Shown here: in pieces, positions 1 to 64,000 of the stretch
Layout: each line of letters begins with the position of its first letter
How positions within the stretch are numbered: position 1 is the stretch's first letter
IMG/VR virus record: IMGVR_UViG_3300035034_002090
Coordinates: 1 to 64,000 of that record
Origin: a virus
Length of the DNA: 64,000 bases
Strand: one strand, 5' to 3'
Position numbers and translations under genes: made by a program
Notes under the pieces: model-generated
The model's database searches: none
What the model was told of the DNA's origin: nothing
Seen by the model: only the letters and a program-made list of their open reading frames with translations

Positions 1-22
1 CTCCGGGCGCTGATGAGGCAGG
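1..22 (+). ncRNA. Partial type II hammerhead ribozyme (3' end only)
   Basis: The window opens inside the element. Visible are the 3' strand of stem I (1-9), the core CTGATGA (10-16) and the 3' strand of stem II, GGC (17-19). The downstream layout matches the complete copies: a short AC-rich spacer and then an SD (AAGGGAG) before a start codon. The GAAA side, stem III and the cleavage site lie left of the window. Identification rests on identity to the later full copies. Confidence 0.7.
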
Positions 23-48
23 CCGACAACAAACCAAAGGGAGATGCT

Positions 49-398
49 ATGCGACTTTCAACCAAGAGAAGATTTCACAACGCGCTCAGCGAAATGGGTG
101 GACCTGCGTCGAGAAAACAGAGTCCGATGAATTTGAGCACCATTGTGGCGAGTACGCCAACTATCGATTCATCTCAGAGAGAGGTGAGCCACTGAAAGCC
201 CAGATAAGCTACAGGTTCCGAGATCCTCATGTAGATGATCTTGTCGATGAAGATTGTGAGGACTGGACGGTTCTCATCTTCAGCGATGACAGGACGGGAA
301 CTGCTGGCAAGATGATCTACGACGAACATGCGTTAACGCAGAAGGAAGTCACCGCTCTCACCAAAGAAGCTCTTGGCAACTTTCAATGTGACGAGTAG
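49..398 (+). CDS. Small acidic protein, reading frame broken near the start
   Basis: An SD (AAGGGAG) leads to an ATG at 49, but that frame stops at 195. The frame that continues to the TAG at 396-398 is open from the window start and reads as an ordinary acidic phage protein (ends LGNFQCDE). It has no ATG, GTG or TTG near the SD. One extra G after the ATG (ATG-GCG-ACT) would join the start to the long frame and give about 117 residues. The gene is therefore either a one-base deletion, an assembly error, or uses a frameshift. It lies between two ribozyme elements, like its neighbours. Function unknown. Confidence 0.5.
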
Positions 399-461
399 CC
401 GAAATGCCCCGGTCCAACGGGGCATCTGGTAGGGGTGGCCTCCTGCCACTGAAGAGGCAGG
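398..461 (+). ncRNA. Type II hammerhead ribozyme, copy 2
   Basis: Stem II 5' strand GCC (398-400) begins on the last base of the preceding TAG stop. It is followed by GAAA (401-404), stem III TGCCCCG/CGGGGCA (405-411/418-424), A404 paired to T425, and cleavage expected after C426 (AUC). Stem I is TGGTAGG/CCTGCCA (427-433/442-448), then core CTGAAGA (449-455) and stem II 3' strand GGC (456-458). Core position 7 is A, which the CUGANGA consensus allows. Stem sequences differ from the other copies while pairing is kept. An SD and ATG follow at 489. Confidence 0.9.
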
Positions 462-488
462 CCATTTAATTTACATCAGGGAGGTATC

Positions 489-1124
489 ATGGATGAAGAG
501 ACACTAAGAAAATTCGGCACCAAGCACACGGTGTTCTGTAGTCCCGGAGCGGATTGCAGATATGTAGAAGGGCTGGGGGAGTTCAAGAATACCGAGGAAG
601 CTTTTTTAGCTGCGGCAAAGGCTGTGGGTAACGGGCTAAAGGATGTGGCCATGGCAACTGTCATGTTCGGATCTGACTTGATTGGATGTTTTCTGAATCG
701 CAACGGAAACCCTGTGCCGGTGACGGGAACGTTTGCGAATGACGAGCACCTGAACATGGCGGTTCAGGCGCAGTACAAATTCATCCTCCATCGCACCCGG
801 CAAGGGAGTAAGGATTGGGCCAAGGAGTATCTGTCTGAGGTCGGGCAGAAGGTCGGATTCGAGTTCGATGGCGAGCCTCACGAGTCCGATGTGTACGACG
901 ACGGATTCGATCTCGACATGATCGTTGGATGGAAGGGTACGGGACTCACCCTGTCCATCGTGTTTGAGGAAGGCAACCCTCACCTCTATGCTACAGAGTC
1001 TGGAGGTTCGGTGGGCCACCCTTGGCATGATGAGTTCTACGACATCGAACTCACTGAAGCTGTCGAGCTGCAAGAGATCGTCGATGAGATCACGTGGGCG
1101 TTCGAGAAGCCTCGGGATCTCTAG
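489..1124 (+). CDS. Hypothetical protein, 211 aa
   Basis: The ATG is preceded by CAGGGAGG with good spacing. The protein is soluble and acidic, with no membrane segment, cysteine cluster or motif I can recognise. The C-terminal half is rich in Asp/Glu and aromatic residues. It sits between hammerhead copies 2 and 3; its TAG stop (1122-1124) contributes its G to stem II of copy 3. Placement among short early-type genes suggests a host-takeover or anti-defence role, which is inference only. Confidence 0.85.
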   Translation: MDEETLRKFGTKHTVFCSPGADCRYVEGLGEFKNTEEAFLAAAKAVGNGLKDVAMATVMFGSDLIGCFLNRNGNPVPVTGTFANDEHLNMAVQAQYKFILHRTRQGSKDWAKEYLSEVGQKVGFEFDGEPHESDVYDDGFDLDMIVGWKGTGLTLSIVFEEGNPHLYATESGGSVGHPWHDEFYDIELTEAVELQEIVDEITWAFEKPRDL

Positions 1125-1191
1125 CCGAAACGCGAGTGCACACGATTGCACTCGCGTCTGACTGAATTAACCATCAGTCACTGATGAGGCA
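1124..1191 (+). ncRNA. Type II hammerhead ribozyme, copy 3
   Basis: GCC (1124-1126, sharing the G of the TAG stop), GAAA (1127-1130), a 10-bp stem III CGCGAGTGCA/TGCACTCGCG (1131-1140/1147-1156) with hexaloop CACGAT, and UC (1157-1158) with cleavage after C1158. Stem I is a perfect 7-bp TGACTGA/TCAGTCA (1159-1165/1174-1180), then CTGATGA (1181-1187) and GGC (1188-1190). The core matches the consensus at every fixed position. The stem III tip contains the 16-bp repeat that recurs at 39867 and 44182. Confidence 0.93.
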
Positions 1192-1216
1192 GGTTAATCA
1201 CACAAGGGAGGAACTA

Positions 1217-1522
1217 ATGTTTATCATCGCGCATGACGGACAGACCACGATCATGAGAGTGCAGCGCTACCGGAATCACTCAGGGCGGTTCCTTATGCTG
1301 AAAAAGAGCGCTTCCAGCAACGCCATGTATAGCACGAGTAGCGAGTTCGGAAACCTTTCCGATGCGAAGAGGCGTCTACTAGATCGAACCAAAATTACCG
1401 GGCAAAGAAACCCGATGGATGCGCTCTTCGACATGCTCACTCAGGACATGTGGATCTACGACAGCAAGAGTGAGTCGGCCAAGAAGATCTACGACATCGA
1501 AGACCAATGGGTCGATGGCTGA
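1217..1522 (+). CDS. Hypothetical protein, 101 aa
   Basis: Start chosen at the ATG after CAAGGGAGGAAC; an upstream in-frame ATG lies inside the ribozyme core and has no SD. The protein begins MFIIAHDG, is mixed in charge and has no recognisable domain. It is flanked by hammerhead copies 3 and 4, so its mRNA could be released as a single-gene unit. Function unknown. Confidence 0.85.
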   Translation: MFIIAHDGQTTIMRVQRYRNHSGRFLMLKKSASSNAMYSTSSEFGNLSDAKRRLLDRTKITGQRNPMDALFDMLTQDMWIYDSKSESAKKIYDIEDQWVDG

Positions 1523-1535
1523 TTCATGGCCTGAA

Positions 1536-1595
1536 GTCGAAACGCCCTTCGGGGCGTCTGCCAGAAGGCAACCGAGCTGGCACTGATGAGGCAGG
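1536..1595 (+). ncRNA. Type II hammerhead ribozyme, copy 4
   Basis: Stem II 5' strand GTC (1536-1538) pairs with GGC (1590-1592) through one G-U wobble. GAAA is at 1539-1542; stem III CGCCC/GGGCG is capped by a TTCG loop (1543-1556); UC at 1557-1558 with cleavage after C1558. Stem I is TGCCAG/CTGGCA (1559-1564/1577-1582) and the core is CTGATGA (1583-1589). It lies 13 nt after the upstream stop and 23 nt before the next ATG, with an SD between. Confidence 0.93.
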
Positions 1596-1618
1596 TTAAT
1601 CACACAAGGGAGGACGCA

Positions 1619-2083
1619 ATGTCTTTACAAAACCAGTACAACGATTTCAAGCGACACGCCGAATCAGGCGCGTTGTCCGACCCCGACCCACGGCGCTGCA
1701 AGTGTCATGGTGGAGGATGGATTCTTTCCGACTTCGACACGTTCCATAAGTGCCCCTCGCACACCGGTCGATACCATCCCGAGAACGACCACATTGAGGG
1801 CAGGACCTATGAATGGTTCGGAGGCTGCCAATGGGAGCGCGTCGGAGAGAACGTCTGGCTTCTCAGGGCGTACTACCATGGATACGGCAAGGACGCTTAC
1901 CATGAAGCTGTGGAGCGCGGAGAAGAAGTCGTCGATGATGCCCCGACATGGGTCGAGTACACCGTTGACGAAAACGGCCGAGCCTACATGAAGTCGGGCT
2001 GGCACGAAGGCGTCAAGGAATGGGAGAGTGTCAAGGTGCTTCGCAAGATCGTCTCTTGGCAGTTCAAAGAAAACTTGGGGTAA
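1619..2083 (+). CDS. Hypothetical protein with N-terminal Cys/His cluster, 154 aa
   Basis: The start is the ATG after CAAGGGAGGACGCA; the longer frame starting inside the ribozyme is rejected. Residues about 25-45 carry CKCHGGGW and HKCPSH, a CxC...CxxH arrangement that could bind zinc. The rest is acidic and rich in Tyr/Trp. No family is recognised. It follows hammerhead copy 4 and is followed after 3 nt by a small HExxH protein. Confidence 0.85.
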   Translation: MSLQNQYNDFKRHAESGALSDPDPRRCKCHGGGWILSDFDTFHKCPSHTGRYHPENDHIEGRTYEWFGGCQWERVGENVWLLRAYYHGYGKDAYHEAVERGEEVVDDAPTWVEYTVDENGRAYMKSGWHEGVKEWESVKVLRKIVSWQFKENLG

Positions 2084-2086
2084 GTG

Positions 2087-2314
2087 ATGTTGAGCAGAGA
2101 TTCTGAAGTAAAGGACTTTCCGATTCTTGAGAGCCTCATCGACGGCGAACACATCTTGGTCAAGGAGGACCTCGAAGGGCAGAATGTAGTGGACGGTTCA
2201 GTTGTGCTTGGCATGAAAGCTGGGCCATCAATCTGCGTCGACAACGCCTGTCATGAAATGGCGCACCTCATCGAAATAGATGAAGCCCGCATCACTTCTG
2301 TGAATTGGGGGTGA
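2087..2314 (+). CDS. Small HExxH protein, possible first half of a split gene, 75 aa
   Basis: The protein ends with a Cys-His-Glu-Met-Ala-His zincin-like HExxH motif followed by LIEIDEARI and stops after NWG. The downstream frame (2319) continues DRVEIPGL and RVWAIQWHIQQYI. The two pieces look like one protein joined by a +1 shift at GGG-TGA. As two genes, the second would start at GTG 2319 with GGGGGTGAT as SD. The active-site role is inferred from the motif only. GTG at 2084 is an alternative start. There is no hammerhead between this gene and its neighbours. Confidence 0.65.
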   Translation: MLSRDSEVKDFPILESLIDGEHILVKEDLEGQNVVDGSVVLGMKAGPSICVDNACHEMAHLIEIDEARITSVNWG

Positions 2315-2318
2315 TCGT

Positions 2319-2639
2319 GTGGAGATACCGGGCTTACGAGCTTACAACGAGTTCCGTTCGTCAGATCACATCGATCGCGAGATTCGCGTCTGGGCCATCC
2401 AGTGGCATATCCAGCAGTACATCGAAAAGCCCGTGACCTTCGATAAGCTAGGAAGGGTGGGTTACTGGCTTCCTGATATTTTTAGGCTCAAAAAGCGGGG
2501 CCTAAAAAGCACACTCGATAGGGGCACGGTGACGTCTTGGTTCGCCGAGGCCATCGAAAGAGAGAGTGAATCCCACACCATAGAAGGGATCCTTGAAGAG
2601 CTGGAGAGACGCAGAAGCATCATTGCCTCTCGAAAGTAA
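2319..2639 (+). CDS. Hypothetical protein, probable continuation of the preceding HExxH gene, 106 aa
   Basis: The only nearby start is GTG 2319, 4 nt after the previous stop and in the +1 frame. A purine-rich GGGGGTGAT precedes it and would allow coupled translation. The N-terminus (residues 1-35) reads as a natural continuation of the upstream protein. The C-terminus is a charged helix with a run of arginines (LEELERRRS). Function unknown. I cannot decide between coupled genes, a programmed +1 frameshift and an indel. Confidence 0.65.
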   Translation: MEIPGLRAYNEFRSSDHIDREIRVWAIQWHIQQYIEKPVTFDKLGRVGYWLPDIFRLKKRGLKSTLDRGTVTSWFAEAIERESESHTIEGILEELERRRSIIASRK

Positions 2640-2642
2640 GGC

Positions 2643-2670
2643 TTGACACGCCCTTTCATTTAACTAGTAT
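2643..2670 (+). promoter_or_regulatory. Sigma70-type promoter
   Basis: TTGACA (2643-2648), 16-nt spacer, TAGTAT (2665-2670), 31 nt before the ATG at 2702. It shares the extended start TTGACACG and a TTTC in the spacer with promoters at 6098 and 9970, suggesting one phage promoter class. It would give the second half of the ribozyme cluster its own transcription start. Confidence 0.7.
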
Positions 2671-2701
2671 TGACGTAACTCAGGAATGGAGATCAAGGAA
2701 G

Positions 2702-2995
2702 ATGTCAACGAAGGGAGAACGAAGGGTGCGAGGAATGAAGCTCGCCGCGATGAATGGTGGCAGGCGATGGACCAGCACCGTCAAAATCAAGGCCATCCTC
2801 GAAAACGATGAGCTTGAACCGCAAGAGTCGATGAACCTGATCGCCAAGAAGATCAAACGCTCTGGGGCGTTCTCTGAGATTCTATGCGAAGAGATCCAGA
2901 CAGCAGCAGACGAGAACGACGTCGAATGGTTCGATGACGTTCTGTCTGCCGCATATGAAGAAGCTGACGAGAAAGGCATCTGGATGGGTCCCTGA
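2702..2995 (+). CDS. Hypothetical protein, 97 aa
   Basis: First gene after the promoter at 2643; SD AAGGAAG directly upstream. The N-terminal 30 residues are basic (STKGERRVRGMK) and the remainder is strongly acidic and likely helical. This charge split would suit a small nucleic-acid- or protein-binding factor, but no family is recognised. A hammerhead starts 14 nt after its stop. Confidence 0.8.
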   Translation: MSTKGERRVRGMKLAAMNGGRRWTSTVKIKAILENDELEPQESMNLIAKKIKRSGAFSEILCEEIQTAADENDVEWFDDVLSAAYEEADEKGIWMGP

Positions 2996-3009
2996 CTCAA
3001 AGTAGCTTA

Positions 3010-3066
3010 GCCGAAACGCCCTCCGGGGCGTCTGGCGAGCATTGACCAGCTCGCCATTGATGAGGC
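3010..3066 (+). ncRNA. Type II hammerhead ribozyme, copy 5 (core C3-to-U variant)
   Basis: GCC (3010-3012), GAAA (3013-3016), stem III CGCCC-TCCG-GGGCG (3017-3030), UC (3031-3032), a perfect 8-bp stem I TGGCGAGC/GCTCGCCA (3033-3040/3049-3056), then TTGATGA (3057-3063) and GGC. The first core base, normally C3 paired with G8, is T here. A U-G pair may lower activity strongly. All helices are intact, so this is either a slower ribozyme or one in early decay. Confidence 0.82.
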
Positions 3067-3096
3067 AGGTCACACATTCATTCAAAGGGAGGAAAG

Positions 3097-3621
3097 ATGA
3101 CCATTTATTCAATCGGAAGCGGCGGGCTCAAACCATGCAAGAAGCTGAGCCTCCACGAGAACATCGAGTGCTACATGGGCGATTCGGATAGTCCCAAGCA
3201 CATCGTTATCACTCGCGTAACCGAGGACCGGGTGTATTTCACTCAACGCTACAGTGACTACCGGGAAGAGCGATTCGAGTCTCGGCCCATCATTGACGAT
3301 CTCATCAAGAACGGAACCACAACGTGGCTGGAGGGCTACGGCCCGAAGCATTTCCCGGAGCTTGCCGAGAGCCTTAAGCGCTTGCTCGATGGTGGCGAGC
3401 CAGACAAGGTTGACCCGAAGGACTTCGAGTTCGTTACGGCAGCAATGGCTCCGGCCGAAGGCGACGAGCACGCTGTCTGGAGGGCGGCCAAAAGCTACGG
3501 GGTGATGCACGGCTACAACGAGGATGAGGGTTACTTCTCAGTGAGGTGCTCTCGCCAAGTCGTCGAGGACATCCGAGAAGACGAGCAATTCACTGACGTC
3601 CGTATCATCAAGGACGCATAA
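3097..3621 (+). CDS. Hypothetical protein, 174 aa
   Basis: SD AAGGGAGG lies 6 nt before the ATG. It is a soluble, mildly acidic protein with no motif I recognise; residues 105-130 are Ala/Glu-rich. It sits between hammerhead copies 5 and 6. The stop is TAA, followed by a 4-nt gap to the ribozyme. Function unknown. Confidence 0.85.
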   Translation: MTIYSIGSGGLKPCKKLSLHENIECYMGDSDSPKHIVITRVTEDRVYFTQRYSDYREERFESRPIIDDLIKNGTTTWLEGYGPKHFPELAESLKRLLDGGEPDKVDPKDFEFVTAAMAPAEGDEHAVWRAAKSYGVMHGYNEDEGYFSVRCSRQVVEDIREDEQFTDVRIIKDA

Positions 3622-3624
3622 CCA

Positions 3625-3693
3625 ACCGAAACGCGAGTGCACACAATTGCACTCGCGTCTGCCCAACACTGACCGGTCGGGCACTGACGAGGC
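3625..3693 (+). ncRNA. Type II hammerhead ribozyme, copy 6
   Basis: ACC (3625-3627) leaves two stem II pairs and one A-C mismatch with GGC (3691-3693). GAAA (3628-3631), 10-bp stem III CGCGAGTGCA/TGCACTCGCG (3632-3641/3648-3657) with loop CACAAT, UC (3658-3659). Stem I is TGCCC/GGGCA plus a mismatch and two further pairs (3660-3683). Core CTGACGA (3684-3690), N7 = C. Stem III is nearly identical to copy 3, suggesting recent duplication. Confidence 0.87.
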
Positions 3694-3719
3694 AGGTCAC
3701 ACAAATCAAGGGAGAACAG

Positions 3720-4097
3720 ATGGAAAACGAATTCAATTATCGAATTGCTGAGGTCACGTCGTTAGCGAAAATCACACTCAGATGGAAGCGTCATCTGCTT
3801 CTGGCAATTACCGAGGATGTCAGGGAGAATATCGAAGGCATCGAACACACCCATGTCGCCGAAGACCAGAACCAAAATCACACCGTGTGGTTCGAGTTCG
3901 ATGACGGCACGAAGGTCTATGCAGAGCACGGTGGATTCGCCGAGAGGTTCGACACTTGTATCGGCTTGAGTAAGAAAGAGAAGGGCGACTACGACACAAG
4001 CTGGGGACGCTTCAGGTATGACATCGAGGACGACTGGCAAGAGGTTGCCCGGAAGTTCACAAACTACCTTCGTGAGCAACGCAACAAACTGAGTTGA
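3720..4097 (+). CDS. Hypothetical protein, 125 aa
   Basis: SD AAGGGAGAAC before the ATG. Acidic soluble protein with a central segment rich in Asp/Glu (residues 55-70) and no recognised domain. It lies downstream of hammerhead copy 6. Its stop codon is part of a 7-bp hairpin (4089-4109) that abuts the next gene's start, with no ribozyme in between, so this pair would stay on one mRNA. Confidence 0.83.
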   Translation: MENEFNYRIAEVTSLAKITLRWKRHLLLAITEDVRENIEGIEHTHVAEDQNQNHTVWFEFDDGTKVYAEHGGFAERFDTCIGLSKKEKGDYDTSWGRFRYDIEDDWQEVARKFTNYLREQRNKLS

Positions 4098-4109
4098 GTC
4101 GAAACTCAG
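4089..4109 (+). promoter_or_regulatory. Intercistronic hairpin
   Basis: CTGAGTT (4089-4095) pairs with AACTCAG (4103-4109) around loop GAGTCGA. It includes the stop of the upstream gene and touches the GTG at 4110. It replaces the ribozyme and SD found at the neighbouring junctions. A role in coupling translation is inference. Confidence 0.4.
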
Positions 4110-4370
4110 GTGCTCTACACGCTTGAAGACTCAACCAATGGATACCCAATGGAAGACGCAAACTATACCGTATTAACTGGCTCCGAAGGCGCAGCAGACT
4201 TCACCCTGTACGAAGATGCCGTAGACTTCGTTAACAACGAGGCTGACGAATACGAAGATGATGGATACGAATGCGATCGATCTTTGGCATCGGCCAATAA
4301 TCTTTACGCGGTTCGATGTGAGAAGAAAGGGGAATCGGTCGACATCCAGATCATTCTCAAAGAGGACTAA
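4110..4370 (+). CDS. Hypothetical acidic protein, 86 aa
   Basis: The start is uncertain. GTG 4110 sits right behind a hairpin without an SD; ATG 4149 (73 aa) is the alternative. The product is very acidic (runs of Asp/Glu with Tyr) like other small proteins in this cluster. No domain recognised. Hammerhead copy 7 follows 6 nt after the stop. Confidence 0.7.
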   Translation: MLYTLEDSTNGYPMEDANYTVLTGSEGAADFTLYEDAVDFVNNEADEYEDDGYECDRSLASANNLYAVRCEKKGESVDIQIILKED

Positions 4371-4376
4371 TCAAAA

Positions 4377-4437
4377 GCCGAAACGCTCCGGGTAACCGGG
4401 CGTCTGGCTGAGTTGACCACCAGCTACTGAAGAGGCA
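4377..4437 (+). ncRNA. Type II hammerhead ribozyme, copy 7
   Basis: GCC (4377-4379), GAAA (4380-4383), stem III CGC-CCGG/CCGG-GCG with a bulged T4387 and a GTAA tetraloop (4384-4402), UC (4403-4404). Stem I TGGCTG/CAGCTA with one G-U pair (4405-4410/4421-4426), CTGAAGA (4427-4433), GGC (4434-4436). Stem III and loop differ from all other copies yet stay paired, which supports selection on structure. Confidence 0.9.
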
Positions 4438-4466
4438 GGTCACACATTCATTCAAGGGAGGCCGCC

Positions 4467-4880
4467 ATGCAGCAAGACAACAAACAGCCAATCAGCCTCA
4501 AGGGATTCGAAGGACAAACCGTCCAATTCTTTGATCCTTGGGAACTCGGCCGAGATGCCGACTACTTCTACTTGGTTCGATTCGTCGGATCGATGACCAA
4601 CTACGTTATCCCGAGCGACAACAACCACGAAGACGGATACCAAGAGGTTACCGAGGATGTCTTCAGGACTCCGGAAGGCGAACGCTATCGCATCATCGAG
4701 GGCACTCCTGAGTACGATGACTATCAAGAGGACATCGACAAGCATATCATCGGCGAATGCGATCGCATTCGCTATCATGAAGATGGATTCTACTACGACA
4801 CCGAAACCATCGAGGTCACCCAACGTGTCGATCGTGGGGACATCACGTTCGAGCTTGCTGAGGTGAGGCCCATTCGATAG
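4467..4880 (+). CDS. Hypothetical acidic protein, 137 aa
   Basis: SD CAAGGGAGG upstream of the ATG. The protein is acidic and tyrosine-rich throughout (DYQEDIDK, YYDTET), without cysteines pairs or membrane segments. No family recognised. It follows hammerhead copy 7 and is followed by a zinc-ribbon-like gene after 9 nt. Confidence 0.83.
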   Translation: MQQDNKQPISLKGFEGQTVQFFDPWELGRDADYFYLVRFVGSMTNYVIPSDNNHEDGYQEVTEDVFRTPEGERYRIIEGTPEYDDYQEDIDKHIIGECDRIRYHEDGFYYDTETIEVTQRVDRGDITFELAEVRPIR

Positions 4881-4889
4881 GAGCACGAG

Positions 4890-5108
4890 ATGAGCTACAA
4901 ATGCGAAGACGTGAACAGATATGGGCACGCCATGTATGACTACTGCTGGCAAAACAAGCATCAGTCAAAAGGCACAGCTCATAAGGTAGACCCCGACACA
5001 GGGCTACCAGCTTGCGGGAGAGTAAGGGATTTGGGGTCGCTAGAATTCACAGATCACCTCCCCGGCGAACCACACTGTAAGATATGCTTCAAAGGCAAGG
5101 ACATCTGA
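4890..5108 (+). CDS. Small protein with C-terminal CxxC, 72 aa
   Basis: SD AGGAGCACGAG precedes the ATG. The C-terminus has HCKICFKG, and further cysteines lie at residues 5, 19 and 42, so a partial zinc site is possible. Its TGA stop (5106-5108) is directly followed by the degenerate hammerhead at 5109, and the next gene's ATG (5084) lies inside it. Function unknown. Confidence 0.75.
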   Translation: MSYKCEDVNRYGHAMYDYCWQNKHQSKGTAHKVDPDTGLPACGRVRDLGSLEFTDHLPGEPHCKICFKGKDI

Positions 5109-5539
5109 GCCGAAACGCCCTTAGGGGCGTCGTCACCGGGTGCGTTCCGGTGGCATTGCTGATCGTGCCCGTTTCGGACGTGTCCAGTGGAGGGGTTGGC
5201 GTCTTGACGGTACGTCGAGGTATCGACCCCCAAAAAGGAAAGCTCGCCCTCCCGGGAGGTTTCATCGAGACCGGAGAAACATGGAAGTCGGCCGCTGTTC
5301 GAGAGCTACAGGAAGAAACGGGCCTTCACTATCCAGCTAGCTCTGTAACATCATTCGACATCAAGGATGGTCGATCCACGGTGCTTCTTTTCGGACTACT
5401 ATCAGATGAGGTGCGCTCGTCTGAAATAGTCGAGCAATTCACGCCCAACCGTGAAGTAACAGGACTTGAGATCATCACCGAACCCCGCGAACTGGCTTTT
5501 CCTTCGCACACCGAAGTCATCAAACAGTTTTTCGATTGA
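5084..5539 (+). CDS. Nudix hydrolase
   Basis: A Nudix box GGFIETGETW...RELQEETG matches GX5EX7REUXEEXGU, so the enzyme should hydrolyse a nucleoside diphosphate linked to another group with Mg2+. Substrate unknown. The ATG at 5084 overlaps the upstream gene by 25 nt and makes the N-terminus read through a degenerate hammerhead (5109-5154). GTG 5150 is a shorter alternative, which would leave the RNA element outside the coding part. Residues 24-151 carry the Nudix fold. A second Nudix protein lies at 23459. Confidence 0.85.
   Translation: MLQRQGHLSRNALRGVVTGCVPVALLIVPVSDVSSGGVGVLTVRRGIDPQKGKLALPGGFIETGETWKSAAVRELQEETGLHYPASSVTSFDIKDGRSTVLLFGLLSDEVRSSEIVEQFTPNREVTGLEIITEPRELAFPSHTEVIKQFFD
5109..5154 (+). 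ncRNA. Degenerate hammerhead ribozyme, copy 8
   Basis: GCC (5109-5111), GAAA (5112-5115), stem III CGCCC-TTAG-GGGCG (5116-5129), UC (5130-5131) and an 8-bp stem I GTCACCGG/CCGGTGGC (5132-5139/5147-5154) are intact. The next bases are ATTGCTG, so CUGANGA and the GGC strand are missing. It should not cleave. The region is read as the Nudix N-terminus. Confidence 0.7.
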
Positions 5540-5572
5540 GCACGTCAACCATTCTAACACCAAGAGGCCATT

Positions 5573-6085
5573 ATGTTGCCCTACTGGAAGCCCAAAGAAA
5601 CATGGCAAGAGCTACAGTCCGAAGAAGCAAATGGCTTTGATGCACTCACTCAGGCCATCTCGCTGTCAGCCAAGTGTTGCCGGTTCTATTACGTCTTTGA
5701 TAGCGATCAGCTGACCGAAGAGAACCGAAGCAACTGGCTTCTCTGGGGCAGCATGGCTCACGACATCCACGCCATCGATGATGACGGCCCGCACCCCAAA
5801 GATTGGTCTCTTCGGGACGGGTCATGCGCATTCGTGGCAGGACAGTTCGACCTCGTCAGTGAAGGCGACTCCACCACCTCGCCCATCAGTCTGTCTGTAT
5901 ATGAGGTGGTCGAGCATGATGAATGGTCCAAAGACAGACCCATCTTCAGCGTAAGCAGCTCTATGAAGGCAGGAGAAGGGCTCATTAGCCTGTACAAATG
6001 TCTATTCAATCATGAGGTGAGCCGCAAGAAGCTCATCGTGGGCAGCGCGGTAGGCATATTGCGAGAGGTCCACGACCGAAGATAA
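5573..6085 (+). CDS. Hypothetical protein, 170 aa
   Basis: The ATG follows CCAAGAGGCCATT. Soluble protein with one CC pair (residues 35-36) and no recognised domain; the C-terminal end is basic. It is the last gene before the promoter at 6098. There is no ribozyme on either side, so it would share an mRNA with the Nudix gene. Confidence 0.8.
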   Translation: MLPYWKPKETWQELQSEEANGFDALTQAISLSAKCCRFYYVFDSDQLTEENRSNWLLWGSMAHDIHAIDDDGPHPKDWSLRDGSCAFVAGQFDLVSEGDSTTSPISLSVYEVVEHDEWSKDRPIFSVSSSMKAGEGLISLYKCLFNHEVSRKKLIVGSAVGILREVHDRR

Positions 6086-6097
6086 ACAACAACACAT

Positions 6098-6126
6098 TTG
6101 ACACGTCAGTTTCGTTATGTTAGGTA
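6098..6126 (+). promoter_or_regulatory. Sigma70-type promoter
   Basis: TTGACA (6098-6103), 17-nt spacer, TAGGTA (6121-6126). The first bases TTGACACGT and the spacer end TATGT match the promoter at 9970. It would transcribe a roughly 160-nt leader before the ATG at 6292. Confidence 0.65.
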
Positions 6127-6188
6127 AGGTGAGGCCGGATAAGGAAGTCCGGCCCAGCGGGGACACTATCGACCATACGGAGGTTGGC

Positions 6189-6305
6189 ATGAAGCCTGTC
6201 AAGATGGATCACTCTCTACCGCGACATCCCCGCATGGTTGCTGGGGATCTGATGAGGCAGACCGCGATTTATTTTACAAAAAGGAATAGCCATGGAAGAG
6301 CTTAA
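6189..6305 (+). CDS. Possible 38-aa leader peptide
   Basis: ATG 6189 has a good SD (CGGAGGTTGGC) and its frame ends 14 nt inside the next gene. The product is basic and His/Pro-rich. The same stretch contains a hairpin TCCCC/GGGGA followed by CTGATGAGGCAG (6249-6260), identical to the hammerhead 3' core, but no GAAA half pairs with it. It may be a leader peptide or simply a relic of an element. Confidence 0.3.
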   Translation: MKPVKMDHSLPRHPRMVAGDLMRQTAIYFTKRNSHGRA

Positions 6306-7731
6306 AAAAAATATCCACCAGAAGGTTGAAGAAATTCAAGAGATTCAGTCCGAGTATGAGGCCCTAGTCGATAAGATGAAGGCAGCAGGACCAGCAAAAG
6401 CAAGCCAGATGGCGCAAGAGTTCAGCACGCTGGCTGAATCTCAGCAGAATCTTTCAACTGAAATTGGTGAAATGATTGTCGAGTGGGTTTCACAAAGCGG
6501 CACTTTGAGCTTGTCTCATGGCGACGAAGAAAGCAGCACACAATCGCCAGAAGTCGCAAACATGAAGAAGCCTGCGCGACGGGTCTACACACCTTCCGAC
6601 GATGAACCAAGGGCCAAGAAGCTCGGAACTGTACGGCATCATGCCTCCAGCTCCAACAGGGATCCGGACCAGCAGTGGACGCAGAAAGATTCGAACAGGA
6701 TGATTCATGCCTACTCCGAGGTCTTTCCGGACATCATTGAGAAGCTCGGTGAGCCTGAGAAAGATCTGGGCTCAATGACTCCCATCAGCAACGAACTAAG
6801 GGTCCTTACTCAGGTTGTAGACGGGAGAGAATCGTGGCGCTGGCTTCCCACAGCTGCCCAAAAGGCACTCGTAAGTTACATCGTTGCACGGGGCAGGCGT
6901 CTTCAAGATCAGGCGGATCGTGGAACCCTCAGCCTCATCAACGGACAAGACAAGCTCGACGCCCTGTTTCCGAGGCTTACGGCGTTCACGAAGACCGAGA
7001 TGAGGGAGTTCATTCACGGTCTTGCCCGAGGTCACGATCCGAAGCGAGGCTCGTGGCTCGAAGATGCGCGTTACTGGCTCGAAGAGATCAACCGGCTTCT
7101 CGACAGGGGTGGATCCGAAGAGCAGCAGTTCAACCCGGACATCGCCCTGAACGCGCTCGACGAATTTATGGAGACTCGTCAGCCGAACAGCGGCAAGATC
7201 AAAGAGTACGTCGCTGATATGATCGAGTCGGGTATGCCTGTTGATGACCCCAGATTTCTGAAGCGTCTCGACGAGCATAGAAACATTTTCAGGGGCTCTA
7301 AATTCAAAACCCTTAGAGATGCTTTCAGGGAGCAAGAAAAGACCGAAGAAGAGGTGGAGACGCAGTCCCTGATGACGCACTGGCCCTACCTGTCGGAGAC
7401 CCTCGGCAAGCGCGCCTTCATGACTGGAGGCGAGCCCCGGGAGGATGCCCGACGAAACATCGAGGACGCGTTCGGATTCGACAGTCTGGACTGGTGCCCG
7501 TCTGACCAGCACAGGAAGATGAAGTCCTACGCTAAAAGGATCATTGGTGAGAACTATGACATCGCCATCCTGCTGACCAGCCTCATGGGCCACGATACCA
7601 ATGTCATCAGAGACGCGTGCAAGCGTGTCGGTATCCCGTGCGTCTTTGTCGCGCAGGGGTATGGGCCGTCTCGTATCGCGCATTCGATCGAGAAGAACTT
7701 CGCTCACGCGGAGGCAGCTGTAGCAGGTTAA
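6292..7731 (+). CDS. Coiled-coil protein with DUF2325-like C-terminus, 479 aa
   Basis: SD AAAAGGAAT precedes the ATG. Residues 1-70 form a likely coiled coil. A low-complexity linker follows to about 120, then a helical middle. The last 60 residues (ILLTSLMGHD, then CVFVAQGYG) resemble the DUF2325 Rossmann-like fold, in which a His-Asp pair follows a hydrophobic strand. DUF2325 proteins are seen near mobile elements and defence genes, but the function is unknown. Transcribed from the promoter at 6098; followed by a zinc-ribbon gene and two recombinase genes. Confidence 0.8.
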   Translation: MEELKKNIHQKVEEIQEIQSEYEALVDKMKAAGPAKASQMAQEFSTLAESQQNLSTEIGEMIVEWVSQSGTLSLSHGDEESSTQSPEVANMKKPARRVYTPSDDEPRAKKLGTVRHHASSSNRDPDQQWTQKDSNRMIHAYSEVFPDIIEKLGEPEKDLGSMTPISNELRVLTQVVDGRESWRWLPTAAQKALVSYIVARGRRLQDQADRGTLSLINGQDKLDALFPRLTAFTKTEMREFIHGLARGHDPKRGSWLEDARYWLEEINRLLDRGGSEEQQFNPDIALNALDEFMETRQPNSGKIKEYVADMIESGMPVDDPRFLKRLDEHRNIFRGSKFKTLRDAFREQEKTEEEVETQSLMTHWPYLSETLGKRAFMTGGEPREDARRNIEDAFGFDSLDWCPSDQHRKMKSYAKRIIGENYDIAILLTSLMGHDTNVIRDACKRVGIPCVFVAQGYGPSRIAHSIEKNFAHAEAAVAG

Positions 7732-7785
7732 CCCAAATGCACCCTCTGGATTTTCTGGCGGGTGCCCAATCTACCGGAGGACGGC

Positions 7786-7983
7786 ATGAATGAAGATGAG
7801 CTATGTATGGGTAGTGGCCGAACTTTGGCCATGACTCAGGCGGACGTTGAACGTCACAAGAAGGGCGTCAAGCTAAAGTGCCCGGTTTGCGGCCGACGAC
7901 TAACCCCGACGCTTATGAGGGATCCAAGCGGCAACTACGAAGGCGAGCTGCCGGATCACAAAGCCAAGGAGGCTGCATCATGA
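7786..7983 (+). CDS. Small zinc-ribbon-like protein, 65 aa
   Basis: Start at the ATG after CGGAGGACGGC; a GTG at 7762 is less likely. One CPVC knuckle (residues 34-37) is followed by RRLTPT, as in half of a zinc ribbon. The TGA stop overlaps the next ATG (ATGA), so it is translationally coupled to the recombinase-like gene. Function unknown. Confidence 0.75.
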   Translation: MNEDELCMGSGRTLAMTQADVERHKKGVKLKCPVCGRRLTPTLMRDPSGNYEGELPDHKAKEAAS

Positions 7984-8357
7984 AAAAAGTTATTGGCTAT
8001 ACACGCATACCGCCGGGAGGCGATGAAGCCCTTCTCCAAAAGCAGGCTAGCGACATCGAGTTATTCTGCAAGAATTGGGATTTCAAGCTTCTTCGCATTG
8101 AAAGTGACATCGCCGAGGGTGTCGGCAAAACAGGGGGCCGACCTGAAGGCATGAGAGCGGTCCTAGAATCGATCGCCAGAAACGAGGTCATGCATCTCGT
8201 CATCGCCGACCTCGTGTGTATTTCAGATTCATTTGAGGGCGCGCTGGACTTCAGGGACCGTAACTTTGGATACGGCCCACGAGGAATCTGGGTGGTTAAC
8301 TCACACGGAAACCTCCCATGGGCGTTTCAAGGAAAGGAGGGATTTGCCGATGTCTGA
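7980..8357 (+). CDS. Serine-recombinase-like protein lacking catalytic residues, 125 aa
   Basis: The protein aligns over its length with the N-terminal catalytic domain of the next gene (IGYTRIPPG against IGYARVSTE). The nucleophilic serine is proline here, and the DRLTR arginine motif is replaced by DLVCIS. The DNA-binding region is absent. It cannot cut DNA, but the fold could still form mixed dimers. ATG shares ATGA with the upstream stop and the end overlaps the active recombinase by 8 nt, so all three are coupled. Confidence 0.82.
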   Translation: MKKVIGYTRIPPGGDEALLQKQASDIELFCKNWDFKLLRIESDIAEGVGKTGGRPEGMRAVLESIARNEVMHLVIADLVCISDSFEGALDFRDRNFGYGPRGIWVVNSHGNLPWAFQGKEGFADV

Positions 8358-9063
8358 AAAAGCAATTGGATACGCACGCGTTTCGACTGAAGAGCAATCT
8401 TCTGAAGGCGTCAGCTTGGAAATGCAGGCTGAAAAAATCTCTAGCTACTGTGGCCTGTACGATCTCGAACTTATTCGCATCGAAGAGGATGCAGGCATCT
8501 CAGGTAAGAGCACGAGAAAGCGCAAGGGCCTTAAGAAGGCCATGGATGCCATCAAGGCAGGTGAGGCGACCCATCTAGTTGTCACCAAGCTCGATCGCCT
8601 CACTCGATCGCTCATGGACTTCAACAGAATGCTCGAAGAGTATTTCTCGGACAAGTACACACTTCACTCCGTGGCAGACAGGCTCGACACCAAGTCCGCA
8701 AACGGAAGGCTTGTCGTCAACATTTTGATGAGTGTCTGCCAATGGGAGCGCGAGGTCATCTCAGAGCGCACACGCGAAGCGCTTCAGCACAAGATCTCCA
8801 AAATGGAATACGTTGGAGGCAATGTCCCTTATGGCTATGTCCTGTCAGACGACGGTGTAATGCTGGAACCGATCCCTGAAGAACAATACACCGTTGACTA
8901 TATCTACGAGTTGAGAGAAGATCTCGACATGAGCTATCGGGCCATTGCCGATCAGCTCAAATCCGAAGGTATCTATGATCGAACGGGCGACCCCTTTGGT
9001 CATAACCAGATACGGCGGATTGTGGTGAGCAGTTATCACAAGCAGTACCGCCAAGCTTCGTGA
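8350..9063 (+). CDS. Serine site-specific recombinase (resolvase/invertase family)
   Basis: Start at ATG 8350 after AAAGGAGGG. The catalytic domain has YARVS with Arg10/Ser12, DAGISGKS and the DRLTR motif at 82-86, then a long helix with CQWEREVISERT. Residues 160-237 resemble the start of the Recombinase domain and a helix-turn-helix (SYRAIADQLKSEGI). At 237 aa it is longer than Tn3-type resolvases and shorter than large serine integrases, so resolution or inversion is more likely than integration. No attachment or inverted repeat site is evident nearby. Confidence 0.9.
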   Translation: MSEKAIGYARVSTEEQSSEGVSLEMQAEKISSYCGLYDLELIRIEEDAGISGKSTRKRKGLKKAMDAIKAGEATHLVVTKLDRLTRSLMDFNRMLEEYFSDKYTLHSVADRLDTKSANGRLVVNILMSVCQWEREVISERTREALQHKISKMEYVGGNVPYGYVLSDDGVMLEPIPEEQYTVDYIYELREDLDMSYRAIADQLKSEGIYDRTGDPFGHNQIRRIVVSSYHKQYRQAS

Positions 9064-9127
9064 CGCCAGTTTTGTGATCGGCTCGATGTCCTATCGGCCG
9101 CTCTCCGAACCTCCCTGCGTCACGAAA

Positions 9128-9166
9128 GGGTGAAGGAGTTGGTATGCCTCACTGACTCCTTCACCC
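9128..9166. terminator. Bidirectional terminator between convergent genes
   Basis: GGGTGAAGGAGT (9128-9139) pairs perfectly with ACTCCTTCACCC (9155-9166), 12 bp with a 15-nt loop. It lies between the recombinase (+) and the metallopeptidase (minus). The flanks are only weakly T-rich. Confidence 0.65.
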
Positions 9167-9179
9167 ACTTTACCCCCCT

Positions 9180-9887
9180 TCAATTAGATTCGCTCATCTC
9201 TTCTAATACGATGCCTTGTACGTCTTTGAATAACGGGTCCTCTAAAATCCCCCCACTCTCAATTCGTAAGCGCTCCTTCTCAAGGCGACGTCTCACAAGC
9301 CCCTTGAATGGCCACATAAAAAGGTAGTCGGGGCCGGTAAATTTTCGCTCGACAAACCTCATGTAGGCCCAATCAATGCTCCCGCGTCTCCAGTATCTTG
9401 CAGCCATCGACATCGTGTATCCACGAAACTCAGCCCAAGCCCGGACGGGGGATGGAAGAGGAAGCAAAAACAGAAGTGCCAGAAGACACCATAACATCGG
9501 CAGATACCAGAACGCTCCAAGCGCCCCTAGCGCAATCATAGCGAAGATCTGCGGTACGATGTACCCGAGGTCAAAAAGATGGAATGGGATTCTGTCTCGG
9601 TCCCGCATATGAACTAACTCGTGCGCCAGTATCACCCAAGCTGATGACGACTCGATGTATGCGCGTGTTGGAAACCAGATCGTCTTTCCAATGACCGATG
9701 TGTAAGTCGTAAGGTATCGGTGCACGCGGTCGCCGTTTTCATCATCGCTCCAGAGCCAGAACGCAAGCCGCTCTCCAACGAACCTATGAAACTTTGACTC
9801 TTCTTTGAACTTGATCTCCATGTCCGGAAATCTGCGTCGGCCCAAGCTTAAAACCCTCGTGTAAATTCTGTCGTCTACGCTACTCAT
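9180..9887 (-). CDS. Membrane zinc metallopeptidase-like protein (M48-type HExxH), 235 aa
   Basis: HELVH at residues 89-93 gives the zinc-binding histidines and catalytic Glu. Two hydrophobic segments (about 102-147) follow, and RAWAEFRGY supplies a candidate third ligand, an order like M48/HtpX peptidases. The N-terminus is soluble and the C-terminus basic. It is encoded against the surrounding genes with its own SD (AAGGGGG). The isolated minus-strand position suggests a separately acquired gene. A substrate in the host membrane or envelope is inference. Confidence 0.75.
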   Translation of the reverse strand: MSSVDDRIYTRVLSLGRRRFPDMEIKFKEESKFHRFVGERLAFWLWSDDENGDRVHRYLTTYTSVIGKTIWFPTRAYIESSSAWVILAHELVHMRDRDRIPFHLFDLGYIVPQIFAMIALGALGAFWYLPMLWCLLALLFLLPLPSPVRAWAEFRGYTMSMAARYWRRGSIDWAYMRFVERKFTGPDYLFMWPFKGLVRRRLEKERLRIESGGILEDPLFKDVQGIVLEEMSESN

Positions 9888-9969
9888 AGTGTGCCCCCTT
9901 AAGGCTTTATAGGGTGCTATTTACCCATTGTTTTCAGTTGGATTCACCCTTTAGGTGGAAATAGCTCTC

Positions 9970-9998
9970 TTGACACGTGCCTTTCTATATGTTAGATT
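9970..9998 (+). promoter_or_regulatory. Sigma70-type promoter
   Basis: TTGACA (9970-9975), 17-nt spacer, TAGATT (9993-9998), about 68 nt before the ATG at 10067. It belongs to the TTGACACG...TATGTTAG class also seen at 6098. Confidence 0.78.
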
Positions 9999-10066
9999 GA
10001 TCTAGCGTGAGGATGTGCCTTGCGCGGATTGAGGCAATTAACACAGAACCTAAAGGGAGGTTCACG

Positions 10067-11512
10067 ATGGAATGGTTTCACGTAGACAAGGAAGGTCTGA
10101 GGAAAGTTCTAGAGCGAAGAGGCAAAGAGTTCGTCGCTCTTGAGCTTGTTCAAAACGCGTGGGATGAGGACGTCCAGCGCGTAGACGTCACCCTGTCGTC
10201 CATTGAGGGGCGACGAGGACGAGCTGAGCTGGTAGTCCGAGACGATGACCCGGATGGGTTTGTTGAACTCTCTCATGCTTGGACGCTCTTCGCTGAGAGC
10301 GAGAAGAAATCCGACCCCGAGAAACGAGGTCGGTTCAATCTCGGAGAGAAGCTTGTCTTGGCACTTTGCGAAAAAGCCGAAATAACAACCACCACGGGTC
10401 GGGTCATCTTCAGCGAGAAAGGTCGGACCCACGGACGTAAGCGCACAGACGAAGGGTCGGTGTTCGAGGGTGTCGTCTTGATGACGAAGCCCGAAGTCGA
10501 GAAGACCGTCGAAGCTCTACGGACCCTTCTTCCGCCCGAAGGCATCAGCACGTACATCAATGGCGTCCTGCTCAATCGCCGAGAGCGGCTGTCAGAATTC
10601 GAAGCCACACTGGCCACGGAGATCTCTGGAGACGAGGGCCTTCTCAGGCCCACGCGAAGGAAGACGATCATCGAGGTCTACGAGGTCAACGAAGGGGAAG
10701 AGGCAACCCTTTACGAGATGGGCATTCCCGTTGTTCCGACCGGAGATCGGTGGCACATCAACATCTTGCAGAAGGTCCCTCTCAATATGGACCGGGACAA
10801 CGTAACGCCCAGCTACCTTCAGAATGTTCGGGCGCTCGTTGTTAACGAGATGGCCGACAACCTCAGCGATGAGGACTCGGCAGAGGGCTGGGTCACCGAC
10901 GCTATCAGTCATCGCGACGCAAGCCCTGACGCCGTCAAGAGGGTTATCGAAAAGCGCTTCGGAAAGAAGACCGTTATCTTCGACCCGAGTGACCCGGAAT
11001 CCAACAAGCGCGCTGCATCTGAGGGATACGCAGTCGTCCACGGCGGCACGCTCCCCGGGAAAGCTTGGGAGAACATCAAGAAGCACAACATCATCCGACC
11101 GGCGAGCAAGGTCACACCGTCGTCCTCTCCTTACAGTGACGACCCGAACGCAAAGCCTGTGAAGGTCTACGATAAGGACGAATGGACAGACGGTATGCGA
11201 CGGGTTCACGACTACACTGAGCGTGTGGTCAAGGCCGCGCTCGGTTTCACCATCGACATCAGGTTCGTGCTCGGCCCAATCCACTGGAGCGCCTGCTTCG
11301 GCGGACGTCGATTGGACTACAACGTGCGATCGCTCGGCAAGGCTTGGTTCAAGAAGGTCTCACGAGAGAAACTCGATGATCTCATCATACACGAGCTGGG
11401 CCACCACTACTGTGGGGACCATCTGTCCAGCGAATACTACAAGGCACTGACTAGAATCGGCTCCAAATTCATTACGGCAGCACTCGAAGACCCTGAGCTT
11501 TTTGAACTGTAA
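10067..11512 (+). CDS. GHKL-type ATPase fused to a C-terminal HExxH zinc protease, 481 aa
   Basis: Start at ATG 10067 after AAAGGGAGG. An N box ELVQNAWDE (26-34), a G1-like DDDPDGF (59-65) and GRFNLGEK (88-95) give the ATP lid layout of Hsp90/MutL/MORC-type GHKL ATPases. HELGHH (442-447) near the C-terminus is a metallopeptidase signature. The middle region (120-430) is unassigned. Coupling an ATP-driven clamp to a protease suggests conditional proteolysis, perhaps in defence or counter-defence (inference). It has its own promoter and a strong hairpin after its stop. Confidence 0.85.
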   Translation: MEWFHVDKEGLRKVLERRGKEFVALELVQNAWDEDVQRVDVTLSSIEGRRGRAELVVRDDDPDGFVELSHAWTLFAESEKKSDPEKRGRFNLGEKLVLALCEKAEITTTTGRVIFSEKGRTHGRKRTDEGSVFEGVVLMTKPEVEKTVEALRTLLPPEGISTYINGVLLNRRERLSEFEATLATEISGDEGLLRPTRRKTIIEVYEVNEGEEATLYEMGIPVVPTGDRWHINILQKVPLNMDRDNVTPSYLQNVRALVVNEMADNLSDEDSAEGWVTDAISHRDASPDAVKRVIEKRFGKKTVIFDPSDPESNKRAASEGYAVVHGGTLPGKAWENIKKHNIIRPASKVTPSSSPYSDDPNAKPVKVYDKDEWTDGMRRVHDYTERVVKAALGFTIDIRFVLGPIHWSACFGGRRLDYNVRSLGKAWFKKVSREKLDDLIIHELGHHYCGDHLSSEYYKALTRIGSKFITAALEDPELFEL

Positions 11513-11521
11513 CCTACCGAT

Positions 11522-11553
11522 CAAACGAGGGCGCTACCTCGCGCCCTCGTTTG
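11522..11553 (+). terminator. Perfect 13-bp hairpin after the GHKL gene
   Basis: CAAACGAGGGCGC (11522-11534) pairs exactly with GCGCCCTCGTTTG (11541-11553) with loop TACCTC. The run after the stem (GCC) lacks a U-tract, so termination may be partial. The next gene's SD (AAGGAG) follows within 6 nt, so the stem could also shape the start of that mRNA. Confidence 0.6.
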
Positions 11554-11566
11554 CCAAGGAGATCCC

Positions 11567-11956
11567 ATGATCCTTCAACTCCAGCCATCCAATTTCATCA
11601 ACAGATCAAACGGCTTTCAGGCCGGAACGCCAAACCCGTTCTATGTTCAGCTAAGAGACCTGAGAAAAAGCACCGAATTCACATGCTACTTCACGAGGGT
11701 TCAAGTCGAGACTGATCAGGGTGTAAAAGTGCTGGTAGACCGAGGTCACGACCTCGACTCAGATGCCGTATTTGTCATGGATGACACCATGGAGACAATG
11801 CGTCTGGACTATGGCCCTATCACCAAGGAGGACGCTTGGCACCTCAAGTCGATGCTTCCATTGCTTGATGGCCTTGGCATTAAGCTTGAGATTGATGGTG
11901 TTTCTATCCTTCGGCTCGACCTTGACCTCGGCCAGAAACCGAGGGGTGACATCTAA
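11567..11956 (+). CDS. Hypothetical protein, 129 aa
   Basis: SD CCAAGGAGATCCC precedes the ATG. Soluble protein with alternating hydrophobic strands and a C-terminal LDLDLGQK segment. No motif recognised. It is separated from the next gene by 160 nt of non-coding DNA, so it likely ends a transcription unit. Confidence 0.8.
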   Translation: MILQLQPSNFINRSNGFQAGTPNPFYVQLRDLRKSTEFTCYFTRVQVETDQGVKVLVDRGHDLDSDAVFVMDDTMETMRLDYGPITKEDAWHLKSMLPLLDGLGIKLEIDGVSILRLDLDLGQKPRGDI

Positions 11957-12116
11957 GTTAACGTAGTATAAGGTTCCACAGAATTTCGACTAGGCATCGA
12001 ACATTCATTTAGGCGCGCCTCTAGGAAGGAGGCCAAGGAAGCGAAACTAGATCCTGTTCAGTTTTCAACGAGCTGTCGCTGAGCGTGCTAACATACCCTA
12101 TGCCGACGAGGATTAA

Positions 12117-12755
12117 ATGAAATCCAACCCAAGCACAGAACCCTTGCCGGGGGTCCAGATCAAAGCGATCCGGGAATCTATGGGGCGCTCTCAGGTCGAC
12201 TTCGGCCTGCTGCTCGATGCTCATGTCCAGACGATACATCGCTGGGAGCATGAGAAGATGGGTGGAAGTAAGGACCAACCCGTGAGTGGACTCACCGCGC
12301 TGGTCCTCAGAAATCTCAGCGTGATGATTGCGCTGGATTCCAATGAAGAAGATCGGGCAAAGCTGTTTAGTGACATGCCTCCCGAGGAAGTAGAGAAAAG
12401 GCGTAAGGGTCACGGGCTTTCACAGGCCGCGCTGGCCACTCTGTTTGGATTGAGCGGACCCTCAGTTGTATCCAGATGGGAGACCGGCAAAACCGCCTGT
12501 ACTGGACTCTCTGCCTACGCCATGCGACATCTCGACTTCTTTATGACGTCATATAACGCACCCGAAGACCGTCGCGCCCCGGACGAACCAAAAGCTAGTA
12601 AGACGCAAGTCATCGAGGCCCTTGAAGAAAGCGAGTCTCTCGACGAAGCAGCCCTGAGATTAGATGTGCACCGGCGCACGCTCAACCGCTATCTCAATAG
12701 GTACGCCATCAACAAAAAAGAACTGCTCGAAGAGCAAACAAGGACGCAACCATGA
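12117..12755 (+). CDS. Transcriptional regulator with two XRE-type HTH domains plus a third HTH, 212 aa
   Basis: Residues 12-45 (IKAIRESMGRSQVDFG then IHRWEHEKMG) and 85-130 (HGLSQAALATLFGL then VSRWETGKT) are two Cro/C1-type helix-turn-helix modules. A third HTH near 165-200 (SLDEAALRLDVHRRTLNRYL) resembles Fis-type motifs. No dimerisation or protease domain is evident. It is first in its unit with 160 nt of leader DNA, as expected for an autoregulated repressor or activator. The 3' end overlaps the next gene by ATGA. Confidence 0.85.
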   Translation: MKSNPSTEPLPGVQIKAIRESMGRSQVDFGLLLDAHVQTIHRWEHEKMGGSKDQPVSGLTALVLRNLSVMIALDSNEEDRAKLFSDMPPEEVEKRRKGHGLSQAALATLFGLSGPSVVSRWETGKTACTGLSAYAMRHLDFFMTSYNAPEDRRAPDEPKASKTQVIEALEESESLDEAALRLDVHRRTLNRYLNRYAINKKELLEEQTRTQP

Positions 12756-13522
12756 GTCAAGACGACCAAACGAGCATCACACCTGCCGCACTACTTGCCG
12801 CCAGTAGGTTCTTGGGGTCGGGCGATGAGACAGACGCCCAAAACATGATAGCAGCGATGACACCCGGCGGTATCGAGCGTCAAGAGGCAGAAGGTCAGGC
12901 GCAATTCGTATCAAACGAACAGCTCCCACTGGAGATCTCAGGAGGGAGGGAGTTCCCGAGCTGCCGTGCCAAAGGGTGCTTCGTCGGATTCATGCGCGAT
13001 GACAACTACGAATTCCTCGAAGACGAAAAAGGTAATCGTATCCCGTGCGAGAACTGCAAAGGGACTCAAACCACGCCCGAGACGTGGGCATACCTCGAAA
13101 GCCTCGGGTTTGAGTTCGGAAAGCAGATCGATGACCTGTTCATTCAGGCGAAGCTCCCTGTAGGATGGACCAAAGAGCGTAGCAGCCACAGCATGTGGTC
13201 CTACATTCACGATGAGAAGGGTCGCGAGAGGATGGCTGTCTTCTACAAAGCAGCATTCTATGACCGCAGATCCCAAGCCAGCATCTCTAAGAGATTCGGC
13301 GTGAAATCTGACTTCGAAGCAGAAGAGGAAAGGGGCGTGTTCCTTCACCACGTCACCGACAAGTGCATCGACGGCTACGCCTTCAGCTCGGAACCCGTTG
13401 AAATCACGGACGACAAACAGTATCACGAACTCAATGACGAGTCGTCTGAACAGTGTTACAAATGGCTCAAAGAAAACTACCCCAACTATGAAAATCCCTC
13501 TGCTTATTGGGATGAGGACTGA
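12752..13522 (+). CDS. Conserved-looking phage protein with Cys pairs, 256 aa
   Basis: Starts within ATGA of the regulator, so it is coupled to it. CRAKGC (about 71-76) and CENCKG (about 99-104) form a possible four-cysteine zinc site. The C-terminal half is aromatic and acidic (ERMAVFYKAAFYDRR). I cannot assign a function. Its partner position suggests work with the HTH regulator or simple co-expression. Confidence 0.8.
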   Translation: MSQDDQTSITPAALLAASRFLGSGDETDAQNMIAAMTPGGIERQEAEGQAQFVSNEQLPLEISGGREFPSCRAKGCFVGFMRDDNYEFLEDEKGNRIPCENCKGTQTTPETWAYLESLGFEFGKQIDDLFIQAKLPVGWTKERSSHSMWSYIHDEKGRERMAVFYKAAFYDRRSQASISKRFGVKSDFEAEEERGVFLHHVTDKCIDGYAFSSEPVEITDDKQYHELNDESSEQCYKWLKENYPNYENPSAYWDED

Positions 13523-13523
13523 T

Positions 13524-13646
13524 ATGCATTTTTGCCCCCAAGAGATGATGGTCATCATGGCCGCCTTTGATCCCGCCATGGCCATATTTGTGAACGTTGC
13601 ATGTCGCCGGTTCTTTGGGCAGGTCACCTCACTCATAAAGGGATAG
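13524..13646 (+). CDS. Small Cys-containing membrane-like protein, 40 aa
   Basis: ATG 13524 lies 1 nt after the upstream stop. The sequence begins MHFCPQEM, has a hydrophobic stretch and ends with basic residues (ACRRFFG...IKG). Short proteins of this shape (MHFC..E, one hydrophobic helix, basic tail) are common in phage genomes and may be membrane-anchored. Function unknown. Confidence 0.55.
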   Translation: MHFCPQEMMVIMAAFDPAMAIFVNVACRRFFGQVTSLIKG

Positions 13647-13707
13647 ACATCCCTGCACGCTTCGTGTATGAACCCTTCCTTTATCAACAGCTCACAAAGA
13701 GGGAGCC

Positions 13708-13926
13708 ATGAAGGACGCTCGAAGCGTGCAGCCCATAACCACCTGCCGGACCCTTCCGGACCTCGAAAGGGCGCACAACAACAACCTGATCAACGCCGAT
13801 GAGTACAGCACTCTGTTCCGGAGAGTCCGGGGCACGGCCTCTCCGCTGGAGCTGAAGATCTACACAGATCGCATCGAAGAGTACCGTCTTGGCAGATTCT
13901 ACGAAACCCATCCCCGCCCACTATAG
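13708..13926 (+). CDS. Hypothetical protein, 72 aa
   Basis: SD AAAGAGGGAGCC before the ATG. Basic, helical-looking protein with repeated Arg/Glu residues and no known motif. It precedes 174 nt of non-coding DNA with a promoter. Confidence 0.75.
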   Translation: MKDARSVQPITTCRTLPDLERAHNNNLINADEYSTLFRRVRGTASPLELKIYTDRIEEYRLGRFYETHPRPL

Positions 13927-13999
13927 GCGCTGCTTCCGCACATATATCGCGCTACCCACCCGGGCAAAACTCTTAGCCCTAAAAAACTGTAAATTCCTC

Positions 14000-14028
14000 T
14001 TGATGGCCTAGTTTCACTGGTGTAATGT
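14000..14028 (+). promoter_or_regulatory. Sigma70-type promoter
   Basis: TTGATG (14000-14005), 17-nt spacer, TAATGT (14023-14028), about 70 nt before the ATG at 14101. It starts the unit ending at the terminator at 15008. The remaining 13927-14100 shows nothing else I can name. Confidence 0.6.
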
Positions 14029-14100
14029 CGGCCTTCCCAACCGGGGACAACCTAGAAACGGGCACTGCCCTTAGCATTACTAGTCCAAGGAAGGTCTACC

Positions 14101-14577
14101 ATGCAGTCTGCTGTTAGCGAGACTTTTTTTGCTCGCGTCACCAAGATCATCGATCACCCACGCCTCGCACTGATCCATCCCTTCGATAGGAAGACGCCGT
14201 TCGCGCTCAAGATCCATTCGAGCGACCTTTACGCCGAACACCTCAAAAACCTCAAGGAGCGCCGAGTTCTCCGAGTGATACGAGAGGGCCTCGACGTAGC
14301 GGCGTCACCCTCAGGTTCACTCGGCTCATTTCAGATCCGATGCTGCCACACGTGTTGGTCGAGCGAGTCGGGCTGCGATACCTGTAGAGGTCACGGTCGT
14401 ATCTTCGTCTCAACTTCGACGGGATGCATCTGTTGCGGAGGGACCGGAATTAAGCTTGACGAGACCTTGAGCCCCTGCCAATGTTCCACGGTGCTCGGGC
14501 CTGCGGAGGCAAGCGAAAAAATGATAGGCAGTCACATTCCGCATTCGCCCGATAGAAGACAGACCTACATCACCTGA
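14101..14577 (+). CDS. DnaJ-type cysteine-rich zinc protein, 158 aa
   Basis: SD CAAGGAAGG. Residues about 82-130 hold CHTC, CDTCRGHGR, CICCGGTGI and CQC; the CxxCxGxG repeats are the signature of the DnaJ central zinc domain. There is no J domain, so it is not a complete Hsp40. A role in protein or nucleic-acid binding is plausible. It is the first gene behind the promoter at 14000. Confidence 0.8.
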   Translation: MQSAVSETFFARVTKIIDHPRLALIHPFDRKTPFALKIHSSDLYAEHLKNLKERRVLRVIREGLDVAASPSGSLGSFQIRCCHTCWSSESGCDTCRGHGRIFVSTSTGCICCGGTGIKLDETLSPCQCSTVLGPAEASEKMIGSHIPHSPDRRQTYIT

Positions 14578-14593
14578 CAAAAGGAATAAGGAA

Positions 14594-14983
14594 ATGACCG
14601 CTAGTCCCGTCACGCAAGACAACGAATCCGAAGTTCAAAGCCCAGAGGGTCGCAACGCTGATAACGATGTGATCGAAGATATGGAGGATTCGGTCGCTCG
14701 GCTCTTCAAAAAGTTCCTCTGGAATCTCGTTCCGGATGAGTTCTACCAAGAGGGCTCGAATCGGCCGGTATCCGAGGTCAGGGACATCTACTACACCGCC
14801 ATCGACCAATCCACGTCAAGGCTGGTCAAGGAGTTTCTTAGCGAGTCTGAAGAGCTTATCACTAAGCTCCAACAGGCAGATCGCATGACCGATCTTAAAA
14901 AGCGACTCGACGCAGCATTTCAGGATGGGGACCTCGACACCCTCGAAGAAATCGCCAGCGTTCTCGAAGGCAAAGCGGAATAA
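14594..14983 (+). CDS. Hypothetical acidic helical protein, 129 aa
   Basis: SD AAGGAATAAGGAA precedes the ATG. Strongly acidic and predicted helical, with the C-terminal third rich in Leu/Glu (DLKKRLDAAFQDGD). No domain recognised. A terminator at 15008 follows 25 nt after the stop. Confidence 0.8.
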   Translation: MTASPVTQDNESEVQSPEGRNADNDVIEDMEDSVARLFKKFLWNLVPDEFYQEGSNRPVSEVRDIYYTAIDQSTSRLVKEFLSESEELITKLQQADRMTDLKKRLDAAFQDGDLDTLEEIASVLEGKAE

Positions 14984-15007
14984 CCCCACGTGGGGATCTT
15001 AATCAGA

Positions 15008-15038
15008 AGCGCCTCAGATTCCTCTGGGGCGCTTTTTT
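15008..15038 (+). terminator. Rho-independent terminator
   Basis: AGCGCCTCAGA (15008-15018) pairs with TCTGGGGCGCT (15023-15033) around loop TTCC with one G-T pair, followed by six T. It closes the 14000-14983 unit just before the DHFR gene. Confidence 0.92.
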
Positions 15039-15049
15039 CTGGAGGCACT

Positions 15050-15574
15050 ATGAAGCTATATCACATCGCCGCAATCGGCCGTAACAATGCTATCGGGAAG
15101 GACGGAGAGATTCCTTGGAAGCTCTCGTGCGATCTCATGAGGTTTGCTGAAATAACCAAGCATCACGCCTTGATTATGGGGCGCAAGACCTACGAGGGTC
15201 TAGGAAAGCCGCTGCCGAATCGAACCAACATCGTACTGACCCGAAATCGAGCTTGGGATGCCGGTAAGCACAAAGGAGCAGCCAACCTTAAGGTTGTGCA
15301 CTCGATTGCACAGGCCATGGATGAAGCTTTTTCCCTCCATGAAGAAGTGTACATCGGTGGTGGTGAGGGATTGTACCGGGACACCCTCGATCAAGTCGAT
15401 TGTTTGCGAATCACCCACGTCAACCAGACGCCCGAAGCCGATACGTTCTACCCCGAAATCGATGCTTCCATTTGGGTGCCGTCGCACGTCATAACGCGCA
15501 GCGGATACGCGTACGTGGACTACGTCAGGCGTGAAACCACTAACCAAGCCCTCCGCCTTTTTCCCGGCAAATAA
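15050..15574 (+). CDS. folA: Dihydrofolate reductase
   Basis: Start at ATG 15050 after TGGAGGCACT; a longer frame would run through the terminator. IGRNNAIGKDGEIPWKL (from residue 9), the acidic Asp28 region, MGRKTYEGL and PLPNRTNIVLTR are classic DHFR motifs, and YIGGGEGLYRD is the NADPH loop. At 174 aa it is full length. It reduces dihydrofolate to tetrahydrofolate with NADPH and supports thymidylate synthesis during phage replication. No thymidylate synthase is visible in this window. Confidence 0.95.
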   Translation: MKLYHIAAIGRNNAIGKDGEIPWKLSCDLMRFAEITKHHALIMGRKTYEGLGKPLPNRTNIVLTRNRAWDAGKHKGAANLKVVHSIAQAMDEAFSLHEEVYIGGGEGLYRDTLDQVDCLRITHVNQTPEADTFYPEIDASIWVPSHVITRSGYAYVDYVRRETTNQALRLFPGK

Positions 15575-15642
15575 ACCCATCTGTTGAATCGCGGTAAGAT
15601 ATGAGGTAGCGACCATGCTCATGCGCACGACAAGGAGACGCC

Positions 15643-16143
15643 ATGAGTATGATCAAAATCCTTTTTCTTATCGCGATGATACAGTCCGGGGATGCCGACC
15701 TTCCGGACATACATACCCCTCCTGTTCAGCAGAGCGGATGGTCGACCTACTACGACCTGAGCGACGCCAGTATGAACGGGGATATAATGGCCAACGGAAA
15801 AGAGTTTGATCCGTCCGCCATGTCGATAGCCCATCGGAGTATTCCGCTGGGTACAATGGTTTTGATCGAGCACGCTCATACCGGAAACAGGGTTTGGGCG
15901 GAAGTCACGGATAGAGGACCTTATGGGGCCATACATGATGGAAGGTGGGTACTGAAGCTGAACCGTAGCGACCCCGGGAGGTGGAGAGGCGTGGCAGATT
16001 TATCGTACGGCGTTGCAAAAGCTCTTACCAATGCGGAGGGCCGACCTCCTAATTCCGACATTAAAATCAGGTACTGGAAACAAGCCTCGTTACGCAGACC
16101 CATTGTGTTTCTGGAGACCAGAAGGTACGTTTCAGTCTATTAA
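15643..16143 (+). CDS. RlpA-like double-psi beta-barrel protein, secreted
   Basis: N-terminal hydrophobic segment (MIKILFLIAMIQSGDA) fits a short signal peptide. The core has MANGKEFDP, SIAHRSIPLGT, VTDRGPYG and ADLSYGVAKAL, matching the RlpA pattern TANGE...AAHRTLPLGT...DRGP...DLS. RlpA proteins are lytic transglycosylases acting on stripped glycan strands. In a phage this could help lysis or entry. It is 166 aa, the single domain without SPOR. The catalytic Asp of DRGP is present. Confidence 0.87.
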   Translation: MSMIKILFLIAMIQSGDADLPDIHTPPVQQSGWSTYYDLSDASMNGDIMANGKEFDPSAMSIAHRSIPLGTMVLIEHAHTGNRVWAEVTDRGPYGAIHDGRWVLKLNRSDPGRWRGVADLSYGVAKALTNAEGRPPNSDIKIRYWKQASLRRPIVFLETRRYVSVY

Positions 16144-16182
16144 TTGACCTGATGCCAAACACAAAACCTAGATGAGACAGTC

Positions 16183-16527
16183 ATGAATGACGAATCTTTT
16201 GCCAAAATTATTATCGTTGTTTTCCTAGTCTTCGCTTTTGGTGGGTGCGGTGCTGCATACGTAAACAGCAAGGATGCTGTAAATGTAAAAGTCACCGACA
16301 AAACAGTGAAGAGGTACGGTAAAGACGGTGACAAATTTCTCATCTTCACCGACAAGGAGTCGTTTGAGAACGTAGATTCCATGCTCTTTGGGAAGTTTGA
16401 CAGTGCAGATGTGTATGGGAAGATTGAAAAAGGGAAGTGTTATACCTTCACGGTCGCCGGTTGGCGGATCCCCTTCTTTAGCTCTTACCGGAACGTCCTT
16501 GCCATCAAGAGCAGAGACTGCAAATGA
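16183..16527 (+). CDS. Small membrane-anchored or lipoprotein-like protein, 114 aa
   Basis: Hydrophobic helix at 8-24 ending in FGGCG, close to a lipobox, then a soluble domain with KFLIFTDKESFENVDS, LFGKFDSADVYG and GWRIPFFSSYRNV. Similar small proteins occur in many phages and bacteria with unknown function. The gene follows the RlpA-like gene, and its end overlaps the next start by 4 nt. Confidence 0.75.
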   Translation: MNDESFAKIIIVVFLVFAFGGCGAAYVNSKDAVNVKVTDKTVKRYGKDGDKFLIFTDKESFENVDSMLFGKFDSADVYGKIEKGKCYTFTVAGWRIPFFSSYRNVLAIKSRDCK

Positions 16528-17096
16528 ATCTCACTAAAAGCATCTCAGCAGCGAAAGAGAATCCACGCAGAATAGATCTGTTGGTTTCTAGCGTGGCGGA
16601 TAGGATTCTCCGAGGCAGGCCGGAAGAGGTGACGCTCGCCTACCTTGATGACCTCCTTGCTGATCACTCCGAGCTGGTGAGAGATACCGCTAGATTTTGC
16701 GTGGCCTGTGTACCCTTCCTTCAGGGGGCAGTAGAGACCGTCGAGCATAACGAATCCTATAACCTAGCTACAGACGAACACATACGAAAATGGATTTCTG
16801 GGCTGGCATGGGCCATCATCACATCAGCTCAATGTGGAATTCCGGCTACGGGCATTCATGTTTGGCTGGACACGGGCTACGAGGACGCCACTCAATCATC
16901 GACTTGGATAAGCTTTCAATTTGGTGAGGTGAAAGTAGAAAGACGAAATTGGCAGGGGGCGATCTGGCAATGTAACTTTGATGCTGCTGTCGCACCGGCG
17001 GCCCCGGAGGATCAGGCTAACGGCTTCTGGGACTTGAGGTATATGAGCTGGCGAAGTGAATGCTTTCAGGAAGGTATAGACAATAACAGCTCATGA
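16524..17096 (+). CDS. Hypothetical protein, 190 aa
   Basis: The ATG overlaps the previous stop (ATGA). Soluble protein; the N-terminal half is helical, the C-terminal half Trp-rich (WLDTGYED, NWQGAIWQ). No domain recognised. Confidence 0.8.
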   Translation: MNLTKSISAAKENPRRIDLLVSSVADRILRGRPEEVTLAYLDDLLADHSELVRDTARFCVACVPFLQGAVETVEHNESYNLATDEHIRKWISGLAWAIITSAQCGIPATGIHVWLDTGYEDATQSSTWISFQFGEVKVERRNWQGAIWQCNFDAAVAPAAPEDQANGFWDLRYMSWRSECFQEGIDNNSS

Positions 17097-17174
17097 GATA
17101 AGGCCCTTGAAGAAATGCGGATCGGACTGTTCATCCGCAGCGGTGGAAGGATGCTTCAACTAAGGAGTGGCTGT

Positions 17175-17891
17175 ATGTTCAACAAGCTACCTGTCGACAA
17201 ACCGCCTGAGATAACCTCAAGCGAGTACGATGCTCTGACTCAGTCGCACCCTTGGCCGACTAGGCTAGCGGATGTGAACGCAGGAGTTGTATCTGGGCTT
17301 CTTAAGCGTGGACTACTTAACGAATCTGAAGGCGTATATGCCGCTACCGTCAGGGGCAACCGTGTCGCGAACAGGTGCAGGAATCGCCTATGGCTGAAGT
17401 CACTTGGATCTGATAGCTACGTTCTCTATATCGGATGGACGTCCATTGGGATGTTCGAGCGCATACCATCTAAGTCAGAAGAGCTTTGGATTGCGTCTGA
17501 CTCCGCTGACACATCCCTTCAGGAGTTCAATAGCGCAGATGATGCCATTACCTACCTCATCAATAGGCGTGAAGAGAGCAAGCCTGATGGATGGACCCTT
17601 GAGGGCAAGTCAGAAAAGGGGTTCCCTGAATACTCAAAGCAGATGACTTTCGCAAAGCTCATCATCTGGTCAACATCGAACGGGGCCTTTGGCAAAATAC
17701 GAACGGCCGATAAGAGCTGGGTACTCACTGCACAGAATGTTCATGAGTGCGCTTCGATGCTGGTAGATGATTACAAGACTGTGCTCAGGCGTGAGCTTAA
17801 GTCTCTAAGTGATAGCGGCGGACTGAGAGTCATTACTGACAACGATCCCTGCCTTGGTCTCCATTGCAGCACGTTAATTCCCGCAGAGTGA
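17175..17891 (+). CDS. Hypothetical protein, 238 aa
   Basis: Start at ATG 17175 (SD AAGGAG) rather than ATG 17115, which lacks one. Residues 25-65 could form a small winged-helix-like unit (VVSGLLKRGLLNESEG). The rest is unassigned. Its stop abuts the stop of the minus-strand AAA gene with one base between, so transcription converges here without a visible terminator. Confidence 0.75.
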   Translation: MFNKLPVDKPPEITSSEYDALTQSHPWPTRLADVNAGVVSGLLKRGLLNESEGVYAATVRGNRVANRCRNRLWLKSLGSDSYVLYIGWTSIGMFERIPSKSEELWIASDSADTSLQEFNSADDAITYLINRREESKPDGWTLEGKSEKGFPEYSKQMTFAKLIIWSTSNGAFGKIRTADKSWVLTAQNVHECASMLVDDYKTVLRRELKSLSDSGGLRVITDNDPCLGLHCSTLIPAE

Positions 17892-17892
17892 A

Positions 17893-19299
17893 TTACTTCT
17901 TATCCTTTCCGAGATCCTTGATTGTAAGGAGCTTTCCAATAGCCGACCTCTGTTTTCTGTCCTGAGTCCCCTGAGAGTCCTCCTTCCACGGCTTGTACTC
18001 GTAGGACTCTTCTTCTGTAGAGGCAGACCTGCTAGTCGTCCCCAGATACTCACCCTCCGATGCAATTGTATCCAACCCGATGTCACCAGTAATCTTACCG
18101 AATGTAATATCATCCTCGGGCGGCCGGTAATCCATACCCTGTACCGCCATCCTTCGGCACACCTCTTTTGTCCCAGCACCGGCGTAAGCCCTGTGAACAT
18201 CGCACATGAACTCTAGAGCATCCGGTGGCACAGAGTCTCCGACCTCTGCTATCAAATCGGCGTCCGCCATGTACTGGCGCACCTCCCTCTCGATGGCTTC
18301 TTCTTCAGACGTCTTCATAGCCAGTATCTGGTCGATTCTACCGGGGCGTCTTGCAGCCGCTGGAAGTGCGAGGTAATTATTAGCTGTAATGAGGGTTAGC
18401 GGCACTGAGTACATGCCGTCCTCGAACAGCCAAAGGTGCCTTGAAAGAGAAGAGGCGATGTAGTCGATGTCGTCAATTATCACCATCGTGGGCTTGATCC
18501 AGAACATAATGTCCTGCCACATCACCTTGTTGATATTGGGGAGGACGGAGTTGGACACGATGAGGGTTTTCTTAGACAGTTCTCTCCTTACGTGATGAAC
18601 AAAGGTAGTCTTACCTGTTCCCTGACGACCCTGAAGAAGAACGGTGCGCTTTTCTCCCGCATCCATGAACTGCTTCCACTCTTCGATATATTCTAGCTTC
18701 TCGCCCTTAAATTCCTCTCTGTCTTCCTCTGTCTCTATCAGGACAAGATCTTCTACATCCCAATCCAGAAGCATCGACTCAGACTCAGACCAAATACACT
18801 GCGATATTGAGCGCCTGAATTCCTCGCGGCCATCCAAGGGCGCAAACATAAGATCGACATGAGGGTGACCACTCGTATAAAATAGAGACTGGCCGCCTCC
18901 TATGGGTTGCCTAAGAAGAAGGAAGTTGTCGAACTCCTTTTCTATTTTGGACTCACCATGGATGCTTTCTGCGTAGTGGATGGCCTCCCACGCCACCCAC
19001 TTGAATTCCTCCCCCGCCAGAGCATACTTCCTATCTGCCATATAGCTAATCACGCTGGGAAGCGTATCTTTCGAATTCCTTTGAAGGACTTCACGAGTGA
19101 AATTCAGCGCGAAGGTTGCAATCGTGTGCGGCTTAGATAGATCCAGATCTTTAGTGATGTCTACCCAAGACTTAACCTCATCAATCGCTTCTAGGGCGAA
19201 CTCAGCTTTTTCAGATGGCAAGTCCACACCATCAACAATAACCCTAGAAGCCGCGAGCTGCCCGAGACCTGTTGCGATAACCTTCCAAACCGGAAGCAT
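17893..19299 (-). CDS. AAA ATPase (BCS1-like core), 468 aa
   Basis: Walker A GRQGTGKT (224-231), Walker B VIIDDID (273-279), sensor-1 LITANN and the arginine finger region RRPGRID (317-323) show a classic AAA module, closest in layout to BCS1/FtsH-type ATPases. Residues 1-200 are a separate helical domain, and the C-terminus (400-468) is charged. It stands alone on the minus strand amid + strand genes, which suggests an independently acquired gene. The role (disaggregase, remodeller, defence) is unknown. Confidence 0.85.
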   Translation of the reverse strand: MLPVWKVIATGLGQLAASRVIVDGVDLPSEKAEFALEAIDEVKSWVDITKDLDLSKPHTIATFALNFTREVLQRNSKDTLPSVISYMADRKYALAGEEFKWVAWEAIHYAESIHGESKIEKEFDNFLLLRQPIGGGQSLFYTSGHPHVDLMFAPLDGREEFRRSISQCIWSESESMLLDWDVEDLVLIETEEDREEFKGEKLEYIEEWKQFMDAGEKRTVLLQGRQGTGKTTFVHHVRRELSKKTLIVSNSVLPNINKVMWQDIMFWIKPTMVIIDDIDYIASSLSRHLWLFEDGMYSVPLTLITANNYLALPAAARRPGRIDQILAMKTSEEEAIEREVRQYMADADLIAEVGDSVPPDALEFMCDVHRAYAGAGTKEVCRRMAVQGMDYRPPEDDITFGKITGDIGLDTIASEGEYLGTTSRSASTEEESYEYKPWKEDSQGTQDRKQRSAIGKLLTIKDLGKDKK

Positions 19300-19373
19300 G
19301 ATGGAACCTTGTGGTATGATGCATCTTGGTCAAAAATGCGAGTTGACCCGTATGCAAAGATACTGTTAGCTAG

Positions 19374-19679
19374 ATGGCGCATATGAAGGACGCTTCCATT
19401 CACACCAGTACACTACCTGATGGAACCATCTTCCAATGGAAGGTGGTTGGTAAGCAAGGTTCTTTTGGTTGCGTGTTCGGGTTTCATGACACGATAAAGG
19501 ATCGAGAGACCGAGACATTCATCTATACGAGATGCGATAGGTGTGAGCAAAGAATCGTGAGGCTAAAATCTTTCCTTTCGAAGGAAGTTCAGCCCGACAA
19601 GATGTGGCTAGCTAACGGTACGTTTGCAGACCATATCAAAAGAAGACGACCAGAGGATCCCCCGAGCATCAAGAGATAA
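19374..19679 (+). CDS. Hypothetical protein with CxxC, 101 aa
   Basis: Divergent from the AAA gene; the ATG has only a weak SD, and ATG 19383 is an alternative. RCDRCEQR (residues 53-60) gives a single zinc-knuckle-like CxxC. The C-terminus is basic. No family recognised. A possible promoter, TTGACC-17-TTAGCT, lies at 19342-19370. Confidence 0.7.
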   Translation: MAHMKDASIHTSTLPDGTIFQWKVVGKQGSFGCVFGFHDTIKDRETETFIYTRCDRCEQRIVRLKSFLSKEVQPDKMWLANGTFADHIKRRRPEDPPSIKR

Positions 19680-19750
19680 ACATAGTTGGAATGCGTAGTG
19701 AGGATGCCTAAGAATCACCCCGGCATGACTCAACTAGCAACGAGGACCCT

Positions 19751-20038
19751 ATGAAATCTCTTATTGAGCGTATCAAGATGTTTGTCGAGGCCAATCCTTG
19801 GCACTCTTCTGGCGGCAAATTCTCCAGTGCAAAGAAGCTTGCTAAAAATGGTAAAGGCTCTTATTCGAAAAAGGGCAAAAAATACGCCGTTGGAAAAGGA
19901 TCCAGCGGGCCTTACGCCAAAAAAGTTAATAAGGACTGCGGTCGAGATGACCGGCCGCAGGACGCCACAAGATGTCGAGACGAGAAGGTCCCCGAGTGGT
20001 CCAAGGAGCGCTACGGAGATTCTGATAGATTCAAATAA
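19751..20038 (+). CDS. Small basic Gly/Lys/Ser-rich protein, 95 aa
   Basis: Starts MKSLIERIKMF, a short amphipathic helix, then SSGGKFSSAKKL and a lysine/glycine-rich stretch that looks disordered and nucleic-acid-binding. The tail is charged with two cysteines. Such proteins are often DNA-binding or virion-associated in phages, but I see no diagnostic motif. The DNA methyltransferase follows after 17 nt. Confidence 0.72.
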   Translation: MKSLIERIKMFVEANPWHSSGGKFSSAKKLAKNGKGSYSKKGKKYAVGKGSSGPYAKKVNKDCGRDDRPQDATRCRDEKVPEWSKERYGDSDRFK

Positions 20039-20055
20039 CCCACCAGAGAGTCCTG

Positions 20056-20787
20056 ATGTATAAGTATCAACTTACGAAGATGGACGCCGTTGACTTCCTT
20101 AAGGAGTTCCCTGACGAGTCTGTCAACTGCATCGTCACAGACCCCGCCTACGAATCCCTAGAAAAGCACCGAAGCAAGGGAACTACGACGAGGCTCAAGG
20201 AGAGCGACGGCTCATCTAATCAGTGGTTCCCTATTTTCCCAAACAGCCGTTTCGATGAGTTCTACCGGGAATGCCACAGGGTCCTCAAGAAAGATAGTCA
20301 CCTCTACACCTTCAGTGACTGCGAAACCTTGTTCATCATGAAGCCTGTCGGCGAGAACGTGGGCTTCAAGTTCTGGAAGGACCTGATCTGGCTCAAGATG
20401 ACAAAGGACATGAAGAAGATCCGCATGGGAATGGGCTACCACTACCGGAACACCAATGAACGAGTGCTTTTCTTCGAGAAGGGAAAGCGAAAGCTTAAAG
20501 ACCTGTCGATGATCGATGTCTTCCAATACCCGAGACCGCCGCGTGGAGGATACCCCACCGAGAAGCCTTGGGAGATTGCCCGGGACGTCATATCTCAATG
20601 CACTGACGAAGGGGACCTCGTCATTGACCCATTTATGGGTGGAGGATCTACGGGATATGCAGCTCTTACCCTCGGCAGGAACTTTATCGGTAATGACAAA
20701 GTCGATTTTGCACTCAAATACTCTCAAGAGAAGCTAGGACCTCGGGGTGTGAAGAGCAACCTCTTGGAAAATCTTCAGGGTGCGTAA
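20056..20787 (+). CDS. DNA adenine/cytosine-N4 methyltransferase (beta class)
   Basis: VTDPAY (27-32; catalytic DPPY variant), YPTEKP (166-171) and DPFMGGGSTG (191-200, SAM-binding FxGxG) occur in the beta-class order for N6-adenine or N4-cytosine methyltransferases. It is a compact 243 aa. It should methylate phage DNA, most likely to escape host restriction; no partner nuclease is adjacent, so it is an orphan enzyme. The stop overlaps the next start by one base. Confidence 0.92.
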   Translation: MYKYQLTKMDAVDFLKEFPDESVNCIVTDPAYESLEKHRSKGTTTRLKESDGSSNQWFPIFPNSRFDEFYRECHRVLKKDSHLYTFSDCETLFIMKPVGENVGFKFWKDLIWLKMTKDMKKIRMGMGYHYRNTNERVLFFEKGKRKLKDLSMIDVFQYPRPPRGGYPTEKPWEIARDVISQCTDEGDLVIDPFMGGGSTGYAALTLGRNFIGNDKVDFALKYSQEKLGPRGVKSNLLENLQGA

Positions 20788-21323
20788 TGAAAGTCGTAAT
20801 CGCTGGAAGCAGGGGGGTTACGGATTTCGAAACGGTTTGCCAAGCCATCACCGAGTCAGGGCTGGACATCTCAGAGGTAGTATCTGGAACAGCTCGTGGC
20901 GTTGACCGTCTTGGTGAGCGCTGGGCCAGAAAAAACAACCGGCCCATTAAACCATTTCCGGCGGACTGGAAGAATCTAGGGCGAGGTGCTGGACATATCA
21001 GAAACAGGCAGATGGCTGAATATGCAGACGCTGTTATCTGTGTGTGGGATGGGAAAAGCAAGGGCACGTGGAGCATGATTAAATATGCTTCTGACAAAGC
21101 AATGCCACTGTACATACATCTCGACAATAGTCTTGCTGAGATGGGATGGAGGGCGCTTCTTACCGGCCTGCCTCCGCAGTGGTGGCGCTCAAGTGGCTTA
21201 GAGGCGCTCTCTATTGCCTGCTGGCTGAACGGGTGCGCAAGCATGACCGCTGGGGAGATAACGGCTGAGGATGTGTTTGAGTCAATATGTGAGGAAGGCT
21301 CTCGGATAAGGGAGGTGTTGTGA
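20787..21323 (+). CDS. SLOG/DUF2493-like nucleotide-binding protein, 178 aa
   Basis: MKVVIAGSRGVTDFE, VVSGTARGVDRLGERWA, FPADWKNLGRGAGHIRN and ADAVICVWDGKSKGT are the pattern of the YspA/DUF2493 branch of the SLOG (DprA/LOG-like Rossmann) superfamily. These bind a nucleotide or derivative; the exact ligand is unknown. The C-terminal 50 residues are extra. It is coupled to the methyltransferase (shared base) and to the next small gene. Confidence 0.87.
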   Translation: MKVVIAGSRGVTDFETVCQAITESGLDISEVVSGTARGVDRLGERWARKNNRPIKPFPADWKNLGRGAGHIRNRQMAEYADAVICVWDGKSKGTWSMIKYASDKAMPLYIHLDNSLAEMGWRALLTGLPPQWWRSSGLEALSIACWLNGCASMTAGEITAEDVFESICEEGSRIREVL

Positions 21324-21517
21324 GGGTTTTGGTGGACATTGAAGTGAGCATGGAAGAGCTTGAAGCGATTGCGTATGCGCGATTCAAGGATGGAGCTGAA
21401 GAGGTCAGCGTAAGCACCATACAGCAGGTTATGCGATCCGCTGTGAAGTCCAGAATAGATGAGTTGGTCCGAAGATACCGAGAAGCAGAGTCGGCAATGC
21501 CTAAGGAGAAGCCCTGA
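21320..21517 (+). CDS. Hypothetical helical protein, 65 aa
   Basis: GTG start overlaps the preceding stop by 4 nt. Acidic/basic helical protein (MEELEAIAYARFKD). No motif. Its TGA overlaps the next ATG. Confidence 0.7.
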   Translation: MRVLVDIEVSMEELEAIAYARFKDGAEEVSVSTIQQVMRSAVKSRIDELVRRYREAESAMPKEKP

Positions 21518-22170
21518 TGTACAGCATCCTATTGATACTAGTCACCCTATCCAGCCTCGCCTTTGTCGCTGGGTACTGCCTATCTCTCCGAAGGGTGCGC
21601 GATCTTCAGGCAGCTCAAGGCGATCTCGAAGAGGACCTTCGTCGCGCCAAGGCAGCCATTCAAAAGAACGACAGCGTCCCTTCGCAGAACTCCGTTCCCA
21701 CTGTGGCCGATCTTGTCCGTCTGGCTCGCTCCGTAGAAACTACGGTCCTTCCGCACCAATGCCCCGAGTTTCAGCTACACTCCATTCGTGGCTTCGACGA
21801 TAAAATGGGCGGAAATATATTCAACAACGGAGCCGAAGTTGAGACGCATAGCTTCAAAGAAGAGGCCGTAGCCTACCGAAGCATCCTCCCCATCGACCCC
21901 ACATTCAGTGAGCACCTCCAAGCTAAGCTGGGTATGTACCGCCAACACGGTCAGGTTCGCGTCTGCGTAGAGGAAGGGCTTCGTGGGGGCGTAGAACTTA
22001 CCCTCAGAGCGCACCCATTCATATACAATGGCCCTGTGCTCCTAACCATATGCGATCTTGACGGGGAGCTTATGGAGTCTGTCGTGAGTGAGGCAGAGAA
22101 AATCATCTATGAAGATCAGCTTCATAGAATGCCGGGGGGATCGCCATCTAAAACTGGAAATGAAGCCTAA
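21517..22170 (+). CDS. Membrane-anchored protein, 217 aa
   Basis: A hydrophobic helix at 2-24 (LLILVTLSSLAFVAGY) is followed by a basic turn (SLRRVR) and a coiled coil (30-50), then a soluble domain of about 150 aa. Topology suggests an inner-membrane anchor with a cytoplasmic domain. No known family; coupled to the upstream small gene. Confidence 0.75.
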   Translation: MYSILLILVTLSSLAFVAGYCLSLRRVRDLQAAQGDLEEDLRRAKAAIQKNDSVPSQNSVPTVADLVRLARSVETTVLPHQCPEFQLHSIRGFDDKMGGNIFNNGAEVETHSFKEEAVAYRSILPIDPTFSEHLQAKLGMYRQHGQVRVCVEEGLRGGVELTLRAHPFIYNGPVLLTICDLDGELMESVVSEAEKIIYEDQLHRMPGGSPSKTGNEA

Positions 22171-22223
22171 AGCCTCTTAGCCTCTGCTTGTAGTAGGGCA
22201 GACCACAACTAGGAGGAAGGACC

Positions 22224-22811
22224 ATGCAAGAACAACTCACAGAAGCGTCCCTGAGCAGAATCATGAGTCATCTTGATTCTGGCGCGTCATGGGGCATTGT
22301 CAGCGCTTGGCGAGGCGAAGATTCTCAGGAAGTCAAAAACGCTCAAACTGAGCAGCTAAAAAAAGACCTCAAGAGGCTTCGTCACGGCTTTTTCAAAATG
22401 AAGGGCAAGTGGGAAGAGACGAACCGCGAAACCAATGAGAAAGAAGTATTAGAGGAAAGGTCTTTTTTCGTCATCGGCATAACCAGAAGTGAAATTGTCA
22501 GCCTGTGTCGCAGATACCACCAAGAGGCAGTCGTATTTGGTGAGCCGTCTGACGGAAATCTGCAACGGCCTGAAAAAGGTCCGATGGTTCTAGTCCTAGG
22601 GCCATCCAATCAAGTCCTTGAAATTCATGGACCCAACGAAAGCGAGACCATGCGCCCGATGCAGGTGGCTAAGGTTTACTCCGAGTACAAAGGAAGGCCC
22701 TTTAAGCTAGGTGAGTCGGTAGTGCTTCCACCTCCGCTACCTTCCGAAGAAAGCATCATGGCCGAGAATAAGATGCATGATCGCATCTGGTCGGCTGTGA
22801 AAAGGAGGTAG
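22224..22811 (+). CDS. Conserved-type phage protein with SAWR/N..R pattern (DUF3293-like), 195 aa
   Basis: SD AGGAGGAAGG. SAWRGEDSQEVKNAQTEQL, then FKMKGKWEE and RSFFVIGI, resembles proteins of the DUF3293 type in phages and bacteria, which have an SxWR...L..DL...G pattern. Function unknown. The C-terminus is proline-rich. It is coupled to the next gene by a GTG 2 nt after its stop. Confidence 0.72.
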   Translation: MQEQLTEASLSRIMSHLDSGASWGIVSAWRGEDSQEVKNAQTEQLKKDLKRLRHGFFKMKGKWEETNRETNEKEVLEERSFFVIGITRSEIVSLCRRYHQEAVVFGEPSDGNLQRPEKGPMVLVLGPSNQVLEIHGPNESETMRPMQVAKVYSEYKGRPFKLGESVVLPPPLPSEESIMAENKMHDRIWSAVKRR

Positions 22812-22813
22812 GG

Positions 22814-23284
22814 GTGTCCATGCTCACTGTAGAAATCAAGGGCTCTGATTATCATCTGTCTTACGATGCTGACATTCGAATATCGGCTACTGAAGATGGA
22901 TGGTTTGTGGTCGATGCTTTTGAGGTCTCTGACGAGACCACGGTGAATGGGGAAATACCCGGCATAGAACACGTTCATATTGTTGCCGGACCATTTGATT
23001 CTGAGGATCCCGCCAGATGGTTCTCAGAAATGGTCAAGGAGGCACATTCTTCTGTGATAAGGTCTCTCAAAACCATGTCAGATAGGCTCGAATCTATCAT
23101 CTCAGACCTTCAGGATGCACGAGATCTGACCAAAGATGTCAGGGGACATGCGAGGCACCACGATGAAGACGAGGTCTGTATCGAATCCGCCAGATCTCTA
23201 GAAAGAATGGACCGGCACATTTATCTTTCGACCGTAGACGCTCTTAGCATGAAGAGCCTTATCGATTCGAGGTTGGGTGAATAG
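22814..23284 (+). CDS. Hypothetical protein, 156 aa
   Basis: GTG start with AGGAGG 5 nt upstream (ATG 22820 is the alternative). The N-terminal half is beta-rich with a GIEHVHIVAGP segment. The C-terminal half is a long helix with several His/Glu residues. No family recognised. It is the last gene before the promoter and leader RNA at 23309. Confidence 0.75.
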   Translation: MSMLTVEIKGSDYHLSYDADIRISATEDGWFVVDAFEVSDETTVNGEIPGIEHVHIVAGPFDSEDPARWFSEMVKEAHSSVIRSLKTMSDRLESIISDLQDARDLTKDVRGHARHHDEDEVCIESARSLERMDRHIYLSTVDALSMKSLIDSRLGE

Positions 23285-23308
23285 CAGCCCCTTGTATTCA
23301 TCTAAAGG

Positions 23309-23336
23309 TTGTTTCCCTCCCGTGCACTAGTAGCAT
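23309..23336 (+). promoter_or_regulatory. Promoter for the leader RNA and Nudix gene
   Basis: TTGTTT (23309-23314), 16-nt spacer, TAGCAT (23331-23336). Transcription would start near 23343, exactly at the first base of the structured leader. Confidence 0.5.
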
Positions 23337-23342
23337 GTTACA

Positions 23343-23447
23343 GGAGTTGATCGGAACTCATCAGGCCGATTGGCTCTACTTGGCGCAGCCAAGTCACTCC
23401 TTTGGCAAGGAAGGCAGAGCGTCGGGGAGTTCCTCGGCGCTCTGCCT
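23343..23447 (+). ncRNA. Structured 5' leader RNA, unknown class
   Basis: Outer stem GGAGT/ACTCC (23343-23347/23396-23400) encloses two hairpins, ATCGG/CCGAT (23350-23354/23366-23370) and ACTTGG/CCAAGT (23378-23383/23389-23394), forming a three-way junction. A second long hairpin follows, AGGCAGAGCG/CGCTCTGCCT (23412-23421/23438-23447), with inner pairs. There is no U-tract. It fills most of the 174-nt gap before the Nudix ATG. It could be a regulatory leader or an independent small RNA; it fits no class I know. Confidence 0.5.
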
Positions 23448-23458
23448 GTTGAGAGTAA

Positions 23459-23968
23459 ATGGATAAAATTACGCTAAAAATAAAGTCGTTTACCAATGCC
23501 GAGACCTCCCGAAAAACTGAGGGTGGGTCTCCGCGCTTGGCCTCTGCTGGCGTGCTTCCGTTGTGTCCAGATACGGGAAGAGTTCTCTTAAACCTCAGGA
23601 GTCAGAAGGTAAGCAGCCACAAAGGAGAGTGGTCTGTGTGGGGTGGTGGTCTGGAAGACAACGAGACGCCTGAAGAGGCTGCCATACGAGAGCTTGCCGA
23701 AGAGGCTGGCTACAGCGGTCCCATCAGACTTGTTCGTGCGTACAGATTCATATCTCCCGATAAGGTGTTCTCTTACCACCACTTTCTAGGCATCGTAAAA
23801 GAAGAGTTTAGGCCCGCCATCAATTGGGAGAGCGACGCGTGGAGATGGATCAAGCCTGCTGACTTCGAAATACTAGATAGCCCTATGCACCCGGGATTCT
23901 TGGAGTTCATAGAAAATAGCAAGGGGTTGATCGAGCTTTATACTGGAGCGCCTGCAAGGCTTCCGTAA
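23459..23968 (+). CDS. Nudix hydrolase
   Basis: The Nudix box GGGLEDNETPEEAAIRELAEEAG is complete, and SVWGGGLE precedes it as in many dNTP/ADP-ribose pyrophosphatases. 169 aa. The first 30 residues are an extra segment. Substrate unknown. Its ATG lies 12 nt after the leader hairpin, so folding of that RNA could affect translation. Not closely similar to the Nudix protein at 5084. Confidence 0.9.
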   Translation: MDKITLKIKSFTNAETSRKTEGGSPRLASAGVLPLCPDTGRVLLNLRSQKVSSHKGEWSVWGGGLEDNETPEEAAIRELAEEAGYSGPIRLVRAYRFISPDKVFSYHHFLGIVKEEFRPAINWESDAWRWIKPADFEILDSPMHPGFLEFIENSKGLIELYTGAPARLP

Positions 23969-24045
23969 ACAGCACGACTTTTTGCTTTCGAGAAAGCGCC
24001 GCATTATTAATATGTAGATGAATAACGCAGATCCACAACCACTTG

Positions 24046-27000
24046 ATGGACGAGTTACCGATGGACGTTCTGAGTAAAATTGAATCGACGCTTCAAAAGA
24101 AAAGAGACCTACTCGTTGAGCGCGGCGACCTCAAGGACGTTGTAGGCAACATTAAGGACCCCGAGACAAAGAAGGCATTCATTGACGACCAAGTCGATGA
24201 ATCTTTCTCTATTGAGGCCGGTAGATCTCTGAGAAGGGAGTATTCGCGAAAGTCTTGGCCTTACTTCGAAATGTACGGACGCCTACGACTTGCGGCTATG
24301 GGTCTACCCTCCATAGAAAGAAGTCACGTCGAAGAGTTCATCAAAGCGGCTAGCCTAATTGAAAAGCAGATCAGAGGTGCCTTCGTCACAGGTGAGATGT
24401 CCCAGCTAACCCAGCAAGCTCTTCGGAGCATGAAAGGCATCTCTCAGAACGAAGGTGATAAAAGAAATGCAAAAAGAGCCGCGTTCGCTGCTGAGAAAAT
24501 TCTGCAAGTGACCATGGTTTTGGCCGGAGAGAAAAACATCTCTCTCGATACCCAGCGCGATCCCGATGGCGTCAGTGGATTCGTGAAGTTGGTCGCGGGT
24601 ACGGGAACGGCTCAATTGAGTGACGAAGAGCAGAACGCAATCCTCAAGGGAATTGGAGAGACATACTCCACCACTATTGAGCCTGCACTGAGGCGGACTT
24701 TCAAGCCCGATGGGATGCCGTTTTTCAACATGTACGCTCGACTAAGGATGTGGGAAAAAGGGTTAAATTCAATCCGTAGAAACGAAGTTGAGGAATTCTT
24801 CTACGCGATTCAATTCATCCGAAAAAAGCTTGATGATGCCATCATCAGCGCCGATCTTCGAGATGCTAGGATCGACCTCAGGAAGCATTTCAGGCGAATA
24901 CTAAAGGGACCAGAGGGCACTCGCAAAAAGAAAATTGCCAGAGAGGCAGGCCAGTATCTCTTGGAGCTAATGACCGATGTCGCTAAATCTCAGGACATCT
25001 ACTTTAGACGCAGAAAGCTGAGTCCATTCTGGTTCAAGCTCAACACGGCACGATCAGAGAATGCTAAGCTTCAGGACATCTCAGATGAAGATCCCGAACA
25101 TTACGCCTTGGAGAAGAAGAAGAAAGCTCTTTATAAGGCGCTCGAAGATGACATCACCAGAAGGATCGTAAACGATGGCCTGAAGCCCAAGAAGGATCAC
25201 ATCTGGAGAAGACCAGTCATGCTCGGTATCGATCCCGCCACCGAGGGAGAGGGTACTGAGACAGAGCAGATAGTTTATGACACGGATGGTGAGAAGCTCT
25301 CCATGGACGAGTACATGGAGAAAAGAAAGAGGGAGAGAAAGGCTTACAACAAGCTTAAGAAGAAGGACTTGGGAGTCTTTCCTCAATCACTCGAATCTCT
25401 AGATCGGGTGCCCAGCGAGGACATTGAACAAGCCATTAGAGACGGCGCAACCGTCGAGTACATGGCTATTACCGACGATGCCGACAAGCAGAATGCCCTC
25501 ACGCGAAACTTCCCATGCGTTGAGATTGACGGAAAGAAGGTGGTTGCGGGTAACGTCACCACTAATGAAGAGGGTGAGATCGAGCTTATGCCTGACCGGT
25601 TCACCGGTATGGAGGTCGATGACATGGTGAATATGTCGGGCCGCCTGATTGAGGGCGTTGCTTACAACTACAGCCCTCAAACCGGAACTACTCCCATGGA
25701 GGTTAAGGCTAAGGGTGGTCTGGTAGTGACATCAGATAGAGAGCCTTACGTCACTATTGCTGATGACGGAAAGTTCTACTTGAGGATTCCGTCTGGAGAC
25801 GACTACACGTACCATCGGAATGCCGTCCGAGCCATTGAGAAAAACCCGATGGTTGAGTACGTCAAAAAGATCGAGGGCCTCGGTGATGTCGTAGGCCAGA
25901 AACAAGACTATACGTACCAGACGGTCTTTAAGTTTGAGGACGAGGCGCTTCCGCTCGTCATTGAGAAGCTCGGCGGGTTCGTCATGAGTGAATCCGCCTC
26001 CAAAAAAGCAGATAACTACTATCGAGATGCGAAGGTTCGCGATGACGCCGTCCGGGAGCAGAGGCTGCGTTCCTTCAAACCGGACATGCTCGGCGGATTC
26101 AAAGAGTCTCGCATGGTCAAAGGGGAAGAGAAGCAGTTTAAGTTGAACTCTGCCCAATTGGAGGCCCTCTCTTACCTTGACTCAAACGGCGGACGAGGAA
26201 TTGCCGCCCTCGAAACCGGCGTCGGCAAAACCGTGCTTACGCTGGCGTACATTCAGGACCTAAAAAGAAAGGGTCTTCTAGACAATGGAAAGAAGGTGCT
26301 CTTCGTTGCACCCAAAAGCCTCAAGGGTAACTTGGGCAACCAAGCGGAGAAGTTCATCAGCGACCCTGAAGAGTTCATGTCACATGTCGAGGTCATGGCA
26401 CCGGGAGAGTTCCGCAACGACGCCAAAAAGTCAGCTCCCGGAGAGCCGCTGGAACTCAAAGAAGACTACATGGACCAGTGGGCCGCCGTTATCTTCGATG
26501 AAATCACAGACTACGGAGTAGGTGGTGAGAATATATCTTCTTCTCAGATCGCTCAAGCTATCAACATGCCGCACCCAAGAAAGGTCATGTTGACAGCCTC
26601 TCCGCTGGAGAGCAGCCCGAAGCAGCTGTATGCACTGTGGGCTCACGTAAACAACGTAGATGTGTTCAACACCGGAGAAGAGCGCACACGAATGCTCAAC
26701 TTCGTAAAGAAGCACTGCGAGCGTCTGGGTAGTCGTGAGATTGCTCTGTCTGAAGATCCGGACATCAGAGAGACCTTCCAGCGCTGGGCTAAGAAGAACA
26801 TGTACTACGCCAGCAAGTCGAGCGTTGAGGGCTACGACCTCCCTGAGCTGAAACCTACTCAAGAATTGATTGAAATGGATGACGAGGTCGCCAAGAAGCA
26901 CAGGCGTATTATTAAGCGCTTCAGCAAGCGCATGGCAAAGTACGCTCGTGATCTTGAGTCCATTGAAAACTCCGAAGGGCCTTTCAAAATTGGGCACTCC

Positions 27001-27876
27001 GAAGTTAGCAGGGAAGAGTGGATCGAGCACAGAAAGCTAAAGCTCATCCAAAACGTACGAAAGAAGAGGATCGGACACGAGGATATGAAGATCGCCCAAG
27101 AGCTGTCCCTCATTCCTAGCAAGCATGTCAAGGGCGCTAGAAACCCCAAGATCGATCGGTGCGTAAGTATCGTCGACGAGGGCATGGGTAACGGTAAGCG
27201 ATTCGTTATTTTCACAGACAATAACGACGCCGCTGGCATTGCTGTCAAAGACCTTTGCAGCAAGATACCGGGAGACAAACACGCCGTAGCATATAGTGAC
27301 CGCTGGGAAATCTGGGCTAATGGCAAAAAGCTAGAGACCTTCAAGGAGAAGGCATACGAGATAGATGGGCGTGAGTACAAAAAGGAAGAGTGGGTTGATT
27401 ACATCATCGACAATCATGTCAAGCCCGCCGAAACCAATGTCCGAAGTGTCGTCCTCACACAGAACTACTCTCACGGCGTCAACCTTCAGACCTTCAGCTC
27501 GGTCATCCACCTCGACAGAGATGACTGGAACTCTGAAGTCATGAAGCAGAGGTCTGCTCGCGTTCACCGTCAGGGGCAGCAAAATGCAGTTGATCAGCAC
27601 ACCCTCGACTCGTCATATGAGCAGGACGATAGTGATCTCGACTTCACGCTAGACCAAGCGATGGAGAAGTGGCAGGACTACGATGCCAACCTCTTCAATC
27701 AGATTGTCATCCAAAGTCAGGACGCAGACCTATCAAAAGGAATTGGTGACATCGAGAAAAAGAGGTCGTCATTTTACGCTCTCGATTCCAAGCTGATGAG
27801 GATGGAGCTATCGCCCTACATCAAAAACCTCAGTCAAGACCTAGAGAACACCGACCAGCTAAAGTCAGTGGGCTAA
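24046..27876 (+). CDS. Large SNF2-like helicase with duplicated N-terminal module, 1276 aa
   Basis: Helicase motifs: ALETGVGKT (Walker A, about 721-729), a DEIT box (about 817), LTASPLE (motif III), and QRSARVHRQGQ (motif VI, about 1168), the Swi2/Snf2 layout. The N-terminal 330 residues contain two related units (PYFEMYGRLRLAAMGL near 70 and PFFNMYARLRMWEKGL near 223). The middle (330-700) is unassigned. Such giant SNF2-type proteins in phages are sometimes packaged and act against host defence (inference). The start is uncertain: ATG 24046 or TTG 24043 without a clear SD. Confidence 0.9.
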   Translation: MDELPMDVLSKIESTLQKKRDLLVERGDLKDVVGNIKDPETKKAFIDDQVDESFSIEAGRSLRREYSRKSWPYFEMYGRLRLAAMGLPSIERSHVEEFIKAASLIEKQIRGAFVTGEMSQLTQQALRSMKGISQNEGDKRNAKRAAFAAEKILQVTMVLAGEKNISLDTQRDPDGVSGFVKLVAGTGTAQLSDEEQNAILKGIGETYSTTIEPALRRTFKPDGMPFFNMYARLRMWEKGLNSIRRNEVEEFFYAIQFIRKKLDDAIISADLRDARIDLRKHFRRILKGPEGTRKKKIAREAGQYLLELMTDVAKSQDIYFRRRKLSPFWFKLNTARSENAKLQDISDEDPEHYALEKKKKALYKALEDDITRRIVNDGLKPKKDHIWRRPVMLGIDPATEGEGTETEQIVYDTDGEKLSMDEYMEKRKRERKAYNKLKKKDLGVFPQSLESLDRVPSEDIEQAIRDGATVEYMAITDDADKQNALTRNFPCVEIDGKKVVAGNVTTNEEGEIELMPDRFTGMEVDDMVNMSGRLIEGVAYNYSPQTGTTPMEVKAKGGLVVTSDREPYVTIADDGKFYLRIPSGDDYTYHRNAVRAIEKNPMVEYVKKIEGLGDVVGQKQDYTYQTVFKFEDEALPLVIEKLGGFVMSESASKKADNYYRDAKVRDDAVREQRLRSFKPDMLGGFKESRMVKGEEKQFKLNSAQLEALSYLDSNGGRGIAALETGVGKTVLTLAYIQDLKRKGLLDNGKKVLFVAPKSLKGNLGNQAEKFISDPEEFMSHVEVMAPGEFRNDAKKSAPGEPLELKEDYMDQWAAVIFDEITDYGVGGENISSSQIAQAINMPHPRKVMLTASPLESSPKQLYALWAHVNNVDVFNTGEERTRMLNFVKKHCERLGSREIALSEDPDIRETFQRWAKKNMYYASKSSVEGYDLPELKPTQELIEMDDEVAKKHRRIIKRFSKRMAKYARDLESIENSEGPFKIGHSEVSREEWIEHRKLKLIQNVRKKRIGHEDMKIAQELSLIPSKHVKGARNPKIDRCVSIVDEGMGNGKRFVIFTDNNDAAGIAVKDLCSKIPGDKHAVAYSDRWEIWANGKKLETFKEKAYEIDGREYKKEEWVDYIIDNHVKPAETNVRSVVLTQNYSHGVNLQTFSSVIHLDRDDWNSEVMKQRSARVHRQGQQNAVDQHTLDSSYEQDDSDLDFTLDQAMEKWQDYDANLFNQIVIQSQDADLSKGIGDIEKKRSSFYALDSKLMRMELSPYIKNLSQDLENTDQLKSVG

Positions 27877-27889
27877 CAAGGAGACAATT

Positions 27890-28225
27890 ATGGAAGACAA
27901 CGTATCGGAAGAACAAGGTCCGCAGACCGTAGGCGAGTGGCTCTCCTACATCAACCTGCTAGAAGGTGAGGAATTTACAAACAAAGCCTTTGCCTTCAAC
28001 ACCCCGAACTTCATCCAGCACCTAAGGGACGAAGAGGGGTACTCCGCCGAAGAGATCAGTATGATCCTTAACGGCTTCGCCAACAGGTTCGTGCAGCTAG
28101 GCATGGTTCTACCCAGAAGAATGAGAGGCCAGTATTGCTCCTACGCTGGAGTTTTCGACACCTTCTCAAAATACGATCTCCCTTTTACCCCCGAAGAGGC
28201 CGAGGCGAGAAATAGGGAAGAGTAG
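27890..28225 (+). CDS. Hypothetical protein, 111 aa
   Basis: SD AAGGAGACAATT. Acidic helical protein; residues 45-85 could form an HTH-like helical bundle (SAEEISMILNGFANRF). It lies 13 nt after the big helicase and ends at the terminator at 28254, so the two may be functionally linked. Confidence 0.8.
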   Translation: MEDNVSEEQGPQTVGEWLSYINLLEGEEFTNKAFAFNTPNFIQHLRDEEGYSAEEISMILNGFANRFVQLGMVLPRRMRGQYCSYAGVFDTFSKYDLPFTPEEAEARNREE

Positions 28226-28253
28226 GCATAACAGCCGTTGATTAAAAGGAATC

Positions 28254-28289
28254 GGGGCGTGTTGGAGACTTCCAGCGCGCCCCTTTTTT
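28254..28289 (+). terminator. Rho-independent terminator
   Basis: A 13-bp stem GGGGCGTGTTGGA/TCCAGCGCGCCCC (28254-28266/28271-28283, two G-T pairs) with loop GACT and six T. It ends the helicase unit. Confidence 0.93.
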
Positions 28290-28335
28290 CGTTATGCTCG
28301 GAAGGTACTACTTCTAGCTCTTTTCAGGGGACCCT

Positions 28336-29388
28336 ATGGACACAACAACATTTCTACGCAAGACGTTCTCAATGACATACAAGGAGGACACCTACCCGCT
28401 CGTAAGGCTTGGCGCGAGAGTCATATCCGACCACGTCGGCGGTGTTCTCATATCTCACGTTTCCGATGATCTCTGGAGGTACTTGAAGAGCCCTAAATAT
28501 TGGGGTCTTTTTACGAGGGAGGCCCTAAGAGACCCAACAATAACCCCACGGGTCAAAGACTTGGCAGCACGCAAACATATCCGCTCCTGTGGAGACATAG
28601 ATCCAGAGCAAGAACCGGGTCCGGGACTTTTCGAGTCCGCATCTCACCTCGCCTCACGAGGCAAACTAACAAGAGAGGATATACTCTCCTTCAGAAAGGC
28701 CCTCATAAGAGCTGCGCGCCTGAAGCAGACATACCTCTCTCCCGTCAGCGAGATTAATCAGGCACTAAGCGCGATAATGTGGTTTGGCAAGCTCTCCAAT
28801 GCGCAAAAAGAAGACATTCTGATCATCGCCCTCATGGCTGAAGAGATGCTTGGAAACCAGAGCAGGTTTGTCTACAACCACCTCATGGGCATCGAAGGCC
28901 ACAAAGATCTGAAGAGATCCCTGTGCGAAACCATCGTTTATGCTCCAGTGCCATTTGAAAGAGGCGATTACGACTTTCCTTTTCCAACCTCTCCAGAAGA
29001 GAAAGACATCCTTGGAGTTCGGTTCATGCCCGGGGAGGTGCGTCGCATTGCTGTGACTTGGCTAGGAGAGCTTGGGGGAGATCCTCACGATATTCTAAAA
29101 AGAGTAATCAGGTCCTCTCTTGCTAGAGATTTTGGAGGAACATCAGTTCTGTCCGGCGCAATAGATCTCCTAGACAGCAAATGGGATGTTCTCGACAAAA
29201 AACAACGCGAGAGAGCGCTGTCGAAAGCTATCGCCATGCCAGACATCTCCATCCGAAAGCGGGCTTATTTGATCGGCGAGCAACACCTCGGCATCTCCTT
29301 TCTAAAGAAGTCCCTAAAAGACAAAGCCAAGAGTTTAAGAAAGTGGGGTAGATCTCGCATAGAGACTCCCCATATTGACGTTGTATAG
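28336..29388 (+). CDS. Hypothetical helical protein, 350 aa
   Basis: ATG after CAGGGGACCCT. Mostly helical, with repeated short hydrophobic helices from 130 to 330 that may form HEAT/ARM-like repeats. The C-terminus is strongly basic (KKSLKDKAKSLRKWGRSR). No catalytic motif. Function unknown. Confidence 0.8.
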   Translation: MDTTTFLRKTFSMTYKEDTYPLVRLGARVISDHVGGVLISHVSDDLWRYLKSPKYWGLFTREALRDPTITPRVKDLAARKHIRSCGDIDPEQEPGPGLFESASHLASRGKLTREDILSFRKALIRAARLKQTYLSPVSEINQALSAIMWFGKLSNAQKEDILIIALMAEEMLGNQSRFVYNHLMGIEGHKDLKRSLCETIVYAPVPFERGDYDFPFPTSPEEKDILGVRFMPGEVRRIAVTWLGELGGDPHDILKRVIRSSLARDFGGTSVLSGAIDLLDSKWDVLDKKQRERALSKAIAMPDISIRKRAYLIGEQHLGISFLKKSLKDKAKSLRKWGRSRIETPHIDVV

Positions 29389-29430
29389 TTATAAGCAGTT
29401 ACACCAAGACCGCTAACAACCGGCGAGGAT

Positions 29431-29694
29431 ATGTCAGACAAACAGAGAGGGTTTCCTATCATGGGAGGGCTACGAGTGCCTTGGGAGGCTGGTGAGAAGG
29501 CTTACGCTCAATACAGGGCGCAGTGCGGGGACAGCCAATCTATTGAAAAGATAGCCAGAAGGGGAGGCTTCGGACTGAAAGAATTCTGCCTTCTGTACCG
29601 AGCAATGCCGCCCACGGCTTATATGCATGAGTGCGATGTCAGTAGAACTTTGGCCGAAGCTCTTGGTCAACTGAAGTCTGGAGATGAGCTATGA
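29431..29694 (+). CDS. Hypothetical protein, 87 aa
   Basis: SD GCGAGGAT. Residues 35-55 (SIEKIARRGGFGLKEFCLLYR) look like a helix-turn-helix. The stop overlaps the next gene by 4 nt. Possibly DNA-binding; weak evidence. Confidence 0.72.
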   Translation: MSDKQRGFPIMGGLRVPWEAGEKAYAQYRAQCGDSQSIEKIARRGGFGLKEFCLLYRAMPPTAYMHECDVSRTLAEALGQLKSGDEL

Positions 29695-30077
29695 ACCGAG
29701 AGACCATTAACAAGAACTGCAACGAGCTTATAGGGGAAGTGTGGTGCTGCGGAGGATGTAACGCCCCAACTGGTTTTGAAGAGCATTCCTATTGCAAAAA
29801 CTGCGAGAAAAGCTATGGGAACTTCAGTGATGATGTGGATTGGTGCCACCCATATGCCGCTGTTTTTATGGTGCAGAAATGCTCGCGCCTCTTCAACAAA
29901 GGCAACTGGAAGGAAACAGTCGAGCTTTATCCTCTACAGACTGGTGAGTGGAGAGCCTCTACTGGAACTGTTATGGCTGTTTGCGACAGCTTTTACGAAG
30001 CTCAGGCAGAGGCTCTGTCCCGGGCATTTGAGGCAGGCTTCAAAATACGAAAGCCGCAGACACGAACCACCTACTAG
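29691..30077 (+). CDS. Zinc-ribbon-containing protein, 128 aa
   Basis: Coupled to the upstream gene by ATGA. CCGGCNAPTG (about 20-24) and CKNCEKS (about 37-40) give a four-Cys ribbon. The C-terminal domain is unassigned. Function unknown. Confidence 0.77.
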   Translation: MNRETINKNCNELIGEVWCCGGCNAPTGFEEHSYCKNCEKSYGNFSDDVDWCHPYAAVFMVQKCSRLFNKGNWKETVELYPLQTGEWRASTGTVMAVCDSFYEAQAEALSRAFEAGFKIRKPQTRTTY

Positions 30078-30123
30078 TCTATAAGTTGTTTCTAGCGCCA
30101 TCTCAGATAATCTAAATAGCAGC

Positions 30124-30582
30124 ATGGACCTAGATTGCCCGGAGGAACCTTTGAGAGGTGACCTAAAACTTTGCGAACGCATTCGAGAGTTTACGTCCTC
30201 GCCACTCAACGGCGCGAACATGACTTGCACCCTAGATACCATGGTCCAGCACGAGGCCCGCTCCATTGGCTTGGAAGGTTGGGCAGGCAGTTATGCCACG
30301 AATGAGGTTATTGCACGCTGTAATGACTTCAAAATTAGACTCGTGGATACTGTATCTAGGTGGTCAAGCAGAGAGGGTGTTGGAACCCTGACGGGAAACC
30401 CTGATGGTCTGGTTGAATGGGCCTACGAAACCCTCAGCGGCTCGTCTGGAGGAATCTTCCCTGAGTCCTTAAATTCAGCTAAGTCGGTGCGACTCAAGGA
30501 GTTTCTATCCCTAGAGGTAAGGGCGGAGCATCAGGCTCTCCGTGATGAAATAATCGGAGCCGCCTTTGACACAACGAATTGA
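30124..30582 (+). CDS. Hypothetical protein, 152 aa
   Basis: The ATG has a weak SD. N-terminus has two cysteines (DLDCPE, LKLCER); the rest is a mixed-charge soluble protein. No domain recognised. Confidence 0.75.
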   Translation: MDLDCPEEPLRGDLKLCERIREFTSSPLNGANMTCTLDTMVQHEARSIGLEGWAGSYATNEVIARCNDFKIRLVDTVSRWSSREGVGTLTGNPDGLVEWAYETLSGSSGGIFPESLNSAKSVRLKEFLSLEVRAEHQALRDEIIGAAFDTTN

Positions 30583-30594
30583 ACAGTGAGATTT

Positions 30595-31230
30595 ATGATG
30601 AGCAGCACACACCTTATTGAGAGCTACCTTAACGACCAGTTGCCGCGACCGGTTAGTCTCGCCCACCTGTTTGAGGATGCTGAAGTCTGGAAGGAGACAG
30701 CGCTCACAGAATCGACAGGCTCGTTCATTGACAGAGCTATACCGTCTGTGTCTGAAATCACCAACAAGGTTCGAGATGTTTCCGAAGACGTTGTTGGCGG
30801 GATAAGAGGTTTCATCTCAGGCTTCTTTACTAAGCTGTTCGAGTCGTTCAAAAAGTCTGGTAAGGTGGTGTGGAGGAACCTCCCGTCACTAAACATCCGA
30901 TTCTCCCCGCCTGCAAAGCTTGTGATCACCGCCGTAATGCCAAGGAACAGTGACCTAGATTACAGCTTGCACGTGGATCTTTATGTGGACCTCATTGAGA
31001 GAAGGGTGGACATAGAGGTGTCTGGTCATATCGGAAAGCACATCGATTTCAGCATCTCTAAGTTTCGTGCCTATGAGGCCGATCAGGAAGATCCAGAAGA
31101 TTACGTCCGGGACGTAGAGAAATCAGTTGACCGGGCCGACACCGTGGTTGTCCCTAAGTACGCTGAAGAGTACACAGATGACGACTATGACCGACAAGGG
31201 GGATCTCCATTCGCCCTTCTTCCAGCTTGA
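30595..31230 (+). CDS. Hypothetical protein, 211 aa
   Basis: Start likely ATG 30595 or 30598 (GTG 30586 possible). Residues 50-95 form an amphipathic segment (GGIRGFISGFFTKLFESFKK). The C-terminal half alternates hydrophobic strands and is acidic at the end. It could associate with membranes, but there is no clear transmembrane helix. Confidence 0.75.
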   Translation: MMSSTHLIESYLNDQLPRPVSLAHLFEDAEVWKETALTESTGSFIDRAIPSVSEITNKVRDVSEDVVGGIRGFISGFFTKLFESFKKSGKVVWRNLPSLNIRFSPPAKLVITAVMPRNSDLDYSLHVDLYVDLIERRVDIEVSGHIGKHIDFSISKFRAYEADQEDPEDYVRDVEKSVDRADTVVVPKYAEEYTDDDYDRQGGSPFALLPA

Positions 31231-31242
31231 GAAGGTATAGCA

Positions 31243-31425
31243 ATGCCTAGTAGCACAGATAATACAAAGACCCCGGACAAAGGGAAGTCTAGCAAGCACG
31301 AAAAAGCTCTATCAAAGGCAAAGGCCAAGCGCGTCAAGAGATCAAAAAGCCTAGCCTTCACGAACCCGAGCGCCACACCTTCCATGTATCAGCGTATAGA
31401 TACCCTCCTTACGGAGGAAATATAG
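31243..31425 (+). CDS. Small basic lysine-rich protein, 60 aa
   Basis: SD GAGAAGG. Residues 10-45 are dense in Lys/Arg/Ser (KGKSSKHEKALSKAKAKR), typical of disordered nucleic-acid-binding proteins. No family. About 108 nt follow to the next start with no feature I can identify. Confidence 0.65.
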   Translation: MPSSTDNTKTPDKGKSSKHEKALSKAKAKRVKRSKSLAFTNPSATPSMYQRIDTLLTEEI

Positions 31426-31533
31426 TGTAGGGGCGACTCAAATAAACATTAAATCATCGCAGCATTGTTGAATCTGACAAACTTCCGGCACACCATCTCA
31501 TGTGAGTCACTTTGATCGCAGCGAGGGTTTGTC

Positions 31534-32130
31534 GTGGAACTTACTCCAAATACATACACTCCACCACTCAGATTGTATGCTGGGGCGGCTTGGAGAAAAA
31601 GTTGGGTAGCATGGGTCTTTTTCGTACTCGTGTTCGCCGTGACTGTTGCCATTTCTCTGGACCTAGGCATTGGCGGAGAGGGCGTATGGGCAATGTACGC
31701 CCTGTCATCGGTGGTGCTGGCTATATCTGCTTATGCGTCCATATGGGGATATAGAAGGGGGGCTCTCAAATATCAGATCAGGGGGATAACCTTTCTGTTC
31801 TCTGATCGATCTCTGTACGTACCTCCGGGACATATGGAGGATTTCATTGAAGAGAACGTTTGCTCCAAGTTCCGGCCTCATACTCAGACAGAGCCCTGGG
31901 AGTTACTTGATGGTGTGGCTGTGCATCTGGTGAGTCACGACCTCAAGCTGGGGGATCATGATGCCTTCGGAATGACATACCCACGAAACAAATATAGCCT
32001 AGTAGAGGCTGATAGGGTTCTAGACGCTGGAGTTATGGGGTGGGAGCTGAAACTGCAAATTATGCAGCGCATTTTCCCGGGACAATCTGAAGCTCTCGAC
32101 ATCAAGTGGATCAGAGCAAAAGGCATTTAG
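31534..32130 (+). CDS. Membrane protein with two N-terminal helices, 198 aa
   Basis: GTG start with SD GAGGG. Transmembrane helices at about 24-45 and 55-70, then a cytoplasmic domain of about 125 aa. No catalytic motif. First of a run of membrane-associated genes (31534-34574) that may deal with the cell envelope. Confidence 0.77.
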   Translation: MELTPNTYTPPLRLYAGAAWRKSWVAWVFFVLVFAVTVAISLDLGIGGEGVWAMYALSSVVLAISAYASIWGYRRGALKYQIRGITFLFSDRSLYVPPGHMEDFIEENVCSKFRPHTQTEPWELLDGVAVHLVSHDLKLGDHDAFGMTYPRNKYSLVEADRVLDAGVMGWELKLQIMQRIFPGQSEALDIKWIRAKGI

Positions 32131-32151
32131 TAGCGGGGGAGGGCCATCACT

Positions 32152-32556
32152 ATGGATCAAGAAACTTGGAGCTTTATAACGACCCTGATCACCGGCGGTG
32201 GTGGCGCAGGTATCATCCTATTCCTCAAGTGGCTTTACGAGAGATTCGTAGCAAAGAATCGCCGCAATTGGTCTGATGCCAACGACATAAGAAACGAGCT
32301 TAAGGAGTCCCGAGATTATTGGAGAGATGAAGCCAAAAGTCGGCAAATGCTCATTGAGCAGCTACAGAAGCAAATTAGCACACAAGAGGAATGGATCCTT
32401 GAGCTTAAAACACAGAATGCCGAGCTTAAATCCCTGAACAACTCTCTGGAGACAGAGATTCAAGAAATAAGAAGGCAGAACAAAATCCTTCTTGAGACTC
32501 GGGACTCAGCACTAATGGAACTAAAGAGGCTTCGCAAAAAGCACGGCGAACTCTAG
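32152..32556 (+). CDS. Membrane-anchored coiled-coil protein, 134 aa
   Basis: One transmembrane helix (residues 7-30, TLITGGGGAGIILFLKWLY) followed by about 90 residues of heptad-rich coiled coil. The topology matches inner-membrane spanin subunits (Rz-like), but also tail or membrane scaffold proteins. The neighbours 32981 and 33990 are also membrane proteins. Confidence 0.78.
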   Translation: MDQETWSFITTLITGGGGAGIILFLKWLYERFVAKNRRNWSDANDIRNELKESRDYWRDEAKSRQMLIEQLQKQISTQEEWILELKTQNAELKSLNNSLETEIQEIRRQNKILLETRDSALMELKRLRKKHGEL

Positions 32557-32571
32557 GGTAAGGGTAACATC

Positions 32572-32964
32572 ATGTACGTGAATATCTTGCAAAATATGGC
32601 AGCTGGGAATCAGTTCTCAGATGCTGCTCCGTCAGGCGGGACCGACGTTGAGAAGGGAAAAAGGGTTGATCACAAAGAGATTACAGCGGGCGGTCGATTT
32701 GACTTCGACTCTCTAACTCCCGTCCATGGAGAGAGGATACTTCTGGATGTAGGTGATGCAACGGATTGGTCACTTAAGCTCAAGGTAGTCGACCTGAATG
32801 GCAACGCAAAGCTGTTTTCTCTTTACGAGAAGGGCGACTTTTCTGCTAACTCCGTAGTGATCACAGGCGAGTCCCTGTTCATGCTCAAACCCAACGATCA
32901 GCTGGTGCTTTCGACGACTGGCTCTACTACTGAGATGTTTGCTGAGGTCACTGTATCCGCATAA
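32572..32964 (+). CDS. Small beta-rich protein, 130 aa
   Basis: Begins MYVNILQNMAAG and is composed of alternating strands with many Gly/Ser/Thr, ending in a beta-type tail (STTGSTTEMFAEVTVSA). This resembles small virion decoration or fibre-associated proteins, though I cannot assign it. Between two membrane-protein genes. Confidence 0.72.
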   Translation: MYVNILQNMAAGNQFSDAAPSGGTDVEKGKRVDHKEITAGGRFDFDSLTPVHGERILLDVGDATDWSLKLKVVDLNGNAKLFSLYEKGDFSANSVVITGESLFMLKPNDQLVLSTTGSTTEMFAEVTVSA

Positions 32965-32980
32965 CCTTGAGGACTTAATA

Positions 32981-33295
32981 ATGAAATCTGTATGGCTCTG
33001 GATAAAGCGCTGGTGGTGGGCTGTGGTAGCTGGCTTGGGGTTGGCTGCTGGGCTCGCACTGTCTGCACTCTTGAGGAAGGATAGGAGTTCCGATGATAGC
33101 CTTATAGCAGACGGGTCATTGACCTCTCTAGCCAAAGAAGAGTACGATCGAGCCAAAACAGAGATTGATATAGAGCGCTCCAAGAAGAAGGTAGAGACCG
33201 AGGTTCAGCGTAGGATTCTTGAGGACATCGCCAGTGAGCCCGACATCAAAACTCAGCGTGAAAGGTACTCTAAGTGGGCGACCTCGAATCTTTAA
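32981..33295 (+). CDS. Membrane-anchored protein, 104 aa
   Basis: Start at ATG 32981 (SD GAGGAC). One strong transmembrane helix (residues 10-30, WWWAVVAGLGLAAGLALSALL), then a charged helical tail. The end overlaps the next gene by 22 nt. Confidence 0.77.
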   Translation: MKSVWLWIKRWWWAVVAGLGLAAGLALSALLRKDRSSDDSLIADGSLTSLAKEEYDRAKTEIDIERSKKKVETEVQRRILEDIASEPDIKTQRERYSKWATSNL

Positions 33296-34095
33296 GGCAC
33301 GGTGCAACTGAACTTCGGGTGGGTGACTTTTTCAGGGTTGATAGAACGGGAAGGACGATCTGCTACGTGGGCTCAGCCAACGTTGAAGGAAAGCATCTTC
33401 CGGCGTTTGTTGAGGTGGACCAGAGTCGAGGATTTTTGCTGGTTCATGATGACATCATTGTAACTGATTATAAGCACATAACCCCCATCCCAAGGGATGA
33501 CGGAGAGAGAAGCGTTGACCATATGCGCCCTCTTCTTAAGTCCCTAAACCAAGCCGAAAAACTTCAAGTCTGGAGCCTCCCTAACTTTGACGCCTACTCG
33601 GGACATATCGTTGCAGGACGTATTGTTGATACCGTCTCTCCGTGCTCAGGTGATGTTGTAGCAAGCAGTCGATTGAAGAGGGCTCTCATATACTGCGGCG
33701 AGTTCAGGGGCGAATGGGTCCTATGTGAGATTGGGGACGATGAGGGAAGGTATGTGTTCAGTAAGCCCCATCCTGTCGACGTTATTGATGTCGAAGTCGT
33801 AAAGGAATTTGCTGACAAGGTTTTTAGTAGCATCCAAAAACAACCACTGCCGGGGGCTTCTGTTCACTTCGGAAGCGGCAAAAGAGCCATCTATCTTGGT
33901 AAAACGAACCGACTGTCGGGCAATCACTTCGTTGCAGTAGAAGGCGACAGCTCTATTGACGGTATAAACTTCTCATTCAAGGAAAAGAGATGGAGAATTC
34001 AGACGCTTCTTCCAGAGCTTATGACAGCTCACGAGCTTCCAGAGGACGACGGAGTGGAACTTCTCTTACACATACGTGGATTGCTGTCTCATTAG
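33274..34095 (+). CDS. Hypothetical beta-rich protein, 273 aa
   Basis: GTG start with AAAGG upstream, overlapping the previous gene by 22 nt. Two or three repeated beta modules (FFRVDRTGRTICYVGS, RLKRALIYCGE, SGKRAIYLGKTNR) suggest an internal repeat of an SH3-like fold. Function unknown. The 3' end overlaps the candidate spanin by 106 nt in another frame. Confidence 0.75.
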   Translation: MGDLESLRHGATELRVGDFFRVDRTGRTICYVGSANVEGKHLPAFVEVDQSRGFLLVHDDIIVTDYKHITPIPRDDGERSVDHMRPLLKSLNQAEKLQVWSLPNFDAYSGHIVAGRIVDTVSPCSGDVVASSRLKRALIYCGEFRGEWVLCEIGDDEGRYVFSKPHPVDVIDVEVVKEFADKVFSSIQKQPLPGASVHFGSGKRAIYLGKTNRLSGNHFVAVEGDSSIDGINFSFKEKRWRIQTLLPELMTAHELPEDDGVELLLHIRGLLSH

Positions 34096-34574
34096 TCATC
34101 GCACTCGTGTGCACGCCAGCGTGTGCGACCACGTCTAAAAAAGAAGATACTAAAAGGCCGGAGGTCGGACTAAGCGAGATAAATCCTCCCCCCGATAAGG
34201 GCGAGGGCGCAGTTCTCGGCGTAACGGCTACCACTGATGAGGATGTAGCTTGCTTACGTCATCTTGAGCTTCCCGTAGAGGGGGGATATTTCCTGTCCGA
34301 CGCCAAGCTAAAGGCCGCTGTAGAGCTTCGCCTGTACGCCGAGGATACCTACGTTGATGCGACCTTAAACAACAAGCTGTGTAAAATGAACGCTAGTATT
34401 GTCTGGGATAAGCTCGCTATCGCGGACGAAAAGCTCAAAGAGGTTGAAGATGAGCGATCAAGCTGGTGGTATCAAAACAAAGGGACTGTGTTTACCGGTC
34501 TCGGGTTCATTTTAGGCGCTTCTACGACCATCCTCATTGTGTACGGCGTCAATAAGGTCAGCGACACACCCTAA
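33990..34574 (+). CDS. Candidate unimolecular spanin (lipoprotein plus C-terminal membrane helix), 194 aa
   Basis: A hydrophobic signal (residues 27-45) ends in LVCTPAC, a plausible lipobox. A soluble domain follows, then a C-terminal transmembrane helix (about 168-188, VFTGLGFILGASTTILIVYG). An outer-membrane lipid anchor plus an inner-membrane helix is the topology of unimolecular spanins such as T1 gp11, which fuse the two membranes at lysis. The SD (AAGGAAAAGAG) and ATG lie inside the upstream gene. At 194 aa it is longer than the T1 protein. Confidence 0.7.
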   Translation: MENSDASSRAYDSSRASRGRRSGTSLTHTWIAVSLVIALVCTPACATTSKKEDTKRPEVGLSEINPPPDKGEGAVLGVTATTDEDVACLRHLELPVEGGYFLSDAKLKAAVELRLYAEDTYVDATLNNKLCKMNASIVWDKLAIADEKLKEVEDERSSWWYQNKGTVFTGLGFILGASTTILIVYGVNKVSDTP

Positions 34575-34593
34575 AAAATAAGGGTCAATCACT

Positions 34594-34606
34594 TTGTCTC
34601 AGACAA
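34594..34606. promoter_or_regulatory. Palindrome upstream of the LexA-like gene
   Basis: Perfect inverted repeat TTGTCT-C-AGACAA, centred 17 nt before the ATG at 34617. A good candidate operator for the adjacent HTH protein; not tested. Confidence 0.45.
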
Positions 34607-34616
34607 TACAGGCACC

Positions 34617-34862
34617 ATGAGCAAGCCAGAACTTACAGAACGTCAGTCGGAAGTCCTAGAGGCTATCGGTAATCTAATCGAAGACTTTGGAGAGTCTCCA
34701 ACGCTTCGAGAAATTGCTGAGTATTTCGGCCAGCCCCGGGCTTCTTCGGTCAGGTACACGGTGGAAGCACTCAACAAAAAGGGCTATATCCACAGACGAG
34801 AAGACCCAAAGCGCGACAGGTATGCCGCCCGGGGAATTTCTCTTGTGGAAGACTCCGAGTAA
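34617..34862 (+). CDS. LexA-like winged-helix DNA-binding protein without protease domain, 81 aa
   Basis: LTERQSEVLEAIGNLIEDFGESPTLREIAEYFG and VEALNKKGYIHR follow the LexA N-terminal domain closely. The S24 protease part is absent, so it cannot self-cleave. It may bind the palindrome just upstream or host SOS boxes. 81 aa, complete. Confidence 0.85.
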   Translation: MSKPELTERQSEVLEAIGNLIEDFGESPTLREIAEYFGQPRASSVRYTVEALNKKGYIHRREDPKRDRYAARGISLVEDSE

Positions 34863-34957
34863 GAGAGGGTGTTGCAGTATCGGATCCGGAGCTATACCCT
34901 TCTTTGTGCTAGGTGTATTCAATCTAGCGTAGGGATGATCCTAACGAGGGTATGAAT

Positions 34958-35233
34958 ATGACAAAAAATGATATTGCAAAGCACATTTCCACCACCTTTG
35001 GCTTTACGGAGAAGCAGGCCAAGGAAGTAGTAGGGGAGACCCTAGACTTCATCGTGGGTAAAGTTCAGGAAGGCAAAGAGGTTCGCCTGAACGACTTTGG
35101 TGTTTTTGAGCCAAGGGAAAGAAGTGCGCGTACGGCGTACCACCCCGGAAGCGGTGAGCCAATCGATGTCCCCAAGCGAACTGTTCCTTATTTCCGACCC
35201 TTCAAGTATTTCAAAGAAGCAGTTGATCAATAA
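34958..35233 (+). CDS. HU/IHF-family DNA-bending protein, 91 aa
   Basis: MTKNDIAKHISTTFGFTEKQAKEVV, VRLNDFGVFEPRERSARTAYHP and PYFRPFK are the HU/IHF pattern (G-F beta arm, P in the arm tip, F-K end). Start chosen at 34958 because GAGGG is 7-8 nt upstream. It compacts or bends phage DNA. Its 3' end overlaps the 3' end of the minus-strand gene by 23 bp. Confidence 0.9.
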   Translation: MTKNDIAKHISTTFGFTEKQAKEVVGETLDFIVGKVQEGKEVRLNDFGVFEPRERSARTAYHPGSGEPIDVPKRTVPYFRPFKYFKEAVDQ

Positions 35234-35927
35234 TATTATGAGCTGAGGGGGCTTCCCTCTCAGCTTTCTCTGATGCCCTAGACTCATGCACCCCACCCCT
35301 ATCCCGCGTCGGGATGTTGTTCACGACCATAAACTTCCGAACGGCTTCATAGCTTACGTTGAACACGTGACCCACTTCCTCAAGCGTTAGGTTAAGGTCC
35401 CAATACATACGCCTAATCTGCTCAGGATCAGCGCTCTTTAGTGAACCAATATGGGATTTCTTCCGGACCCCTAGTCTGTTCGCCCGTCCAGACACACTCA
35501 TCCTAGACCTATTAAGCGACGAGGCTACATCCATACCCTCTTCAGGATACCTTTCTCTAATGACATCGTCCTCTTCGGGGGTGTATGGCTTCCTGCTTCT
35601 GCTTTTTAATGGCGTGAGAGTTATGAGAGCCTTCCTGCAAAAATCCACGATGTACTCAACACCAAACTCGCCATCTAACTCTTCTGATATTTCTCTGGCG
35701 TCTAGACCCTTCTCTGCTAAACCCTTAACTTCCTCCACCAACTCCCTCCGACGCTCCCTTTGATAATCCCTCCTACTCAACCCTAACTGCTTAGACCGGT
35801 AATATATTGAGCTGTCTGACTTGTCTTTGAGCAGCCCTTTCTCCCTCACGCTTGGGAGGCCACCCTTTAGGAATACCTCTCGCATAATTTCATCATCCTC
35901 TTCCGTCCATTCTGACTGATTCGGCAT
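35211..35927 (-). CDS. DNA-binding protein with Myb/SANT-like repeats and HTH, 238 aa
   Basis: Two Myb-like modules, WTEEDDEIMREVFLKG...IYYRSKQLGLS (residues 7-52) and YTPEEDDVIRERYPEEG...VSGRANRLGV (about 114-155), are each followed by linkers. A sigma-region-4/Fis-like HTH (LTLEEVGHVFNVSYEAVRKFM) lies near 180-200. This layout suggests a transcription regulator. SD AGGAG. It is divergent from the dNMP kinase gene with overlapping promoters between. Confidence 0.82.
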   Translation of the reverse strand: MPNQSEWTEEDDEIMREVFLKGGLPSVREKGLLKDKSDSSIYYRSKQLGLSRRDYQRERRRELVEEVKGLAEKGLDAREISEELDGEFGVEYIVDFCRKALITLTPLKSRSRKPYTPEEDDVIRERYPEEGMDVASSLNRSRMSVSGRANRLGVRKKSHIGSLKSADPEQIRRMYWDLNLTLEEVGHVFNVSYEAVRKFMVVNNIPTRDRGGVHESRASEKAEREAPSAHNIIDQLLL

Positions 35928-35976
35928 CGTTATCTCCTGATGTCGGGTTATTATTACAGTGACAGTACAAAACTGG

Positions 35977-36005
35977 TTGGCGGATCGTCAATAATTGTGT
36001 AGGAT
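35977..36005 (+). promoter_or_regulatory. Promoter of the dNMP kinase operon, overlapping a divergent one
   Basis: TTGGCG (35977-35982), 17-nt spacer, TAGGAT (36000-36005) on the + strand. On the minus strand a TTGACG/TACTGT pair (18-nt spacer) overlaps it. Next to them is TACAGTGACAGTAC, a near palindrome. Shared control of the two genes is likely. Confidence 0.55.
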
Positions 36006-36049
36006 CCTTGCGTGTTTAGATAGGTAACAACATATCTTTCGAGAATGCT

Positions 36050-36790
36050 ATGTCGGATAAAAAAGGAACCTTAATATTATTGTCTGGGAAAGCTAGGAGC
36101 GGAAAGGATACCGCTGGGGAGGTTCTCGTAGATGTCATAGATGGGCACACAGAGATCTTAGCGTTTGCAAAGCCCCTCAAAGACGCAGCGAGGCTCATAT
36201 ACGATCTGAGCGATGAGCAACTGTACGGGGACCTCAAGGAGACTAAGATTGAGGATATGTACCAAGACAATACTGTTCGTCTCTCCAGAAACGCCCGGAC
36301 AGATGAAGAATCGCTGACTGCCTTCGCAATCTTTATTAACCCCTCCTACAAAAGATTCGTTGATGCTGGGCTTTTCGAAATCGTCGACCTGCGTGACGAA
36401 AGGGTGACTTTCAGAAAATACGCAAGCCCGAGGACCATTCTTCAGGACTTGGGGGAGGCCGCAAGGGACATCTATATTGAAACTTGGGTTCGAAAAGCGT
36501 GGAATCACGCCGTCTCGCTTCTAGAGCAGGGTCATAACGCTGTCATCACAGACTGCCGCCACGGAAACGAAGCCGAGCTTCTCCGGAAAGCCCGAGCCAT
36601 GGGGCATAAGGCGATCGGCTTATACATGAAAAGAGATCAGGCTCAATCCGTCGCGTCGCACATCTCTGAAAAACATGAGTGGCTACCTGACTATGAAGAC
36701 GTCTTCGTTGAAATGGATAATAACGGCGTCGGGGAAGAGGGCTTAAAGGACCTCAAAGTAAGACTCGAAGAGGTCCTAGGCAATGCCTGA
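36050..36790 (+). CDS. Deoxynucleoside monophosphate kinase (T4 gp1-like)
   Basis: P-loop SGKARSGKDT at residues 12-21, AFAKPLKD, LQDLGE and VITDCRHGNEAE match the phage dNMP kinase group, including the DxRxxNE segment. It phosphorylates dNMPs to dNDPs for phage DNA synthesis. 246 aa, full length. It is followed by an overlapping small gene. Confidence 0.87.
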   Translation: MSDKKGTLILLSGKARSGKDTAGEVLVDVIDGHTEILAFAKPLKDAARLIYDLSDEQLYGDLKETKIEDMYQDNTVRLSRNARTDEESLTAFAIFINPSYKRFVDAGLFEIVDLRDERVTFRKYASPRTILQDLGEAARDIYIETWVRKAWNHAVSLLEQGHNAVITDCRHGNEAELLRKARAMGHKAIGLYMKRDQAQSVASHISEKHEWLPDYEDVFVEMDNNGVGEEGLKDLKVRLEEVLGNA

Positions 36791-37079
36791 TGAAAGGCTT
36801 GAAGTCATCGAGATTGCCCTGAGGCTCCCTTCGAGTGGAACAGAAGCCTACCTGCCTATCCGCCTGAACATCGATTGGGCGGCAGACGAGTTTAACCCGG
36901 ACAAGAACCACTCTGGCATAGAGGCTAACGTAGCTCTTTTGAGTGAGATCAGGCGTCATCTCGAAACAGCACTGGAAGAGCGATCAATACTGTTCACGCT
37001 ACTGTCTTGCTGCGAGATGCTTCCAGATGGGAAGTCGGCTGACATTACACCGGCCCTAGAAGAATACGAGAAAAGCTGA
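36783..37079 (+). CDS. Hypothetical protein, 98 aa
   Basis: ATG overlaps the kinase end by 8 nt. Soluble protein with one CC pair and no domain I know. A short inverted repeat AGTCTG/CAGACT after the stop and a -10-like TAGATA lie before the next gene. Confidence 0.75.
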   Translation: MPDERLEVIEIALRLPSSGTEAYLPIRLNIDWAADEFNPDKNHSGIEANVALLSEIRRHLETALEERSILFTLLSCCEMLPDGKSADITPALEEYEKS

Positions 37080-37152
37080 GTCTGACTCAGACTTGGTCTA
37101 CGGTCGATTAAGTGACAACTACACTAGTGCATAGATAACGGACGAGATCAGT

Positions 37153-38697
37153 ATGAAGAAACGGTATGATGGCTACCTTGCTTATATCTCCGAGCACTAT
37201 CCTGAGAAGAGCGTCCCAGAGATTGCTCAGCTATACAATGAGAACGAGGACGCGGAAGTCAGCCTCAGCACTATCGAGAGGGACCTGTACCGGGTCACAT
37301 CTGAGATGGAAGAGCAAGAGGCTACTCAGGAGAGCAAGGGTACGCCGGAAGAGGGCTCTGGATCCGAAGATCCCGACTGGACATGGGGTAAGGAATCCAG
37401 CGTTCCTCCGACCATGGATCCCGGGATGGAAGAGCCGCCGGAGCAAGCCATCGGGCTAACGGAGATCAAGCGGTCCTATTTCTACAACAAGGAAGACGAC
37501 GTATACATTGTCTTTCTTCGCGGCCGAAAAAAGAATATTCAGGTCGATGGTAAAACTGTCCGGGAAATGAAGACGGCTTACTCAGATCATGTTGATAAGG
37601 GTGAGACCATCAACAAAGTCTGTCATCGATTCGGATGGAGGCGAGAAGACTTCATCGATTTCAAGGTAGCTCTAGGATGGACACACGATGAAGATCCCTT
37701 CACAGACGAAGAACACGTATTACGTTCCACTCCAGACCTCGTCAGCGATATGGCGATGCAACAGCGGGGTGTCTTCGAGCGAGAATGGAACCGAAAAAAG
37801 TGGAAGCTCACAGTAGAGGACGCTCACAAGTGGAGAAACTTCAACCGAGGCGTCATTGAGCCTCTATTTGATCATGTATCTCACCACCCTCCCCGCAAAG
37901 ACGTCCAAAAATTAGACCTTCCTCAGAAGCATTTCCTAGCCGTATTTGCCCCTCAGGACCTTCACATCGATAAGCTGAACGTCGATGGGACTGGCATTAA
38001 AGAAACGAGAGAGCACCTGCTGGAGACCACAAGTCGCCTAATCTCTCAGATAACCAAAAGGGGGCGACCAGAGAGAGTCCAGCTAATATTGGGATCGGAC
38101 TGGTGGAATAGTGACAACGACCACGCACAAACTCACTCGGGCACGCCCCAAGATAACGACGGACTACCTCTGACTGGTCTAATCGCAGGCTATGAGCTTC
38201 AAATTGAGCTTATTGATATGCTCAGGTGCCTTGGCCATGTAGAGGTCCGAGTGGTTCCGGGAAATCATGATTGGAGGACGAGTCAAGTTGCTTGGTGCGG
38301 ACTTCGGCACGGCTACTCCAAGGATGACGACGTAAGTATCGTCAATACGATCCTGCCATACCAATACGACCAGTTCGGCGACGTTGCCATAGGGTTTCAC
38401 CACGGTCACGGCATCAGGGGATCTAGATCATCACGTCCACTAAAATACGGCATGATGATGGCCAAACATCGCCCTGACCTGTGGGGATCAACTAGGTTCA
38501 GGTACTGGATCGTGGGCCACCTCCACGGCATAGATGAAGTTGATGACGGCATCACGATCCTACAGACCCCCTCGCTTGCTGGAGACGACCGCTGGCACTA
38601 CCTCAATGGGTACACTACCAGAGACAGGGGTCAGGCTGCCTACATCTTCGATCGAGACTTTGGTCTTGTGTCGAGGGAGCTTGCTCTCATTCGTTAA
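37153..38697 (+). CDS. Calcineurin-like metallophosphoesterase with N-terminal HTH, 514 aa
   Basis: The C-terminal half has APQDLHID (D-x-H), SDWWNSDND, VPGNHDW (GNHD, about 365-371), FHHGHG and VGHLHG (GHxH, about 455-459): a full binuclear metal site. Residues 1-45 look like an HTH, and 50-100 is an acidic linker. Phage enzymes of this type include phosphatases and SbcD-like nucleases. No SbcC partner lies nearby, so the substrate is open. Confidence 0.88.
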   Translation: MKKRYDGYLAYISEHYPEKSVPEIAQLYNENEDAEVSLSTIERDLYRVTSEMEEQEATQESKGTPEEGSGSEDPDWTWGKESSVPPTMDPGMEEPPEQAIGLTEIKRSYFYNKEDDVYIVFLRGRKKNIQVDGKTVREMKTAYSDHVDKGETINKVCHRFGWRREDFIDFKVALGWTHDEDPFTDEEHVLRSTPDLVSDMAMQQRGVFEREWNRKKWKLTVEDAHKWRNFNRGVIEPLFDHVSHHPPRKDVQKLDLPQKHFLAVFAPQDLHIDKLNVDGTGIKETREHLLETTSRLISQITKRGRPERVQLILGSDWWNSDNDHAQTHSGTPQDNDGLPLTGLIAGYELQIELIDMLRCLGHVEVRVVPGNHDWRTSQVAWCGLRHGYSKDDDVSIVNTILPYQYDQFGDVAIGFHHGHGIRGSRSSRPLKYGMMMAKHRPDLWGSTRFRYWIVGHLHGIDEVDDGITILQTPSLAGDDRWHYLNGYTTRDRGQAAYIFDRDFGLVSRELALIR

Positions 38698-38753
38698 ACC
38701 CATTCTTGCGTGCGCGAGGGCGCGTGCGCGTACTCCCGAGAGGACCATAGCAT

Positions 38754-39062
38754 ATGTCGCTAAATGTACGGCTAGAGAAGGCTCTTAAGGAAGCCCACAA
38801 GAGAATATCGAAAGACAAGGATCTTCTCAGAACTATCAGAAAAAAGAACTTCGATGAGCCTGAGACTTGGGATCTGAGGCGCGTGATCTACGACGAAGCC
38901 GTGGGAATGAAGTGGGACAGGCGCGTGAAACGTCCTTTCATAGATAATGCCGCATCGTCGTACAAGTCACGTGCCCTAAAAGTAGCTGAATACCTTATCA
39001 AGAAACCCAATCACGTGATCAAACTTCTAGAGCAATCTAAGGATTTCAGAAAAGGATCCTAG
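38754..39062 (+). CDS. Hypothetical basic protein, 102 aa
   Basis: ATG after GAGGACCATAGCAT. Lys/Arg-rich, predicted helical; the upstream 50 nt contains a GC-rich run of GCGCG/GTGCG repeats of unclear role. No domain recognised; possibly DNA-binding. Confidence 0.72.
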   Translation: MSLNVRLEKALKEAHKRISKDKDLLRTIRKKNFDEPETWDLRRVIYDEAVGMKWDRRVKRPFIDNAASSYKSRALKVAEYLIKKPNHVIKLLEQSKDFRKGS

Positions 39063-39108
39063 TGCTTGCTAATTTAACGCGATGCCTTTAGGCTCGCCTG
39101 AGGTAATT

Positions 39109-39516
39109 ATGTATGACCAACGATCTATTGTGAATCTAACCCTGTTCACCCCTTCTAGGGAGATGAGAAAGCAGGGCGTGTTCGAGCTACCAACCAATCA
39201 AAGATTTCGATTGCGACAACTCCTTGAATGCGTGCCTGAAGAGCCGCCGCCGCCAGAAGAAATTGCTGGCCTAGCGAAGGCTTTATCGGAATTAGCAGAA
39301 TATTCGGGTGCTAGAGAAGCCATTGTATCAGCCCCACCTTACCTCATCTCATCGATCGAGCATGAGCTTAGAGAGAAGGACATCCAGCCGGTATATCCGT
39401 ATGGCTCTGCGAAGAGATATGAGATAGAGACCGAGGTGGAGGGAGTTTCCGCCGTGAGATGCGGTTACTGCCTGAAGGGGTTTATCAGTCCACCAGCTCC
39501 CGGATCGATCACATGA
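39109..39516 (+). CDS. Hypothetical protein, 135 aa
   Basis: Start chosen at ATG 39109 (SD TGAGG) over ATG 39082. The middle has AIVSAPPYLISSIEHELREKDIQPVYPYGS, a beta-alpha unit like those of small Rossmann-type proteins that act with a nucleotide or partner. The C-terminal CGYC may bind metal. Function unknown. Stop overlaps the next ATG. Confidence 0.75.
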   Translation: MYDQRSIVNLTLFTPSREMRKQGVFELPTNQRFRLRQLLECVPEEPPPPEEIAGLAKALSELAEYSGAREAIVSAPPYLISSIEHELREKDIQPVYPYGSAKRYEIETEVEGVSAVRCGYCLKGFISPPAPGSIT

Positions 39517-39830
39517 CTTCAACCCAGATACCCTTAACCAGTGAGATGTGCAGACTAATGATGCACCTTGCTTACCATAAAGCTGAGAGGGGTGTGAGGG
39601 GTCTGGTTTTGAATAAGCTAGAGGACTTTTCCAAAGCCACAATCGATGGATGCCTGAGCCGTGGCGTCATCACTGCTGGAGAACGTAAAAGCCAGAGGAC
39701 TTACTTTCTGTCCTCTGAAGGTCGCCGGAAGGTGGAGTCTTGGGTTAACTCAGGGCTAGACGAATCCGGGCTCCCCTTATCCTCTCAGTGGCGGGCCAGA
39801 CTAAGGCCCCGTTATTGGAATGAAGATTAA
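39513..39830 (+). CDS. Probable winged-helix protein, 105 aa
   Basis: Coupled by ATGA to the upstream gene. Residues 10-75 (SEMCRLMMHLAYHKAERG...TIDGCLSRGVITAGER...YFLSSEGRRKVESW) follow a MarR/phage-like winged-helix pattern. A regulator or replication accessory is possible. It is immediately upstream of the operator-like repeats and the initiator gene. Confidence 0.72.
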   Translation: MTSTQIPLTSEMCRLMMHLAYHKAERGVRGLVLNKLEDFSKATIDGCLSRGVITAGERKSQRTYFLSSEGRRKVESWVNSGLDESGLPLSSQWRARLRPRYWNED

Positions 39831-39882
39831 GTGCACCTGTGTGCATTAAGCTAGAAGACCTATATCGTGCAATCGTGTGCAC
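39831..39882. promoter_or_regulatory. Tandem GTGCA...TGCAC repeats before the initiator gene
   Basis: GTGCACCTGTGTGCAT (39831-39846) and GTGCAATCGTGTGCAC (39867-39882) are related imperfect palindromes 36 bp apart. The second is identical to 44182-44197 and to the complement of 1136-1151. Likely protein-binding sites (operators), by inference. Confidence 0.55.
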
Positions 39883-39907
39883 GCTCGTAACGCCAAAGGA
39901 GACTGAT

Positions 39908-41323
39908 ATGCTCATCATACATGAGCTAGACAATTACGTTGTTCAGAAGCACCTCAATGGGTATGGCCCAGCCTTTTCATTACTAAGTGCCATCTCACGG
40001 GTAACCGAAGCTAATGGCTTCTGTACGCTTCGAGCTGAAAAGATTGAACAGCTGGGAGGCATCTCGAAAGACCAGCGCATCAAGGCCACGAAGAGGCTTG
40101 CTAGCATCGGCTACATCGATGTCAAAGAGCGCTGGGACCCTAAGGCTCACGGCCAGCTACCTAATGTCATCTGGCGATGTAAAATCACTAAGAGCTTGCT
40201 TCAGGAGTTTGCTGATAACAGATTCGTGCCTGACTATAACAACACGATCGTGATCAGGGACAAGGATGGTAAGCTCGCCCCCGGTCTTCACGAGGACATG
40301 ATCGCCGACGATGTCCCTGATCGAATCGAGGGTCGGCCAAATGAGATTGACGTGCCCTTTATCGATACGAAGGCCCAGCAGCCCAGACCTGACCGGCCGT
40401 CTCGCGGAATCTCGCGAGTAGAGATTTACCCCACCCCAGAGGACGCCGTTTTTGAGGGGGGTTCGAGGTCCTTTTCTAGGGGGGTCGATAAACCCCGACA
40501 GAATATATACAATAAAAGAAGAGATAAGGATGATATGTCCGATCGTCTCTCAGACCCTCGCTCCGCTCGTGTCTTCGTTCCTTCGGACTCAAAGAAGGAG
40601 GGCAAGAGCCTCCGGCCCGCCTTCGGCGGCCCTCCGGCTTCGCCTTCGGAGATTCCGGCTTCGCCGGGGAGGAATAAGGTTGGGGGAGTGATTTCGAGAA
40701 AGACGTCTGGATCTGAAATTAAATCGAACGCCAAATTTGAAGATCTAGACAACCTGACGGTTGTGACGACCGAGTCAGAGACTCAGTCGTTTGTTGCCCC
40801 AACCTCCCTAATCCCTCCCTCCCCGATTGATGGGTCGAATCGCGAGGCGTATTTGTTCTCGTGCGTCCAGTACCATCATCGTGAGCAGGCGTATGCCATC
40901 ATGGCCGAGGACACGCCGGACGCTTGGAGGGAGTATGAAGTGCTTCTGGAGCTGCAAGTTCATGTGTATGGGCTCGCCAGACGCCATGACCGTGGTGTCG
41001 CCAGCGTGAAGCCGCTGCCTAGGGATACGGGACGCCTGAACAACATGATGGCAGCTGTCGATCACCTCGGTGGCATTGATGGCGCAAAAGAGTACCTAGA
41101 AATGGCATTTGAGCGCGGTCTTAGCTGGATCCAGACAAAGATCAAGCACTGGAATGACCTCGACATATGGACGCTTCTGGTGTCCGGATGCCGAAACGAA
41201 TACCTCACCCCTAACGATGGTTTCGAGAAGCCTGCGCACTTGCTTGCGGGTGAATGGAACGAGCCCAGCGCTGAGGAAAGTGACTACCAAGGACCGTCTT
41301 GGGCGTCGGGTTACCTTACTTAA
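39908..41323 (+). CDS. Replication-initiator-like winged-helix protein, 471 aa
   Basis: Start at ATG 39908 (SD AAAGGAGACTG); the longer frame starts inside the operator repeats. Residues 1-95 are a winged helix typical of phage replication O/RepA proteins (AFSLLSAISRV, then IKATKRLASIGYIDVK). A disordered linker (100-300) is encoded by a G-rich, then AT-rich, then palindrome-rich stretch that may hold the origin. A conserved-looking C-terminal domain follows (320-471). The sliding clamp gene is next. The family assignment is by pattern only. Confidence 0.75.
   Translation: MLIIHELDNYVVQKHLNGYGPAFSLLSAISRVTEANGFCTLRAEKIEQLGGISKDQRIKATKRLASIGYIDVKERWDPKAHGQLPNVIWRCKITKSLLQEFADNRFVPDYNNTIVIRDKDGKLAPGLHEDMIADDVPDRIEGRPNEIDVPFIDTKAQQPRPDRPSRGISRVEIYPTPEDAVFEGGSRSFSRGVDKPRQNIYNKRRDKDDMSDRLSDPRSARVFVPSDSKKEGKSLRPAFGGPPASPSEIPASPGRNKVGGVISRKTSGSEIKSNAKFEDLDNLTVVTTESETQSFVAPTSLIPPSPIDGSNREAYLFSCVQYHHREQAYAIMAEDTPDAWREYEVLLELQVHVYGLARRHDRGVASVKPLPRDTGRLNNMMAAVDHLGGIDGAKEYLEMAFERGLSWIQTKIKHWNDLDIWTLLVSGCRNEYLTPNDGFEKPAHLLAGEWNEPSAEESDYQGPSWASGYLT
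40430..40690 (+). other. Candidate replication origin inside the initiator gene
   Basis: Two related G-rich repeats (TTTTTGAGGGGGGTTCGA at 40449, TTTTCTAGGGGGGTCGATAA at 40471) are followed by a roughly 40-bp AT-rich stretch (40498-40540). GC-rich hairpins come after it (CCGCCTTCGGCGG, CCGGCTTCGCCGG). Repeats next to an AT-rich region inside an initiator gene recall the lambda O origin. The protein here is a low-complexity linker, freeing the DNA to evolve as a site. Confidence 0.4.
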
Positions 41324-41341
41324 TTCAAGGACGATATAACG

Positions 41342-42505
41342 ATGAAATTCAGCGCAAAACTGCCGGTATTCTTGGAAGCAGCCTCCAAAGCCAAGAGAGC
41401 TGTGGGGTCCAAAGACCTTAACGAAATCATGCGTTCCATGCTTGTAGACGCAAGAGAGGACGGCACCGTGGTGCTTGCTGGAACGAACACCAGCGAGACC
41501 GTAGTCGTCGAGATCGAGGCTGACGTCCACACTCCCGGAGCTTCCGCACTGATGGGCGACGATTTGTATGCACTTATCAGCCGGTTCCCAAAAGGCGAGA
41601 GCCGTGACATTAACTTCGAGCTAGATCACAAGGGCTGGTGCAACATTCAGTGCGGAAAAATCAAGAGCCGTGTCGCCGGACTGGACCCCGAAATGTACCC
41701 CAAGATTCACGACGGTTACGAGAGTGATGCAAAGTTCAAGGTCACCTGTGAGACGATCACGCGCCTCTTCGGGAAGACGATCTTCTGCATCGACAAAAAG
41801 GACACCCGGGTCCAGCTAACAGGCGTGTATTTTCAGCTCGATGAAGAGAACGAGCGGATCTTGGCCACAACAACAGATGGCCATCGTCTTGCCCTGTGTT
41901 ATGCCGAGCATGAGTTTCTCTTCGACGTCACGCCAGAGGCGAGGGAGTGGATCAAAGAGGGCGTGATCATCCCGGGCAATGTCGTTCAGGATATGCTTTC
42001 CTTTATTTCCGGATACGATCCTGAAACCGTCATCAATTTCAGCAGGTTTCGCACATCAGGCATCACCCTCCAGCATGATAAATGGAGGATGACCTCTATG
42101 CTTATTGACGCTAAGTACCCGAACCTCTTGGACGTGCTCCCTAAGGAATGGAAGCGGAAGCTTCAGTTCGATCGCGGCCAGTTCTTGGAGGCTGTCAGGT
42201 TGGTGTCACTTTTCGCCGAGGACAAGTCAAACAAGTGCCGACTTCACATCAGTGGGTCTAAAGTTTTGCTGGAGGCTACCGACAAAGGTCGTGGAGAGGT
42301 CGAGCAGGAACTGGACATCATGGAAGGGGAGCATACCGGAGATGAGGTCGTCATGGGCTATCAGGTTCACTATCTCAAGGATGCTCTGTCGAACGTCGAT
42401 GGAGCTTCTATCGAGCTTAGGTACATCGACAACACCATGCCTTCGCTTATTCAGGACACCGACGATCTGATGCTTCAGATGATCGTCATGCCTATGCGCG
42501 TCTGA
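41342..42505 (+). CDS. dnaN: DNA polymerase sliding clamp (DnaN type)
   Basis: 387 aa, the normal size of bacterial beta clamps. ATTTDGHRLALC is the domain-II signature, VFLEAASKAKRAVG begins domain I, and the C-terminus MIVMPMRV resembles the bacterial PMR end. It should encircle DNA and tether the polymerase. SD AAGGACGAT. A clamp of bacterial rather than T4 type suggests capture from a host. No clamp loader is seen in the window, so the host loader may be used. Confidence 0.93.
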   Translation: MKFSAKLPVFLEAASKAKRAVGSKDLNEIMRSMLVDAREDGTVVLAGTNTSETVVVEIEADVHTPGASALMGDDLYALISRFPKGESRDINFELDHKGWCNIQCGKIKSRVAGLDPEMYPKIHDGYESDAKFKVTCETITRLFGKTIFCIDKKDTRVQLTGVYFQLDEENERILATTTDGHRLALCYAEHEFLFDVTPEAREWIKEGVIIPGNVVQDMLSFISGYDPETVINFSRFRTSGITLQHDKWRMTSMLIDAKYPNLLDVLPKEWKRKLQFDRGQFLEAVRLVSLFAEDKSNKCRLHISGSKVLLEATDKGRGEVEQELDIMEGEHTGDEVVMGYQVHYLKDALSNVDGASIELRYIDNTMPSLIQDTDDLMLQMIVMPMRV

Positions 42506-42521
42506 CAACGAGAAAGCAACC

Positions 42522-43280
42522 ATGGATGCTTGGAACATTTATCCACCCTACTGCCCGCCATATGATATGGAAGACAATATCAATTCCTACACGCTTCAAA
42601 TCGAAGATCGCTACGTCGGCGTCGTCGAGGACCTTCTCATCGAACAAGGTGCCAGATACATCATCGGCGTCGATGAGGTCGGCATGGGGCCTCTGGCTGG
42701 TCCCGTGACAGCAGCCGCTGTGATGATTGACTGTGACAATCTTGACGCCGAGTGGCTCTCCCGCGTCAATGACTCAAAGAAGCTTTCTGAGTCGAAGCGT
42801 GACAGCATCGTCGAGGATATTCGAGCCAATGTCGTTGACAGGAGCGTTGCCAGTCGAAGCCCAGCCGCTATCGACGCCAAGGGCCTGTCAAAGTGCCTCG
42901 AAGAGGTCATGACGCAAGTTGTGTGCGAAATCATGTCCAGCTCTGGGATTCATCCCGATGTTGTTGTTATCGATGGTACGGGCTCGAATCTTCCGGTCGA
43001 TGTGCATCAGATAAGGATCAAAAAGGGTGATGGGCTCAGCTACCATATCGGCGCAGCTAGCATCCTTGCCAAGGTGAGCCGGGATAGCCATATGTACGAT
43101 ATGCACGCACGCTGGCCCGAGTATGGTTTCTGTAGCCACAAGGGTTACGGCACCAAGCAACACATCGAAGCGATTGAACGACACGGCCCTTGCTCGGTGC
43201 ATCGGCTGACATTCGGTAAGGTGCGCCAGCACAAAGAGCGACTACGAACTTCTCCACGACCCCCAAACACAAAGGTGTAA
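42522..43280 (+). CDS. rnhB: Ribonuclease HII
   Basis: IGVDEVGMGPLAGPV (48-62) with catalytic D51/E52, NDSKKLSESKR, VVIDGTG and the HIGAASILAKVSRD segment with the last acidic residue make a complete RNase HII site. It removes RNA from RNA-DNA hybrids, such as primers. The first 35 residues are an extra segment. It is coupled with the clamp (16 nt) and the exonuclease (1 nt), a small DNA-maturation operon. Confidence 0.95.
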   Translation: MDAWNIYPPYCPPYDMEDNINSYTLQIEDRYVGVVEDLLIEQGARYIIGVDEVGMGPLAGPVTAAAVMIDCDNLDAEWLSRVNDSKKLSESKRDSIVEDIRANVVDRSVASRSPAAIDAKGLSKCLEEVMTQVVCEIMSSSGIHPDVVVIDGTGSNLPVDVHQIRIKKGDGLSYHIGAASILAKVSRDSHMYDMHARWPEYGFCSHKGYGTKQHIEAIERHGPCSVHRLTFGKVRQHKERLRTSPRPPNTKV

Positions 43281-43281
43281 T

Positions 43282-43857
43282 ATGCCGCTATTGGACAGAA
43301 TATTAGTTGTTGATCTCGAAGCGACCTGCTGGCCGCATGAGACCCCCGAGGACGAGCAACAGGAAACTATCGAGGTTGGCCTGTGCGAAGTCAGACTCGA
43401 TAGCGGCACTGTTGCACTCGGGGACCGCATCAGCTATTTGGTGGCCCCACAGCAGTCCACTGTGAGCGAGTTCTGCACATCACTCACCACACTTACTCAA
43501 GAGGATGTTGAGCAAGGTCTCCCGCTCGATGAAGTTCTATCTGAAATTAAAGAAACCCACCTTTCTTCTGAGGTCCCTTGGGCAAGCTGGGGGGCATGGG
43601 ACAGGTATTTCCTACAGGGTGAGTGTGACAGAAAGGGCATCCACTTCCCGTTTCACCACTTCCACTATAACGTCAAAGCCCTGTTCGGCCTGATGACCGG
43701 TAAGATGGATACCAACTTCAACGTGAAGTCAGCTACAAAGGAGCTGGGTATGGAGTTCGATGGCACGCTACACAGGGGCCATGATGACGCCTACAACATC
43801 GCTAGGATCCTCAAAAAGCTTGTGGTAGGCTCTAGGCCGAACTTTACCTCTACGTGA
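43282..43857 (+). CDS. DEDDh 3'-5' exonuclease
   Basis: VVDLEATCW supplies D11/E13, and HRGHDDAYNIARIL has the His and Asp of the last Exo motif, the DEDDh layout of the KapD/ERI-1/oligoribonuclease-like branch. 191 aa. It may trim RNA or DNA ends next to RNase HII. The substrate is not predictable. Confidence 0.87.
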   Translation: MPLLDRILVVDLEATCWPHETPEDEQQETIEVGLCEVRLDSGTVALGDRISYLVAPQQSTVSEFCTSLTTLTQEDVEQGLPLDEVLSEIKETHLSSEVPWASWGAWDRYFLQGECDRKGIHFPFHHFHYNVKALFGLMTGKMDTNFNVKSATKELGMEFDGTLHRGHDDAYNIARILKKLVVGSRPNFTST

Positions 43858-43868
43858 CGGAGTGAATC

Positions 43869-44000
43869 ATGGATGCAGGTGTAAAAGAGCTTTTCAAACT
43901 AGCTGGACGTTTTCTGGTTTTTGGGACACAGCGGTTTCCATCAATTGAGGTGGATGCTTACGGCATGAGAAAGGTAGAAGGTCAACCGTTGGGAATATAG
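43869..44000 (+). CDS. Small hypothetical protein, 43 aa
   Basis: ATG 43869 after GACGGAGTGAATC (SD GGAG). The frame runs without interruption to TAG 43998, with a hydrophobic middle and basic end. Short, but well placed behind the exonuclease. Confidence 0.5.
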   Translation: MDAGVKELFKLAGRFLVFGTQRFPSIEVDAYGMRKVEGQPLGI

Positions 44001-44006
44001 CTAGCC

Positions 44007-44147
44007 ATGACACCAGAGTATCGGGAGGCGCATCCGACCATGTCCATTCCGATTATTGATTTTGATTCTGAAGAGGATGTCGCGGAGGGCCTGAAGAGGC
44101 TAGACTCACTATTTGTTGGCATCCGAAGAAGCATGGAATGCCGTTGA
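44007..44147 (+). CDS. Small acidic protein, 46 aa
   Basis: ATG 44007 lies 6 nt after the previous stop. Acidic middle (IIDFDSEEDVAEG). It ends 3 nt before the terminator stem region. No family. Confidence 0.5.
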   Translation: MTPEYREAHPTMSIPIIDFDSEEDVAEGLKRLDSLFVGIRRSMECR

Positions 44148-44150
44148 TCA

Positions 44151-44182
44151 CTAAATGCCCCCGATCCTCTTCGGGGGCTTAG
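44151..44182. terminator. Bidirectional terminator between convergent operons
   Basis: GCCCCCGA/TCGGGGGC (44157-44164/44171-44178) with a 6-nt loop, flanked by CTAA and TTAG that extend the pairing. It separates the + replication genes from the minus virion genes. Right next to it (44182-44197) is the 16-bp repeat GTGCAATCGTGTGCAC. Confidence 0.85.
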
Positions 44183-44201
44183 TGCAATCGTGTGCACTCG
44201 C

Positions 44202-44528
44202 CTAGAAATCCTCGCTCCACTCCACTTCCGCCGACACGACTGTTGCACTGCCAGTATCTGGACGTGCCCAGATGACGACTGGTGTGTCCGGTGTCAATGT
44301 AGCTTTTGCCCTTATGTTTGACGAAGACATATTTTTGACCCTGTTCGAGCCTGCCGAAAGTCTTTCTAAGGGAGGTATCCTGAGGCCATCCGTGTCCATG
44401 GAAAAGCTAGCTGCCTTAGAAATCTCCGACGCAGATTCAGAGCCTACATACCCGTCAGGAAGACTAAATGTCGCTCCACTCCCAACATCTCCTGCAATGG
44501 TGGTCTTGAACGAACAGTCCTCGTTCGA
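44202..44528 (-). CDS. C-terminal extension of the virion protein beyond an in-frame UAA
   Basis: The frame directly after the UAA at 44529-44531 stays open for 108 codons in the same phase as 44529-45398 and ends ...SAEVEWSEDF with a stop. No SD or good start marks an independent gene; the first ATG is at 44399. The content (Ser/Thr/Gly-rich beta protein) suits continuation of the upstream virion protein. Either readthrough makes a longer minor form, or the gene carries a nonsense change. Confidence 0.6.
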   Translation of the reverse strand, partial: SNEDCSFKTTIAGDVGSGATFSLPDGYVGSESASEISKAASFSMDTDGLRIPPLERLSAGSNRVKNMSSSNIRAKATLTPDTPVVIWARPDTGSATVVSAEVEWSEDF

Positions 44529-45398
44529 TTAGAAAGAGGCACCCTCTAGCCTTACGTTCACGGGGTTTGGGATGCCATTGAAAAAGTCGCGTGGCCTTAA
44601 CGCGAGAATAGGCTCCCACTCGCCTTGCGAGACAGTTAGAGAATACCCCTCGACCGTATCGGCTACATTTCTTCGGGAGGATTCCCTGAAGCCGCCGATG
44701 ATGCTGAATTTACTGCCTCCCATGAATAGACTTAAATCACCACCAGAGTTTCCATTTTCAACCTCCGCACGTATCGGGAGGTTTGCAGATTCAAGCGAAG
44801 CACCTGAGAAGTTATCGTCTTCGGCCGGGTCGTACAGGTGTGCGATGTGTCGGCACATATAAGACTCGAATTCCGAGATCTTTATCTGCTTTTGTATGAT
44901 CCAGTTGAAACTCCCGTACCCGTACCATGTGAAGTCTATGAGAAATATGTGACCGCCAAGAAGATCTGCCTGAACACCATAAGCCCCAGACCCATCGAGC
45001 TTGTTTTCCGAGAAAAAGCTTTGGTAGGTCTTGTGTACGATTTGTCCTGCTCGCCTCACGAAAACGAACAGGCCCGTACTGTCAACACCCCACCCCATCC
45101 CGTTTCTTTCGTCGAAGTAACCCCACCGAGCGACCTGATCGTCAACAGGAAGTCCGGATAGACGAACGCCCATACCGGTCTCACCCTGAGTACCAGCTTG
45201 GTATCGCCCCTTCTCGTTTGTGGTGATACTAATCGATGATAACGCATCAGCCCCGGTGGATAGGGCTATCTCCCCCTCAAACATGGAGTGATCAGCAGTA
45301 CCACTCTTTACTACAGTGTCCCTCAATCGAGACACACCCATAAAGGATTCTAGCTCGAAAGTCGGTTGGTTCGTGGCAACCACCGACTCATCGAACAT
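44529..45398 (-). CDS. Probable virion structural protein, 289 aa before UAA
   Basis: Motifs such as SGLPVDDQVARWGYFDERNGMGWGVD and FVFVRRAGQIVHK resemble a family of structural proteins found in large tailed phages, in which a WGYFD..NG unit is followed by a beta-sandwich. No catalytic site. It is on the minus strand with 45481-46161, away from the enzyme genes. The frame continues beyond its UAA for 108 codons. Adsorption or tail role is inference. Confidence 0.78.
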   Translation of the reverse strand: MFDESVVATNQPTFELESFMGVSRLRDTVVKSGTADHSMFEGEIALSTGADALSSISITTNEKGRYQAGTQGETGMGVRLSGLPVDDQVARWGYFDERNGMGWGVDSTGLFVFVRRAGQIVHKTYQSFFSENKLDGSGAYGVQADLLGGHIFLIDFTWYGYGSFNWIIQKQIKISEFESYMCRHIAHLYDPAEDDNFSGASLESANLPIRAEVENGNSGGDLSLFMGGSKFSIIGGFRESSRRNVADTVEGYSLTVSQGEWEPILALRPRDFFNGIPNPVNVRLEGASF

Positions 45399-45480
45399 CG
45401 TTTTCTGGCCAGAGATAGACCTCTGTGGCGAATTATCTTATCAATCATGCCTCTTATGAAGCTTGTCATAGTGTTTCCTA

Positions 45481-46161
45481 TCAGGGCCGCCAGAATCCTC
45501 GGAACCTAACGTTCCAGACAAGCTCGAACGCTACGGCTATCATCTTGTCGCTTACCTTGCTTTTCTTTTTAAGGAGCTTGGGGGTATTGAGCCTGAGATC
45601 GAAATCCCTCTTTCCTGTTTCTTCCCGAAGAAGTTCCAGCACTTTCTTTTCTAGCGCCTCTCCAAGCCTCCCCCGGTGATACTCTTCTTGCAGGATGGAG
45701 ATGAATACCTCTTCTGCATGTTCGCTCGTCACACCTTTGAGCATTTGCCGTCTCACGTCCCTGTCATTAAGGGCGTCTGTGACAAGATCGGCCAGATGCC
45801 TGTCTGTTCTCTCTGCCAGTCTTTTTTCAAACTCCTGCCAATCGATAACGATGGCTATCTTACCTCGAACGTACAGCGGGGTCTTGCCGGGGTCATGCCA
45901 GTCATCTCCGGTGTTATGACGTTTGAATGCTCTATCTGAAAACCCGGGCTTGCTGCCCTTCTTTCCTCGGAGCAGTTCAAGCTCGTGGATTTTTCTAGTA
46001 CGTGATAGGGAGTCTTCGATGGCGTCAAACAGAGCCCAATTAATGTCTTGAGGCACTACCTCATCGTCACTTCCTCCCTTGAATTTTCCAACGATGAAGT
46101 CGCCAACCTTCTTTGCAAACTTAAGGCTTTTCAAAAGGGCTTTAGGTATCAGATTAAGCAT
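45481..46161 (-). CDS. Hypothetical protein, probable virion-associated, 226 aa
   Basis: Start chosen at 46161 (SD GGGAG); the ATG 6 nt earlier (46167) is too close to the SD. Basic, helical-rich protein with a long charged C-terminal half. It heads the minus-strand pair with the structural protein downstream, and 82 nt separate them. Virion role inferred from that neighbour only. Confidence 0.7.
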   Translation of the reverse strand: MLNLIPKALLKSLKFAKKVGDFIVGKFKGGSDDEVVPQDINWALFDAIEDSLSRTRKIHELELLRGKKGSKPGFSDRAFKRHNTGDDWHDPGKTPLYVRGKIAIVIDWQEFEKRLAERTDRHLADLVTDALNDRDVRRQMLKGVTSEHAEEVFISILQEEYHRGRLGEALEKKVLELLREETGKRDFDLRLNTPKLLKKKSKVSDKMIAVAFELVWNVRFRGFWRP

Positions 46162-46234
46162 GGACATCTCCCGGGCATCCTAGTGTCTTAAGGAATACTC
46201 CCTTGCTTTGCACTCAGATTCAACTCATGCATCG

Positions 46235-46264
46235 TTGACGTTGGGGTCGGTTTGCGAATAGAAT
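46235..46264 (+). promoter_or_regulatory. Sigma70-type promoter
   Basis: TTGACG (46235-46240), 18-nt spacer, TAGAAT (46259-46264), 25 nt before the ATG at 46289. It starts the right-hand + operon and is divergent from the minus virion pair. Confidence 0.7.
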
Positions 46265-46288
46265 ACCCAGCGAGCCGCAAGGATCTAT

Positions 46289-47044
46289 ATGAATAAGAAA
46301 CCTATACATAAAGAGAAGCGTAACCCTCTTTACAGTTGGCTATACACGCCATCTTGTACGGGGATGGTCGTAAGGAGTACCGGAAAAACGAGAGAGAGGG
46401 CTTTGAATATCATTTCGAAGCGACACATCTTCTGGTTTAGGCCATCTCACAATCGCGTCGACGCCGTTGTGAGAGGGTCAGAGAAGGACTATCTGGTCAA
46501 TCTGGACTTTGAACACCATCACTTTGGCGACTTCGTGGACGGTAGTATGCTTTGTGATTGCGAAGCCTTTACCTTCAGGGATGGGCCTTGTAAGCACATT
46601 GTTGCTGTCGCTGCCGAAGCTATAACGCGCATCGAGGGTGGTGACGCCACCACTTGGATGCGAGAGGTGTGTTCAGAGTCTAGAAATAGTGGCGAGCAGT
46701 ACAAGCCGTGGGAACGCAAGCCTCAGATTGATGAGGAAATAGCAAAAGTGCACAATGCTACCGTGGAGGTGGTTAAGAAGCATCGAAAGGAAATTCGATG
46801 CTACTCCCTCAAGAGCGGCATGTTTTGGACAGGATCCCTGCCCTTGCCTGAGATAGGAGAGAGCATAAAGGCCAAGCTCCCTACCGGTGACGAGATCGAT
46901 GCAGAGGTTCTGCGTGAATTCAGTGAGGACGAGAACAGTATGTTGGGCTATTGGGTTCGGCTAGAAGACGCCCCTGATATTTACAAAAACGACGAGATCG
47001 TGTTGTATGGATCCGAGATGATCAGGAGGGCCTCCGATGATTGA
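46289..47044 (+). CDS. SWIM zinc-finger protein, 251 aa
   Basis: CDCEAFTFRDGPCKHIVAVA (about 89-108) is a clean SWIM motif (CxC...CxH), which binds zinc and usually DNA or protein partners. The N-terminal 85 residues hold a basic region (SKRHIFWFRPSHNRV). The C-terminal half is unassigned. First gene behind the promoter at 46235; its end overlaps the next gene. Confidence 0.87.
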   Translation: MNKKPIHKEKRNPLYSWLYTPSCTGMVVRSTGKTRERALNIISKRHIFWFRPSHNRVDAVVRGSEKDYLVNLDFEHHHFGDFVDGSMLCDCEAFTFRDGPCKHIVAVAAEAITRIEGGDATTWMREVCSESRNSGEQYKPWERKPQIDEEIAKVHNATVEVVKKHRKEIRCYSLKSGMFWTGSLPLPEIGESIKAKLPTGDEIDAEVLREFSEDENSMLGYWVRLEDAPDIYKNDEIVLYGSEMIRRASDD

Positions 47045-47249
47045 GGTTCCCAAAAACCCCCGATCGTCTCTTAGTGAAGATGCATGGCGCACACTGATGT
47101 CTGTATCTTTAGATGAGGGGAAAAGCATGAAGGCGGTCGTGAGTGAGCTTATCTGCTCAACCTATCCTGAGCATGTACCGCCCCCAAAGTTAGTTGAAGG
47201 TCAGATTGAAATGCTCCCGGAAAACGAAAAGGATGGAGATGAAAGATAA
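47037..47249 (+). CDS. Hypothetical protein, 70 aa
   Basis: Overlaps the SWIM gene by 8 nt. Residues 5-40 (SLSEDAWRTLMSVSLDEGKSMKAVVSELI) look like a ribbon-helix-helix/CopG-type unit. The rest is acidic. Possibly a small DNA-binding protein. Confidence 0.68.
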   Translation: MIEVPKNPRSSLSEDAWRTLMSVSLDEGKSMKAVVSELICSTYPEHVPPPKLVEGQIEMLPENEKDGDER

Positions 47250-47463
47250 CCAAAAGTTAGTTTTCCCGGGGACAGCTGATGGAGAGTACAAGTTTCTCAA
47301 ATGCCCCCTACTAGGGGAGTTGAGATGCACACTACTGTGCGAGACAGTCTGCGCCGATACCGGCTGGGCAGACAACAAGTCCAAGCGGGTTCGTTCTGAA
47401 TGCGAGAGCTGGAAGAAATATAGAGAACTCCAACAAGAGGAAGAAGATGTCGAGAATAGCTAG
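47239..47463 (+). CDS. Small Cys-containing protein, 74 aa
   Basis: Start at ATG 47239 (SD AAGGATGGAG), overlapping the upstream gene by 11 nt; ATG 47233 is possible. Cysteines in KCPLLGELRCTLLCETVCAD and RSECESW could bind a metal. No family. Confidence 0.68.
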   Translation: MKDNQKLVFPGTADGEYKFLKCPLLGELRCTLLCETVCADTGWADNKSKRVRSECESWKKYRELQQEEEDVENS

Positions 47464-47737
47464 CATGTCCGCCACCAAGCTCAAAAAAGACACCGTTGAA
47501 GGGATGAGGGTAATCAAAAGAGCCCATCAGCTCGACGAGAAAGCCACAGAACGTGTTGGTCGAGCTGTATATAAGACTCTTGAGACGGCTCCATCAAGAC
47601 TGACAATCAGCCAGACCCTGTATGACGTTGTCGATATGGACGGCACTCATCGAGAGATGACCAAGCGGCAGGCAAAGAAAGCCTACTCGCCGAGGCAGGT
47701 CCGAAGAGCGCTCAAGCAAACCCGTAGGAATGCATGA
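47447..47737 (+). CDS. Hypothetical basic protein, 96 aa
   Basis: ATG overlaps the previous gene by 17 nt. Lys/Arg-rich, with a C-terminal SPRQVRRALKQTRRNA. Probably nucleic-acid-binding; no known domain. Confidence 0.68.
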   Translation: MSRIASMSATKLKKDTVEGMRVIKRAHQLDEKATERVGRAVYKTLETAPSRLTISQTLYDVVDMDGTHREMTKRQAKKAYSPRQVRRALKQTRRNA

Positions 47738-47820
47738 CTTTTGTTTTGGTCACGGGTAGTAATGCATAGTGCTGATCAACTGCTTGATCTCCATGCGGGA
47801 TCAACACAAGGAGGTAGGTG

Positions 47821-48060
47821 ATGGAAAACACCATCAACGACAATCAAGATGAAGCTTTCGATCGTCTGGTCGAGATGGGCGGGGAGGACAAGTGGATCCC
47901 TAGAGACAACCTGTCTGTCCATCACAATACGGTAAAAGCTCTCGCTCGCCGCAAGCTTGTCCAGCTGAGGGAGTTTGATGGCAAAGAGTACGTAGCCGTA
48001 GCAGGTGTCATTTTACCTCCACTCATGGAGAGTGGACGGGATGAGGCGTGCTCTGCCTGA
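47821..48060 (+). CDS. Probable winged-helix/HTH protein, 79 aa
   Basis: SD AAGGAGGTAG before GTG/ATG; ATG 47821 taken. WIPRDNLSVHHNTVKALARRKLVQLREF matches a small winged-helix pattern. The stop overlaps a tiny membrane ORF (TGATG), which is followed by the endolysin. Confidence 0.7.
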   Translation: MENTINDNQDEAFDRLVEMGGEDKWIPRDNLSVHHNTVKALARRKLVQLREFDGKEYVAVAGVILPPLMESGRDEACSA

Positions 48061-48128
48061 TGTTACAGTTAGCCTTATGCGTTATGTCACTTGCTTATCT
48101 TGTAGCGCTCTATCTTCGAGCGCGATAG
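48060..48128 (+). CDS. Possible 22-aa single-helix membrane peptide upstream of the endolysin
   Basis: ATG at 48060 overlaps the preceding stop (TGATG). The sequence is almost entirely hydrophobic (LALCVMSLAYLVALYL) with a basic end (RAR), a single transmembrane helix. It is 10 nt before the amidase. A holin-like or regulator role is speculative; it may also be chance. Confidence 0.4.
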   Translation: MLQLALCVMSLAYLVALYLRAR

Positions 48129-48138
48129 TGAGGTTTTT

Positions 48139-49026
48139 ATGAGTCCGGAAAAGTACAACGCAAAATTTGTCCCGATATTTGCTCCAGATGGTTTTCCGGA
48201 TACTTGGAAGCATGACGCCAAGGCGCTCTACGGTGATGATCCGTCTGATGCCCTATTTACCGCAGCCCTGAAAGAGGTTCAGCATAAGCTTGGCCTGAAG
48301 GTAGACGGATACTGCGGACCCGCTACAATCGATGCCATGGCCGATTTCGATCGTGGCCTAATGTGCCGTGACCCCAATACGAACGGAAGTATTGTAGTAG
48401 GGCCTAAGAGTTACCGTGTGCCTTTTCCCGTAGTTACGTACTTTGATGATTTTACCATCGGAGACACCGTAAGTAGGGTGAGGAAAACCCCTGTCAGCTC
48501 TATCGTGACCCACTACGATGTTAGCTATAGCGCTCGAAGCACTGAGGAAATACTCCAGAACCGTGGGTACTCCACTCACTTCATTATAGATGGTGATGAT
48601 AAGGGTACGATCTATCAGTGCCATAACCCTACCACGCGAGTGGCTGTTCATGCTGGTTCATTTAATAGCCGCTCGATAGGCGTCGACCTGAATAATCCAG
48701 CCTCACCGAAGTATCAAAAGGCTGATGCGAAGAGGCGCGGCCGAGAGCGTCAAATCGTCGAGCTTCAGATCAACGAATCAGGCTATCGCCGCCTGTCCTA
48801 TTTCCCAGAGCAAATTCAATCCTTCAACGCTTTACTTGATGTCCTGTGCAAGTCTACGTCCGTACCTCGGATGTGTCCCCGGGATGACCAAGGCAAACCT
48901 ATCGTAGGTGTATTTCTGAACGCCGACAGTTTCGAAGGCATCCTCGGGCACTATCACCTGACCCGAAGAAAGTCGGACCCAGCTCCACTGGATTGGGATG
49001 CTGTCTGCCCGAACGCTAATACTTGA
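48139..49026 (+). CDS. Endolysin: peptidoglycan-binding domain plus amidase_2, 295 aa
   Basis: Residues about 35-75 (AALKEVQHKLGLKVDGYCGPATIDAM) are a peptidoglycan-binding module. The catalytic part has VTHYDVSY (first zinc His), VAVHAGSFNSRSIGVDL and GHYHLTRRKSDPAP, the amidase_2 zinc layout. It cuts the bond between muramic acid and L-Ala at lysis. There is no signal peptide, so a holin is needed. An inverted repeat GCGCTC/GAGCGC lies just upstream. Confidence 0.92.
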   Translation: MSPEKYNAKFVPIFAPDGFPDTWKHDAKALYGDDPSDALFTAALKEVQHKLGLKVDGYCGPATIDAMADFDRGLMCRDPNTNGSIVVGPKSYRVPFPVVTYFDDFTIGDTVSRVRKTPVSSIVTHYDVSYSARSTEEILQNRGYSTHFIIDGDDKGTIYQCHNPTTRVAVHAGSFNSRSIGVDLNNPASPKYQKADAKRRGRERQIVELQINESGYRRLSYFPEQIQSFNALLDVLCKSTSVPRMCPRDDQGKPIVGVFLNADSFEGILGHYHLTRRKSDPAPLDWDAVCPNANT

Positions 49027-49082
49027 ATATGTGCACTGGTCATGATTATTTTTATATGAACCTAACTAAACAAGGAGACGTT

Positions 49083-49319
49083 ATGAGCGATCAAAAAAAT
49101 AACGAAGTGCAGGAGCGGCCACTATGTCTAGGTGGCTTCACCAGCAAAGAGCAGGCTCAGGCTGAGAGAGCCCTCGGTAAATCAGGATTTCTAACCGAAG
49201 AGCTTCCCGCCGGTGGTCTTACCCAAGAATCCTTTGACGGCCCTCCGCCTGCTGGCGACGAGTCGGATTCCGAGGAAGAAGGAGAGTCGGATTCAGGTAC
49301 TGAGGAAGATGACGAGTGA
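49083..49319 (+). CDS. Acidic hypothetical protein, 78 aa
   Basis: SD CAAGGAGACG. The C-terminus is a run of Asp/Glu/Ser (DESDSEEEGESD), probably disordered. Stop overlaps the next GTG start by 4 nt. Could be a DNA mimic or partner of the glycosylase; speculative. Confidence 0.75.
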   Translation: MSDQKNNEVQERPLCLGGFTSKEQAQAERALGKSGFLTEELPAGGLTQESFDGPPPAGDESDSEEEGESDSGTEEDDE

Positions 49320-50017
49320 GCTTAGACGAGTTCGGCGACCTCATTGTTTGCTCTAGCTTGAAGTGTGCCTCATGTGAGCTGGGTCGTAAGTCTAGGTTCG
49401 ATCCGCCACTCAAGCACATCAATCGCTTCTCTGAAGATGAGATTGAAGAAGGCAAGCACCTCCAACGGGTCATGGGGTTTGGTTACGAGGGATGCCCCAT
49501 AATCTTAGTTGGCGAGTATCCTCGGGATATTGAGGATGACTCAGCAAATCACGGTGCGTTCGGGGTTGCAGAGGCCGAGTTTTTGAGCAAGACGTCTGGC
49601 CCCCTTAAGCCGGTTTTACGGGCGGTTCAGCGAGTAGGTATTCCATCTAGGGCTGTTTACAGCACAAGTGCAATCAAGTGCGCAGTACCCAAAGGCGCTG
49701 AAGCAGAGGCTAGGCATAAGTCCTCGTGCCTAGTGAACCATCTAGGGGTTGAGATCGAGCATATCGAACCCGCTGTAATTTGGGTGACAGGTGCAGTGGG
49801 CATGGATATGGTACGAAGACATTTCAAGCCATCTGACGTACCAAAATTATCGCCCGGTCAATTTCACATTTTCAAAGCGCCCAAGATATGGAGATTCCAG
49901 ACAATAATGATCTTGAGAACCCATCACCCCTCTCAAGTGAAGATAGGTACGGCGAGTTACGAAGGTATCGAGATGGGTTGCCTGAAGATGATGGATTACC
50001 TCGCGAACGCACTTTAG
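49316..50017 (+). CDS. Family-4-like uracil-DNA glycosylase (4Fe-4S), 233 aa
   Basis: GTG start overlapping the previous stop. C17/C20, C122 and C138 match the four Fe-S cysteines of family 4/5 enzymes. GEYPRDIED (66-74) is motif A, SAIKC (118-122) replaces NVVKC, and THHPS (202-206) is the HPS motif. Motif A is unusual (Tyr and Arg where GEAPG is common), so activity or substrate may differ. A phage enzyme of this type may protect dUTP-containing DNA or edit deaminated bases together with the dCTP deaminase. Confidence 0.83.
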   Translation: MSLDEFGDLIVCSSLKCASCELGRKSRFDPPLKHINRFSEDEIEEGKHLQRVMGFGYEGCPIILVGEYPRDIEDDSANHGAFGVAEAEFLSKTSGPLKPVLRAVQRVGIPSRAVYSTSAIKCAVPKGAEAEARHKSSCLVNHLGVEIEHIEPAVIWVTGAVGMDMVRRHFKPSDVPKLSPGQFHIFKAPKIWRFQTIMILRTHHPSQVKIGTASYEGIEMGCLKMMDYLANAL

Positions 50018-50310
50018 ACGGCCGACAAATTCATCGTATACCAGAGAGTGGTATACCTCTAAAGCCCTTGTCTAGGCGTCAGATTATCTACGGACGGTGG
50101 CACTCCTTTTGTGCTTGGTTGTTTTACTGGCTGTACGGATGGTTGCTCTGGAAGGGTCTGAGGAAGCTTGGCGCGAAGCATCTCAAGAAAGCATTTTTCT
50201 TCACAGATGGAAAAGTGCCCCTCACTGATGAGTCGATAAGAAGGAATGGAGTGAATGCCGATCACAGGCACCTTGATAGGGAGGTGTCTATTACGGATGA
50301 TTCTGGTTGA
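49888..50310 (+). CDS. Hypothetical membrane-associated protein overlapping the glycosylase, 140 aa
   Basis: Starts 130 nt inside the glycosylase in another frame. After that overlap it has a Trp/Leu-rich helix (HSFCAWLFYWLYGWLLW, about residues 71-87) and a basic segment. The acidic N-terminus lies within the overlap. An internal TTG start near 49978 is also possible, so the true length is uncertain. Confidence 0.55.
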   Translation: MEIPDNNDLENPSPLSSEDRYGELRRYRDGLPEDDGLPRERTLDGRQIHRIPESGIPLKPLSRRQIIYGRWHSFCAWLFYWLYGWLLWKGLRKLGAKHLKKAFFFTDGKVPLTDESIRRNGVNADHRHLDREVSITDDSG

Positions 50311-50369
50311 CCTAATATGACCTATCGAGCACAATGCCGACGACAATAAAAAGGGCAAAGGAATCATTC

Positions 50370-52247
50370 ATGGATGACTCAAAGACCCTTTCGTCCCTAG
50401 ATCCAGATCAGCGCACTGTTGTCACACATGATGGCAGTGATTGCCTTGTTCTTGCTGGGGCCGGAAGTGGTAAAACTAGATCTCTGGAAAGTCGCGTAGC
50501 TTGGCTTATTGAGCAGGGGCAATCACCTCACAGAATTGTTGCCTTCTCCTTCACTAGGCGAGCAAGCAGCGAGCTAAAGGAAAGGGTGGCGCGTACTCAC
50601 CCGCGTGCTCACGAGGTGCACATAGGAACCTTTCATTCGCTGTGTCTCGGCTTCCTTAAGGAGTACATGGGGCATCTTACGCCCTTGCACCCGTCAGACG
50701 CGAGGCGGATCATCAGGCGGCAGTTCTCTGACGTCAGGTGGAATAGCGAGCTGCCAGCAGGATATGTTCTTGCGTTATTTGACGCCGCAAAGAGCAAGGG
50801 GCTTGAAGAGACGGAGTTTTACGAATTCTTCGCGGAGGCCAACAGTAAGCAAGCCTCAAAGATGATGCAGATATTAGCCTCCTATGAGACCTACAAGCAG
50901 GCTAATTCGCTAGTCGACTTTGCGGATATGATATGGAGGTTCTGGAGGATGCTCCGGGGCGATGACAGGGTAAGGAACAGCACTAGAGAGCGATTTGATC
51001 ATGTGCTGGTGGATGAGGTGCAGGATCTGAACCCTGTTCAGATCTACGTTGCTGATCTGATGACAGCCCCTGAGTCATCGCTGTTCATGGTGGGCGACCA
51101 AAGACAAAGTATTTACGGATTCAGAGGCGTAAATCTAGACGTGCTGGACGAGGTCGCTGACAAGAGGGACATGAAGAGGCTTTCGCTTACGCGGAACTAC
51201 AGATGTGCAAAGGGCATTGTTACTGTATCCAACTCTCTCATCGAATATGCAGATCGCGCTTTCCCGCCTATGGATAGTCAGCGAGATGATTGGGGGGAGG
51301 TCAGGAGTTATGTGTTTGAGGACTCCAATGCAGAAGCTCTGTTTGTGGCTAATTCCATCAAAAAAGATGTTGAGGGCGGTACATCACCGGACGAGATTGC
51401 CTGTATTTACAGGACGAATGCTCAGTCCCAATACCTAGAGGCATCCCTGAACGGCGTGGCCATCCCCTACGAGGTGAGTGGCCATAATAACTTCTTTCAG
51501 TCCCGAGAAGTGATGGATGCAATAGCCTACCTCAAGATTGCATCTAACCCCCGAGATCTTGAAGCTCTCCTAAGGGTTTACAGCAGCCCATCGAGGTACT
51601 TGGGAAGAAAGTTCGCTGAGGCCGCTAAGGATGTATGGGAGGAATCCCCAAGCATAGACGTCTATGATGCACTAGATGTCGTTGCCTCTCGCATCTATCG
51701 CTCAAGAAGATCTATTCTCACGCTTAAGAGCGACATCGCAGACTTAGCAAAAATGATAGCATCGGGTGCCAACACTCAGAGAGTCCTTCAGGATGTGTAC
51801 GCGGTTAGGTCTTTGGTGGATACATCTAAGACGTTCTATGACGTATATGCGGATTGGGAGGACCACAGGGGAGAGAACCTCGATGCCCTCCTAGATCTGT
51901 CTCATGTAATTCCAAGTGTGGAGGACATGATTTCTTTCGCTGAGGTCAATGCCCAGAGCCGAAGTGATGCAGATGGAGAGCGCGTCAAGCTTCTCACTAT
52001 TCATCGCTCGAAAGGTCTGGAGTTCAAGAAGGTCTATTTCGTAGGATGTACTGAGCGCATCGTTCCTCACCAGCTGGGTGAGGTTTCCGAGGAAAGAAGA
52101 TGCGCCTATGTGGCGATGACCCGCGCAAAGGACGAACTTGTTATCACATCGTCTCGAAACGCGTTCGGGAAACGAGCAGGTCCTAGCCGATTCTTTGCGG
52201 AACTTGGATCCACACCAGCCCCTCCCTCCATAGATGACGTATCATGA
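50370..52247 (+). CDS. UvrD/Rep-family superfamily 1 helicase, 625 aa
   Basis: Start at ATG 50370 (SD AAAGGAATC); ATG 50334 has none. AGAGSGKT (30-37), VDEVQD, GDQRQSIYGFRG, LTIHRSKGLEF and YVAMTRAKDEL are motifs I, II, III, V and VI. It unwinds DNA 3'-5' in repair or replication restart. Its stop overlaps the next helicase start (ATGA). Confidence 0.94.
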   Translation: MDDSKTLSSLDPDQRTVVTHDGSDCLVLAGAGSGKTRSLESRVAWLIEQGQSPHRIVAFSFTRRASSELKERVARTHPRAHEVHIGTFHSLCLGFLKEYMGHLTPLHPSDARRIIRRQFSDVRWNSELPAGYVLALFDAAKSKGLEETEFYEFFAEANSKQASKMMQILASYETYKQANSLVDFADMIWRFWRMLRGDDRVRNSTRERFDHVLVDEVQDLNPVQIYVADLMTAPESSLFMVGDQRQSIYGFRGVNLDVLDEVADKRDMKRLSLTRNYRCAKGIVTVSNSLIEYADRAFPPMDSQRDDWGEVRSYVFEDSNAEALFVANSIKKDVEGGTSPDEIACIYRTNAQSQYLEASLNGVAIPYEVSGHNNFFQSREVMDAIAYLKIASNPRDLEALLRVYSSPSRYLGRKFAEAAKDVWEESPSIDVYDALDVVASRIYRSRRSILTLKSDIADLAKMIASGANTQRVLQDVYAVRSLVDTSKTFYDVYADWEDHRGENLDALLDLSHVIPSVEDMISFAEVNAQSRSDADGERVKLLTIHRSKGLEFKKVYFVGCTERIVPHQLGEVSEERRCAYVAMTRAKDELVITSSRNAFGKRAGPSRFFAELGSTPAPPSIDDVS

Positions 52248-55200
52248 GTAAGTCCATATCACCCTCGGATCTTGTCTCGTTCATTTCCGAGCTGTTTGAG
52301 TTTAATGACAGGCCCGGATCCCTTGTTGCTTTTCCGGCGGCCAAGCCTGAGTGGCTAGATGGCATACCATCTAACCATGATGTCATCTGTGTTTCTGAGC
52401 ACGTCCAGTCAGAGTCTCAAGACGGTCGCGTTTTAGTTGGGCGTTCTTTTTACAGGGCCGTTCCATTTAGCGCGGACTTCTATATAGCCATAGGGAAGTC
52501 CGGCGTCATCGAGGCTCCGATGCTGAGCTTGCAGTCTGCTCGGTTCGGGCCATTTGGTCCTTCGAGCCGCTCAGACATAGAGCCAGCACTGATCGAAACC
52601 TGTCTATCTGGGGCTAGGCGCTTTGCCTGTGCTTTGGTCCCGCGACGATTCATTGTCGGCGATGCGTTTGCAAAGGTTCGGGCGTGGGTGAGAGCCAGCT
52701 CGGCCGCTGAGGCGCTCCGGGTGTCCATTGATTCCGGTGTAATCGACGGTTTTGGTGACCACATGATGCTGATGGTATGGCATGTGGGTCAGTCCTCGAA
52801 GAGAGACAAGCCCGTATGGGCGAGGGTTCAGAAGCCGGATGACTTCGACGACGTGATTGTTGACTGGCAACGATCGAACTGGAGAGCTGCACTTTTCGAT
52901 GAATACAAGCGAATCAGACTCTCCGGTAAGTGCTCAATGCCTGAGGATTTCATGCGGGATGAGCCTGATTTCCGGGTGGAATTCAGGTCTGACGATTCGC
53001 CCGTGGCGTCTGAGAGGCTCAAGGTGTGTGTCGACGGCAACGGTGGGGCGCTACGTCTGGTAGCCCAAGACGATGGCGCTCTTGCTTCCCTGAGAGCTGC
53101 AAAGAGGATGCTTGGGACCAAACGAGACCAAGTAAGCAAGCAACGAGTACCAACGTTAGACTTTCGCCTGCGCGCAAGGTGGCTTGTCAGACAGGATAAC
53201 GGCCTCGACAAGATAGTAGATGTCCTTGAGAGCTTCGGGTTTGACGTCGAGATCTCCGACGACGTACCGGGATGGCTTCAAAGCATCAACAACCGATACC
53301 GGCGAGAGATAGCTCCCTTCGAACAGAACATTCAGGTAGATGATGGCTGGGAATGCCTTCATCAAGAGAGGGGTGTAGAGAGTGCTCTCTCAGATCTCTA
53401 TCAGAACAACCTGAAGCGGCTAGACACTGATCTTCCGTGGCCACTGTGGAAGTTTCAGGAGAGGGACGTCGCCAGAATGCTGTGTAAACCGAACTCGATG
53501 TATGCTGCTTTTATGGGTGCCGGAAAAGCCTCTACTCTGGACGCTAAAATCCTGACCCCTTCTGGCTGGGTCAGGATGGGCGACATCACTATAGGTGATC
53601 ACGTAACTGGACGAGACGGTAAGCCTCATAAAGTCGTCGGCGTGTACCCGCAAGGAAAAAAAGAGGTTTATCGAGTTACCTTCTCTGATGGCGCATCAAC
53701 GGAGTGCTGCGACGAGCATTTGTGGAACGTAATGTCACCTCAGTTGAAGAATCAAAGCAAAGGAGGCTACGAGAGATGGCAAACTAAGTCCCTTCGACAG
53801 ATCATGGATGAGGGCCTTAGAGATAGGTGGGGCAATCTCAAGAACTTCATCCCAATGGTGGAGCCCGTTGAGTTTACCCCTGAAAGAGATCTTCCTGTCG
53901 ATCCTTATCTCCTTGGTCTTCTTCTGGGAGATGGTTATCTCGGTAAAACCACGCCATCAATCTCAACGGCTGACGAGGCTATTATAAAGGAGGTAGCTAG
54001 ACTCATCCCATCCGGTATGGAGGTTGTCTATTCTTCTGGATATGACTACCGACTCGTTAACTATGGGGAGCGCGTAAACCCACTCTATGAGCATCTTGAT
54101 GATTTGGGCGTTGCTGGGAAGCTAGCTCAGGATAAATCTGTTCCGGAAAGATACCTCTATGCCTCTATCGAAGACAGGCTTTCACTCCTTCATGGGCTGA
54201 TGGACTCTGATGGTACACCATCTCGACTAGCAGCTACTTTCTGTAGCGTTAGCAAAAAGCTAGCGGAGGATATGACCCACTTAGCAAGGAGTCTTGGTGG
54301 TACAGCTACTATCAAATCCCGACAAACATCCTATACCCACAATGGACACAAGCGAAAAGGGCGTATGTCTTGGAGGGTTAGGGTTCGCCTTCCAGAGGGG
54401 ATTCCTCTTTTCAGACTCAAGAGAAAACTGGATCTTGTCGAAGGCAAAGGTAAGCCAGACCCCACTAGATCTATCACGTCTATAGAAGCCGTGGGCGAAA
54501 AGGAGTGCCAGTGCATACAGGTAGATGCGGACGATCAACTATATGTAACCGATGACTTTATTGTAACTCACAACACCCGCCTATCGATGTCTTACATCTG
54601 GATGCGCGGAGGCCGAAGAAATTTGGTGGTTCTTCAGTCCAGATTGATTGATGAGTTCATTGAGGAAGCTGAGAAGATTGGATTTCCCCTCGAAGACATA
54701 CATGTCATCGAGCAGATCGAAGACGCTGAGCCCGAAAACCTAAAGAGACTCAACCTCATCTCCTACTCCAAGGTCTGGAAGCAGGTAGGTAACAGTGTCA
54801 GACCGCTTCCGGAGGACGCACCCAAGTCTGCCAAGCCAGATGCCTGCAAGACAATAGCGCACGTCTTGAGGAAGACTAGGTTCAACAGCCTCATATTTGA
54901 CGAGGCTCACTATCTCAAGGGTGGACCGTCAACGATGCAAGCGCGCTACTCTATGCTTTTCAGATCTAAGCACGTCTTGCTGATGTCAGGAACGGTAGCC
55001 AGAAACTATCCAAGAAACCTGTATCCGCTCATGGTCCGGGCATTCGGGTCTTCCTCGACGTCATGTCAGTGGGCATACGGCATCCCGGTCGAACATCCAG
55101 ACAAAGCAGACTCGTGCACTTCTGGCACAAGGGTTTTCAGCGATAAGTTCGTCGAAACCACCTATGTGAGTTCGCAATTCTCAGAGACATCAGAGGGACC

Positions 55201-56137
55201 CAAGGGCCGGGAGCTACCAAAGGTGCCGGATGATGCTTTGGAGGACTGGTACTCGATGCTTGAGCACAAGGTCCTCAGGCGGCAGCGGAAAGAGCCTGAG
55301 GTACTCCGAGATATTCCACTCCCGGAAGCTGATGAAAGGGATGTCGAGTTTGCTATCGATCGCCAGCACGCCGAGTTCTACTATTGGTGGCTTGAGAACT
55401 TCTTTGAGTGGATGGAGACGGAGATTGCCAAGGAAAAGTCCTCCGGAAGCTACAGCATGAATAACGGCGCGATTTTGGCTCAGCTTCAGAAGCTCCAATT
55501 TGCAGCTACCATCCCTCAGTCCCCGAAGGTCAATGAAGGCGTGCCTGTGAAGTGGCCCGGGGGATTAACTACAAAACAAGAGGGTGTGGTTGACAGCGTA
55601 ACTGAATCCGTCATCGCTGGTGGAGAGAAGGTCATCGTCTTCTCAAAAAGGCCCGAGCTTTTGGATCTTCTGGACGAAGAGTTCTACAAACGAGGTGTGT
55701 CTTCGGCGGTTTTTCATGGCGGCGTGACCATTTCCAATAGAAATAAGAAGCTCAAGAATTTCCGATCTCAGGACGGCCCCGATGTTCTTCTTATGTCGCT
55801 GGGATCTGGCAATACGGGATACAACATACCTGAAGCAGACGCGGTATGGCTGTGCGACTACGATTGGGTCCCTTCAACTATGAAGCAGGCCGCAGCGCGT
55901 ATGCTGCGGGCTGAATGGCTCACCGAGGAACGCAAAGAGTCTGGCGCTCAACCTAAGATTCGTCAGGCTGTGCAGATGGGCACCATCGACGAATACATGA
56001 GGCAGTTGGTTAACCTGAAAATGGATGGCTTGGATCAGGCCCTTGACCGTCAGAATGCTGATTTTGACCCGGATAAATGGATGACTTATCGAGATTTCTC
56101 CGTAAAAATGTTCCGCGATCTAGGCTTTGAGCTGTAG
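52244..56137 (+). CDS. SNF2-family helicase interrupted by an intein, 1297 aa precursor
   Basis: Helicase motifs split by the intein: GAGK before, T after the insertion (Walker A), then IFDEAHYLKGG (DEAH), LMSGTVARN (motif III), VIVFSKRPE and KQAAARMLRAEW (motif VI). The N-terminal 420 residues are a separate beta-rich domain. The mature protein would be about 948 aa. It is coupled to the UvrD gene. A second, larger SNF2 helicase is at 24046. Role in recombination or defence evasion is inferred. Confidence 0.93.
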   Translation: MSKSISPSDLVSFISELFEFNDRPGSLVAFPAAKPEWLDGIPSNHDVICVSEHVQSESQDGRVLVGRSFYRAVPFSADFYIAIGKSGVIEAPMLSLQSARFGPFGPSSRSDIEPALIETCLSGARRFACALVPRRFIVGDAFAKVRAWVRASSAAEALRVSIDSGVIDGFGDHMMLMVWHVGQSSKRDKPVWARVQKPDDFDDVIVDWQRSNWRAALFDEYKRIRLSGKCSMPEDFMRDEPDFRVEFRSDDSPVASERLKVCVDGNGGALRLVAQDDGALASLRAAKRMLGTKRDQVSKQRVPTLDFRLRARWLVRQDNGLDKIVDVLESFGFDVEISDDVPGWLQSINNRYRREIAPFEQNIQVDDGWECLHQERGVESALSDLYQNNLKRLDTDLPWPLWKFQERDVARMLCKPNSMYAAFMGAGKASTLDAKILTPSGWVRMGDITIGDHVTGRDGKPHKVVGVYPQGKKEVYRVTFSDGASTECCDEHLWNVMSPQLKNQSKGGYERWQTKSLRQIMDEGLRDRWGNLKNFIPMVEPVEFTPERDLPVDPYLLGLLLGDGYLGKTTPSISTADEAIIKEVARLIPSGMEVVYSSGYDYRLVNYGERVNPLYEHLDDLGVAGKLAQDKSVPERYLYASIEDRLSLLHGLMDSDGTPSRLAATFCSVSKKLAEDMTHLARSLGGTATIKSRQTSYTHNGHKRKGRMSWRVRVRLPEGIPLFRLKRKLDLVEGKGKPDPTRSITSIEAVGEKECQCIQVDADDQLYVTDDFIVTHNTRLSMSYIWMRGGRRNLVVLQSRLIDEFIEEAEKIGFPLEDIHVIEQIEDAEPENLKRLNLISYSKVWKQVGNSVRPLPEDAPKSAKPDACKTIAHVLRKTRFNSLIFDEAHYLKGGPSTMQARYSMLFRSKHVLLMSGTVARNYPRNLYPLMVRAFGSSSTSCQWAYGIPVEHPDKADSCTSGTRVFSDKFVETTYVSSQFSETSEGPKGRELPKVPDDALEDWYSMLEHKVLRRQRKEPEVLRDIPLPEADERDVEFAIDRQHAEFYYWWLENFFEWMETEIAKEKSSGSYSMNNGAILAQLQKLQFAATIPQSPKVNEGVPVKWPGGLTTKQEGVVDSVTESVIAGGEKVIVFSKRPELLDLLDEEFYKRGVSSAVFHGGVTISNRNKKLKNFRSQDGPDVLLMSLGSGNTGYNIPEADAVWLCDYDWVPSTMKQAAARMLRAEWLTEERKESGAQPKIRQAVQMGTIDEYMRQLVNLKMDGLDQALDRQNADFDPDKWMTYRDFSVKMFRDLGFEL
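53528..54574 (+). mobile_element. Intein with LAGLIDADG homing endonuclease, 349 aa
   Basis: Insertion lies between Lys and Thr of Walker A (GAGK/T). It starts ASTLDAKILTPSGWVRMGD (block A/B region with an Ala first residue) and ends VTDDFIVTHN followed by Thr. LLGLLLGDGYL and LLHGLMDSDGT are the two LAGLIDADG helices. The first residue Ala and +1 Thr are unusual and resemble splicing variants in which the +1 residue attacks directly. Removal restores GAGKTRLS. Position in a Walker A motif is a common intein site. Confidence 0.93.
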
Positions 56138-56146
56138 GGGGATAGG

Positions 56147-57517
56147 ATGCCGGTCGAGGTTGCACTTTCAGGAAAGGGGAATGTGTTCGTATTTATGACG
56201 CCATCTGGCGATCCTACGGTTGGTGCCGTAAGGGCTGAGCCAGATTATCTGTACATGGTGTCAAAGCGAAGGCGTGCTGGGACGATTGCTGGAATCGTCA
56301 TGGCTCAATTTCCCTTCAGGATGTCCAAGAAGGAATGGTTTGCCTATGCACCAACCGCAGGCTTAGCGGGAAGGTATGAGATATACCCAACCGATAGTTC
56401 TACGTTGGTGGTCCATACTGGAGTTATTGGCGCGCAGACGACGGAATCCGCCTATCTTGAGCTAATACCCCTGATAGATTTTGAGTATGCCTACTCTAGG
56501 GCGGTGCTGACGAGGTCTATTGATGATTCTCGGTACGATATACCCACTAAGCTCTTCAAGGGCATTGATTCGAAGAACCTAGCCAAGATGGAGTCGGACT
56601 GCCTCTCGGGTAAGTCGGAGGTCATGCAGCCTGCGTTCGATTTGACGGGGAGCAGAAAGCCGGTGTGGTTAGTCAACCATAAGCCCTTGCTCCGAAAGCT
56701 GACGTTGAAGAGCGATGCGTCTGAAGATGATGTCAGGCTGGCTGCCATGCGCATCGCTAGATCGGCTCGTGGTGGAGCGCCGGAGCTTCCCTCGGAAGAC
56801 CCGATAGAAAGGGCTACTTACTTCGACGTCAGGTATATTGAGACAATTGGCCGAGCATCATCGTCACGTCGGAGCGAAAACGTTGACTTCACGAAGCTGG
56901 AGGGGGATAGCTTCGACTACAAAGGCGATAGCTGGACTATAGGCACCGTCTATCCTCCAATGGACGACAAGCACGGCTGCGTGGCGGAGGTGCGTTCTGA
57001 GGGTGGGTTTGTGTCGGGGATCTCCCAAAAGGACATGCAGAAACTCCTTCTTGGTCAAAAAGAGGTTCAGCCCGAATGGACCTCTTTGCACCGGCGCAAC
57101 TTCTTCGAGTCTCGGATCAGGGATCAGGAACTTGGTAAGAAGTTAACTAACAAGGAGTTTACATCAGATGAGTACATGATCTCTGTGTACGAAGTCGTAG
57201 AGCACGAGGGGAATAGGCGCTTCAAGCGATTACAGCGGTGTACTTGGGAGGCTTGGAAGCGTAAAAGAGCTGCGAGTAGATTAAGCAAGCTCCACAAAAA
57301 GAAGAGAGAAAAGAGGATAGGCAATCTATCTAGTCTTAAGAAGGCGTCAAATACATCGATAAAGAAGACCCCAGAAAACCCCATGTCTAAGCTGGCGCAT
57401 CTGAAGCGAAAGTCCGCCGCCATCAACGTTGAGAAAAAAGAGGATAAGACACAGGAAGATAAAAAGAAGCGGTTGAAAATAGGTCGATTAAGGAGGCTTA
57501 GCGATGCCAGCGAATAA
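56147..57517 (+). CDS. Hypothetical protein, basic C-terminus, 456 aa
   Basis: ATG after TAGGGGGATAGG. The first 380 residues are mixed-fold. The last 80 are extremely Lys/Arg-rich and disordered (KKKREKRIG, EDKKKRLKIGRLRRL), which suggests DNA or RNA binding. No known domain. Its position between helicase and primosome genes hints at replication. Confidence 0.8.
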   Translation: MPVEVALSGKGNVFVFMTPSGDPTVGAVRAEPDYLYMVSKRRRAGTIAGIVMAQFPFRMSKKEWFAYAPTAGLAGRYEIYPTDSSTLVVHTGVIGAQTTESAYLELIPLIDFEYAYSRAVLTRSIDDSRYDIPTKLFKGIDSKNLAKMESDCLSGKSEVMQPAFDLTGSRKPVWLVNHKPLLRKLTLKSDASEDDVRLAAMRIARSARGGAPELPSEDPIERATYFDVRYIETIGRASSSRRSENVDFTKLEGDSFDYKGDSWTIGTVYPPMDDKHGCVAEVRSEGGFVSGISQKDMQKLLLGQKEVQPEWTSLHRRNFFESRIRDQELGKKLTNKEFTSDEYMISVYEVVEHEGNRRFKRLQRCTWEAWKRKRAASRLSKLHKKKREKRIGNLSSLKKASNTSIKKTPENPMSKLAHLKRKSAAINVEKKEDKTQEDKKKRLKIGRLRRLSDASE

Positions 57518-57785
57518 AAACCCCATACCACCTCTTGCCGGTGAGAGAATCTCTACGAAGGATGGCGATGGGTACGTCATCGAGTCTTTTTCATTTTCCG
57601 ATGAAGAAGACCTTCAAGACAGGGAGTTCCGGAATCGTCTGTCGGCTAAAATAGGAATGGACTACGAGAGTAAGTATTTCAGAGTTGTAGTAGAACTGAT
57701 TGAGTCAAGAAATGTTAAGTCCTATCACAGCTGGGAGGTAGAGTATGATGCTGACAGAGACGTTGAGAAAGCTCCTTGGAGATGA
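57504..57785 (+). CDS. Hypothetical protein, 93 aa
   Basis: ATG overlaps the upstream gene by 14 nt, and its end overlaps the next by 41. Acidic soluble protein (FSFSDEEDLQDREFRNR). No domain recognised. Confidence 0.7.
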   Translation: MPANKNPIPPLAGERISTKDGDGYVIESFSFSDEEDLQDREFRNRLSAKIGMDYESKYFRVVVELIESRNVKSYHSWEVEYDADRDVEKAPWR

Positions 57786-58788
57786 GGCTAAGGCCGTCAG
57801 GGAAATTGGTCCGAAGCCTTTTGTTTTGTATCTTCTCATTAGGGCCGAAGCAGAAGAGGGCAGGTATGAGCGTGTCGATGATTGGGATTGGCGCGGTCGA
57901 GAAGAGATTCCCGGCGACGTTCTTTTTGTTGAGGGGACAGTGCCATCGGCAGCGCGTGCAATCGAGTGCACTCAGAAAGAGGTCCCGAACTATCTTCAAG
58001 CCCTTATGCACAGCGGGTGGTTGTATGACTATTACGTAGACGGAAAAGATTACACGGCCGTAGTAGCTACTGCCACGCGCTCTGTGCCGATTTACGCCGT
58101 AGAAGAGAAGGTCGCTACACTCGAATCTGAGCGCGTCTCTAGGAGCGCGCACCCAACCTCCATACCCTCTCGACGTAATCCCGGAGTCACAGCAAGAACC
58201 AAGGCACGCATGGCGGGGTTCAAAAAGAAGGCCAAAGAGGTCAAAGCTCACACCGACAAGCTCCATGAGGCTAACGCAAAGAAGTTCCTGAAGAGAGATC
58301 AAGAGAAGACCAAGAAACAGTTCGGTTACACGGGAGCATCATCTCATGGTGCGATGACATCTAGGTTTATGAACGAGGATGGCTCCTACAAGGCCAACGA
58401 TATTGGCCTGCTCAAGATGTATGAACACGAATTTATCCACGCGTACTCTATGGATCCTCCCAAGGTCCTTACAGGCACGATGTCGCCCACCGCTAAAGGT
58501 AGGAAGCTTACCGCTATCGCCAGTGAGTTCACGCCAGAAGAGGCTATGAAAGCTGTCGAATATGCGATAAGACATTGGTCGGCGATCAAGGAGTATTGCC
58601 GCACGGATGAGTACCCCGGACCAGAGGCTATTTGGCGACTTAGATCAGACTTGTGTATGAGTATTAGGGCTGATGAGGATCCCCTTTCTGCACTCGAACG
58701 AAAAAACAACAACTCCAATAGCAACGCAGATGCTGGCGAGTGGACCCAATCAGGCGAGGATGATTCGTGGTGCAACCCTCTCACATAA
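57745..58788 (+). CDS. Replisome-organizer-like protein, 347 aa
   Basis: Residues 1-90 (ALMHSGWLYDYYV after a winged-helix-like MLTETLRKLLG...YLLIRAEA) look like a wHTH. A long basic helical segment follows (135-190), then a domain ending WCNPLT. Gene order with the downstream DnaC-like loader and DnaB-like helicase suggests a primosome or helicase-loading role. No strict motif, so this is inference from order and fold pattern. Confidence 0.68.
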   Translation: MMLTETLRKLLGDEAKAVREIGPKPFVLYLLIRAEAEEGRYERVDDWDWRGREEIPGDVLFVEGTVPSAARAIECTQKEVPNYLQALMHSGWLYDYYVDGKDYTAVVATATRSVPIYAVEEKVATLESERVSRSAHPTSIPSRRNPGVTARTKARMAGFKKKAKEVKAHTDKLHEANAKKFLKRDQEKTKKQFGYTGASSHGAMTSRFMNEDGSYKANDIGLLKMYEHEFIHAYSMDPPKVLTGTMSPTAKGRKLTAIASEFTPEEAMKAVEYAIRHWSAIKEYCRTDEYPGPEAIWRLRSDLCMSIRADEDPLSALERKNNNSNSNADAGEWTQSGEDDSWCNPLT

Positions 58789-59438
58789 GAAGACCTTGGA
58801 TGCCTATGCGGGAGCTGGATGAGGTTGATTATAACCACATACATCTCCCCGATAGGTACAGGTGTGCAGATTTCGGCCTGATTCAAGACGAAAAGGTAAA
58901 GAGCTACATAAAGACCTACCTCCTAAACATCAGAAGGATGCGAGAGGAAGGAAATGGTTTTTTGCTATACGGGAAGAACGGCGTAGGCAAGACCATGGCT
59001 CTATCTGTGATACTGAGAGCCTTTCGAATGCATGGCCAGTCATGCCTCTATATCTTAGCACCGGACATAGCCGAGGCTGCGATTGAAGGCACCATTATGG
59101 AAGAGCTTGGCTGTAAGCTATGGGATTACATGAGGGGTGTAGACGTACTCCTGATAGATGAGCTTGGTAAGGAGCATGACTCTAAGAGTGGTTGGTCGGC
59201 CACAAAGATGGAAAACCTCTTTAGATCTCGATACAGCAACAATTTAGTTACGCTAGTATCCACCAACCTACGACCCCAAAGACTCAAGAATAAGCCGAGT
59301 ATCGACGCAATGGATAAGAGATACAAGCACTCCATGCTCAACGTTATCGGATCCTGCATGTACGTAATGCAAATGGATGGCGTGGATTTAAGGCAGGGTA
59401 AATTACCCGATCTCAAAAAGCCCGACACTGACAATTGA
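58767..59438 (+). CDS. DnaC/IstB-like helicase loader ATPase, 223 aa
   Basis: YGKNGVGKT (68-76, Walker A), VLLIDELGKE (Walker B, about 130), sensor STNL, and an N-terminal YRCADF helix match the DnaC/IstB/Cdc48-like AAA+ loaders. GTG 58767 (SD GAGG) overlaps the upstream gene; ATG 58800 is the alternative. It should load the DnaB-like helicase encoded three genes downstream. Confidence 0.88.
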   Translation: MVQPSHIRRPWMPMRELDEVDYNHIHLPDRYRCADFGLIQDEKVKSYIKTYLLNIRRMREEGNGFLLYGKNGVGKTMALSVILRAFRMHGQSCLYILAPDIAEAAIEGTIMEELGCKLWDYMRGVDVLLIDELGKEHDSKSGWSATKMENLFRSRYSNNLVTLVSTNLRPQRLKNKPSIDAMDKRYKHSMLNVIGSCMYVMQMDGVDLRQGKLPDLKKPDTDN

Positions 59439-59459
59439 TTTTGACTCAAAAGGACCCCC

Positions 59460-60155
59460 ATGTTTGGACTCATAAAGCAGCAGGTAAGTGAGCTATCTGA
59501 GAGCCAGAGCGCTTCGTTTAAGCTGTTCCGGCAACCGGTTGATGAGCTTAATTTTTCTGAGATGGTTTCGGTATCTTCATTCTTGCAGGCGTTGTCGAAG
59601 ATAATTGATAAAAGACGCACTAAGATTGGCAATCTTCTAGACGAAAGAATCAATAGCGGTGACGTTGATGAGCGACCGCTGGTCGAGTCCGAAACAGGCA
59701 AGAGTGTAAGCGTAGAGATGCCCGGGTTTTCGGTGCAGCAAGTCCGTAAGGGTGGTGACAAGAAGCCAAGCGTCGGCAACCTCAAGAGGCTTATGAAGGG
59801 GAAGGGTCTCGAAGATCAAGTAAATAACCTTCTCAAGCCCAAGAAGAAATCTCTGAACAAAAAGAAGCTGGCGTCTGTCCTGAAGGAGGCGGAAGAGGCC
59901 GGTATCGATACCTCAGAGGTCTATGAGGTCAAGGAGTATGAGGTCGACACCGCCAAGCTATCCGCGTTTGCAGCAGTGACGCAAGAGCAAGACCTCGGCT
60001 TTGTTATCACCGAAGAGGACGTCGACTCTGTTTACGAAGAGGTCAAGGTGTCTTCGTACGTCAAGTGCACCCTCGACAAAGACATCCAGAAGAGTGTTAT
60101 CGAGGCTGTGAATGGTGAGACCAGCTCCTTTATCCTTCCTGAGAACCTCGGTTAA
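59460..60155 (+). CDS. Hypothetical basic protein, 231 aa
   Basis: SD AAAAGGACCCCC. Lys-rich region (GDKKPSVGNLKRLMKGKG, KPKKKSLNKKKL) in the middle and an acidic C-terminus. It sits between loader and helicase genes, 7 nt before the helicase. It may be a primosome accessory; no domain recognised. Confidence 0.78.
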   Translation: MFGLIKQQVSELSESQSASFKLFRQPVDELNFSEMVSVSSFLQALSKIIDKRRTKIGNLLDERINSGDVDERPLVESETGKSVSVEMPGFSVQQVRKGGDKKPSVGNLKRLMKGKGLEDQVNNLLKPKKKSLNKKKLASVLKEAEEAGIDTSEVYEVKEYEVDTAKLSAFAAVTQEQDLGFVITEEDVDSVYEEVKVSSYVKCTLDKDIQKSVIEAVNGETSSFILPENLG

Positions 60156-60161
60156 TAAAAG

Positions 60162-61460
60162 ATGTCCAATAACGGTTTGACAATTGATCAGATCGTCATC
60201 AGGAAGGCGCTTCGTCACGAGAAGGGACTCTGGAGCATAAACGAGCACGGAGTCCGCAGGGAGTATCTACAAAGCGACGGCCGTAAGGGCTGGGACTTCA
60301 TAGAAACTTACCAAGCCAAAAACGACGGACAGCGTCCGGGTGACGAAGTTCTGGTCTTTGAGATGGGGTGGCCAAAGGTCAGGTTCGAAGATCTTCCTGA
60401 CATGACGATAAGTCATGTCTGCAATATCATCCTCGGCCGAACGATTGAGAACATTAGCCTTCGATCGCTCGCCAACATCGAGACCACGTTTGCGCAGAAA
60501 GGAAATGAGTCGCGCTTTGAGGCTAGAGAGCAAATCCTTCATCTTGCTGAGGAACTAAAAGAGGTAGACACTGTCAGTCAAGCTGCTGTTGAGCTTATGT
60601 CGCTCTACCCGGATGTGGGCGTCAATTACGAACTCTACAAGCAGGGTAAGCTTGGCGCTAGTACGCCGTGGCCGACGATTACAAAGCATATCGCAGGTTA
60701 CCAAGATGGTCACGTCGTCTACTTTGTTGCGCGCCCAAAGACGGGCAAGACGTGGGTATTGCTATATAACTGCCTGCATCTCTTCAATGAAGGCCAGAAG
60801 GTTCTATTAGTAAGCCCGGAGCTGACACACATCGAGGCTGCCGAGAGGATGGCGTGTATCCACCTAGAGATACCCTATGAGATGTTCACGGACGGGCAGC
60901 TAGGGAACGCGCACGAGGCGAGGCTGAAAGCCGGTATTGAGGATTTTCAAGACAGGAAGGGCTTCAAAATACTCGACAAGAAGGGTTTGTCGAAGCAGCA
61001 AATAGAGTCCGCCATCGACCAGTATGACCCCGATGTATTGGCTGTTGACTCGATGTATAAGGTTGGTGAAGGGTACAACACCAAGGAGAAGATTTCTGAC
61101 GCCGCAGACTGGCTCAGTAGAGTCGTAGAGCGAGGACGCCCGAGAAAAGGCTTTGCCACTAGCCAGATGAACAGAGATGCCATCTCCGCTGAGACCACAG
61201 TTATGGAGAACATCTACGGTTCTGACGCAATCGGTCAAGACGCTCATCTCATTTACGGACTCTTTCAGGACCACCAGATGAGGAAGGATAATCAGATTGG
61301 CTGGAAGCAGCTGGCTGTGCGTCGAGGAAAGTGGCACCCTCCCTTCTTCGCAAACATAGATCTCATATCGATGAACTTTGGTGAGATTAACGAGAGCGCC
61401 TACGATCGAGATGAAGATGATGACATGAAGACAGATGACGAGTTCGAGATCCTTTACTAG
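60162..61460 (+). CDS. DnaB-like replicative helicase, 432 aa
   Basis: ARPKTGKTW (about 190-198, Walker A), VLLVSPELT, DVLAVDSMYKV (Walker B) and DAADWLSRVVERG fit a RecA-fold DnaB/RepA helicase. The N-terminal 110 residues would be the linker/primase-binding part. It drives fork unwinding on the lagging strand with the primase at 62877. The helicase C-terminal arginine-finger region GSDAIGQDAHLIYGL is present. Confidence 0.9.
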   Translation: MSNNGLTIDQIVIRKALRHEKGLWSINEHGVRREYLQSDGRKGWDFIETYQAKNDGQRPGDEVLVFEMGWPKVRFEDLPDMTISHVCNIILGRTIENISLRSLANIETTFAQKGNESRFEAREQILHLAEELKEVDTVSQAAVELMSLYPDVGVNYELYKQGKLGASTPWPTITKHIAGYQDGHVVYFVARPKTGKTWVLLYNCLHLFNEGQKVLLVSPELTHIEAAERMACIHLEIPYEMFTDGQLGNAHEARLKAGIEDFQDRKGFKILDKKGLSKQQIESAIDQYDPDVLAVDSMYKVGEGYNTKEKISDAADWLSRVVERGRPRKGFATSQMNRDAISAETTVMENIYGSDAIGQDAHLIYGLFQDHQMRKDNQIGWKQLAVRRGKWHPPFFANIDLISMNFGEINESAYDRDEDDDMKTDDEFEILY

Positions 61461-61469
61461 GAGGGCCGC

Positions 61470-61808
61470 ATGAAATCCATCAATGAGATGTACGGCGAAG
61501 TAATTGCTGAGCTTCGTAGAAGGAAGTTTACCGCTGAGCTACGACCCAACGGGGTCTTGGTTGGAGTAGGAAACGTGTCACTCATCATCTTTGAGATCGT
61601 TAGATCTGATCTTGAGAGGACAGTCTCAGACATCTGTGATGAGGTCGTGCTGAAGTTGAATGAGTATCTGGATATGGAAAAGAACGATGATCTGGATATT
61701 CACGAAGAGAAAATGAACTCCTTGCACTCGAAGCGGATCAGGCAGAACAATGTTTTGCAGAGGTCTAATCGACTTCTTAACCCGAAGACAAAAAAGGATC
61801 GAGGATGA
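61470..61808 (+). CDS. Hypothetical protein, 112 aa
   Basis: SD AGGAGGG. Helical, charged protein without recognised motif; stop overlaps the dCTP deaminase start (ATGA). Confidence 0.77.
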   Translation: MKSINEMYGEVIAELRRRKFTAELRPNGVLVGVGNVSLIIFEIVRSDLERTVSDICDEVVLKLNEYLDMEKNDDLDIHEEKMNSLHSKRIRQNNVLQRSNRLLNPKTKKDRG

Positions 61809-62461
61809 GCGTTCTAACTGGCCCGGAGATCGAGAAAGCTATCGAGGAAGGTGAAATCCTCGTACGGCCCTACGTGCAGTCAAACGTTGGCTCTAATTCT
61901 CTGGACCTTCGCATGGGGAATGAGGTTAAGCTTTATGTGGATAACGAGGGTCGACCGCTAGACGTGGTTTACCGAGAGGGTATGCGTCTTCTTCAGGCTG
62001 GCTTTCTTGGCAAGATCTGCGAAGAGAACCTGATCGAGTATCTCAGGGGTAAAGGAGCTATCCTTGATATTCGCAAAGAGAACAAGATCAAGGTGTTTGA
62101 GGTCCCGGAAGAGGGGATTGTTCTGCTGCCCGGTAGAGGTTACCTGCCAGCGACAATCGAATACATGGGGAGCGATCACTATGTGCCTGTACTACACGGC
62201 CGTTCGAGCGTCGGACGCCTCTTTGTAAGTATTCACCACACTGCTGGCTTTGGAGATACAGGCTTCGAGGGTACGTGGACTCTTGAGGTGACAGTAGAGC
62301 ATCCCATCACGGTGTATCCCGGCGACCGCCTTTGTCAGGTAGCATTCCAGACCTGCAAGGGGGAGAAGAGGCTTTATGGAGACCGAAAAGGCTCCAAATA
62401 TAATGGACAGAAGTCTCCCGGCGAGTCGAAGTTCTGGAAAGACTTTGGAAGTGACTCATGA
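61805..62461 (+). CDS. dcd: dCTP deaminase (dUTPase superfamily), 218 aa
   Basis: SNSLDLRMG, HGRSSVGR and HHTAGFGDTGFEGTWTLEV carry the substrate and catalytic Glu motifs of dCTP deaminase. An insert of about 50 residues (50-105) is unusual; the C-terminus SKYNGQKSPGESKFW resembles the closing lid. It makes dUTP for dTTP synthesis. With DHFR and dNMP kinase, it shows a phage-run nucleotide pathway. Confidence 0.88.
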   Translation: MSVLTGPEIEKAIEEGEILVRPYVQSNVGSNSLDLRMGNEVKLYVDNEGRPLDVVYREGMRLLQAGFLGKICEENLIEYLRGKGAILDIRKENKIKVFEVPEEGIVLLPGRGYLPATIEYMGSDHYVPVLHGRSSVGRLFVSIHHTAGFGDTGFEGTWTLEVTVEHPITVYPGDRLCQVAFQTCKGEKRLYGDRKGSKYNGQKSPGESKFWKDFGSDS

Positions 62462-62880
62462 CATCCAGAGGAAGCTTGATACGGGCCGGAGATCACATTT
62501 GGGTTGATGATGAGGTTTGTCAGGTCACGTCGGTGGGCGGAAGTGACGACAGAGACGGGTATGTCAGAGTTGAGCTAGAGGGCAAAAAGCGCGCCAGACA
62601 TGTTCCTGTCTCACGCGTCAGGGAAGTCCTTGTAGCAAGAGAAGAAGATCTTAGATCCATGCAAATTCTTGAGCTTCGCGTCATGGAGGCTGGTCTTCTC
62701 GCAAAGATTCGAATGCTAGATAGGCTAAGTGATTCCGGCCTAGAAATAAAAGGCGATGAGGATGTTGAGCTTGAGCTTCGGCGCGCACTGTACGCTGTTC
62801 GCTATCGGCTCAGAGTCAAAGACGCCAGACCCGGACATTCTGGTGACGCGTTTGCTATTGAAGTAGAGGAACTTCGATGA
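62458..62880 (+). CDS. Hypothetical protein, 140 aa
   Basis: Coupled by ATGA to the deaminase and to the primase. An N-terminal SH3-like beta part (IWVDDEVCQVTSVGGSDD) and a C-terminal helix. It may be a replication accessory; function unknown. Confidence 0.77.
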   Translation: MTSRGSLIRAGDHIWVDDEVCQVTSVGGSDDRDGYVRVELEGKKRARHVPVSRVREVLVAREEDLRSMQILELRVMEAGLLAKIRMLDRLSDSGLEIKGDEDVELELRRALYAVRYRLRVKDARPGHSGDAFAIEVEELR

Positions 62881-64000
62881 ACGAGGGTGACATCTACACT
62901 CTCTGTGGGATGGCAGGAATCCAAAGCCCGAGGCGACAAGGCGATTGGGTGATGGGTTCCTGTCCTTTTTCTCCTTGGAAGCACAAGGGTGGTAGTGACT
63001 CTACGCCGTCTTTTGGGATTAAAATATCCGAGGCCGAGCCATCCGGCTTCAATTGTTTTTCATGTCAGGAGAAAGGTTCCCTTAGATCTCTTGCCGCAAA
63101 GCTTGAGGGCTATGGCGTCGGCGACATGTCGAGGCTCAGAAAATTCGTTATCGCTAACGATTCTAGACGCTTCGGCGACAATGTCCGGAACGATTATGAT
63201 GGTGGATGGGGCATGAACACGTCTGACGTAGCTGGCCTCAACGAGAATGAGATTGAAGACCTGCCCGAACCTACCCGCGACTTTCTCGACGAGAACGACA
63301 TACGGAGGTTCTCAGCGCTTCCTCACGACTACATTCTTCGAAGGGGGCTGACTCAGGAGACATGTAAGGCGTGGGACATACGAACCGATAGAACATCTAG
63401 GTCTCCACGAATCGTGTTCCCAATCAGGAATATTGAGGGAAAGCTCTTAGCCTACAGCAAACGTGTGGTCTGGGATCAACCCACCTGCCATTGGTGTGGC
63501 TACAGCCATCAACGTCTGAGCTTCGGCTCAAGGCGAAAGCCGCACGAAAAGAAACACGATGGCGGCTGCCCGATGTGCCCTAATAGGTACATATGGCCCA
63601 AGTATCAGCACTCCAAGGGGTTCAAAAGAAACCTTCTTTTGTACGGCGAGCATATGATCGATACCTCCATCAAGACGTGCGTTCTGGTGGAGGGCAATAT
63701 CGACCCGGTATGGCTATGGCAGTGTGGGGTTAGAAACCCTATGGCAACTTTTGGGTCGAAGCCCGGAACAAAGATTCCAGACAAAAAGAGAGGTCAGCCC
63801 GGAGAGCAGTTATATCTTTTGGAGAAGTATGGCTTCGATTGCATTGTGCTTTTGCCAGATGATGACAAGGCAGGCCATCAGTGGGTCGATACAATCAAGA
63901 AGTTCTTTAAGGGAAAAATACCAAGGACTGAAGTGAAGGTTCGATCCATGCCTTCAGGCAAAGACCCCGCCGAGCTTACGCCCGACGAGATCAGGGAAAT
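62877..64000 (+). CDS. DNA primase (zinc finger plus TOPRIM), runs off the window end
   Basis: ATG 62877 overlaps the previous stop (ATGA), and the frame is open to the window edge. GSCPFSPWKH...FNCFSCQEKG is a CHC2-type zinc finger. VEGNIDPVW and LLPDDDKAGHQW are the TOPRIM Glu and DxD motifs. A second Cys cluster (CHWCGYSH, CPMCPNRY) lies between. It makes RNA primers with the DnaB-like helicase. At least 374 aa; the C-terminus lies right of the window. Confidence 0.93.
   Translation, partial: MNEGDIYTLCGMAGIQSPRRQGDWVMGSCPFSPWKHKGGSDSTPSFGIKISEAEPSGFNCFSCQEKGSLRSLAAKLEGYGVGDMSRLRKFVIANDSRRFGDNVRNDYDGGWGMNTSDVAGLNENEIEDLPEPTRDFLDENDIRRFSALPHDYILRRGLTQETCKAWDIRTDRTSRSPRIVFPIRNIEGKLLAYSKRVVWDQPTCHWCGYSHQRLSFGSRRKPHEKKHDGGCPMCPNRYIWPKYQHSKGFKRNLLLYGEHMIDTSIKTCVLVEGNIDPVWLWQCGVRNPMATFGSKPGTKIPDKKRGQPGEQLYLLEKYGFDCIVLLPDDDKAGHQWVDTIKKFFKGKIPRTEVKVRSMPSGKDPAELTPDEIRE

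Follow-up and report, generated by a model that had tools for sequence, protein, structure and literature searches.

Near the start of a viral record, type II hammerhead ribozymes (HHR-II) lie between small, unrelated phage genes, and at two of the junctions the last base of a stop codon is also the first base of a ribozyme. The question raised by this locus is whether such contact is part of a general rule of placement and, if so, what the ribozyme does between the two genes that it separates. The sequence considered here, called the window, consists of bases 1–64,000 of the 173,237-base IMG/VR record IMGVR_UViG_3300035034_002090, and the HHR-II array is at its beginning.

A descriptor of our own design (GAAA, stem III ≥4 bp, UH, stem I ≥4 bp, CUGANGA or UUGANGA, and stem II ≥2 bp) identified six complete copies in the window, at 398, 1124, 1536, 3010, 3625, and 4377, and gave no hits in 1.45 Mb of mono-shuffled sequence. 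Two damaged copies are also present (Table 1). The whole record has eight matches to Rfam family RF02276 at E ≤ 1, all between 397 and 6266; three of these, all in the window, pass the 37-bit cut-off, three fall just under it, and the two broken copies score far less. A search with a 211-aa gene product found only one related contig, L160, which is identical to the window at 11,120 of 11,121 positions and carries 1,078 extra bases upstream, window base 1 being L160 base 1079. It adds two copies on that side: a complete one at 319 and copy 1 at 1031, which the descriptor misses because of a mismatch in stem I.

Among ten array proteins compared with Pfam, the sole match above cut-off is to NUDIX (5084–5536), and three of eight larger proteins compared with PHROGs match helicases and an exonuclease. 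No match to window positions 1–8000 was found among 50,697 phage records by nucleotide search, and a tRNA search of the window found none. The NUDIX gene (5084–5539) overlaps and follows the broken copy 8, as though it had replaced the 3′ half of the ribozyme; that copy retains stems I and III and its stem II strand but has lost the core.

Table 1. Ribozyme copies and adjoining translation signals at the start of the window (positions in the window; RF02276 scores in bits).
Feature	Position	Strand	Remarks
Copy 1, 3′ part: core CTGATGA 10–16, stem II strand GGC 17–19, tail	1–27	+	Remainder precedes record start, visible in L160 from 1031
TAG stop of the open frame before copy 2	396–398	+	Its G opens stem II
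HHR-II copy 2: stem II GCC 398–400/GGC 456–458, pseudoknot tail to 464	398–464	+	Predicted cleavage after C426; 50.1 bits
SD GGGAGG 479–484 and ATG 489–491 of gene 489–1124	479–491	+	
TAG stop of gene 489–1124	1122–1124	+	Its G opens stem II of copy 3
HHR-II copy 3: stem II 1124–1126/1188–1190, 7-bp pseudoknot ATTAACC/GGTTAAT	1124–1198	+	Predicted cleavage after C1158; 36.9 bits, just below cut-off of 37
SD GGGAGG 1206–1211 and ATG 1217–1219	1206–1219	+	
HHR-II copy 4	1536–1599	+	TGA ends 13 nt before (1522); predicted cleavage after C1558; 40.7 bits
HHR-II copy 5, core TTGATGA (C3 to U)	3010–3072	+	TGA ends 14 nt before (2995); 39.1 bits
HHR-II copy 6	3625–3701	+	TAA ends 3 nt before (3621); 35.1 bits
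HHR-II copy 7	4377–4444	+	TAA ends 6 nt before (4370); 36.1 bits
Degenerate copy 8: GCCGAAAC, stems III and I (as in L160 copy 319), without CUGANGA at the core place	5109–5167	+	Right after TGA 5106–5108; 16.4 bits
Partial copy: stem I, CTGATGAGGC, tail	6205–6266	+	Before gene 6292–7731; 5′ half non-canonical; 20.5 bits

The complete copies have the parts expected of the family. In copies 2, 3, 4, 6, and 7 the CUGANGA core and the GAA–A/U–H elements are in the correct order, with stem II open and stems I and III closed by loops; copy 5 has UUGAUGA instead. A pseudoknot of 4–7 Watson-Crick pairs between loop I and the tail can be drawn for all seven complete copies of the window and L160, and the paired segments vary from copy to copy (TTAACC/GGTTAA, TGACC/GGTCA, TGGCC/GGCCA, TGCGTT/AACGCA). 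Over a larger collection of 227 copies, loop I–tail pairing of at least 4 bp occurs in 49%, as against 22% or less when loops and tails are randomly re-paired. Minimum free energy folds of the six window copies, computed on ranges that leave out the last base of stem II, recover stems I and III, with stem III stable, but lack the 3-bp stem II in five cases, and copy 7 folds otherwise.

A preliminary description of this DNA had placed the start of stem II on the G of the upstream TAG at copies 2 and 3, and this is exact to the base (Table 1). The ORF ending at 1124 spans 489–1124. The frame ending with the TAG at 396–398 is open from base 3, with no start codon after its SD sequence, and is the same in L160; the ATG at 49 is in a different frame, which stops at 195. 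Possible alternatives for 3–398 are a broken gene, a frameshift, or an assembly error common to L160. Taking the window and L160 together, an in-frame stop lies from −1 to +3 nt of four of the seven complete copies, compared with 12 of 349 random anchors (binomial, 4e-5). The gaps of the other window copies are given in Table 1; those of the two L160 upstream copies are 0 and 6 nt, and that of degenerate copy 8 is 0. Sharing of a base with the stop is therefore one extreme of a narrow range rather than a fixed rule within the array. Three downstream tracts that had been called constant vary as well: AGGCAGG is found in copies 1–7 but not in L160 copy 319, which has GGCAACGC; CACAC is in copies 3–7 only, not copy 2; and GGGAGG is in copies 2, 3, 4, 5, and 7, its place being taken by GGGAGA in the remaining two (1 and 6). 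AGGCAGG is made up of the 3′ strand of stem II (GGC), an A, and the start of the pseudoknot tail, and so belongs to the ribozyme rather than to a ribosome binding site.

Placement at stop codons extends well beyond this array. Three pattern scans of IMG/VR, with the 5′ flank left free, yielded 90, 61, and 6 stretches with 220 descriptor hits, and one scan of GTDB genomes yielded 22 stretches with 30 hits. When duplicates (>75% identity over 60 upstream bases), window copies, and copies near a contig end were dropped, 186 IMG/VR and 30 GTDB copies remained; the patterns favor the common GCC/GGC, CUG subclass, and the counts are not a census. With a stop defined as in frame and preceded by at least 40 open codons, 140 of the 186 IMG/VR copies and 16 of the 30 bacterial or archaeal ones from GTDB have a stop from −1 to +3 nt of stem II. 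The corresponding values for random anchors on the same strands are 282/9235 (3.1%) and 36/1487 (2.4%), and 3.4% for the window with L160. When each contig contributes a single copy, the counts are 86/114 and 8/18. Stops at +4 to +8 account for another 20 IMG/VR copies and one GTDB copy, and those at +9 to +13 for eight and four. When the three sets are pooled, window included, 160 of 223 copies are at −1 to +3, with 40 sharing a base with the stop; the median distance is 1 nt (quartiles 0–4), 216 copies have a stop within 150 nt, and none of the 223 has one further inside the ribozyme (−6 to −2). An earlier stop caller, based on the longest frame within 300 nt, had put 110 of 192 copies at −3 to +3 and 47 apparently far away; it was replaced, since in some of the far cases another frame had been picked.

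The layout is thus real, and recurs far beyond chance on unrelated viral contigs, on bacterial and archaeal ones, and in annotated phages, so that "modular mRNAs," the term first suggested for it, seems a fair one. Some of the preference lies in the sequence itself. In the 60 of 216 IMG/VR and GTDB copies with no qualifying stop at −1 to +3, purines predominate immediately ahead of stem II, with A the usual base at the next position upstream, and 22 of them hold a stop triplet in some frame. As the bias is also found where there is no adjacent stop, it is partly intrinsic, making stop triplets likelier at this position.

The upstream side is more varied in annotated phages. A short-query search led to Streptomyces phages of the Arquatrovirinae, and 12 named ones were analyzed, with coverage of 21 kb for R4, of the whole of Celia except 494 bases, and of ~13–14 kb for each of the others. 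They contain 74 copies, which all lie in the early arm and on its minus strand. By deposited CDS ends, 35 of these are 6 nt or less from a stop and 39 are 8 nt or more away. Ribozymes remote from stops and with no fixed layout had been named beforehand as what would refute the preliminary description. This is partly the case: remote copies do occur, but many of them have an arrangement of their own. A promoter-like motif, TG[ACT][AT][AT][AGC]TG[TAC], defined after the sequences had been seen and looked for in the 40 nt upstream, precedes 21 of 35 unique far copies, compared with one of 30 near ones and 175 of 7400 random 40-mers (2.4%). In 10 of the 21 it is exactly 5 nt before the ribozyme. 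Five far copies directly follow another ribozyme, and 11 far canonical copies have neither motif nor tandem partner.

The downstream side, by comparison, is regular. A start codon is found within 80 nt of stem II for 69 of the 74 Streptomyces phage copies (median 26 nt, quartiles 24–28), and an SD-like stretch and start codon follow stem II in 194 of 213 copies (median 25 nt). With regular starts and a varied upstream side, the constant partner of the ribozyme is the leader of the downstream gene, while the upstream partner may be a stop codon, a promoter-like motif, or another ribozyme.

Ten of the 12 phages (L195, L197–L203, L205, L206) also have HHR-II-like elements, 18 in all, with one extra base between CUGANGA and the 3′ strand of stem II. 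The promoter-like motif is upstream of 17 of these, compared with 24 of 79 canonical copies (Fisher, 5e-7, for phages that are related to each other); for the lone exception, in Omar, the script had anchored on an earlier GGCGAAAC. The extra-base elements may cut poorly, and are possibly a slower variant for the promoter side. In Omar (L199) and Sentinel (L200) some annotated starts fall inside ribozymes, so that N-termini such as MAAPALMSQA are artefacts of annotation, read from stem I and the core.

The reading that we favor, with a probability of about 0.6, is that HHR-II acts as a modular self-processing 5′-leader element of the following gene, cutting between stems III and I, as a kind of natural RiboJ. 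Judging from sequence, messages shared between genes are probably cut into single-gene ones by these elements. The ribozyme would occupy the first free base after the end of the previous unit, usually a stop codon (0–6 nt away, often with its last base shared); in the Streptomyces phages a promoter would also serve as anchor, with the predicted transcription start at or near the first base of the ribozyme. Where transcription continues from the upstream gene into the ribozyme, the RNA would be cut at the border of stems III and I. The message on the upstream side would then end in the stem III hairpin, 23–35 nt from the first ribozyme base in the window, with a 2′,3′-cyclic phosphate, and the downstream one would begin with a 5′-OH and the stem I hairpin, followed by the core, the pseudoknot tail, the SD sequence, and a start codon ~25 nt past stem II. 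Since both new ends would be folded, and perhaps protected thereby, a compact polycistronic RNA could give rise to single-gene messages with leaders insulated from the gene upstream. The ribozyme could stand directly against the stop, since it requires no 5′ flank and, unlike a terminator, could still fold and cleave well after the ribosome and the polymerase had moved on.

The regular start spacing speaks for this leader-processing role, as do the intact cores and loop I–tail pairing, the placement at stops, the promoter-like motif as a second anchor, the Caelum and TrvxScott pair described below, and the published cleavage of tandem hammerheads. The copies with no qualifying stop close by, the far canonical ones with neither motif nor tandem partner, and the small share of Rfam matches above cut-off (three of eight) count against it. 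So do the changed core base of copy 5 and the broken copies at 5109 and 6205–6266, which suggest that cleavage is perhaps not essential everywhere.

The strongest competing explanation, which we rate at a little under even odds, is that contact with the stop has no function at all: in compact genomes spare bases are deleted, and any intergenic element comes to touch the stop. The 3′ side is short too, with its median of 25 nt, the ribozyme does not require a 5′ flank, and A-rich flanks alone favor TAA or TAG at that place. Compaction explains the contact without added function and is compatible with leader processing. It does not account readily for the terminator-like hairpins at the same loci, of which just two of 127 are at −1 to +3 of a stop; for the 97 whose nearest stop is no more than 150 nt away, the median distance is 30 nt. 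These hairpins may however avoid ribosomes for a reason of their own. A terminator presumably must fold before polymerase departs and would be spoiled by a ribosome close by, while a ribozyme can wait, and this ability to fold late may be why the two kinds of element differ in their distance from stops.

It has also to be considered whether the junctions are primarily sites of recombination for gene swapping, with self-cutting secondary, although this seems unlikely. Halves of different copies could still form a whole ribozyme, as the hairpins are local and stem II is nearly constant. Blocks are indeed shared among array copies: the stem III part is 94% alike in copies 3 and 6 and 91% in copies 4 and 5, and the stretch from core through tail to SD is 92% alike in copies 3 and 4 and 86% in copies 5 and 7, while flanks are about 43–63% alike. 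The nearest relatives of the two parts differ within the array, and broken halves are found at 5109 and 6205. Matched pairing of loop and tail across unrelated viruses, on the other hand, points to selection on the RNA. Another contig, L009, has nine HHR-II on a single strand in about 4.2 kb, and the types of their stems III and I are visibly mosaic.

A terminating ribosome on a stop codon covers about the next ten bases, and cleavage might be gated in this way, although we consider it no likelier than the recombination sites. The ribosome would cover the stem II strand and GAA, so that folding would be possible only if the upstream gene were not being finished, and cleavage would report on upstream translation. 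The wall at the stop is exact, with no copies at −6 to −2, but compaction predicts the same wall. The bases covered would be the 5′ strand of the core, and the position abutting the stop is one that terminator-like hairpins avoid; about half of the Streptomyces phage copies are nevertheless away from a stop. A more elaborate version appears slightly less probable still: stop and ribozyme would form one device, in which the finishing ribosome masks the 5′ core strand and termination licenses or delays cleavage, the phage choosing one message or two at each junction, with a promoter-side module that begins at the first transcribed base and is often tuned down by the extra core base.

That the ribozymes serve mainly the upstream gene, making its 3′ end in place of a terminator hairpin by means of stem III and the cyclic phosphate, is improbable. 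Tight contact with the stop and a stable stem III would fit, but where a copy comes right after a promoter-like motif or a second ribozyme, there is no separate upstream message that it could finish, and start codons follow such copies too.

In the preliminary description the cassette of gene, ribozyme, and SD sequence was thought to have been copied as a unit, which the unrelated array genes, the mosaic ribozyme parts, and one clean site with and without a ribozyme do not support. No paralogy was detected among the different array genes (best E 0.17, the only strong match being one frame listed twice), and among 197 pairs of copies from the same contig elsewhere, with genes called for part of the copies, two have related upstream genes (L009, L065) and none related downstream ones. 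The clean site is in the Streptomyces phages Caelum and TrvxScott, which have two neighboring genes in common. The first ends with the same TACTGA in both, and the SD-to-start sequence of the second is nearly the same (GGAGACnACCGTG in TrvxScott, GGAGACACCGTG in Caelum); between them Caelum has a ribozyme and TrvxScott just ten bases. Several other apparent pairs of this kind proved false, either because the annotated start of the partner was inside a ribozyme or because the partner had an extra-core-base variant. Despite the tail and SD common to copies 3 and 4 and the two paralogous upstream pairs, duplication of whole cassettes is thus very improbable, and for this window largely refuted, given the lack of paralogy and a difference confined to the ribozyme between an unchanged stop codon and SD.

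Arrays of HHR-II have been known since 2011. Perreault et al. (2011; PMC3088659) described type II hammerheads that flank genes of prophage operons in clusters, of the same type as here, with the loop I–tail pseudoknot and with small, variable genes among the tandem copies. Tandem sets from three operons cleaved in vitro, and one of them in E. coli too; the pseudoknot matters for cleavage speed, and the authors propose that long phage RNAs are processed to single-gene mRNAs. No layout rule was found there and the term "stop codon" is absent in the main text of that paper, whereas distances to stops, promoter-like motifs, and starts were measured here. The same paper reports a halovirus transcript whose 5′ end maps no more than 3 nt from where the hammerhead cleaves (HHphage, HF1/HF2). 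HHphage is likewise just before a phage gene start, but as described there it is a single variant element of an archaeal virus, with a core insertion near C3 and no array at stops. RiboJ, a synthetic insulator (Lou et al., 2012, as cited in PMC7536230), is also a hammerhead in a 5′ UTR that normalizes the leader, comparable to the leader position at a regular distance found here; it is engineered, placed after promoters, and has an added hairpin, whereas the present elements are natural, of type II, and mostly within operons at stops. The HDV-like theta ribozymes of gut phages (PMC10879173) are self-cleaving phage RNAs too, but of another class, tied to tRNA-based recoding.

Within the literature searched, from which subscription papers were mostly absent, no report of HHR-II placement at stop codons or promoters was found, and what is new here is the placement rule and a set of phages suited to test it. 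A 2017 review lists the role of prokaryotic hammerheads among the open questions of the field (PMC6155905). That unrelated viruses share such a placement points to a role where two translation units meet. Phages that can be grown in culture (Celia, Janus, Paedore, R4, and others), carrying as many as ten strict copies apiece, together with the natural gene pair that has or lacks the ribozyme, make the question testable; if the leader-processing reading is true, insulators of leaders existed in nature long before synthetic biology devised them.

A few copies in other settings may be mentioned. In a Deltaproteobacteria MAG (L163, near 1951), an HHR-II follows what appears by eye to be the 3′ end of a tRNA rather than a coding gene. 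A contig of Singulisphaera sp. GP187 (L182) has six HHR-II within 8 kb, several with a stop 0–2 nt upstream, and this locus is perhaps a prophage or its remains. In MW202801, an antirestriction-type Podoviridae record, a ribozyme copy is located 1 nt past an annotated stop.

Follow-up and report, generated by a model that had tools for sequence, protein, structure and literature searches.

A gene at positions 10067–11512 (+ strand) of the viral DNA analyzed here, a 64,000-nucleotide stretch that we call the window, encodes a 481-residue protein in which a GHKL ATPase is fused to a minigluzincin/WLM-like zinc protease, placing two catalytic folds with their conserved motifs on one chain. The fusion protein represents a widespread, unnamed family of large phages, plasmids and some bacteria; Pfam, NCBIfam and PHROG hold no model of the whole protein. 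The original prediction started from the N and G1 boxes of a GHKL ATPase and a C-terminal HELGHH in this one product, and these motifs are present and conserved across an alignment of 104 relatives. The open reading frame is intact from its ATG at 10067, and its attribution to a phage also stands, as the window comes from a 173-kb virus record and contains genes for phage replication (exonuclease, processivity factor, helicases and DnaB). A second assembly of the region is 99.98% identical, with 4 differences in 17,443 bases.

ATPase and transducer domains

Residues 1–150 (10067–10516, +) constitute the predicted GHKL (Bergerat) ATP-binding domain. Its N box (ExxxNxxD; E26-L-V-Q-N30-A-W-D33, 10142–10165) has E26, N30 and D33 invariant in 104 of 104 relatives, as are G64 of the G1 box (DDDPDGF, residues 59–65, 10241–10261) and G88, G93 and K95 of the G2 box that forms the ATP lid (RGRFNLGEK, residues 87–95, 10325–10351); D59 and D60 of the G1 box are kept in 95 and 90 relatives, respectively. 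An S5/transducer-like domain follows (residues 151–285, 10517–10921, +). It contains the motif Q235-K/R236-VPLNMD-R243 (10769–10795, +), which resembles the Hsp90 PLNxSR motif and has Q235, R243 and a lysine or arginine at 236 in all 104 relatives. By analogy with Hsp90 and MutL, we propose that this motif is the strip that contacts the ATP γ-phosphate.

An AlphaFold model of the full-length protein has a mean pLDDT of 94.6, and its best PDB matches by Foldseek are ATPase-plus-transducer structures of TRAP1, MORC3 and topoisomerase II, with the alignments extending through the transducer at only ~10–16% identity to the solved structures. In profile scans with lenient E-value limits, HATPase_c_3 was detected in 79 of 95 relatives and the NCBIfam sacsin ATPase domain in 90 of 95; the 481-residue protein alone scores below the curated Pfam cut-off for HATPase_c_3. 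Sacsin is the best GHKL profile match and TRAP1 the best fold match, and adenylate kinase was discarded as a relative, its matches in the PDB search being insignificant. As judged from sequence and model, the product is a GHKL superfamily member with N, G1 and G2 boxes in a predicted Bergerat fold and an S5 transducer with conserved basic residues. A small α/β linker domain (residues 286–364, 10922–11158, +), mostly modeled with confidence and with a mean pairwise identity of 37.6%, connects this part to the protease and matched no recognized family.

The zinc protease domain

The C-terminal domain (residues 365–481, 11159–11509, +) carries the zinc site HELGHHYCGDH (11390–11422), with HELGHH at residues 442–447 and a third histidine at 452; the quartet H442, E443, H446 and H452 is intact in 101 of 104 relatives. 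When the C-terminal 116 residues were modeled alone, the pLDDT was 97.7 and the HExxH lay on a helix. The nearest structures to this domain are jannalysin (a minigluzincin), BepA and SPRTN, with weak Foldseek E-values (best 0.02), and profile searches reach myroilysin, proabylysin and Wss1 WLM proteases, again as weak matches. Pfam WLM was found under lenient limits in the zincin domains of 40 of 94 relatives (best E 2e-5) but not in that of the window protein. Fold and profile matches together thus suggest a zincin that most closely resembles the minigluzincin/WLM/SprT group. A metzincin assignment, which the HExxHx5H spacing would fit, was rejected because the usual glycine is out of place and the spacing between the second and third histidines varies, being five residues in 89 of 104 relatives and variable in the rest.

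In the profile searches and structure prediction proposed at the outset, profiles recover both domains among relatives, whereas the window protein itself has a sub-threshold HATPase_c_3 match and no WLM match; the models, by contrast, place both a Bergerat fold with its transducer and a zincin site in the window protein.

The zinc quartet is missing in three relatives (L026, L037 and L131), two of which look like frame or truncation problems. In L131, the zinc site reads S-E-H instead of H-E-H with the ATPase residues intact, possibly reflecting a natural protease-dead variant or an error of alignment or sequence.

Flanking signals and adjacent genes

A ribosome-binding site, AAAGGGAGG (10052–10060, +), is read directly from the sequence 6 nt 5′ of the ATG. 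The gene had been credited with its own promoter, and a consensus scan does find a promoter-like site upstream (TTGACA-17 nt-TAGATT with an extended –10 TG; 9970–9998, +; 10 of 12 matches), but chance alone would give ~1.2 such matches in a 2.5-kb region. The strong hairpin noted behind the gene is real: a perfect 13-bp stem at 11522–11553 (+), 9 nt 3′ of the stop codon, has a folding energy of –28.6 kcal/mol (z = –6.4), and no perfect stem of this kind in the window is longer. It lacks a T-tract and is therefore no textbook terminator, although a terminator role is plausible.

Shortly upstream of the fusion gene, a serine recombinase (resolvase) is encoded at 8347–9063 (+) and could mark a region of mobile cargo. 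Between the two lies a divergent gene (9180–9887, –) for a 235-residue protein with an HELVH motif, hydrophobic stretches and a weak eCIS_core match, a possible membrane zinc protease judging by its sequence; it has no relatives in phage records and, in viral contigs, recurs only in the same virus.

Family distribution and selection

Relatives were gathered by tblastn and pattern scans of phage records, plasmids, genomes and viral contigs. Only one of 50,697 phage records, that of an uncultured 485-kb phage, contains a relative, and two diverged members used as queries returned the same single record. Elsewhere, the family was found on six plasmids, at 45 genome loci and in 124 or more stretches of viral contigs, 80 of which were kept; the alignment comprises 104 non-redundant relatives, of which nearly all are full length. 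The original prediction knew of no such domain pair in phages, and in the literature searched, which covered few subscription papers, the pair likewise seems to be undescribed. Several relatives reside on contigs of 200–485 kb. Viral contigs longer than 200 kb account for 13 of the 80 kept, a proportion that is not by itself enrichment because long contigs are likelier to hold any gene. Full-length plasmid copies occur in Methylibium petroleiphilum PM1, Rhodovastum atsumiense and Bosea sp.; the Rhodovastum copy also seems to be present in IMG/VR (L074, with identical protein ends).

Viral and bacterial copies are intermixed in the tree, whose well-supported branches require at least seven switches between the two; prophages or phage-plasmids may be the actual source of part of the bacterial contigs. 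In the close pairs scored, the overall dN/dS is ~0.11–0.17, and all three protein regions are under purifying selection.

Gene neighborhoods

All-against-all clustering of 1,506 neighbor proteins, called with a simple longest-ORF method that yields some false genes in GC-rich DNA, revealed no neighbor family in more than 5 of the 104 loci. Among 117 immediate neighbors, Pfam and PADLOC matches were all single cases except DUF4145, which occurred in three. The neighbors that could be identified are common genes of phages or of nucleotide metabolism: RecA, capsid, Thy1, thymidylate kinase, dUTPase, Dam and RNA ligase were each found at one or a few loci, with a single capsid gene among the 117. 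The fusion protein itself matches PADLOC models weakly, for the most part through the shared ATPase domain, and the Rhodovastum plasmid copy lies ~3–4 kb from SIR2-HerA. The description of the gene as a stand-alone module agrees with the absence of a conserved partner, although the start codon overlaps the upstream gene in an operon-like manner in several relatives.

A remote, mainly cyanobacterial branch is ~20–22% identical over the whole protein. On two Picosynechococcus plasmids (L007 and L008), its members are flanked by a DisA-N domain protein on one side and a CHAT-domain protein on the other, possibly an undescribed signaling or defense set, and on a Cyanobacteria contig (L044) a member adjoins an ORF judged TIR-like by eye. 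These neighbors suggest a conflict role for the same architecture in the remote branch.

Discussion

Well-characterized ATP-dependent proteases, including Clp, Lon, FtsH, HslUV and the proteasome, use AAA+ motors. A widespread family in which a GHKL clamp and a zinc protease share one chain would offer a second route by which ATP could drive proteolysis. The best explanation of the fusion protein, offered tentatively and largely by analogy, is an ATP-gated zinc protease that clamps captured, most likely DNA-bound, proteins. As in Hsp90, MutL and MORC, ATP binding would dimerize the GHKL–transducer part and close the clamp around a client, the C-terminal minigluzincin/WLM-like domain would cut the trapped protein, and ATP hydrolysis would reopen the clamp. 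We infer dimerization, gating, DNA association and the choice of substrate from such related systems. Wss1 and SPRTN are minigluzincins (PMC4559962) and DNA-dependent proteases (PMC5128726), and on their example the likeliest clients would be proteins bound or crosslinked to the DNA of phages or plasmids, or other complexes stalled on it. The fusion protein would then be a self-contained counterpart of these enzymes. The more specific proposal, that a single-chain clamp protease gated by a GHKL ATPase in place of an AAA+ unfoldase strips phage and plasmid DNA of proteins, is somewhat doubtful. For large phages and plasmids, a clamp protease of this kind might serve as a self-contained means of removing proteins stuck on DNA.

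The clamp-protease explanation draws on the confident full-length model, the invariant ATPase and transducer residues, the near-invariant zinc ligands, the purifying selection on all three regions and the precedent of other GHKL ATPases with a C-terminal effector. Also counted for it were the resemblance of the GHKL half to MORC, topoisomerase II and MutL, all of which act on DNA, and neighbors such as RecA, Thy1, thymidylate kinase, dUTPase, Dam and RNA ligase. Genes of nucleotide metabolism are, however, common neighbors in large phages anyway, and no DNA-binding domain was recognized in the fusion protein. The weak Foldseek E-values of the zincin by itself and the conflict-type neighbors of the remote branch also count against the explanation. 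Moreover, the GHKL profile match extends to sacsin and Hsp90 and would suit protein clients without DNA. A chaperone-protease of that type, in which an Hsp90/sacsin-like clamp trims or removes unfolded or assembly-stage proteins, for example in virion maturation or proteostasis, seems rather unlikely but ranks next. The sacsin and TRAP1 top matches point toward it, and pairing of chaperones with peptidases has precedent in jumbo phages, as in the MoxR–vWA–metallopeptidase system (PMC7824862). It sits less easily with the rarity of virion genes among the neighbors, where a single capsid gene was seen in 117, and with the presence of the gene on plasmids and bacterial contigs as well.

That plasmids and bacteria carry the same family also counts against a protease that cuts an immune or regulatory protein of the infected host. 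The original prediction had proposed such an anti-defense or host-shutoff role, but nothing in the neighborhoods, the PADLOC matches or the pattern of selection points specifically to it over a role in DNA or protein maintenance. Selection is purifying in every region rather than diversifying, and the 117 neighbors scanned contain no recurrent defense or anti-defense genes in the phage branch. In its favor are the patchy distribution of the family, with repeated viral–bacterial exchange, the suggestion that host proteins are targets of SprT-like and ArdC-like zincins in jumbo phages, and the discussion of rIIA, another phage GHKL protein, as a counter-defense factor (PMC7824862); overall, we regard this role as unlikely. 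Least probable of the four is a bacterial-type defense or abortive-infection effector on mobile elements, in which an ATP sensor would gate a toxic protease against competing phages. Defense and restriction systems are the GHKL-linked analogs (VcSduA, PMC12137116; paraMORCs, PMC2292703), and the DisA-N, CHAT and TIR-like neighbors of the remote branch, together with SIR2-HerA near the Rhodovastum plasmid copy, would fit such an effector. The main branch nevertheless has no conserved partner, the fusion protein reaches PADLOC models chiefly through its ATPase domain, and defense matches among neighbors are isolated. We therefore rank the DNA-associated clamp protease above the chaperone-protease, followed by counter-defense and then the defense effector.

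Hsp90/TRAP1, sacsin, MutL and MORC have the same Bergerat fold, N, G1 and G2 boxes and S5-type transducer with conserved basic residues, but none of these matches is described with a zinc protease. Similarly, jannalysin, proabylysin, Wss1 and SPRTN share the compact zincin with HExxH and a third histidine, whereas the phage zincin is fused to an ATPase, varies in third-histidine spacing and matches the minigluzincin/WLM/SprT group weakly by profile and fold. GHKL ATPases with a C-terminal effector on the same chain are already known, as VcSduA (GHKL-Shedu) carries a nuclease (PMC12137116), paraMORC3 a nuclease and paraMORC4 a TIR domain (PMC2292703); text searches of these two papers returned no protease effector. 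What appears to be new here is a protease as the effector of a GHKL ATPase, in a main branch that, in contrast to these systems, has no recurrent restriction–modification or defense context. The protein is not of the Shedu (DUF4263) GHKL type, as its C-terminal domain is a zincin rather than a PD-(D/E)xK nuclease and DUF4263 is absent from the families listed. T4 rIIA, too, is a GHKL ATPase of a phage, and its C-terminal part is variable (PMC7824862); Foldseek searches with the fusion protein also match RIIA proteins. Membership in the rIIA family was nonetheless rejected: an hhalign comparison with T4 rIIA spans only residues 19–167, the ATP-binding core, at 25% probability, no matched PHROG is named rIIA, and the C-terminal part of the fusion protein is a zincin. 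The plasmid copies of PM1, Rhodovastum and Bosea make the family testable without the uncultured phage.

Other features of the window

Near-identical 28-base perfect hairpins, differing at one loop base, occur at 1130–1157 and 3631–3658, each directly 3′ of an ORF. Farther downstream, a 1297-residue protein (52244–56137, +) matches terminase, primase and helicase-loader ATPase PHROGs in its middle and a helicase PHROG in its C-terminal part, and may be a fused primase–helicase.
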